Of a stretch of 38,899 nt of DNA, positions 1 to 38,899 are shown piece by piece. Below the pieces are notes generated by a model. The model was not told where the DNA came from, ran no database searches, and saw nothing but the letters and a program-made list of their open reading frames with translations. The first letter of the stretch is position 1. Each line of letters starts with the position of its first letter. The translations under genes and the position numbers were made by a program. The stretch is from Dehalococcoidia bacterium (GTDB taxonomy: Bacteria; Chloroflexota; Dehalococcoidia; UBA2979): assembly GCA_019694855.1 (NCBI GenBank), contig JAIBBD010000015.1, positions 1 through 38,899 of the forward strand. The letters are read 5' to 3'.

Positions 1-624
1 CACGTCGCCATCGACATGCTTGGCCCGCTCGGCCCCTTCGCCAACAACGCCTACATCGTCAGCCCGCTCGACGGCGCCGGCCCGGTCGTCGTCGTCGACG
101 CCCCCGAAGGCGCCGAGGAGATCGTGCACGCCCTCGGCGACTCACGCGTCGGCCACATCCTCGTCACCCACTCCCACGCCGACCACTGGAACGGCTTCGA
201 CGTCCTCCGCGCCCACACAGACGCCCCCGTCTACGCCAGCGAGGACGAGACCGACCTCGACGCCACCCGCAGCGTCATCCCCCTCTCCGACCACTCCGAG
301 GTGCGCGTCGGCCACACGACCATCCGCGTCATCCACACCCCCGGGCACACCCCCGGCTCCATCTGCCTCCTCGTCGGCCACGCCCTTCTCACCGGAGATA
401 CCCTCTTCCCCGGTGGCCCCGGCCACTCCCGCACCAACGAAGCCCTGCAGCAGGAAATCCACTCCATCACCTCGAAGCTGTTCGAGTTGCCGGACGACAC
501 GCTCGTGCTGCCAGGCCACGGCGGCGGCACCACCATCGGCGTCGCAAGGGCGGAGTACGAAGTCTTCGCCTCGAAGCCGCACCCCGCCGACCTGCACGGC
601 GACGTGCTCTGGCTTGAGACGTAG
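1..624 (+). CDS. MBL-fold metallo-hydrolase (glyoxalase II-like), 5' end outside window
   Basis: The frame is open from the left edge, and the first ATG at 16 follows in-frame codons His-Val-Ala-Ile-Asp, so the true start probably lies upstream. Counting from that ATG, the metal-binding signature THSHADH is at residues 51-57. The other metallo-beta-lactamase landmarks are HTPGHTPGS (His111), TGDTLF (Asp128) and PGHG (His168). These residues form the dinuclear metal site of glyoxalase II and related hydrolases that cleave thioesters or similar bonds in the cytoplasm. At about 205 visible residues it is nearly full length for the short subfamily. The substrate cannot be assigned; hydroxyacylglutathione hydrolase is only one possibility. 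A TIR-domain gene starts 3 nt after the stop, so the two could share a transcript, but their base composition differs sharply. Confidence 0.9.
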   Translation, partial: HVAIDMLGPLGPFANNAYIVSPLDGAGPVVVVDAPEGAEEIVHALGDSRVGHILVTHSHADHWNGFDVLRAHTDAPVYASEDETDLDATRSVIPLSDHSEVRVGHTTIRVIHTPGHTPGSICLLVGHALLTGDTLFPGGPGHSRTNEALQQEIHSITSKLFELPDDTLVLPGHGGGTTIGVARAEYEVFASKPHPADLHGDVLWLET

Positions 625-627
625 CGG

Positions 628-1773
628 ATGCCACCAGACGGTAACGCGGCCGCCTCAGTGACGAGTGAGGGTGCGTTGGCGGCGCCCGAATACGACGTCT
701 TCATCTGTCATGCCTCCGAGGATAAGGAACCGTTCGTCCGTGATCTCAGATCTGCGCTCGAAGCCGACGGGGTAAAAGTCTGGATCGACGAAGTCGAGCT
801 GGTTCTAGGTTCCCGCCTACGTGAGACGATCGACAAAGGACTTGGCCGTTCGCGATTCGGCGTCGTAGTACTTAGCCACCACTTCTTCTTGAAGCGCTGG
901 CCTCAGCAGGAACTCGACGGCCTTCTATCTCTGGAAGCCGCAGACGGCCGTACCCGGGTACTCCCCATCTGGCACGACGTTTCGCAAACCGATGTAGCTC
1001 GATACTCGCCAGTCCTCGCTGACCGGGTGGCTGTGGAGTCAGCCCGAGGTCTGACAGATGTCGTGGCGGAGATTCTCAGAGCCCTGGCCATCGCACGGAA
1101 GGCCTCAGCAGAGACGCCCAACACTCGAACTGCATACGGGAAGCTTAAGAAGCTTCATGCCGGGCCGCAGGTGAATTACTTCCTCGAAGTGCTTGGTAAC
1201 GAACGCTTCCGCACGCCCTACCAGTCGCACCCGAGCGAGCCGTTCCTCGAATACGTGTGGGTGGATCCTCAATTCTACGTTCAGGCGGCGGTGAACAGTT
1301 TCGGCAGCGTACTCCTATTTACCGTCACCTCCCGGAGTCTCACCTTCACCCCCGTGTTCGAGATGGTGCCTGAGCCGTCGACCCCGTCGCGATCAATTCG
1401 ACTCTGTCAGGATTCCTTTGAAGCTCTTGATCCCGAACCGCCCAGACGCGGCGCGTTCTTTGCCAGCATGGGCGCTCGCCTATTCGGCTACTGGGAAGCC
1501 CGTTACTACGGCAACCCCGGCAACTACCAGACCTTCATTTTGGGGGTGAACCAGGCCGGCGCCTTAACGGAGGATGACGTCTCAAACCCGTTCGGCCCTC
1601 AACTACTTGTCCTGCAGAACCCGGAGACGGATGAATCAGCGGCTCGCGAGGCGCTCCAAACTGTCAGGCGGCACATGCCGAACACGTTCGGCGCAACGGC
1701 GCCATACATCACTTTGGATCGCATCCACACGCCCATCGGCGTCACGTTCGATCAGGTGCGAACGGCGAGGTGA
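628..1773 (+). CDS. TIR-domain protein with uncharacterised C-terminal domain
   Basis: Residues about 22-155 form a bacterial TIR domain: YDVFICHASEDK at the first strand, VWIDEVEL, then RFGVVVLS and KRWPQQELDGLL, where Glu95 sits at the position of the catalytic glutamate of NADase-type TIRs. TIR domains of this type cleave NAD+ or make ADP-ribose signals, often in anti-phage defence; this role is inferred. Residues about 175-381 form a second, mixed alpha/beta region (VNYFLEVLGNERF, LEYVWVDPQFYVQAAV, LLFTVTSRS) that I cannot assign with confidence. It may belong to the family called ETEC_3214, but that is from memory only. No signal peptide or membrane segment is seen. Codon third positions are visibly less GC-rich than in neighbouring genes, a sign of horizontal acquisition. 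The ATG at 628 has no clear Shine-Dalgarno; GTG 658 or TTG 676 are alternative starts. Confidence 0.88.
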   Translation: MPPDGNAAASVTSEGALAAPEYDVFICHASEDKEPFVRDLRSALEADGVKVWIDEVELVLGSRLRETIDKGLGRSRFGVVVLSHHFFLKRWPQQELDGLLSLEAADGRTRVLPIWHDVSQTDVARYSPVLADRVAVESARGLTDVVAEILRALAIARKASAETPNTRTAYGKLKKLHAGPQVNYFLEVLGNERFRTPYQSHPSEPFLEYVWVDPQFYVQAAVNSFGSVLLFTVTSRSLTFTPVFEMVPEPSTPSRSIRLCQDSFEALDPEPPRRGAFFASMGARLFGYWEARYYGNPGNYQTFILGVNQAGALTEDDVSNPFGPQLLVLQNPETDESAAREALQTVRRHMPNTFGATAPYITLDRIHTPIGVTFDQVRTAR

Positions 1774-1827
1774 ACGCACGCGGTTGACGGCGGAGGACCG
1801 GCGTCGTCGCACCTCGAGCGTCGTCTC

Positions 1828-1952
1828 GCAGGCGAAGCCTGCCGCGTTCAGGGGGTCAAGGGGGCGAAGCCACCTTTGGGGTGGGTGGGCGGGCCTCCGA
1901 AAAAATACAGCCGGCCGCGAAGCGGCCGTCCACCGGCCGGCGCAGCCGGCCG
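1828..1952. repeat. cluster of four triloop hairpins
   Basis: Four short inverted repeats, each with a three-base loop, follow each other between the convergent TIR and glutamate dehydrogenase genes. They are GCAGGC-GAA-GCCTGC (1828-1842), an 8-bp stem with one mismatch and a GAA loop (1858-1876), CGGCCGC-GAA-GCGGCCG (1912-1928) and CGGCCGGC-GCA-GCCGGCCG (1934-1952). They may act as a bidirectional terminator or belong to a palindromic repeat element. No T-run typical of intrinsic terminators is present. Confidence 0.6.
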
Positions 1953-2026
1953 CCCTCCGACCCGGCCCCGGGTTCGCACCCGCGAGCGGCATCGCCACGA
2001 AAAACCCGGGCCCGCCGACCCACCGC
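1878..2026. repeat. 18-bp imperfect inverted repeat pair
   Basis: The arm at 1878-1895 (GGGGTGGGTGGGCGGGCC) is the reverse complement of 2009-2026 at 16 of 18 positions. The 113 bp between the arms hold two of the triloop hairpins and two short A-runs. Terminal inverted repeats around a short non-coding segment resemble a miniature inverted-repeat element, but no flanking target duplication was recognised. The remainder of the 1774-2048 intergenic stretch shows nothing else. Confidence 0.5.
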
Positions 2027-2048
2027 CCGTCGAGATGACCCGGCCGCG

Positions 2049-3293
2049 CTACGGAAAGATCCCGCGCAGCGTCGTCGCCTCCAGCACCCGCTCCACCCCG
2101 ATCCACTGCGCCGCCTCGCGCATCGAACAGCCGCTCTCGCCCAGGCACCGGCTCCACACCGCGTGGTACGCCGCCACCATCAGCCGCCGCAGCTCCTCGT
2201 TCACCTGCTCCTCGCGCCAGTGCAGGTACTGCCGCGCCTGCACCCACTCGAAGTACGACACCGTCACACCGCCCGCGTTCGCCAGCACATCCGGGATCAC
2301 CGGGATGTTGCGACGCCGCATGATCTCGTCCGCCTCCGGCGTCAGCGGCCCGTTCGCTCCCTCGATGATCAACGGCGCGCGCACCCGCTCCGCGTTCGCC
2401 TCCGTCACCACGTGCTCCATCGACGCCGGCACCAGCACGTCGACCGGCGCCTCCAGCACCTCCGAGGGCGCAATCCGCTGCCCAACGCCGTCCCAGTCCG
2501 CCAGCACGTGCCCCGCCTCGATGAACGCAAACGCCGAGGACGCGTCGACGCCCTCGGGGTGGTAGATGCCCGTGTCCTTGTCGCAGATGTACTGCACGCG
2601 CGCGCCCGCCTGGTGCAGCAGCCGAGCCGCGACACCGCCCACATTCCCGAACCCGTGCACCGCCACCGACTTGCCTCGGACGCCGCCCGAGTCGCGCAGG
2701 TGCTCGTCGAGTACGTAGAGGATGCCGCGCCCCGTCGCCTCGTAGCGCCCCTCGGAGCCTCCGACCGCAATCGGCTTCCCGGTCACGACCGACGGGATCG
2801 TGTAGCCACGACCCATCGAGTACGTGTCCATCATCCACGCCATGATCTGCGCGTTCGTGCCCATGTCCGGCGCCGGAATGTCCTGGTCCGGCCCGATGAT
2901 CGGCGTGATCTCCGCCGTGAACCGTCGCGTCAGGTTCTGCAGCTCCGCCGCGCTGATCGACTTCGGGTCAACGACCACGCCGCCCTTCGCGCCGCCGAAG
3001 GGGATGCCCACGACCGCGCACTTCCACGTCATCCACATCGCGAGGGCCTTCACCTCGTCGAGGGAGACATCTGGGCTGTAGCGGATCCCGCCCTTCGTGG
3101 GGCCTCGCGCCCCGTTGTGCAGCACCCGGTAGCCCTGGAACACCCGGAACCCGCCGTCGTCCATCTCGACGGGGAACTCCGTCTGGAACACCGTCTTGAA
3201 CGCCGTCAGCAGATCACGCTGACTGTCGCCCAGCGCGAGCCGGTCCGCCGCCGCGTGGAACTGCGTCAGCGCGCTATCGAGAGCCGAGGCCAT
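2049..3293 (-). CDS. gdhA: Glu/Leu/Phe/Val dehydrogenase, probably NAD-type glutamate dehydrogenase
   Basis: This cytoplasmic enzyme interconverts glutamate and 2-oxoglutarate plus ammonia, linking carbon and nitrogen metabolism. The 414-residue protein has the usual length of the hexameric bacterial type. Visible landmarks are the substrate-site lysines in GPTKGGIR (Lys67) and TWKCAV (Lys91), the catalytic lysine in PFGGAKGGV (Lys103), and the Rossmann loop HGFGNVGG (residues about 213-220). The second strand of that Rossmann fold ends at Asp238 (ICDKD), which fits NAD rather than NADP. The C-terminal block NIPVIPDVLANAGGVTVSYFEW is typical of the family. The ATG at 3293 begins a normal N-terminal helical segment. 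The gene converges with the TIR gene and is transcribed away from the TfoX-like gene. A branched-chain amino-acid dehydrogenase is a less likely alternative. Confidence 0.93.
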   Translation of the reverse strand: MASALDSALTQFHAAADRLALGDSQRDLLTAFKTVFQTEFPVEMDDGGFRVFQGYRVLHNGARGPTKGGIRYSPDVSLDEVKALAMWMTWKCAVVGIPFGGAKGGVVVDPKSISAAELQNLTRRFTAEITPIIGPDQDIPAPDMGTNAQIMAWMMDTYSMGRGYTIPSVVTGKPIAVGGSEGRYEATGRGILYVLDEHLRDSGGVRGKSVAVHGFGNVGGVAARLLHQAGARVQYICDKDTGIYHPEGVDASSAFAFIEAGHVLADWDGVGQRIAPSEVLEAPVDVLVPASMEHVVTEANAERVRAPLIIEGANGPLTPEADEIMRRRNIPVIPDVLANAGGVTVSYFEWVQARQYLHWREEQVNEELRRLMVAAYHAVWSRCLGESGCSMREAAQWIGVERVLEATTLRGIFP

Positions 3294-3479
3294 CGCGTCA
3301 CTCCCCCCGAGGCACGACGGCCCGCGCCCTCAGGCGCGTTCGAGCGCCTGCGCGGCCGCCTGCACGAATTGTCGAGCCTCCCGCAGCGCAACGTCACGCC
3401 CGCTCGGCCCGCATCCTCCCTCGTCAGCCTTGCCCGCTCCTCGGTACGATGCCCGCGCATCGCTCCGAGGAGACCCGCC

Positions 3480-3809
3480 ATGCCCTACAACCAGAAGCTC
3501 GCCGAGCGTGTCCGCGCCCTCCTCGCCGACGAACCCGACCTCGTCGAAAAGAAGATGTTCGGCGGCGTCTGCTTCATGCTCGCCGGGAACATGTGCGTCG
3601 GGGTGAACCGCGACGACCTCATGGTCCGTGTCGCCCTCGAGGATGCTCCGGCCGTGAGCACGCGCCCCCACGTCCGCCCGATGGACATCACGGGCCGCCC
3701 CGCCCGGAACTTCTTCTTCGTCGGCCCCGAAGCCACGAATACCGCGCGCGGCCTTGCCGCCTGGGTCAACCGCGGTCGCGCCTTCGCCCGCTCCCTCCCG
3801 CCGAAGTAG
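3480..3809 (+). CDS. TfoX/Sxy N-terminal-domain family protein
   Basis: The 109-residue protein starts MPYNQKLAERVRALLADEPDLVEKKMFGGVCFMLAGNMC in outline and continues through a MVRV strand to RPARNFFFVGPEA. This is the hallmark pattern of stand-alone TfoX N-terminal-domain proteins (a KKMFGG turn followed by strands). The Sxy/TfoX name comes from a competence regulator in gamma-proteobacteria, but most short single-domain members like this one have no known function. The start is supported by CGAGGAG a few bases upstream of the ATG. The opposite-strand glutamate dehydrogenase gene starts 187 bp away. A broken second copy of the 5' end lies immediately downstream. Confidence 0.87.
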   Translation: MPYNQKLAERVRALLADEPDLVEKKMFGGVCFMLAGNMCVGVNRDDLMVRVALEDAPAVSTRPHVRPMDITGRPARNFFFVGPEATNTARGLAAWVNRGRAFARSLPPK

Positions 3810-3837
3810 CAACCCTCCTTCGAGGAGCCCCACCAGG

Positions 3838-3927
3838 TCCCACAACGAGCAACTCGCCGAGCGTGTCCGCGCCCTCCTCGATGGCGAGGCGGCCCACCCT
3901 CATCCGAGGCCCATCGCGATCTGGTAG
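3838..3927 (+). pseudogene. remnant of a second TfoX-like gene
   Basis: Reading from 3838, the frame encodes SHNEQLAERVRALLDGE, which mirrors the start of the intact neighbour (PYNQKLAERVRALLADE). A 28-nt segment (3853-3880) is identical to 3498-3525 of the intact gene. The frame then loses similarity and stops at 3925-3927. It has no start codon at the corresponding place, so it looks like a degraded tandem duplication. Confidence 0.65.
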
Positions 3928-3965
3928 GCTCCCGCGGCAACCACGTCACCGCGAGGAGGAACCCC

Positions 3966-4637
3966 ATGCCCGGCACCCCCGTCGACTTCGAGCACAACGG
4001 TATCCGCGTCAGCGGCTACCTCGCCCGACCCGAGGGCACACCCCGAGGCGGCATGATCGTGATCCAGGAGTGGTGGGGCCTGAACGACGACATCAAAGGC
4101 ATCGCCGACCGCTACGCCGCCGAGGGCTACCTCGCCCTGGCGCCCGACATGTACCACGGCGTCGTCACCGACGAGCCCGACGAGGCGCGCAAGCTCGTCA
4201 TGGCCCTCGAGCGCGACGAGGCGGCGAAGGAGATCGACGCGGCGGTCGCTTGGCTGAAGGCCACGCAGGGCGTCGCGAAGGTCGGGTGCGTCGGCTTCTG
4301 CATGGGTGGCGGCCTCACCCTCGCCACCGCCCTGCGGCCGAATTCCGGCATCGACGCAGCACACGTCTACTACGGCGGCGGCATGCCCGACGACGCGACG
4401 CTGGCCACCATCCGGGTCCCCGTCATGGGTTCCTATGGCGCGGACGACGCCGGCATCCCCGCAGACCGCGTGGACGCCCTCCGCAACGCCCTCGCCTCGA
4501 GCGGCGTCGACCACGACATCAAGCTCTACGAGGCGACCGGCCACAGCTTCTTCAATAGCGGCCACTCGCTTCACCCCCAGTCGGCCGCCGACTCGTGGGA
4601 GCGCTCGAAGGCCTGGTTCGCGAAGCATCTCGCGTGA
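3966..4637 (+). CDS. dienelactone hydrolase family protein
   Basis: This is a cytoplasmic alpha/beta-hydrolase of the carboxymethylenebutenolidase family, which hydrolyses dienelactones in chloroaromatic breakdown. Many homologues in organisms without that pathway act as general esterases. The catalytic Cys is in GFCMGGG (Cys112), the partner Glu in VIQEWWGL (Glu35), the Asp in YGADD (Asp160 or 161) and the His in ATGHSFF (His193). The 223-residue length is close to the 230-240 typical of the family. The start is backed by GAGGAGGA just upstream of the ATG. A TfoX-like remnant lies directly upstream and an ABC transporter operon follows after 133 bp. The true substrate is unknown. Confidence 0.92.
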   Translation: MPGTPVDFEHNGIRVSGYLARPEGTPRGGMIVIQEWWGLNDDIKGIADRYAAEGYLALAPDMYHGVVTDEPDEARKLVMALERDEAAKEIDAAVAWLKATQGVAKVGCVGFCMGGGLTLATALRPNSGIDAAHVYYGGGMPDDATLATIRVPVMGSYGADDAGIPADRVDALRNALASSGVDHDIKLYEATGHSFFNSGHSLHPQSAADSWERSKAWFAKHLA

Positions 4638-4770
4638 CGCCGACGCAGCCCGGGCGGCGAGGCGAGGCGTCCGGTCGACACCGAACGACCGGCCCGGGCG
4701 ATGACCTTCGCCCCTGTACGAGGCGGCTCCAGGCGCCGATCGTGTGCGGCACGGCTGGAGGGACGGCAGC

Positions 4771-5505
4771 ATGACCGAGGACTCCATGGCAGCCAGTGCC
4801 GGCCAACCCATCGCCGCTCGGCCGCCGCTGATCTCGCTCGTCGGCGTCCACAAGACCTATCGCACCGGCCGCCTCGAATACCCCGCCGTCCGAGGCGTCG
4901 ACCTCACGATCCAGCAGGGCGAGATGGTCTCCATCGTCGGTCCCTCCGGCAGCGGCAAGTCGACCATCCTCAACCTGGTCACCGGCATCGACCACCCGAC
5001 GGCGGGCGAGGTGCACGTCGACGGTCAGCGCATCGACCAGCTGAGCGAGGAGGAACTCGCGCGCTGGCGGGGGCGGCGCGTTGGCATCGTCTTCCAGTTC
5101 TTTCAGCTCCTGCCCACCCTCACCGCCCTCGAGAACGCCGAGCTGCCGATGGACTTCGCCCGCCTCTGGAACGGCCGGGAGCGCACCGCGAGAGCGACGC
5201 ATCACCTCGACCTCGTCGGCCTGGGCGACAAGCTGCACCACCTCCCGGGCGAGCTATCGGGCGGCGAGCAGCAGCGCGTCGCCATCGCGCGCGCCCTCGC
5301 CTGCGACCCCGTGCTGCTCGTCGGCGACGAGCCGACAGGCAACCTCGACACCGAGACCGCCGCGCGCATGTTCGATCTCCTCGCCGGACTGAACGAAGGC
5401 GGCATGACCGTCGTCTACGTGACCCACGACGCCCACCTCGCCTCGCGCGCGCCGCGTTCGATCGTGATCCGCGACGGCCGGATCGACGACGATCGCACCT
5501 CATGA
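4771..5505 (+). CDS. ABC transporter ATP-binding protein (LolD/MacB-type)
   Basis: This is the ATPase subunit of an FtsX-type ABC system. Numbered from ATG 4771, Walker [10 protein letters not shown] is at 57-65, the Q-loop Gln at 109, the signature LSGGEQQR at 162-169, Walker B LLVGDE followed by PTGNLD at 182-193, and the switch His in VTHD at 219. The LSGGEQQR and DEPTGNLD combination is characteristic of the LolD/MacB/FtsE subfamily. The ATG at 4771 is preferred because GGAGGGA precedes it at normal spacing; an upstream GTG at 4744 is possible but less supported. The stop codon overlaps the start of the permease gene (ATGA), so the two subunits are translationally coupled. Confidence 0.95.
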
Positions 5506-7856
5506 GCGCCCTCACCCGGAAGTCATGGAAAGACGTCCGGCGTCGCTGGGCGCGCTCGCTCTTCACCATCGCCACGATCGCGGTGGCGGTCGCCGGCCTC
5601 TCGCTGTTCTCGCTGATGCACCTGCTGAACGAGGCGATGGATAGGCGCGTCGTCGATGACCGCCTGCACGACGTCCAGGTCTACGTCCAGGACGCCAGCC
5701 TCAGCCCCGCCGAACTCGACCAGCTGGCGGCCCTTCCCGGCGTCATCGCGCTCGATGCCCGCACCGCCTACGTCACCCGCTTGCGCGAGGGCGACCGCCG
5801 CGTCGACACGCTCCTCGTCGGCGTGCCCGACTTCGCGGCGCAAAACGTCGATGTCGTCCACCTCGAGTCCGGCTCTCTGCCCGGAGCATCCGAGGCGCTG
5901 ACCGACACCCAGAACGCCCGCAGCGGGCGGTTTAAGGGCGGCGCCGGCACCAGCATCCAGGTCGAGGACGACGCCGGTCGGCTGCGCGAGGTCACGATCT
6001 CGGGCGCCGGGAACACGCTCGAGTACACGGTAATCGCCACCGAGGACCGCGCGGTGCTCTACGCGCCCCAGCGGCTCGTCAACGAGATCGCCGGCGCCTC
6101 GGGCGTGAACCGCCTCGACTTCCGCCTCGCCGATCCGGCACAGGCACAGGCCGCGCTCGCCGCGATCCAGGGCTGGTTCGCGGCCCACAAGCCCGGCGCC
6201 GAGTTCACCGACCTGCCCGACGTCCGGAGCGTCGGCACCTGGCCCGGCAAGGAGAACTCCGAGAACTTCGCGACGCTGTTCTATGTCGGCGGCATCCTCG
6301 CGCTGCTCTCCGCGACCGCACTCGTCTCCAACACGGTCACCACGATGGTCGCCGAGCAGCGTCGCGAGATCGCGGTGATGAAGGCGATCGGCGGCAGCCG
6401 GCGGCAGATCGGCCTGTCGTTGTTCCGGACGGTCTGGATCCTCGCGGCGATCGGTACCGTCATCGGGGTCCTGCTGGGCATCCCGTTCAGCAGCTTCCTC
6501 GCGAGTTTCGTCGGCAAGCAATTCCTGGGCGTGCAGACGCAGTGGGGCTACTCGCTGCCCGTCGTCATCTTCAGCATCGTCGTCGGCTTGCTCGGCCCCA
6601 CGCTCGCCGCCATCCCCGGCCTCCTCCACGCGACGAGGATCACCGTCCGCGAGGGCTTCGAGGGCGCCCTCACCGCCTCGCAGCGCTCAGCCGCCGACCG
6701 CCTGCTGCAGCGGGTCCCGCTCCCGCGCACGGCGCAGGTGGGCCTCCGCAACATCACGCGCCGCAAGGTGAGGACGGTCGGCACCACATTGCAGGTGGGG
6801 CTGGCCGTCGGCGTCGCACTCGGCTTCCTCGCGCTGGGCCAGACCGTGGGCGCCGTGACGGCGCGCACGTGGGACGTGATGCACTGGGACGTCATCGTCA
6901 GCCAGCGCTCCACGGTCGCGCTCGATGAGCGCGCGGTCTCGCTCATCCGTGGCGTCGAGGGCGCGCAGGGCGGCCATCCCGTCCTCTATAACACCGTCGA
7001 GATCGCCGGCACCCGCTACGAGGCGTGGGGCCTCCCCGTCGACACTGCGCTGTACGAACCGGACATCGTCTCGGGCCGCTGGTTCGATTCCACCGACGCG
7101 ACCGCGCCGAGCGTCGTCCTCGGCCGCGCGATCGCCGCTAAGGTCGGCCTCCACGTGGGCGACACCGTCGATGTCGGTACCGCCTCGGGCGTCGTCCCCC
7201 TGCAGGTCGTCGGCCTCGACGGACGGTTGATCAACAACAGTACGAGCGTCTTCATTCCGCTCGCCGAGTTCCAGCGCCTCCTCGGCCGCGACGACACCAA
7301 CGCCTACTGGCTCGTGTCCGCCAGCAGGGAGAACCCGGCAATCGACCGCCTCGCGGCCAGCGCCGAGGACACACTCGCTTCCGGCGGCTATCCCGCGGAC
7401 ACCGAGATCCGCTACGTCGAGAAGGACGCGAACCTCGCGTCCAACCGCATCCTCGTGAGCGTCCTCGCCGTCATGGGCATCCCGATCGTCGCGATCGGCC
7501 TGATCGGCCTCGTGAACATGATGACGATGAACGTCCTCGAGCGCGGGCGGGAGATCGGCATCCTCCGCTGCATCGGCGCCCGCGGCAGGGACATTCTGCG
7601 CATCTTTCAGACCGAGGCGCTCTCGGTCGCCCTCCTCGGCTGGGTGCTCTCCATCCCCGCCGGATGGCTGATCGGCTGGTCGCTCGTGCGCGTCATCGCC
7701 ACGATGTTCAAGTTTGGCTCCATCCCCTACTCATTCCCGCTCTGGTACCCCGTGCTCGCGCTCCCCGCGACGTTGTTCCTCGCCTACCTCGTCGTGATCG
7801 CACCTGTGCGCCGAGCCGCGCGCGTCCGCCCCGGCGACGCCCTGCGCTACGAGTAG
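5502..7856 (+). CDS. FtsX-like ABC transporter permease
   Basis: The 784-residue membrane protein has the duplicated arrangement of large FtsX-type permeases. An N-terminal membrane segment (about 18-40) is followed by a long extracytoplasmic domain and a first FtsX domain (about 250-395), containing VAEQRREIAVMKAIGGSRRQI. A second half repeats this from about residue 425, ending in a second FtsX domain (about 645-784) with LERGREIGILRCIGARGRDIL. Such permeases work with LolD/MacB-like ATPases in lipoprotein, lipid or peptide export or in cell-envelope signalling; the cargo here is unknown. The start overlaps the ATPase stop by 4 nt. A hairpin terminator lies 32 nt after the stop. Confidence 0.94.
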   Translation: MSALTRKSWKDVRRRWARSLFTIATIAVAVAGLSLFSLMHLLNEAMDRRVVDDRLHDVQVYVQDASLSPAELDQLAALPGVIALDARTAYVTRLREGDRRVDTLLVGVPDFAAQNVDVVHLESGSLPGASEALTDTQNARSGRFKGGAGTSIQVEDDAGRLREVTISGAGNTLEYTVIATEDRAVLYAPQRLVNEIAGASGVNRLDFRLADPAQAQAALAAIQGWFAAHKPGAEFTDLPDVRSVGTWPGKENSENFATLFYVGGILALLSATALVSNTVTTMVAEQRREIAVMKAIGGSRRQIGLSLFRTVWILAAIGTVIGVLLGIPFSSFLASFVGKQFLGVQTQWGYSLPVVIFSIVVGLLGPTLAAIPGLLHATRITVREGFEGALTASQRSAADRLLQRVPLPRTAQVGLRNITRRKVRTVGTTLQVGLAVGVALGFLALGQTVGAVTARTWDVMHWDVIVSQRSTVALDERAVSLIRGVEGAQGGHPVLYNTVEIAGTRYEAWGLPVDTALYEPDIVSGRWFDSTDATAPSVVLGRAIAAKVGLHVGDTVDVGTASGVVPLQVVGLDGRLINNSTSVFIPLAEFQRLLGRDDTNAYWLVSASRENPAIDRLAASAEDTLASGGYPADTEIRYVEKDANLASNRILVSVLAVMGIPIVAIGLIGLVNMMTMNVLERGREIGILRCIGARGRDILRIFQTEALSVALLGWVLSIPAGWLIGWSLVRVIATMFKFGSIPYSFPLWYPVLALPATLFLAYLVVIAPVRRAARVRPGDALRYE

Positions 7857-7888
7857 CCGCCCCCCTGGTCGCCGCGCCGGGCAACGAG

Positions 7889-7915
7889 CGAGCCCCGGCT
7901 CAGCGCCGGGGCTCG
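7889..7915. terminator. hairpin terminator, convergent genes
   Basis: A perfect 11-bp stem (CGAGCCCCGGC / GCCGGGGCTCG) encloses a TCAGC loop between the ABC permease and the oppositely oriented acyl-CoA dehydrogenase. Its core and loop nearly match the hairpin after rpoC. No long T-run follows. Confidence 0.7.
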
Positions 7916-7940
7916 GTATTCGCTGCATCGCCTGCGGGCG

Positions 7941-9155
<1,215 letters not shown>

Positions 9156-9263
9156 CGACGCCTCCCTTGGTGCGAGCGTCACGATACACCAGCCGCCGAG
9201 GAATGACCGGAAGCGCCGCAATGGCATCTTGCGATATCCGCCCGGCGTCGCCAGACTGCCGTT

Positions 9264-9491
9264 GTGGACCGGTATCGAGAGCGACCCCCGCGACGCCTCA
9301 GCAGACGGGCGGTGGTTCTCCTCGTCCTCTGGGGCCTGTTCCTGGCGCTGGTCGCGTACTCCTTTGTCTTCTGGCGCTCAGGGTGGCCCGGGGTGCTGAT
9401 TATGACAGTCGTCCTCGCCGTAACGCTCCCGACGAACGCCTGGTGGATCCGGAGACGAGTGCGACAGATCCGATCGTCACCGGACGGCTGA
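9264..9491 (+). CDS. small membrane protein, unknown function
   Basis: The 75-residue frame begins with GTG and has a basic N-terminus (RYRERPPRRLSRR). Two hydrophobic segments follow (about 16-35 and 42-58), then a basic tail RRRVRQIRSS. This fits a two-pass inner-membrane protein with both ends in the cytoplasm. No Shine-Dalgarno is evident before the GTG, so the start is uncertain. It lies between the divergent acyl-CoA dehydrogenase and the convergent rpoC, with the shared hairpin at 9529-9557 behind it. I do not recognise a family. Confidence 0.55.
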   Translation: MDRYRERPPRRLSRRAVVLLVLWGLFLALVAYSFVFWRSGWPGVLIMTVVLAVTLPTNAWWIRRRVRQIRSSPDG

Positions 9492-9528
9492 CGCCCGGCC
9501 CACCGACCCAACCCCACCAACCCCACAA

Positions 9529-9557
9529 CGAAGCCCCGGCTCATCGCCGGGGCTTCG
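9529..9557 (-). terminator. hairpin terminator of rpoBC
   Basis: A perfect 12-bp stem (CGAAGCCCCGGC / GCCGGGGCTTCG) with a TCATC loop (GATGA when read in the rpoC direction) lies 26 nt beyond the rpoC stop. The T-rich trace TTGT follows in the rpoC direction. It can also serve the small membrane-protein gene on the other strand. Confidence 0.7.
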
Positions 9558-9582
9558 CACTGCACTCGGACCTGTCGAGGCG

Positions 9583-17683
<8,101 letters not shown>

Positions 17684-17773
17684 ATTCGACTCCTCCGGGA
17701 CTATTCGCTACGTCTGCCTGCCGGGGAACGGCCACGCCGGACGCCGCCACGAGGAGTGCGTGACAGAGACACC

Positions 17774-17812
17774 AAAAGCCACCCCGGCATGCTCTCGCTT
17801 CGCCGAGGTGGC
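17774..17812 (-). promoter_or_regulatory. attenuator-like stem-loop in the rpoB leader
   Basis: Read on the minus strand, an 11-bp stem (GCCACCTCGGC / GCCGGGGTGGC, one G-U pair) closes a 13-nt loop and is followed directly by TTTT. It lies about 90 nt upstream of the rpoB TTG and about 70 nt downstream of the predicted transcription start. This arrangement resembles a weak intrinsic terminator or attenuator in the leader RNA; the regulatory role is inferred. Confidence 0.5.
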
Positions 17813-17888
17813 ACCTACGATCTCGTCCCGCAGTGGAAACGCAGCGCCCAACGCCTACAAATGGTACCCGTGTCGAGGCAGAAACTCA

Positions 17889-17917
17889 AGCATAGAAGTC
17901 CCGATCTCCACCGTCAA
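17889..17917 (-). promoter_or_regulatory. sigma-70-type promoter of rpoBC
   Basis: On the minus strand, -35 TTGACG (17917-17912) and -10 TATGCT (17894-17889) are separated by exactly 17 bp. The predicted start near 17882 gives a leader of about 200 nt before rpoB. It is the best promoter match in the 272-bp gap between the lipoprotein gene and rpoB. Confidence 0.7.
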
Positions 17918-17955
17918 CAGTTCTTCTACACGCGACACGCCCCGCCGTTCCGCAC

Positions 17956-19128
17956 TCAGCGCGAGCCGGCCTCGTACCGTCGCAGCGCCCGCGCCACCTC
18001 CTCGAGGCACGCCGGCGTGCTGTACGCCGACGGCTGCGGCTGGCACGCAAAGCAGTGCGGGAACAGGATCGACACCACCACATCATCGAAGAAGACATAA
18101 GCCGAGGCGCTGGAGAAGCAGTCCGGCGCGTGACCCATCCCATGGACCTCGATTCGCCGGTCTGCGAGGGCGATCACCCGGGGTGGGGCGCAGCCCGGCA
18201 ACGCCATCGGGCCGAGCGGCCCCGCGAGCATCGCCGCCCACTGCGTGGTCGACCATGTCCCGATGTCGAACGCGCCCGGCGGAGAGTCCGTGGCCCCGTA
18301 CTCGAGACTCGCGCCGTACCCGGGCCCGCTCCCCGGCCTCAGCAGTACGTCTGAACGTGCGAGTTTCGCCGCCGGTCCCGTCATCGGCGTCCAGGTCGGC
18401 CCCACCCAGTACACGGGGATCCCACCCGCTCGCACGAGGCCAGATTGCGAATCATCGAGGTCCGCGTCGGTCAGCGGCGTCGGATGCTCGAAGCGGCCCT
18501 GCTGTACCACCGCCAGCTCCACCGCCCGGGGCTCCGCCTCCTCGGCGGGGAGTCCCGTGACCACCACGAAGTGGCGGTAGCGGCCCGTGGTCCAGCTCAA
18601 CGCGGACCCGGACAGTTCGGGCGCGTCCCGGCTCATCCACCACGCCAGCCGTGTCTCACCGAGGTCGAACGGCGGCGGGACGGCCGTGAGTCCCTGATGT
18701 CCGAGGTACGCGAGGAATCCGTCCGCGACCGCTTCTGATGCAGCCGAGTCACCCTCGCTCGCGAACACGATGACGGCGCTCTCGATGACGACGCCGTGCG
18801 GCCCGCCGTCCGGCAGGATCAGCTGGCGGTCGCAGTACTGCACAGCCCCGCGCGATGGATCGAGCAGCCACGAGCGCAGCTCCGCTGACATACCCTCGAA
18901 CGCGAACCCCTGCTCACACGACCCGTCGTTGCCGAGCCTTGCTCCTGGAGCCACGTCCCCGAGACGCAGCAGCAGCTCGTCCATCGACGCCGCTTGCGAG
19001 CCGGAGCACCCCCCAACCAGGATCGCGAGCACCGCCAGCACGACCGCAGGCGAGACGCGGGGAGTCCAGGCGAACCCGCGCCGCAGACCATGGCCTGCCG
19101 GGAGCCAGCGCCGGAGCTGCCACATCAT
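17956..19128 (-). CDS. predicted lipoprotein, unknown function
   Basis: The 390-residue protein has a basic N-terminus, a hydrophobic stretch (about 26-40) and the lipobox LVGGC with Cys41, so it should be exported and lipid-anchored outside the cytoplasmic membrane. The mature part is about 350 residues with several cysteines (CEQGF, YCDRQ, PGCAPP, DCFSS, HCFACQ, PACLEE) that could form disulfides. No catalytic motif is recognised. Two consecutive ATG codons (19128, 19125) begin the frame with no Shine-Dalgarno, but a -10-like TACACT sits just upstream, which suggests a leaderless transcript. The gene lies upstream of rpoB in the same orientation, separated by the rpoB promoter region. Confidence 0.85.
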   Translation of the reverse strand: MMWQLRRWLPAGHGLRRGFAWTPRVSPAVVLAVLAILVGGCSGSQAASMDELLLRLGDVAPGARLGNDGSCEQGFAFEGMSAELRSWLLDPSRGAVQYCDRQLILPDGGPHGVVIESAVIVFASEGDSAASEAVADGFLAYLGHQGLTAVPPPFDLGETRLAWWMSRDAPELSGSALSWTTGRYRHFVVVTGLPAEEAEPRAVELAVVQQGRFEHPTPLTDADLDDSQSGLVRAGGIPVYWVGPTWTPMTGPAAKLARSDVLLRPGSGPGYGASLEYGATDSPPGAFDIGTWSTTQWAAMLAGPLGPMALPGCAPPRVIALADRRIEVHGMGHAPDCFSSASAYVFFDDVVVSILFPHCFACQPQPSAYSTPACLEEVARALRRYEAGSR

Positions 19129-19136
19129 CACGGACG

Positions 19137-19142
19137 AGTGTA
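19137..19142 (-). promoter_or_regulatory. -10-like element for a leaderless lipoprotein mRNA
   Basis: TACACT on the minus strand ends 8 nt before the A of the lipoprotein ATG, placing the transcription start at or beside the start codon. No convincing -35 is visible. The missing ribosome-binding site supports leaderless initiation; this is inference. Confidence 0.4.
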
Positions 19143-19199
19143 ACGAGGAGGCCCGCCCGCGGCGTCGTGCGCCGTGCGCGGTGCGACCAGACGACGACC

Positions 19200-19649
19200 C
19201 TACCCCGCGGCGTTCCCCGCGCCGGCCTCGAGCTCGCGCAGCCGCCGGCGCAGTTCGCGCTCCTGCTCGAACCGCTCGCTGATGTCCCGCGCCGTCGCGA
19301 GGGCGCCCAGCGCCTCGCCGTCGGCCCCGAGCACGATCGCGAAGCTCAGTTCCACCGTGATCTGCGTCCCATCGGCCCGCATCGCCCTCGTCGGCAACGA
19401 CTGCCCGACGTATTTCGTCGCGCGAGCCGCCAGCGCGCGGTCGTAGCCCGTCCAGTGCTGCTCGCGGAACCGCTCCGGCACGATCAGGTCGAGCGTCCGC
19501 CCCAGCGCCGCCTCCGCACGGTGGCCGAAGATGCGCTCGGCCGCAGAGTTCCACACCCGGATCACGCCCTCCCGGTCCGCGAAGATCATCGCGTCCGGCG
19601 AGTCCTCGACCAGCTGCGAAGTAAGCGGCGCGGCCGATTCGGCAGTCAT
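19200..19649 (-). CDS. single PAS-domain protein
   Basis: The 149-residue cytoplasmic protein is essentially one PAS domain with its PAC motif: LVEDSPDAMIFADREGVIRVWNSAAERIFG in outline, then LPTRAMRADGTQITVELSFAIV and GALATARDISERFEQE. A short C-terminal helix follows (RELRRRLRELEAG), which would normally lead into an output domain. Here the protein ends, so no kinase, cyclase or transcription-factor domain is attached. It may act as a small-molecule or redox sensor that works through a partner protein; ligand and partner are unknown. It lies between a lipoprotein gene and two MarR-type regulator genes on the same strand. Confidence 0.88.
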   Translation of the reverse strand: MTAESAAPLTSQLVEDSPDAMIFADREGVIRVWNSAAERIFGHRAEAALGRTLDLIVPERFREQHWTGYDRALAARATKYVGQSLPTRAMRADGTQITVELSFAIVLGADGEALGALATARDISERFEQERELRRRLRELEAGAGNAAG

Positions 19650-19709
19650 CGCTCCGATTCTAGCTCACGCTCGAACCAGCTCGCCGCGCCTCGCGCATCT
19701 GCCCGGCGC

Positions 19710-20150
19710 CTACGCCGAGGCAAGCTCCCGGCTCGCATGTTCGGCGATGGTGACGAGCACGCGATGAGCCGTCGCGAGCTCGGCCGGCGAGAGTCCGAGG
19801 TAGAGCCGCTCCATCGTCCGGTCGACCTCGCCCTTGATGTGGTGGAAGCGAGCCTCCCCGGCGCTCGTCAGGGCGACCTCCTCGCCGCCTCGGGCGGCCG
19901 CGAGGCCGGACCTCTCGAGGCGCGCGAACGCCTCCCGTGCCGTGTCCAGGCCGATCTGCTGGCTGCCCGCCATCCGGCGCGTCAGCGTATCAAGATTCCC
20001 CGAAGCGCCCGGGCTGCCCACGAGCAGGTTCAGCGCGACCCACTCCTCGAACGTCATCCCGCCCACATCCAGCAGCCGGTCGAGCAGCGCGCGCATCGCC
20101 CGTTCCGCCTGCCCGATGTCTCGCCCGGTCAGCGTCTCCTGCGTCGTCAT
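19710..20150 (-). CDS. MarR-like winged-helix regulator (second of a pair)
   Basis: The 146-residue protein has a MarR-like layout: an N-terminal dimerisation helix (AERAMRALLDRLLDVGGMTFEEWVAL), a central winged helix (LDTLTRRMAGSQQIGLDTAREAFARLERSGLAA then VALTSAGEARF) and C-terminal helices. The recognition helix is more divergent than in the upstream gene, so ligand and operator probably differ. The ATG at 20150 is preceded by GGAGGAGG, a strong ribosome-binding site. It overlaps the stop of the upstream MarR gene by 4 nt, so the pair is one operon. Distant homologues act as one-component sensors of phenolics or oxidants; nothing here fixes the signal. Confidence 0.8.
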   Translation of the reverse strand: MTTQETLTGRDIGQAERAMRALLDRLLDVGGMTFEEWVALNLLVGSPGASGNLDTLTRRMAGSQQIGLDTAREAFARLERSGLAAARGGEEVALTSAGEARFHHIKGEVDRTMERLYLGLSPAELATAHRVLVTIAEHASRELASA

Positions 20151-20653
20151 GGCTCCTCCTCCGGGCGGCGAATAGCGATGGGCTGCGCGAGCAGCGCTCG
20201 CAGCTCGTCGGCAAACCGCGCCGTCCATGCGCCCCTCGTGCCTCCGAGCGATTCCGTCAGCTCATCGAGCAGGCGCCCCACAATCCCGGTCGCCTCCGAG
20301 GCGACCGCCCGCCCGCGTTCCGTCAGCGCGAGCCGCACCGCGCGGCTGTCCGTCTCGTCCGCGGTCCGGGCGACAAAACCCGATTGCTCGAGCGCCCGCA
20401 CCAGCTTGGAGATGTAGACCGGCTCGAGGCCCGTGTGGTCGGCCAGCTCTCGCTGGCTCGGACGCCGCCCTGAGCGCTCCATCCCGAGCAACGAGGACAC
20501 CACCGAGTACTGCGCGTGCGTGAGCCCGAGCGGCGCGACGGCGCGGTCGACCGCCGCTTTCCACTTCATCGAGAGCCGCCACACGAGAAATCCGACGGTC
20601 GCTCCTTCGAAGGCAGATTCCATGGCTATAGTTTCCATAGATACTATTTCCAT
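20147..20653 (-). CDS. MarR-family transcriptional regulator (first of a pair)
   Basis: A canonical MarR protein: LSMKWKAAVDRAVAPLGLTHAQYSVVSSL, then the winged helix RRPSQRELADHTGLEPVYISKLVRALEQSGFVAR, the wing DSRAVRLALTERGRAV and C-terminal dimerisation helices. Such dimers repress their own operons and respond to small ligands. Three in-frame ATGs lie 15 nt apart (20653, 20638, 20623). The first has the best ribosome-binding site (GGAG, nine bases before), so I place the start there; the shorter forms begin METIAMES and MESAFEG. The AT-rich repeated start region may double as its operator. It overlaps the second MarR gene by 4 nt. Confidence 0.88.
   Translation of the reverse strand: MEIVSMETIAMESAFEGATVGFLVWRLSMKWKAAVDRAVAPLGLTHAQYSVVSSLLGMERSGRRPSQRELADHTGLEPVYISKLVRALEQSGFVARTADETDSRAVRLALTERGRAVASEATGIVGRLLDELTESLGGTRGAWTARFADELRALLAQPIAIRRPEEEP
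20624..20653 (-). promoter_or_regulatory. possible MarR operator: AT-rich repeats over the start codons
   Basis: In the minus direction ATGGAAATAGTATCT is followed directly by ATGGAAACTATAGCC and then a third ATGGAA. Within it, ATAGT and ACTAT (20647-20643 and 20632-20628) form an inverted repeat with a 10-bp spacer, the usual size class of MarR sites. The region is strikingly AT-rich for this chromosome, and a perfect TTGACA lies beside it (20658-20653). Confidence 0.4.
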
Positions 20654-20796
20654 GTCAAGCAACTCCACGGTGCCGGAGCGCCCTGAGTGCGCCGCGGGCG
20701 CCCGCGGCGCATTCCACGTGAGCTGACGAATGCCCAAAGCCTCAGTGCGCCGGCGACGCCGCCGATCCACCCGTTCGGGCTCCTCCGAGCGATCGC

Positions 20797-21945
20797 TCAG
20801 ACAAGCACCAGGTTGTCCCGATGGATGACCTCCTCGCCGTACTCGTAGCCGAGCACGTCGGGAATGCGGTCAGAGCGTTGCCCCTTGATCCGCTGGATGT
20901 CCTCCGCCGAGTAGTTCACGCTCCCCGTCGCGAGGTGCCCGCCGTCCTGCGTATACACCCGCACCACGTCGCCGCGTTCGAATGGTCCTTCCGCCTCGGT
21001 CACCCCGGCCGGCAGCAACGACTTCCCGTCATGGCGCAGCGCGCGTGCCGCCCCCTCGTCCACGACGATGCGCCCGCGCGCCCGCAGCCCCGACAGCAGG
21101 TGCCGCCGCCGGCTCACGACTCGGTCCGCCGTCGGCAGAAAGTGCGTGCCGAGGTGCTCGCCGGCCGCCATCCTCGACACCACGTCCTCGATGCGCCCGT
21201 CCCCGACGATCACGTGCACACCCGCATGCGTCGCCACCCGCGCCGCCTGCACCTTGGTCGCCATGCCGCCGGTCCCGCGCACACCCGCAGCGCCCGAGGC
21301 CGCCGCGACGATCGCGTCGTCGATGCGCTCGACCGTCTCGATCAGGTGCGCGTCCGGGTCGCTGCGCGGGTCCGCCGAGTACAGTCCCTCGATGTCCGTC
21401 AGGATGAGCAGCAGGTCCGCGTCCACGAGGTTCGCGACCTCCGCCGAGAGGTTGTCGTTGTCTCCGATCACCGTGTCGCTGATCTCCTCGATCGACACGA
21501 CGTCGTTCTCGTTCACGATCGGCACCACGCCGCGCTCGATCAGCCCGAGCAGCGTATTGCGCGCGTTCAGGTAGCCGAGGCGGTCGCTGAGGTCGCGCCG
21601 CGTCAGCAGCGCCTGCGCCACCACGATCCCCTCGAGGGCGAAGAGCTCGTCCCACACCGACATCAGCCGGCTCTGCCCGATCGCCGCCAGCGCCTGGCGC
21701 GTCGGCAGGTCGCGTCGGTTCGCGGGCGCCGCGTCGCCCAGGCGGTGCCGCCCGGCGGCGATCGCCCCCGAGCTCACCACCACCACCTGCGCCCCCCGCG
21801 CCCGCACCGAGGCGATCTGCTGCACCAGCCCGGCCATCGCGTGCGCGTCGAGGCGGTCGCCGCCGCCGGTCAGCAGGTTGCTGCCCACCTTCACGACGAT
21901 GCGCCGGTACTGCGTCTGCTCGTGGGAGGAGTGGTGCCTGCTCAT
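20797..21945 (-). CDS. proB: glutamate 5-kinase
   Basis: This enzyme phosphorylates glutamate to gamma-glutamyl phosphate, the first step of proline synthesis, in the cytoplasm. The 382-residue protein has the amino-acid kinase domain (RRIVVKVGSNLLTGGG; VVVVSSGAIAAGR; VPIVNENDVVS; DNDNLSAEVANLVDADLLLILTDIEGLY; RGTGGMATKVQAA). A C-terminal PUA domain follows (about 290-370; GRIVVDEGAARAL then ERGDVVRVYTQDGGHLATGSVNYS). This two-domain form of about 370-380 residues is the usual one and is typically feedback-inhibited by proline. The partner proA is not adjacent. The ATG at 21945 has only a weak GAGAG upstream. Confidence 0.97.
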   Translation of the reverse strand: MSRHHSSHEQTQYRRIVVKVGSNLLTGGGDRLDAHAMAGLVQQIASVRARGAQVVVVSSGAIAAGRHRLGDAAPANRRDLPTRQALAAIGQSRLMSVWDELFALEGIVVAQALLTRRDLSDRLGYLNARNTLLGLIERGVVPIVNENDVVSIEEISDTVIGDNDNLSAEVANLVDADLLLILTDIEGLYSADPRSDPDAHLIETVERIDDAIVAAASGAAGVRGTGGMATKVQAARVATHAGVHVIVGDGRIEDVVSRMAAGEHLGTHFLPTADRVVSRRRHLLSGLRARGRIVVDEGAARALRHDGKSLLPAGVTEAEGPFERGDVVRVYTQDGGHLATGSVNYSAEDIQRIKGQRSDRIPDVLGYEYGEEVIHRDNLVLV

Positions 21946-22047
21946 GCTCTCGCGCCCGTGGCGACTCGTTATTTCGAGACCTGCTTTAGGATGGAGGAGC
22001 AGGGGGCCATCGTCGAGCGATCGCCGCAGGAAAGGGACGCGACGGGC

Positions 22048-23043
22048 ATGGCCGTACCCACCGCGCCTCCCTCCGCCCGCCCGCGGCGTATCGCCATCGA
22101 CTGGCGGCTCGTCGCCGGACTCCTCCGCCGCGCCACCGTCAACTTCGTCGAGGACCGCTGCACCGTCCTCGCCGCCGCCATCTCCTACTTCGCCCTCTTC
22201 TCGCTCTTCCCGCTCGTCCTGCTCGCCGCCGCCGTCTTCGGCATCGTGCTGCGCGACCCCGACGTCCAGACGCGGGTACTCAACGCCGTCGTCGACGCCA
22301 TCCCCGTCGAGGCGCCCAGCGTGTCAAACTCGCTGCGCGCCCTCGCCGACCTCGGCCCGACCCTCTCCGTCGTCGCAACGATCGGCACCTTGTGGACCGC
22401 GAGCGCTCTCGCCGCCGCCATCCGCAACGCCCTCGATATCGTCTTCGACGTCCGGCGCCCTCGCGCCCTGCTCCAGGCGAAGATCCTCGATTACCTCGTG
22501 CTGATCGGGGTCGGCGCGCTCTTCCTCACCTCGCTTGCGCTCACCACTGCCTGGCGAGTCGCCCAGACACAGGCCGACGTGCGCTGGGGCCTCCTCGATG
22601 GCAACCTGCGCTGGTTGTGGGACCTGGGCGCGGTCCTCATCCCGGCGGTGATGACGTTCCTGATGTTCCTGCTGCTCTACCGTGCGCTCCCCCACGGCCG
22701 CACCCGTCTGCTCCACATCTGGCCGGGCGCCCTCCTCGCCGCCGTCGCCTTCGAGCTCGCCAAGGCCCTCTTCGCGACCTACCTCGCCAACTTCGCGAAC
22801 TACGACGTCGTCTACGGCTCCCTCGGAGGCGTGATCGCGCTGCTGTTCTGGGTATACGTGAGCGCCAACATCCTCCTCTTCGGCGCGGAAGTCGCCGCCG
22901 AGGTCTCACATGTCATGCGCGGGGAGCCCCGCCGCGGCCACACCCCCGGCGACGAGGGCGACTGGCGCTCCTCGCTGCTCACGTTGTTGCGGGGATTGGT
23001 GCTCGCCCCCGGCGAAGGCGAGGAGCGACGGCGGCGCTGGTAG
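22048..23043 (+). CDS. YihY/virulence factor BrkB family membrane protein
   Basis: This 331-residue polytopic inner-membrane protein has about six hydrophobic segments. The family signature is visible in RCTVLAAAISYFALFSLFPLVLL near the N-terminus, the RALPHGRTRLLHIWPGALLAAVAFELAK block, and YGSLGGVIALLFWVYVSANILLFGAEVAAE near the C-terminus. The cytoplasmic tail is charged. Family members were once called ribonuclease BN by mistake; their true role is unsettled, and transport or envelope functions have been suggested. The ATG at 22048 follows AGGAAAGG; an in-frame ATG at 21991 is possible but lacks a well-placed ribosome-binding site. The gene is divergent from proB. Confidence 0.93.
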   Translation: MAVPTAPPSARPRRIAIDWRLVAGLLRRATVNFVEDRCTVLAAAISYFALFSLFPLVLLAAAVFGIVLRDPDVQTRVLNAVVDAIPVEAPSVSNSLRALADLGPTLSVVATIGTLWTASALAAAIRNALDIVFDVRRPRALLQAKILDYLVLIGVGALFLTSLALTTAWRVAQTQADVRWGLLDGNLRWLWDLGAVLIPAVMTFLMFLLLYRALPHGRTRLLHIWPGALLAAVAFELAKALFATYLANFANYDVVYGSLGGVIALLFWVYVSANILLFGAEVAAEVSHVMRGEPRRGHTPGDEGDWRSSLLTLLRGLVLAPGEGEERRRRW

Positions 23044-23050
23044 CGCCGAG

Positions 23051-23239
23051 TTACGCCCAGCCGAACGCCAGCCGCAGGATCGCCGAGATCAGGATCGCCG
23101 CCACATAGGCGTACGCGACCGTCCGCACCCGCTTCGTGAACGTCGCGAAGCGCGAGCGCTTGTTCTTCGGCTGGTACAGGAACGCCACGCCGAGGGCCAC
23201 CACGGCGAGCAACAGCATCAACGTCAGCAGCTTGCCCAT
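23051..23239 (-). CDS. small two-pass membrane protein, unknown
   Basis: The 62-residue protein begins MGKLLTLMLLLAVVALGVAFLY (first membrane segment), then a basic loop with KNKRSRFATFTKRVR, and a second segment (VAYAYVAAILISAILRLAFGWA). AGGA lies about 9 nt before the ATG at 23239. It converges on the YihY gene with a 7-nt gap and is transcribed away from the zinc-ribbon gene. I do not recognise the family. Confidence 0.6.
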   Translation of the reverse strand: MGKLLTLMLLLAVVALGVAFLYQPKNKRSRFATFTKRVRTVAYAYVAAILISAILRLAFGWA

Positions 23240-23273
23240 GCGCCGGATCCTACCGACTGACGACGCTACCGTG

Positions 23274-23300
23274 TTGACAAGCACATGCGTTCTATATACC
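23274..23300 (+). promoter_or_regulatory. promoter of the zinc-ribbon gene
   Basis: A perfect -35 TTGACA (23274-23279) is followed by an AT-rich TATATACC; the hexamer TATACC (23295-23300) gives a 15-bp spacer. The -10 lies between the two SOS-box-like palindromes, so repressor binding would block transcription. Confidence 0.55.
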
Positions 23301-23325
23301 CTCGAGCCATACAGAACGCATGTTC
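23281..23325 (+). promoter_or_regulatory. two LexA/SOS-box-like palindromes
   Basis: GAAC-GCAT-GTTC at 23314-23325, within the 14-nt AGAACGCATGTTCT, matches the GAAC-N4-GTTC core of the Gram-positive-type LexA box. An imperfect copy GCAC-ATGC-GTTC is at 23281-23292, centred 33 bp away. The two also form a perfect 11-bp inverted repeat (23283-23293 / 23313-23323) around the -10 region. Regulation by LexA is inferred from the motif. Confidence 0.55.
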
Positions 23326-23340
23326 TCTCGGAGCCGCCCG

Positions 23341-23511
23341 ATGAACGCCACTGCCACCCGCGCCACCGAGCTGTTCGCCAACCGCCGCCTGCGCCGCGTT
23401 GCCCTCGCCGGGCCGCGCTGCCCGGACTGTGCCGGGCCCCTCATCTACGGCGAGGGCTGCCACCTCTGCCCCGTCTGCGGTTACTCCGGCTGTTCACCCA
23501 CCCGGCGCTGA
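23341..23511 (+). CDS. small zinc-ribbon protein resembling the NrdJ C-terminal tail
   Basis: The 56-residue protein ends with the four-cysteine zinc ribbon CPDC-(N)-CHLCPVCGYSGC. The pattern GPLIYGEGCHLCPVCGYSGC is very like the C-terminal tail of adenosylcobalamin-dependent ribonucleotide reductase (NrdJ), where the ribbon and nearby cysteines help re-reduce the active site. Here it stands alone, preceded only by a basic N-terminal stretch (ATRATELFANRRLRRVALAG). The ATG at 23341 follows GGAG; an upstream ATG at 23320 falls inside the palindrome. With the SOS-like box upstream, a role in DNA-damage response or nucleotide supply is conceivable, but function is unknown; it could equally be a generic zinc-ribbon protein. 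Confidence 0.72.
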   Translation: MNATATRATELFANRRLRRVALAGPRCPDCAGPLIYGEGCHLCPVCGYSGCSPTRR

Positions 23512-23623
23512 CCTCGGCGGCACTCGTACACGCTCCACTCTGCATCCTCTCGAGGCGCGCCAGCGCCCGCCCTCGTGTAGCCTGAACGCGACACAACACG
23601 ACACCCCTCGAGAGGACCCCACC

Positions 23624-23959
23624 GTGACCGACTACCGCTTCGAGCGCGAAGCCCGCACTCCATATTCCGAGGTCTACACCATCGACGACGGCGAGCACTC
23701 CCTCGGCCGCGTCGACATCCACTACACCGGCTCCGCCACCTACGCCACGCTCGCCGTCCACCAGACCCTCGACGAGGACGGCGTCCAGGCCCTCATCGCC
23801 GCCATCGACGAGCGCATCGTCTCCACCGCCGACCCCTACCGCGAGGACTTCGTGGTCACCGTCTGGCGCGGCGAGGAGTTCGGTGTCTTCGCCGACGAGT
23901 CCGACTTCGACGAGGAAGACGAGGACGCCGAAGACGACGAGGATGACGACGACCGCTAG
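23624..23959 (+). CDS. small acidic-tailed protein, unknown
   Basis: The 111-residue protein begins with GTG at 23624, preceded by GAGAGGA. An alpha/beta-looking body (YRFEREARTPYSEVYTIDD, SLGRVDIHYT, YATLAVHQTLDEDGVQALIAAIDERI, EDFVVTVWRGEEFGVF) ends in an almost purely acidic tail of Asp and Glu (ESDFDEEDEDAEDDEDDDD). Acidic tails of this sort often mediate binding to basic proteins or nucleic-acid mimicry, but no function is known. Its last 17 nt overlap the HAD phosphatase gene, so the two are co-translated. Confidence 0.8.
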   Translation: MTDYRFEREARTPYSEVYTIDDGEHSLGRVDIHYTGSATYATLAVHQTLDEDGVQALIAAIDERIVSTADPYREDFVVTVWRGEEFGVFADESDFDEEDEDAEDDEDDDDR

Positions 23960-24662
23960 CGGACGCCGCTTCGAGGCCGTCTGCTTCGACCTCGACGAGA
24001 CCCTGATCGACTCCGCCGTCGCCTGGCGCGCCGGCTTCCTCGACGCCTTCGCGCTCGAGGTCGCACCGCGCTATCCCGAGCTCGGGGCGACGGCGGAGCC
24101 GCTCCTCGAGCTGCAACCGCTTCTCGTCGCCGAGGTACAGGCGCGCGGCGGCCGCTGGGGTGACTTCGTCATCCGCGACGCCGTGCGCAAGTTCTTCCGC
24201 GCGCACGGCATCGAGGACGACCGCTCCGCCGACCGCACCACGGAGGCGTACGAGGCCGCCTGGCCCCGGCACATCACCCTCTTCCCCGATGCGCTCTCGG
24301 CCCTCGACGCCGCCGCTGAGCTCGGCCCGCTCGCCCTCATCACCAACGGGCCCTCCACCGGCCAGCGCCTCAAGCTCGAACGCACCGGCCTCCTCGACCG
24401 TTTCGAGGTGCTCGCCATCTCCGAGGAAGTCGGCGCTGAGAAGCCCGATCTCGAGATCTTCACCCACACCCTCGAGGGCCTCGGTATCCACGCCGCCGCG
24501 GCCGTGCACATCGGCGACAACCTCCACATGGACATCCGCGGCGCCCGCGACGCCGGCATGACCGCCGTTTGGCTCAACCGCCGCGGCGGCGACCCGGCCG
24601 AAGGCGTCACCCCGCATCACGAAGTCGCGGACCTCGAGGCGTTCGTCCAGCTGCTCGGATAG
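23943..24662 (+). CDS. HAD-superfamily hydrolase (phosphatase)
   Basis: The 239-residue HAD subfamily IA enzyme has motif I DLDET (Asp16 nucleophile, Asp18), a helical cap (about 25-110), motif II ITNGPS, motif III Lys in EKPDLEIF and motif IV GDNLHMDIRGARDAG. It should hydrolyse a phosphate ester of a small metabolite in the cytoplasm; phosphoglycolate, pyrimidine nucleotide and other sugar phosphates are all possible. The ATG at 23943 lies within the acidic tail-coding region of the upstream gene, giving a 17-nt overlap. A hairpin immediately follows the stop codon. Confidence 0.93.
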   Translation: MTTTASGRRFEAVCFDLDETLIDSAVAWRAGFLDAFALEVAPRYPELGATAEPLLELQPLLVAEVQARGGRWGDFVIRDAVRKFFRAHGIEDDRSADRTTEAYEAAWPRHITLFPDALSALDAAAELGPLALITNGPSTGQRLKLERTGLLDRFEVLAISEEVGAEKPDLEIFTHTLEGLGIHAAAAVHIGDNLHMDIRGARDAGMTAVWLNRRGGDPAEGVTPHHEVADLEAFVQLLG

Positions 24663-24681
24663 GGCCGCACTCAGCGGCCCT
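24661..24681 (+). terminator. hairpin after the HAD gene
   Basis: AGGGCCGC / GCGGCCCT form a perfect 8-bp stem with an ACTCA loop starting inside the HAD stop codon. No T-run follows. Nothing else is recognised in the 170-bp gap apart from the repeat noted at 24772. Confidence 0.5.
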
Positions 24682-24771
24682 CAGGTCCTCACCCCCGGAC
24701 CTGCCGCGACCGCGAACCTGATCAACTCGGGCAAATCGAGCGAACGTCGTGACGAAATCCTCAACGCCACC

Positions 24772-24783
24772 TGACGAACGGCC
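24772..24783 (+). promoter_or_regulatory. shared upstream element, first copy
   Basis: CTGACGAACGGCC occurs at 24771-24783, about 53 nt before the SHOCT-protein start, and again at 25186-25198, about 63 nt before the next membrane-protein gene. A recurring element at similar distance suggests a common regulator; it may be part of an alternative-sigma promoter, since GAAC resembles some ECF -35 elements. Confidence 0.35.
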
Positions 24784-24835
24784 TGCACGGGCGCCCGAGG
24801 CGCGACGTACGTTCAGAGGGAAGCACGCGAGGTGA

Positions 24836-25120
24836 ATGATGTGGGGTTGGCATGACGGCCCGCATGGCTGGGCTTGGTTCTGGATGGCGTTCATGATGGC
24901 CCTCGTATGGATCCCGTTGATCCTCGGCGGGATCTGGTTCGCACTCACGGCAGGCCGCGGCGGCCTGCGGCCCGCCGCACGCGACGAGCCGCGTCACGCC
25001 GACGTCGATGCACGCGAGCTGGCGAGGCGCGCCTACGCCCGGGGCGAAGTCGACCGTGATCGCTTCCTGCAACTCATGCGGGATCTCGAAGAATCGGAAC
25101 GCCCCCGTCCGGCGCACTGA
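24836..25120 (+). CDS. SHOCT-domain small membrane protein
   Basis: The 94-residue protein has a Trp/His/Met-rich N-terminus (MMWGWHDGPHGWAWFWMAFMM), one membrane segment (about 14-38) and a C-terminal SHOCT motif (ARELARRAYARGEVDRDRFLQLMRDLEE). SHOCT motifs are short helical pairs found at the ends of many small membrane proteins, thought to mediate oligomerisation. The His/Trp/Met-rich start resembles proteins found near copper or redox genes, but no such genes are adjacent. Two consecutive ATGs (24836, 24839) could start it, with AGGTG very close upstream. The function is unknown. Confidence 0.78.
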   Translation: MMWGWHDGPHGWAWFWMAFMMALVWIPLILGGIWFALTAGRGGLRPAARDEPRHADVDARELARRAYARGEVDRDRFLQLMRDLEESERPRPAH

Positions 25121-25164
25121 AACCGCCTGCCGCGAGCGGACCGAGGCCGCGGCCCCGCCGCTAC

Positions 25165-25197
25165 GCCGTTCGTCATGCGAGACCGCTGACGAACGGC
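25165..25197. repeat. 11-bp perfect inverted repeat containing the second shared element
   Basis: GCCGTTCGTCA (25165-25175) and TGACGAACGGC (25187-25197) are perfect inverted repeats with an 11-nt spacer, between the SHOCT gene and the next membrane-protein gene. They could form a terminator stem (no T-run follows) or an operator. Confidence 0.5.
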
Positions 25198-25260
25198 CCT
25201 CGCCTCGACACCCACGAACGACGAGGCTCGATTCGGGAGCGGGGAGATCGGGAGCTATCC

Positions 25261-25671
25261 GTGAAGCTGCTCGCACGTCTTCGAACGTTGCCGCTGTCCA
25301 CACGACTGAAGGTGGCCGCCACGGCGTTAGTCGGAGTGCCCGCGGTCATGTTGATCGCCATCGCCCTCGGCGAAATGGCGGACGGTGAAGTCACTGGCGT
25401 CCAGCACCTCCCCCAGGGCGGCCTGCTGCTCCTCCTGGCGGCCGCCGGGTGGCGGTATCCGCGGCAGGCGGGCGCCTTCCTGTTACTGGCGGGCGTCGCC
25501 GTGCTCGCCGTGTGGCTCGTCTGGGTCGTCGGTTCCGAGGACGTCGCGGGGCGAGCCCCCCTCCTCGGTTGGGTCGCGGTCGGACTCGTGCTCTTCTCGC
25601 CGCCGATTCTGGCGGGGTTGCTGCTGCTGCGCTCCAGCGGCGTTCGAGGCGGCTCGTTCCTGCCTCGGTAG
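25261..25671 (+). CDS. polytopic membrane protein, unknown
   Basis: The 136-residue protein begins with GTG at 25261, preceded by CGGGAG at good spacing. It has a basic N-terminus and four predicted membrane segments (about 18-38, 51-65, 70-92, 102-124). No soluble domain or catalytic motif is seen. It shares an upstream 13-nt element with the SHOCT gene before it, suggesting related control. It converges on the acyl-CoA dehydrogenase gene with only 12 nt between the stops. Confidence 0.75.
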   Translation: MKLLARLRTLPLSTRLKVAATALVGVPAVMLIAIALGEMADGEVTGVQHLPQGGLLLLLAAAGWRYPRQAGAFLLLAGVAVLAVWLVWVVGSEDVAGRAPLLGWVAVGLVLFSPPILAGLLLLRSSGVRGGSFLPR

Positions 25672-25683
25672 GCCCGGACGCTC

Positions 25684-26856
25684 CTACCGGGGCAGTCCCA
25701 GCCCCCGCTGCGCGATGATGTTGCGCTGCACCTCGGAGGTGCCCGCCGCAATCGTGCTTCCCACCGATTCGAGGTACGACCGCGCCATCCCGCCCCCGAA
25801 CGGCGCCAGTGGCGACCCCGGCACCAGCAGCCCCGCGTAGCCCAGCATCTGCATCCCCGTACCCGCGATGCGCTGCGTCAGCTCCGACCCGTACAGCTTC
25901 GAGACGGACGCCTCGTAGTTCGGCGAGATGCCCTGCGTCTGCATCCACGGGATGCGGTACGCGATGTTGAAGCCGACCTCCATCTCGATCCAGCGGTCCG
26001 CCAGCGCGTAGCGCATCGAGGGGTGCTGCTCGATCAGCCCCCCGTCCTCCTTGGCCAGGTTGACCAGCCGCTCGATGTTGCGCTTGCCACCGGCGTACGC
26101 CGCCACGCTCGATCGCTCGAAGTCGAGACTGCGCGCCAGCTGGTACCAGCCACGGTTCTCCACCCCCACGAGGTTCTCGGCGGGGATGCGCACGCGGTCG
26201 AGGTGCACCTCGGTCAGGTAGGAGTCGCCCGCCATGCTCGCAATCGGCCGCATCGTGATGCCCGCCGAGTCCATCGGCAGCACGAACGTCGAGATGCCGC
26301 GATGCTTCGGCGCGTTCGGGTCCGTGCGCGCCGCCAGGTAGCCGAGGTTCGCCTCCTGCGCCCCCGCCACCCACAACTTTGTCCCCGAGACGATGTACTC
26401 GTCCCCGTCCCGCACCGCGCGCGTCTGGATCGAGGCGAGGTCGGACCCCGCGCCCGGCTCCGAGTACAACGCGCACCACACGTCGTCCGCGTTCGCGATC
26501 CGGGGCAGGTACAGCCGCCGCTGCGCCTCGTTGCCGTTCATCATGATCGCCGGGCCAACCGAGGAGACGCCGACGCCCCCGTTTCCCGGCGCGTCGAGGT
26601 AGGCCAACTCCTCGTTGAAGATCAGCTGCTCCAGGTACGAGGCGGCCAGCCCGCCGTGCTCCTTCGGCCACGCCATCGCCAGCCACTTGCGATCCGCCAG
26701 CTGCTTGGAGATCGTCCGCGCCAGCGCGCGGCGCTCCTCGGCGTCCGGCGCCTGCGCCAGGCTGCGTGTCGACCAGTCCGAGGGCAGCTGCGCGTGTAGG
26801 AGCTGCCGCAGCTCGGCCCGGAACTGCTCTTCAGAAGGGGAGAAATCGAAGTCCAT
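25684..26856 (-). CDS. acyl-CoA dehydrogenase (FadE-type), second copy
   Basis: The 390-residue flavoprotein has the same layout as the one at 7941-9155: N-terminal helices, YSEPGAGSDLASIQT in the middle domain (about 131-145), KLWVAGAQEANLGYLAARTD, and a C-terminal GTSEVQRNIIAQRGLGLPR. The MCAD-type catalytic Glu position is Ala, while Glu247 in SLDFERSS occupies the isovaleryl-CoA-dehydrogenase position. The ATG at 26856 is preceded by GAGGTGA. The two enzymes are clearly paralogous but moderately diverged. FadE proteins of this sort sometimes form heterotetramers, but these two are 16 kb apart. The substrate is unknown. Confidence 0.93.
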   Translation of the reverse strand: MDFDFSPSEEQFRAELRQLLHAQLPSDWSTRSLAQAPDAEERRALARTISKQLADRKWLAMAWPKEHGGLAASYLEQLIFNEELAYLDAPGNGGVGVSSVGPAIMMNGNEAQRRLYLPRIANADDVWCALYSEPGAGSDLASIQTRAVRDGDEYIVSGTKLWVAGAQEANLGYLAARTDPNAPKHRGISTFVLPMDSAGITMRPIASMAGDSYLTEVHLDRVRIPAENLVGVENRGWYQLARSLDFERSSVAAYAGGKRNIERLVNLAKEDGGLIEQHPSMRYALADRWIEMEVGFNIAYRIPWMQTQGISPNYEASVSKLYGSELTQRIAGTGMQMLGYAGLLVPGSPLAPFGGGMARSYLESVGSTIAAGTSEVQRNIIAQRGLGLPR

Positions 26857-26977
26857 GGCGTCCCATCACCTCGGGGAACCGCGCCGGCCAGGCCAGGTGC
26901 GTGCTGGAGTGCGCGACATATTGTAGCGAGGCGCGCGGGGCCGCGCAGAATGACCGGCCCGCCGCACGCCGCCTCGC

Positions 26978-28585
26978 CTACTTGAGGTACGACATCCCGC
27001 GCAGGTCAATCCACGGCTGATTCGGCGGCAGCGCTCCGACGTCCGAGGGGTAGTAATCCACCGCGGGTCCGCGCCGGTCGGCGCCCAGCCGCCCCTGCTC
27101 GCGCAGCAGCAGCTTGAACGACCCCACGAGGACAAACGGACGTGCCGTCGAGGGCACCCCGAGCTCGTCGTTGTAGAAGCGCCGCGCGATCCCCTGGTAC
27201 CAGCTGATCTGCACGAACGACACGCGCGTGGCATCCGCCGGGATGGCCCGCACCTGCGCACGGTACAGCCGCAGTTCGGTCATCTGCGGCGTCGCGACCA
27301 GGTTCGTGACGTTCGAGGCGGCAAACAGGCAGCTCGCCACGACAAGGCCGCCGCCCGCCGCCCAAGCCACCACTCGCGCCAGTCGTCGCTCGCCGTCGTT
27401 CAGCCGCGTCTCGAGCGATCGGCTCGCCACCGTCCACAGCCCCACGGCGCCAATCCCGAGGTACAACGCCAGCAGCGCGGAGAGCGCCGCCTGCGTCCGG
27501 TAGGGGTGCTGCTCCTCCCTGGTCACGAGGTTCACCAGGTACGTCAGTGGCACCAGCGCGACAGCGACGCCGAGGTACAGCCACGGCCGCGACGTGAATC
27601 GGAACGCCGAGACAGCCATCCCCACCACGATCGCCAGCCCCACCATCGCCGCCAGCCACGGCAGCGGCCCGAGGTGAAACAGGTTCAGCGACTCCGTGAG
27701 CGGCTGCTCGACAAACCAGCGCAGCCGCCCGACCACGTCGAACGACAGCTCCGCCCGCACGCGCGATCCCTCCGGCACGGCGTCGCCGTAGTAGGCGATC
27801 GCGAGCTTCGTCTGCAGATACGCCCCACCGAGGGCGACGGCCGCCACGGCGCCGTGCAGCCAGGTGACCCGCCAGGCCAGCGACGCGTCGTCCCGCGACT
27901 CGATGATCGCGATGGCCAGGAACACCCAGAAGCACATGGCTGCGGGCTGGTAGAAGAACAGCCCCGCGAGGAGCAGCAGCGCCGCGGCGGCCAGGCGCCC
28001 GCGGTCGAACCCCTCGCGCCCAGCCGACTGCGTGACGAGCAACGACGCGCACCCTCCGAGGATGGCCGCATACGGCGCCGTGAACAGCACGGCCCACGAG
28101 CCGTAGACCTGAAACGCGGGCAGTGAGCACATCAGGAGCGCGATCGCCGCGGCCGGCCAGGGCCGTACGCGCGCCCGCATCAGCGCCCACTGCACCAGCA
28201 GTGCGAGTCCGACTACGCCGATCGCGCCGATAAGTCGCACGTACCGCAGGTGGTCAATGTCGCCGGCCGCGCCAAACGCCGCCTGGACGGACCACCCCAT
28301 GAGCGGGCGCCCATTGGCGGCCGCCATCTCAAACACCGTCCGCCCGAATTGCGGGTTCGGCTCGCCGCCGACCGCCATCCACAGCAACGAATAGTCGTCC
28401 GCGTATGCGTACGGCACGAGCACCGCCGGCGCCAGCACCGCGGCGAGGGCAAGTGCGACCGCCAGCGATGACCCGCCGAACGTCGAGGCCCACCCCCGCC
28501 CGGCGCTCAGCACGCCATCGTCAGCCTGGCTCTCGGCGGCGCTCTGCTCGTCGGTCGTGGGATCGAGGTCGTTCGTGGTCGCCAC
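26978..28585 (-). CDS. polytopic membrane protein, GtrII/GT-C glycosyltransferase-like
   Basis: The protein of about 535 residues has an Asp/Glu-rich cytoplasmic start, then ten or more hydrophobic segments. An ADDYSLLW motif (about 62-69) lies just after the first segment, in the place where GT-C enzymes keep their catalytic acidic pair. This resembles GtrII-type glucosyltransferases, which use lipid-linked sugars on the outer face of the membrane to decorate surface polymers. The C-terminal 110 residues are soluble, with RVSFVQISWYQGIARRFYNDELG. GTG at 28585 is the preferred start because GGAG precedes it at 7 nt; an in-frame TTG at 28657 would add 24 residues. A lipoprotein gene lies 84 bp upstream. 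Confidence 0.75.
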   Translation of the reverse strand: MATTNDLDPTTDEQSAAESQADDGVLSAGRGWASTFGGSSLAVALALAAVLAPAVLVPYAYADDYSLLWMAVGGEPNPQFGRTVFEMAAANGRPLMGWSVQAAFGAAGDIDHLRYVRLIGAIGVVGLALLVQWALMRARVRPWPAAAIALLMCSLPAFQVYGSWAVLFTAPYAAILGGCASLLVTQSAGREGFDRGRLAAAALLLLAGLFFYQPAAMCFWVFLAIAIIESRDDASLAWRVTWLHGAVAAVALGGAYLQTKLAIAYYGDAVPEGSRVRAELSFDVVGRLRWFVEQPLTESLNLFHLGPLPWLAAMVGLAIVVGMAVSAFRFTSRPWLYLGVAVALVPLTYLVNLVTREEQHPYRTQAALSALLALYLGIGAVGLWTVASRSLETRLNDGERRLARVVAWAAGGGLVVASCLFAASNVTNLVATPQMTELRLYRAQVRAIPADATRVSFVQISWYQGIARRFYNDELGVPSTARPFVLVGSFKLLLREQGRLGADRRGPAVDYYPSDVGALPPNQPWIDLRGMSYLK

Positions 28586-28669
28586 GCGCGTGCTCCCGGC
28601 CGTGGAGGCGTCAGGGTCGGAGTTCCTGCCATGTTCGCCGACCCGGCCGAGGAGCAACAGGGCCCAGTC

Positions 28670-29302
28670 CTACCGCGGCGAGGAGTCGGACCGCGCCTCG
28701 AACACAATCACCGAGCTGAAGTCGGGGCCGTCCATCTGGAGTCCATAGCAACCCGGAGCCGCGATGCGAATGACCGAGGCCAGCTCGTGCCACCCGGCGC
28801 CAGCGCCCGGCCCCCGAGGCGCGCCGCCCTTCGGGAAGACGAGTTCGGCCGCGCCGTCGTCGAACGCCAGCGCGGCCTGTCCGCTCAGGGCGCTCCCCCT
28901 GATCAGCACCGGCCCCTCCGAGGCGGCCGTGAGCTGCCAGATCGCCTTGACCGCGTGCTGCTCGTCGAAGGTGAGGACGGCTGGCCCCGTGCCTCCTGCG
29001 AGCAGATACAGCGGGCCGTCGCCATACGCCTCCCCGAGGACCGGAGCGGGCAACGGTCGCGCCGCCGAGGCGGGACAGGCGACCTCGCCCGGCAGCGGGA
29101 GCCGCAACGGCCGCGCTCGCAGCGCCGCCACCGCCTGCGACTCGTCGAGTCCCTCCGGAAGGGGCGTGACCTCAATCGGCGTCGGCGTGCGCGTCGGCGA
29201 TGGCGTCAGAACCCGACCCGCCGACGAGGAGCACGCGAACAGCAGCATCCCGAACGAGGCGAGCAGGACCTCAATCAGCAGCGGACGTCGTGAGCGGCCC
29301 AT
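28670..29302 (-). CDS. predicted lipoprotein, unknown function
   Basis: The 210-residue protein starts MGRSRRPLLIEVLLASFGML and has the lipobox LLFAC with Cys24, followed by a Ser/Thr/Pro-rich linker (SPTRTPTPIEVTPLP). It is therefore exported and lipid-anchored. The mature domain (about 50-210) looks beta-rich and has two cysteines (ACPAS, GCYGL); no family is recognised. The ATG at 29302 is supported by GGGAG seven bases upstream. It precedes the GT-C-like gene in the same orientation and is divergent from the ArsR operon. Confidence 0.82.
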   Translation of the reverse strand: MGRSRRPLLIEVLLASFGMLLFACSSSAGRVLTPSPTRTPTPIEVTPLPEGLDESQAVAALRARPLRLPLPGEVACPASAARPLPAPVLGEAYGDGPLYLLAGGTGPAVLTFDEQHAVKAIWQLTAASEGPVLIRGSALSGQAALAFDDGAAELVFPKGGAPRGPGAGAGWHELASVIRIAAPGCYGLQMDGPDFSSVIVFEARSDSSPR

Positions 29303-29386
29303 CGACTCGCTCCCGTCTCCCCCGGCCGGGCGCCCCCGGCGCTCGTCGAGTGTACGCACCGGCACGGCGCCCGGATGCGAATACAC

Positions 29387-29402
29387 TTAGGTGTTGACCT
29401 AA
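29387..29402 (+). promoter_or_regulatory. palindromic operator over the ArsR-operon promoter
   Basis: TTAGGT-GTTG-ACCTAA is a perfect 6-bp inverted repeat with a 4-bp spacer, about 38 bp upstream of the arsR-like ATG. It contains TTGACC (29394-29399), a good -35, followed at 18 bp by the weak -10 TACGGT (29418-29423). A repressor on this site would occlude the promoter, as in autoregulated ArsR operons. Confidence 0.65.
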
Positions 29403-29439
29403 CTGTTTTTGATGCGCTACGGTCACTCGAGGAGGAGCG

Positions 29440-29844
29440 ATGCCGGCCCGATCCGCAGCCCGACCCGCCGACCCGCGCGACGCCCTGTTTCGCGCCCTCG
29501 CGGACCCCACCCGTCGCGAGGTCGTCGAACGTCTCGGCCGCGGCGCCGCCTCGGTCAGCCAGCTCGCCGGCGGCTTCGATATGGCGCTGCCCTCGTTCGT
29601 CGAGCACCTGCGCGTCCTCGAGTCCTCGGGCCTCGTCCGCTCCCAGAAGCACGGACGAGTCCGCACCTACGAGCTCGCCCCCGAGGGCCTGCGTCCGCTC
29701 GAGGACTGGCTCGCGGCGCAGCGGCGCCGTTGGGAACGCCGCCTCGACCAGCTCGACGATTACCTGCTCCAGCTCAAGGCGGCCGAGGAACGCCGCGCGC
29801 AGCCCTCGGCGGCCCCGCGCACCCAGAAAGGAACACCGTCATGA
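29440..29844 (+). CDS. ArsR-family transcriptional regulator
   Basis: The 134-residue protein has the ArsR winged helix: DALFRALADPTRREVVERLGRGAASVSQLA, the recognition helix MALPSFVEHLRVLESSGLVRSQ and the wing KHGRVRTYEL, then a C-terminal helix RRRWERRLDQLDDYLLQLK. The metal-binding Cys motif of classical ArsR is absent, so it belongs to the metal-independent branch usually found next to AHSA1-domain proteins. GAGGAGGAG precedes the ATG. It overlaps the following gene by 4 nt (ATGA). The palindrome upstream is the likely autoregulatory site. Confidence 0.93.
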   Translation: MPARSAARPADPRDALFRALADPTRREVVERLGRGAASVSQLAGGFDMALPSFVEHLRVLESSGLVRSQKHGRVRTYELAPEGLRPLEDWLAAQRRRWERRLDQLDDYLLQLKAAEERRAQPSAAPRTQKGTPS

Positions 29845-30425
29845 GGAAGCTGATCGTCTCCGAGTTCACGTCGCTCGACGGCGTCATGCAGGCGCCCGGA
29901 GGTCCCGAGGAGGACACCGACGGCGGCTTCGCCCACGGTGGTTGGACGCTCCCGTACTGGCACGACGACATCGGTACGCGCTTCTTCGAGGCCATGGCCG
30001 AGTGCGACGCGTTCCTCCTCGGCCGCCGCACCTGGGAGAGCCACAGCATCTTCGAGACGTTCGAGGAAGGCGACCCCTTCGGCGACCTCATGAAGGGCAT
30101 GCAGAAGTACGTCGTGTCCACGACGCTGGAGTCCGCGGACGCCTGGCGCAATTCGACGATCATCCGTGACAACGTGGTCGAGGAAGTGCGCCGGCTCAAG
30201 CAGCAGGAAGGCAAGTCGATCTACATCGACGGCAGCAGTGTCCTCATCCACGAGCTCGCCCGCCACGGCCTCATCGACGAGTACAGCCTGCTCGTCTATC
30301 CGCTCGTCCTCGGCGGCGGCAAGCGCGTGTTCGAGGACGGTCCCCGCGTCGACATGGCACTCGTCGAGACGCGGACGTTCCCGACCGGCGTCGTCCTCAT
30401 GCGCTACGCCGTCAACCACGACTGA
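29841..30425 (+). CDS. dihydrofolate reductase family protein (RibD C-terminal-like)
   Basis: The 194-residue protein has the fold of the RibD C-terminal/YwjB group: MRKLIVSEFTSLDGVMQAPGG, CDAFLLGRRTWE, KYVVSTTLESADAW, IYIDGSSVLIHELARHGLIDEYSLLVYPLVLGGGKRVF and a final FPTGVVLMRY strand. Such proteins bind NADPH and reduce unknown small molecules; they are not true folate enzymes. Its ATG overlaps the arsR stop. It is co-transcribed with the AHSA1 gene downstream, a common trio in high-GC bacteria. Confidence 0.93.
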   Translation: MRKLIVSEFTSLDGVMQAPGGPEEDTDGGFAHGGWTLPYWHDDIGTRFFEAMAECDAFLLGRRTWESHSIFETFEEGDPFGDLMKGMQKYVVSTTLESADAWRNSTIIRDNVVEEVRRLKQQEGKSIYIDGSSVLIHELARHGLIDEYSLLVYPLVLGGGKRVFEDGPRVDMALVETRTFPTGVVLMRYAVNHD

Positions 30426-30467
30426 CCCGCATCGCCCGTCCCCGAGCCGGGCAGCAAGGAGTGACCC

Positions 30468-30962
30468 ATGACCTCGATCGGCGGCTTCGAGATCGACCCC
30501 CGACTCGACCTCGTCCTGGAGCGCACCGTCGAGGTGCGCCCCGCCCTCGTCTGGAAGGCCTGGACCGAGCCCGAGCATATGAAGCCGTGGTTCTGCCCCC
30601 GCCCCTGGTCGCTGGCCGAATGCGAGGTCGACCTCCGCCCCGGCGGCAAGTTCCTCACGGTGATGCGCTCCCCGGAGGGCGAGGACATGCCCGCCGAGGC
30701 GGGCTGCTACCTCGAGGTCGTGCCGGAGCGCCGCCTGGTATGGACGGCGGCTCTCGGCCCCGGCTATCGACCGATCGCCGGCGGCGATCTCCCCTTCACC
30801 GCGGCCATCCTGCTTGAGCCCCACGGCGAGGGCGGCACGCGCTACACCGCCATCGCCATCCACCGTGACGAGGCGGGGGCGGAGCAGCACGAGGCAATGG
30901 GCTTTCACGAGGGCTGGGGCACCGCCCTCGACCAGCTCGTCGAGTACGTCAGGACCTGGTAG
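30468..30962 (+). CDS. SRPBCC/AHSA1-domain protein
   Basis: The 164-residue cytoplasmic protein is a single AHSA1-type START-like domain: LVLERTVEVRPALVWKAWTEPEHMKPWFCPRPW at the start, DLRPGGKFLTVM in the middle and MGFHEGWGTALDQLVEYVRTW as the final helix. These folds enclose a hydrophobic cavity and are thought to bind small lipophilic ligands. It is the last gene of the ArsR operon, 42 nt after the reductase-like gene, with AAGGAG upstream of the ATG. It converges on the RodZ-like gene; an inverted repeat with one bulge (30970-31006) between them could terminate both. Confidence 0.92.
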   Translation: MTSIGGFEIDPRLDLVLERTVEVRPALVWKAWTEPEHMKPWFCPRPWSLAECEVDLRPGGKFLTVMRSPEGEDMPAEAGCYLEVVPERRLVWTAALGPGYRPIAGGDLPFTAAILLEPHGEGGTRYTAIAIHRDEAGAEQHEAMGFHEGWGTALDQLVEYVRTW

Positions 30963-30986
30963 CCACTCGCTCGAGGCCCGCGCGCT

Positions 30987-31754
30987 CTAGCGCAGCGGCC
31001 CTCGAGACACCACGAGCGTCACCGTGTCCCCCGTCTTGAGGGCCGTCGCCGGCTGCGGCGTCTGCGCTACCACCGTGCCCGCCGGCGCGTCGCTCGGCAC
31101 CTCCACAGCGACCGGTGCCGCCCCAATGGCGCGCAACACCTCCTCGGCGACCGAGCGTTGCACGCCCACGAAGTTGGGCGTCTCGCCCTGGTTGAACGAC
31201 GGCACCTGCGTCTGAGCGCTCGATCCGCTCGGGCCCGTGCTGTTGCCGTTCCCCGTGAACGCCGGCACGACCCACAACAACCCCACGAGGAACACGATCA
31301 CCGCCGCCACGAACAGCCACACCTTCGACACGCCGGGCAGCGTCGGCAGCTGCGGCAGCGGGATCGCCGGCGCGTCCGAGCCCGCCCGCCGCAGCCCGGG
31401 CATCGGATCGAGGCCCGGCGGGCGCGGCAGGTCGGCCGGCATCCGCGCCACGGCCTCCTCAGCGTCCAGCCCCAGCATCCGCGCGTACGAGCGCACGAAA
31501 CCCCGCGCGTACACGGGCGCCGGGATCACGTCGTAGTGCTCCGCTTCCAGCGCCTCGAGGTAGTGGCGGTTAATCCGAGTGGTGCGCTCCACCTCGGCGA
31601 AGCTCAGCCCCTTGCGCAGCCGCGTCTCGCGCAGCCAGTCGCCCAGCGGTCGCGAGGGTGGCCCCGCGCCTTCGCCCGCCTCGGGGCCATCGTCGCGCCG
31701 GCCGCCTTCCGGACGCGGCGTCCAGCCGGCCGGACGCTCGCGGCGCGACTGCAT
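30987..31754 (-). CDS. RodZ-like HTH protein with C-terminal PASTA domain
   Basis: The 255-residue protein has a cytoplasmic RodZ-type helix-turn-helix (LGDWLRETRLRKGLSFAEVERTTRINRHYLEALE then PVYARGFVRSYARMLGLD, about 40-100). A Pro-rich linker and one membrane segment follow (VWLFVAAVIVFLVGLLWVVPAF, about 148-170). The external part is one PASTA domain (NFVGVQRSVAEEVLRAIGA then GTVVAQTPQPATALKTGDTVTLVVSRG). RodZ links MreB to the cell-wall machinery, and PASTA domains bind peptidoglycan fragments, so a wall-sensing cytoskeletal anchor is plausible. The usual RodZ C-terminal DUF4115 domain is replaced. Its ATG overlaps the stop of the alcohol dehydrogenase gene by 1 nt (TGATG). Confidence 0.88.
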   Translation of the reverse strand: MQSRRERPAGWTPRPEGGRRDDGPEAGEGAGPPSRPLGDWLRETRLRKGLSFAEVERTTRINRHYLEALEAEHYDVIPAPVYARGFVRSYARMLGLDAEEAVARMPADLPRPPGLDPMPGLRRAGSDAPAIPLPQLPTLPGVSKVWLFVAAVIVFLVGLLWVVPAFTGNGNSTGPSGSSAQTQVPSFNQGETPNFVGVQRSVAEEVLRAIGAAPVAVEVPSDAPAGTVVAQTPQPATALKTGDTVTLVVSRGPLR

Positions 31755-32797
31755 CACGCCGAGTCGACCCCCGCGAACTGCACGAGCGACTTCAGTCCGC
31801 TCATCGCCAGCCGCGAGCTGTACGCCTCGGGCGCGTGCTCGATGTCGTAGCGGTTCGTCACCACCTCGTCGATGTGTGGCACTTGCCCGAGCAGCGCGAT
31901 CGTCTTCCGGTACTGCTCCGTGGTCGCGTTCTGCGACCCGCTGAGAATGATCTCGCCGTAGTGAATGATGTTCGGGTCGAACGGGACCGTCTGGTTGGGC
32001 GGGAACCCCGCGAACAGGTTGATCACGCCCTGCTTCCGGACATAGTCGATGGCCGGGTTCACCATCGCGTGCAGCCCCACCGTCACCACGACCGCGTCCG
32101 CGCCGTAGCCGCCCGTTGCCGCCTTCACCTCGGCCAGCACGTCCTGCGACTCCGGGTCCAGCACGAGGTCTGCGCCCCACCGCTCCGCGATCGCGCGGCG
32201 CTCGGCGACCGGCTCGCTCACGATGATCGGGCTCGACCCCAGCGCGCGCGCCATGATCAGGTGCAGCAGCCCCATCGGCCCCGCCCCCATGATCAGCAAC
32301 GAGGTGCCCGCGCCGACCTCGCACAGTTCCAATGAGTTGAGCGTGCACGCCGCCGGCTCGGTCAGCGCCGCGATATCGAGCGGTAGGCTCTTCGGCACCG
32401 GCAGCACGTGGCCCACGCGCAGCAGCTCCGCCGGCACCAGCAACTGCTCTGCAAACCCGCCGTCGAGGTCGTAGCCCAGCGTGCGACGATCCACGCAGCG
32501 ATTCTGCCGCCCCACGATGCAGAAACGGCAGTGGCCACACGCGACGACGGGGCAGACGACCACCCGGTCGCCCTCGGCGAACCCGGCCCCCTCGCCCACA
32601 GCCTCGACGACGCCCGCAATCTCGTGTCCCGGCACCACGCCGGGCTTCGCGTACTTCTCGCCTCGATACACCCGCACGTCCGAGGCGCACAGCGACGCGG
32701 CCGCCATGCGCAGCCGCAGCTCGCCCGGCCCCGGTTCGGGCGTCGCCCGGTCCACGACAGATACCTTGCCCGGGGCTTCGAAGATGGTCGCGCGCAT
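31754..32797 (-). CDS. zinc-dependent MDR alcohol/polyol dehydrogenase
   Basis: This medium-chain dehydrogenase has catalytic zinc ligands in LCASD and PGHE, and Glu in TEPAAC, plus the structural zinc cysteines in ACGHCRFCIVGRQNRC. The NAD(P) loop is GAGPMG. Overall it resembles the sorbitol/threonine dehydrogenase branch, so polyol, sugar alcohol or amino-alcohol oxidation is possible; the substrate is not fixed. ATG 32797 is preferred because GGAG precedes it at proper spacing; a GTG two codons earlier (32803) overlaps that site. It is translationally coupled to the RodZ-like gene, an odd partnership with no obvious metabolic link. Confidence 0.92.
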   Translation of the reverse strand: MRATIFEAPGKVSVVDRATPEPGPGELRLRMAAASLCASDVRVYRGEKYAKPGVVPGHEIAGVVEAVGEGAGFAEGDRVVVCPVVACGHCRFCIVGRQNRCVDRRTLGYDLDGGFAEQLLVPAELLRVGHVLPVPKSLPLDIAALTEPAACTLNSLELCEVGAGTSLLIMGAGPMGLLHLIMARALGSSPIIVSEPVAERRAIAERWGADLVLDPESQDVLAEVKAATGGYGADAVVVTVGLHAMVNPAIDYVRKQGVINLFAGFPPNQTVPFDPNIIHYGEIILSGSQNATTEQYRKTIALLGQVPHIDEVVTNRYDIEHAPEAYSSRLAMSGLKSLVQFAGVDSA

Positions 32798-32904
32798 GCT
32801 CACTCCGTCGTCGCTGTGCCGAGGTCATGGCCAGTATCGCAGTGCGCCGCCTCGCCGCGCCAGCTAAGGGCGGCGCCGCCTACCCACACTCCGTGCCCGT
32901 GCCG

Positions 32905-32934
32905 TTGCCACCCTGCTTCCCCGCCCCCTACACT
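32905..32934 (+). promoter_or_regulatory. promoter of the ileS T-box transcript
   Basis: -35 TTGCCA (32905-32910) and -10 TACACT (32929-32934) are separated by 18 bp. The predicted start near 32941 coincides with the beginning of T-box Stem I. Confidence 0.65.
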
Positions 32935-32940
32935 CGGAGG

Positions 32941-33293
32941 ACAGGCAACGACGGAGACAGTACGGTCGGCCGCCCGCCCTCGAGGCGGGGGCTGCGCAGC
33001 GAGTCCGGGACGGTGCAAGCCGGACGCAGCCACCCCGACCTGAACATCACTCCCGAGCCGCCGCCCGAACGCGAAGCCCCTCGACGGCAGGTCGCCGCGA
33101 GGTGACCCGCCAGTAGACGCGGCCGGAGCGCCCACCGTTACCAGGGGCAGCGCCATCGAGGCGGCTTCAAGCCTCCGTGGCGCGGTGAGCGGCGCGCGCA
33201 CCTCGCAACGTTCGAGGCAGCGGCGCAACGCGGGTGGTACCGCGGGCCGCGCGATTCGTATCGCTCCGCCCGTCCCGCAGGGGGCGGGCTTCT
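32941..33293 (+). ncRNA. T-box riboswitch (Ile specifier) controlling ileS
   Basis: The conserved T-box AACGCGGGTGGTACCGCG is at 33227-33244 and would pair with the free 3' end of uncharged tRNA. Upstream, Stem I holds the GGAGACAGTA block (32953-32962), the GGTGCAAGCC distal-loop-like sequence (33012-33021) and the specifier ATC (33046-33048) in TGAACATCACT, matching isoleucine. A further strong stem (GCGCCA-TC-GAGGC / GCCTC-CG-TGGCGC) lies around 33151-33184. The competing terminator is GCCCGTCCC / GGGGGCGGGC followed by TTCTTC (33268-33296). Uncharged tRNA-Ile would favour the antiterminator and switch on ileS. The T-tract is weak. Confidence 0.92.
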
Positions 33294-33336
33294 TCGTGCC
33301 CTCCACGGGGCGCGCCGAGCGCGGTCCCACGCACTC

Positions 33337-33375
33337 GTCCCCTCGCCCGCACGCGAGACGCGCGTGTGAGGGGAC
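33337..33375 (+). promoter_or_regulatory. second hairpin between the T-box and ileS
   Basis: GTCCCCTC (33337-33344) pairs with GAGGGGAC (33368-33375), and inside it CACGCG pairs with CGCGTG. A smaller GAGGGC-GTC-GCCCTC hairpin follows just before the ileS ribosome-binding site (GGAAGG). These could affect translation or mRNA stability after T-box readthrough; this is inference. Confidence 0.5.
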
Positions 33376-33410
33376 AGGAGTGAGGGCGTCGCCCTCGGAA
33401 GGTACGAGCC

Positions 33411-36695
<3,285 letters not shown>

Positions 36696-36715
36696 GCGGG
36701 GCCCGAGCGAAGCAA

Positions 36716-36759
36716 AGGAAGCGCGTAGCGACTCTGGGCAAAACCGCTACGCGCTTCCT
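36716..36759 (+). terminator. terminator hairpin after ileS
   Basis: A perfect 15-bp stem (AGGAAGCGCGTAGCG / CGCTACGCGCTTCCT) with a 14-nt loop lies 20 nt after the ileS stop. No T-run follows. Its end is next to the promoter of the repeat-protein gene. Confidence 0.75.
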
Positions 36760-36766
36760 GTCACCG

Positions 36767-36795
36767 TTGGCGCGCCACCACGGTCGGAGTATCGT
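36767..36795 (+). promoter_or_regulatory. promoter of the repeat-protein gene with overlapping palindrome
   Basis: -35 TTGGCG (36767-36772) and -10 TATCGT (36790-36795) are separated by 17 bp. The 10-bp palindrome TGGCGCGCCA (36768-36777) overlaps the -35, so it may be a repressor site. The predicted start near 36802 leaves a short leader with AGGTGGGGG as the ribosome-binding site. Confidence 0.5.
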
Positions 36796-36824
36796 CATCC
36801 CCGAGGCGCAGGTGGGGGTGCACG

Positions 36825-37451
36825 ATGGGCGAGAAAGAGACCGCGGACGAGGCCAGCAACCTCAACCTCTCGAAGTCAAACCGCGTGGCTGGCCAGGAGG
36901 GCGGCATCGCGGTCGGTGACGAGGGAGTCAGGGCCGCCGGGCCGCGAGGTGGCGGCGAGCCCCTTGAGGCCACGAACCTCAACAGCTCGCGCTCAAACCG
37001 CGTGATGGGCCCCGGGGCGGACAGTGCCGGTGGGCTTCCCGACTCGGGCGATCCCGCCGAGGCCGTCATCAACACCAGCCGCTCGAACATCAAGGGCCGC
37101 GTGGCGGGCGGGCCGGGCGGCGACCTCGACGGCGCCGATGCTGGCGACGGCGATCCTGCCGAAGCCGCTGTCAACACCAGCCACTCCAACATCAAGAACC
37201 TCCGCGCCGCAGAGGTCGACGACCCTGCAGGCGATCCCGCCGACTCGACCAAACTGAACTCCTCCAAGTCAAACGCCTATCGCGAGGCAGCGACCGAACC
37301 CGAAGGCGACCCCGGCGCCGCGGAACGCACCGCCCCGAAGACACGGAGCAACATCCAGAACAACCGCGAGGCCGCGCCTGACACCGGCGACAGCCCCGAG
37401 CCCGCCGAGGGCGCCATCGTGAAGAGCAAGAGCAACATCACCAACAACTAG
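36825..37451 (+). CDS. seven-repeat hydrophilic protein, candidate modification substrate
   Basis: The 208-residue protein has no cysteine, no signal peptide and no hydrophobic core. It carries seven degenerate copies of a motif of the form N-x-(S/T)-(K/R/H)-S-N. The SxSN cores are at 16-19 (SKSN), 55-58 (SRSN), 85-88 (SRSN), 119-122 (SHSN), 147-150 (SKSN), 173-176 (TRSN) and 201-204 (SKSN), spaced 26-39 residues. Linkers are rich in Gly, Asp, Pro, Glu and Ala, often GDPAEA. It ends right after the seventh copy. The layout resembles multi-core precursor peptides or a polymeric substrate. A ligase-like gene starts 28 nt downstream. No family is recognised; a structural or disordered role is the alternative. 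Confidence 0.78.
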   Translation: MGEKETADEASNLNLSKSNRVAGQEGGIAVGDEGVRAAGPRGGGEPLEATNLNSSRSNRVMGPGADSAGGLPDSGDPAEAVINTSRSNIKGRVAGGPGGDLDGADAGDGDPAEAAVNTSHSNIKNLRAAEVDDPAGDPADSTKLNSSKSNAYREAATEPEGDPGAAERTAPKTRSNIQNNREAAPDTGDSPEPAEGAIVKSKSNITNN

Positions 37452-37479
37452 GCCCCGCGCTCCCCGGGACGCCCGCGCG

Positions 37480-38899
37480 ATGGACGCGACTGCCGAGGCG
37501 TCCCCGTCGCTCCTCGCAGGCCTGGCGACCGGGGCGACGCCCCCCGGCGGACTGATCGGCATCGAGCACGAGTACCGCGTCCTCGACGCCGCGGGCCGGC
37601 AAGTGGACTTCCGCACGCTGCTGCATACCCTCCCCGTCGACGGCCTCCGCCTCGACCCCGGCGACGCGAACGCATACCGCCTCACCTCGGGCCTGGCGCT
37701 CACCGCCGACGAGGCGGAGGCCGAGGTGGCCACGCCCCCCGTCACGGTCGAGACCGGCTTCGCCCCTCGCACCGCCGCCCTCGCCGCCGAGGCGAGGGCC
37801 ACCCTTGAAGGCCTGCTCCCCGCCGGCCTCACCCTCGAGGGCTACTCCACCCACGTCAGCGTCTCGGTCCCCGACGCAGAAGTGGCCTCCGTCGCCGCCC
37901 GCTACGCCCGCACCTACGCGCCCGCGTTCGCCGCCCTCGCCGAGCGACCCGACTCGCTGGGCATCTACGTCCGCCCGCGCCCGGGCCGCCTCGAACTGTG
38001 CGCCGACTACGTCGAGCCCGCCCGGCTGCCGCCCATCCTGGCCTTCGCCGCCGGCACCGTGCGTGCCTGCGTCGCCGAAATCCGTGCCGCCGAAGAGCGC
38101 CTCGTGCCGCTCACCCTCGACCTCCACCCCGCGCGCGAGCGTCCCGGCTACCGCGTCCACCGCCACCTCGCCTTCGGCTTCGACCTGTACGCCGCCGGAC
38201 GCGAAGCCGTGCTCCCGCTCGACGGCGGCGGCACAACCACCCTCTCCGACCGTCTCGCCACTGCCGCCCGCCTCGCCGAGGAGCGCCTCGGCCGAGACCT
38301 CGACGCCCCGACGGCCGCCCTCTTGCGCGCGATCGTTCAGGGCGGCGCTCCCCTCGGCATCGAGGGCGGCGAGGACGTGAACGACATCGAGGACGCCCCG
38401 CTGCCCCCTACGAACGGCTGGCGTCCCGCCCCCCGCGCTTTCCACCGCCCCGGCTTCGAGGTCGTTCCTGTCCTCGCTACGTGGGACTTCACCGCCTTCC
38501 GTCTCGACGGCCCCCGCCGCGCGTACGCCTCGATCCCGCTCGCCAGCCTCGAGGCATTCGAACGCGATCTCGCCGGCGGCCGTCTCGATGGCGAAGTCCA
38601 CCGCTTCCTCGCGCAGCGGCCGGCCGGCCGCACCCTCGAAACGCCCGAGGACGCACGCCGCCCCGCCCTCTACGACGAGCTCGCGTCCGACCCGACGGCG
38701 CTCCTCGCCCCGGAGCCCGGCCAGAAAGCTGCGTCTCGAAGCGTCCCCGGCCGCGTCGGCAAACCCGCGCGCCCCGGCAAGGTCGTGGCCGCCCGGCCGC
38801 TCGAACTCCCGCGCCCGCTCCAGCCGCCTCCGCCACTGCCGCCCCGGCCCGCGAGGAGCGAGCCGCCGTCGGACCTGCCTTCGATGCCGTCGCCGCCCC
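37480..38899 (+). CDS. GCS/amidoligase-fold carboxylate-amine ligase-like protein, 3' end outside window
   Basis: The frame runs open to the right edge (473 residues visible). The N-terminal part shows landmarks of the glutamate-cysteine ligase/amidoligase fold: GLIGIEHEYRV with the metal-type E-x-E (Glu29, Glu31), AEVATPPV (Glu82, Pro86-Pro87), STHVSVSV (His125) and GRLELCADY (Arg170, Glu172). Such enzymes join carboxylates to amines using ATP. After about residue 300 come a second region and a Pro-rich linker (LPRPLQPPPPLPPRP, about 443-457), suggesting another domain follows outside the window. ATG 37480 has a weak ribosome-binding site. The adjacent repeat protein may be its substrate; this is inference. 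Fold assignment rests on motifs only. Confidence 0.7.
   Translation, partial: MDATAEASPSLLAGLATGATPPGGLIGIEHEYRVLDAAGRQVDFRTLLHTLPVDGLRLDPGDANAYRLTSGLALTADEAEAEVATPPVTVETGFAPRTAALAAEARATLEGLLPAGLTLEGYSTHVSVSVPDAEVASVAARYARTYAPAFAALAERPDSLGIYVRPRPGRLELCADYVEPARLPPILAFAAGTVRACVAEIRAAEERLVPLTLDLHPARERPGYRVHRHLAFGFDLYAAGREAVLPLDGGGTTTLSDRLATAARLAEERLGRDLDAPTAALLRAIVQGGAPLGIEGGEDVNDIEDAPLPPTNGWRPAPRAFHRPGFEVVPVLATWDFTAFRLDGPRRAYASIPLASLEAFERDLAGGRLDGEVHRFLAQRPAGRTLETPEDARRPALYDELASDPTALLAPEPGQKAASRSVPGRVGKPARPGKVVAARPLELPRPLQPPPPLPPRPARSEPPSDLPSMPSPP

Follow-up and report, generated by a model that had tools for sequence, protein, structure and literature searches.

The window (the whole stretch of DNA that was analysed, 38,899 bases) ends in two adjacent forward-strand genes, with ileS (33411-36695) lying upstream of them. 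The first of the pair, at 36825-37451, encodes a disordered protein of 208 residues that contains no F, W or C and is rich in A, G, S, N, D, E and P. After a gap of 28 nt comes an open reading frame at 37480-38898, which is still open where the contig stops. In position and spacing, this is the gene pair that the original prediction had described as a repeat-rich substrate-like protein beside an amidoligase-fold enzyme. That prediction also gave the pair its own promoter and set it off from ileS by a terminator. The interval does contain a forward-strand hairpin of 15 perfect base pairs (36716-36759; stem 36716-36730 / 36745-36759) with a folding energy of -29 kcal/mol (z -4.1), but the hairpin lacks a U-tract and is therefore not a canonical intrinsic terminator. 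A search upstream of the pair found nothing that resembles a promoter. Rfam searches around the start of the first gene gave chance-level matches only, and searches of Pfam and NCBIfam with both window proteins returned zero matches.

The 208-residue protein begins with M-G-E-K-E (ATG GGC GAG AAA GAG, 36825-36839), residues that are kept across the related loci described below. Its body carries seven copies of a short (S/T)(K/R/H)SN motif on the forward strand: SKSN (36870-36881), SRSN (36987-36998), SRSN (37077-37088), SHSN (37179-37190), SKSN (37263-37274), TRSN (37341-37352) and SKSN (37425-37436). The last lies within VKSKSNITNN, a stretch that recurs in the proteins of genomes G147 and G304. 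Seven copies compare with a mean of 0.03 and a maximum of 2 in 20,000 shuffles. The longer repeat first proposed, N-x-(S/T)-(K/R/H)-S-N, is complete in only five of the seven, the remaining two reading KTRSN and KSKSN. Between the first two copies, GGIAVGDEGVR (36900-36932) is a variant of the GIAIDEEGVQR found in other MGEKE proteins.

Fold, conserved residues and membrane coupling of the ligase

Profile searches with the second protein identified 17 homologous domains or loci, spread over 14 genomes that represent five families of Chloroflexota. Besides the window gene, the set has a paralogue from the same genome (contig C38), 40% identical to it, and genes from families f33, f104, f113 and f90. 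The ligase has no Pfam, NCBIfam or PADLOC family match, and hmmscan of the 17 domains at E<=1 detected neither PF04107 (GCS2), which is also unmatched in the window's own genome, nor PF03136 (Pup ligase/depupylase). A search of PDB sequences with the ligase profile gave nothing credible. PADLOC left the window proteins unmatched and gave two homologues only low-complexity PD-T4-6 hits (E 0.15-0.28); a PADLOC defence system was dropped as a candidate. A literature search on the motifs found no paper, although the amidoligase survey of Iyer et al. 2009 might nonetheless list the family.

We compared AlphaFold models with solved structures. The model of the window protein matched YbdK (1tt4) with a VIA Z of 19.2, Dop (5lrt) with 17.8 and PafA (4bjr) with 16.3, and an independent model of a homologue gave 18.4, 17.8 and 16.4 for the same three proteins, with AF2 confidence good in the core and low in linkers, at the C-terminus and outside the core. 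Other matches of the models included glutamate-cysteine ligases (Z 13-17) and many glutamine synthetases (about 10-11). The original prediction had hinged on a structural match to the GCS/GS-like amidoligase fold, and both models provide one.

The motifs GxExE, T-x-D-x4-E-x-A-x-P-P, STH and R-x-R-x2-R-x-E are all present in this protein, and they are invariant or nearly so in the 17 homologues. The first, GIEHE (residues 27-31; 37558-37572, forward strand, as are those that follow), supplies the presumed Mg/ATP glutamates; its G, E and E are invariant in the 17-sequence alignment and correspond to GhExE, the ATP-binding motif of the carboxylate-amine ligase superfamily (PMC7947786). The second, T-x-D-x4-E (residues 75-82; 37702-37725), has an invariant D and E with the spacing of Y92-x-D94-x4-E99 in Dop, and the position of the Dop tyrosine is held by Thr or Ala. 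Dop coordinates metal through residues that include E8, E10, Y92, E99 and H155, and D94 is catalytic (PMC8599861). The invariant STH (residues 123-125; 37846-37854) may offer a counterpart of H155, and R-P-R-P-G-R-L-E (residues 165-172; 37972-37995) forms an invariant R/R/R/E strand. Read from the alignment, these residues fit an active enzyme. A profile-profile comparison (hhalign) with Chloroflexota PafA/Dop was not significant (17% probability), so the placement in the superfamily draws on fold and motif spacing and does not extend to membership of PafA/Dop. We conclude that the modelled structures place the ligase family in the carboxylate-amine-ligase (GS/GCS/PafA) fold class.

The window encodes the first 473 residues of the ligase, and the 3' part, with an expected transmembrane (TM) helix and external domain, lies past the contig end. 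In 12 homologues with a long C-terminus, the catalytic domain is followed by one hydrophobic TM helix and then by a Thr/Pro/Ser-rich external region. For four shorter members, a TM-containing ORF, called by hydropathy only, lies directly downstream and overlaps the ligase gene. The external domains include PKD, above the Pfam cut-off in two members, and a weak bacterial SH3 match in one. Wherever the gene is complete, then, the ligase is coupled to a predicted TM segment. The enzyme domain is probably cytosolic, judging from the order of the parts and from flanking charges that are themselves suggestive only. The paralogue on contig C38 belongs to a second, divergent copy of the system (L006:2185-4957), in which two small MVEKPT proteins precede a 724-aa ligase that carries both the TM helix and the external domain.

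The N-terminal tag and the proteins that carry it

Directly upstream of all 17 ligases, on the same strand, lies a low-complexity ORF that starts with M-(G/V/S)-E-K or, at one locus, with M-E-K-G-N. All 17 of the upstream windows contain a tag ORF with a length of 38 aa or more, compared to 5 of 404 control windows from the same loci. The tag proteins at ligase loci were chosen by a pattern containing E-K, and the invariance of these two residues is partly a product of that selection, though every locus complied. The original prediction looked to neighbouring genes in relatives, and the two genes adjoin at every one of the 17 loci found. Together with the fold match, this pairing gives good support to the idea of a substrate and its enzyme.

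Across loci, the codons of the tag vary synonymously while its residues stay constant, and the start codon is ATG or GTG. Closely related tag genes have dN/dS values of 0.13-0.24, equal to or below those of their ligases. This low dN/dS, together with codon change that leaves the residues intact, indicates that the tag genes encode real, selected proteins. When mapped onto the ligase tree, the tag types need 5 changes, the smallest number possible, and 0 of 200 shuffles reach a number as low; the tag variants therefore track the ligase tree, and tag and ligase have coevolved. Three loci have tandem tag ORFs in which the local tag is repeated (MVEKPT twice, MEKGN three times and MGEKGI twice) and the bodies differ.

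The bodies of the partner proteins are mostly unrelated, and include poly-Gly/Ser, zinc-ribbon and helical forms among others. At L023:9452-9577, for example, the tagged protein (MSEKP...) has 41 residues and is small and zinc-ribbon-like, unlike the disordered partners at other loci. At L049:10513-12092, two more low-complexity proteins lie upstream of the tag gene, one of which repeats (S/A)(V/M)RADYEAVVP. The SxSN motif is confined to the clade of the window, which rules out the repeats as the defining element of the system. Hence the earlier view of the SKSN repeats as a multi-site substrate or as core peptides does not generalize, as most partners have no such repeats and what they have in common is the M-G-E-K tag. 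Across the partners, the conserved element is this N-terminal tag and not the repeat. The original prediction missed the tag, and the membrane anchor, the external domain and the dispersed tagged proteins lay beyond its view.

A scan for MGEKE starts found eleven additional tagged proteins whose genes are distant from every ligase gene. G109 has three of them and G304 has one, and others are in G308, G313, G314 and G317. The last four genomes (69-82% complete) hold MGEKE proteins without a detected ligase, and this counts against our best explanation. In more complete ligase-less genomes of the same family, MGEKE hits are chance-like, very short or within other genes. Tagged proteins from different genera have 55 6-mers in common, compared to 1.5 in shuffles, and draw on a vocabulary of motifs that includes NLNSSKSN, SHSNIKNL, VKSKSNITNN, GIAIDEEGVQR, IKMGSVEGE and RQTPKRDFGD. 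A genome that has a single ligase but several tagged proteins encoded at scattered sites suggests that the enzyme acts in trans.

Several of the MGEKE proteins have distinctive features or surroundings. A 624-aa protein at L112:2511-4382, cut by the contig end, contains many RESPTRASTGR and IAIEEEGVQ repeats and a HEAAHVVQQ stretch with a weak match to an eCIS core domain (E 0.022). About 4 kb from the gene for another, L068:3126-4406, a gene bears the stretch LQRAAGNRAV, which is known from eCIS-associated proteins. A link between MGEKE proteins and contractile injection systems is possible. In two species of one genus, MGEKE proteins have a conserved neighborhood between a Cys-rich gene (CPAHCC) and uvrB (L067:7670-9082 and L118:6453-7388), and those at L020:11212-11394 and L107, from different genera, have a common C-terminal HDT(A/V)KN(T/S)I(Q/G)N(M/I)R.

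We also considered how the pair came to be in this genome. The window ileS is 67-77% identical to its counterparts in seven genomes of its own family and 46% to that of an eighth. Against f33, the family with the nearest ligases, identity is mostly 55-58%, with one partial segment at 67%. These values favor the window's own family, so the contig is correctly binned and contamination is ruled out. The other sampled genomes of that family contain no ligase, and in the ligase tree the window sequence nests inside the f33 clade. From these sequence comparisons, horizontal transfer or patchy, differential loss is the likely origin of the pair. A scan of contigs with exact peptide patterns, which would miss most family members, returned two relatives only, a Thermoflexaceae MAG and a Chloroflexi groundwater MAG. 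An origin in phages, plasmids or viruses was dropped, as searches of plasmids, viral contigs and viral structures gave no relatives.

Proposed function and competing explanations

We favor, with a probability of roughly 0.55, a reading in which the locus encodes a dedicated substrate together with a membrane-anchored, ATP-dependent carboxylate-amine ligase that reads, and probably modifies, the N-terminal tag of a family of disordered proteins. The catalytic domain of the enzyme would be N-terminal. Behind it, either on the same polypeptide or encoded by the next ORF, would come a TM helix and an external region that is rich in Thr and Pro and bears a PKD or SH3-like domain. The enzyme would recognize intrinsically disordered proteins through M-(G)-E-K-(E/G). 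Because this fold class activates a carboxylate with ATP and the tag conserves both Glu and Lys, modification at the tag itself is favored. Most likely, the side chain of the tag Glu would be activated as an acyl phosphate and then joined to an amine in an amide bond. The Lys of another tag would be the most economical donor, yielding tag proteins cross-linked or conjugated through gamma-Glu-epsilon-Lys bonds; a small amine or a Lys on another protein could serve instead. PafA forms gamma-glutamyl-lysine isopeptides (PMC7947786), and by analogy Glu-Lys cross-linking or conjugation at the tag is the favored, leading possibility. The body modules SxSN, GIAIDEEGVQR and IKMGSVEGE may be functional cargo or binding modules.

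The closest competitor, which we regard as unlikely, treats the tagged protein as a Pup-like label, whose N-terminal Glu or another carboxylate would be joined to lysines of cellular proteins to mark them or anchor them to the membrane. Dop and PafA are among the closest solved folds, the D-x4-E spacing is that of Dop, and the partner is small and disordered as Pup is; several different tagged proteins per genome also suit a set of labels. However, 31 tagged proteins show no conservation at the C-terminus and not one of them ends in GGE or GGQ, the conserved Glu being next to the N-terminus instead. In addition, the MGEK genomes have no PafA/Dop homologue, whereas other Chloroflexota have true Pup enzymes.

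We are more doubtful still that MGEK is a minimal docking leader in a RiPP-like pathway, with body modules (for instance SxSN, IAIxEEGVQ or IKMGSVEGE) that would be modified to give multi-core peptides. The window protein has SxSN seven times, modular motifs are repeated and kept between genera, and the bodies are under purifying selection, all of which is consistent with such precursors. Yet homologous enzymes at other loci are paired with bodies that have no common motif, and neither a maturation peptidase nor an exporter recurs beside the pair. Finally, a non-catalytic, regulatory tag that docks disordered scaffolds to localize a membrane enzyme acting on a small molecule, as a YbdK/GCS-like gamma-glutamyl ligase would, has YbdK as the top match of both models and the likeness of the bodies to scaffolds of short linear motifs in its favor, but is improbable given that multiple tagged proteins per ligase and tandem tag duplications better fit a family of substrates and that the tag invariantly holds both a carboxylate and an amine.

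Returning to an enzyme that modifies the tag, the fuller version of this model is a new protein-conjugation system, in which a receptor-like TM ligase would use the Glu and Lys of a universal M-G-E-K tag to cross-link many different disordered motif proteins into an assembly at the membrane, on a cue from outside. We offer it tentatively. More generally, our results suggest that a previously unnamed membrane-tethered ligase and the M-G-E-K proteins make up an undescribed system that joins or modifies tagged proteins. Dedicated enzyme-protein tagging systems are few in bacteria, and Pup is the best known of this fold. If true, this would be a second such system, one in which a TM enzyme with an external domain reads an N-terminal tag, not a C-terminus, on a whole family of disordered proteins built from motifs. 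It would open a new route from outside signals to covalent protein assembly and supply a tag that is short and portable, for use in ligating proteins enzymatically, and the simple tag-ligase rule is directly testable in E. coli.

Relation to known systems

The domain layout of the ligase is reminiscent of bacterial receptor-type Ser/Thr kinases, in which an enzyme domain is followed by a single TM helix, a Pro/Thr-rich linker and a small external domain of the PASTA, SH3 or PKD type. In the MGEK system, however, the enzyme has a carboxylate-amine-ligase fold and is not a kinase. Graspetides and other multi-core RiPPs offer a repeat-bearing, precursor-like protein beside an amide-forming enzyme. 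The MGEK enzyme is not an ATP-grasp protein, which sets the system apart from graspetides; moreover, its partners conserve the tag and not the repeats, and the neighborhood has no peptidase or transporter. YbdK and the GCS2 family share GxExE, and both models score highest against this fold (Z 18-19), but the MGEK ligase does not match PF04107 and differs in having a conserved protein partner, a TM segment and an external domain.

The strongest likeness is to PafA-Pup and Dop, with which the MGEK system shares the ligase fold (Z 16-18), GxExE, the Dop-like D-x4-E spacing and a small disordered partner. A true Pup system is nevertheless ruled out by the unmatched PF03136, the non-significant hhalign comparison, the lack of a C-terminal GG(E/Q) and the lack of PafA/Dop in these genomes; a PF03136 search of 12 MGEK genomes gave no match. 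Of the 301 Chloroflexota genomes sampled, 34 have canonical PafA/Dop pairs (L069-L080); they belong to five families that do not overlap those with MGEK, and the survey in one paper lists other phyla and not Chloroflexota (PMC7947786). Whereas Pup has a C-terminal Glu/Gln, the MGEK partner is conserved at its N-terminus, and each genome has several unrelated partners. The ligase, for its part, has no sequence-family match and adds a membrane anchor and an external domain. The MGEK system thus works most like PafA-Pup while standing outside that family.
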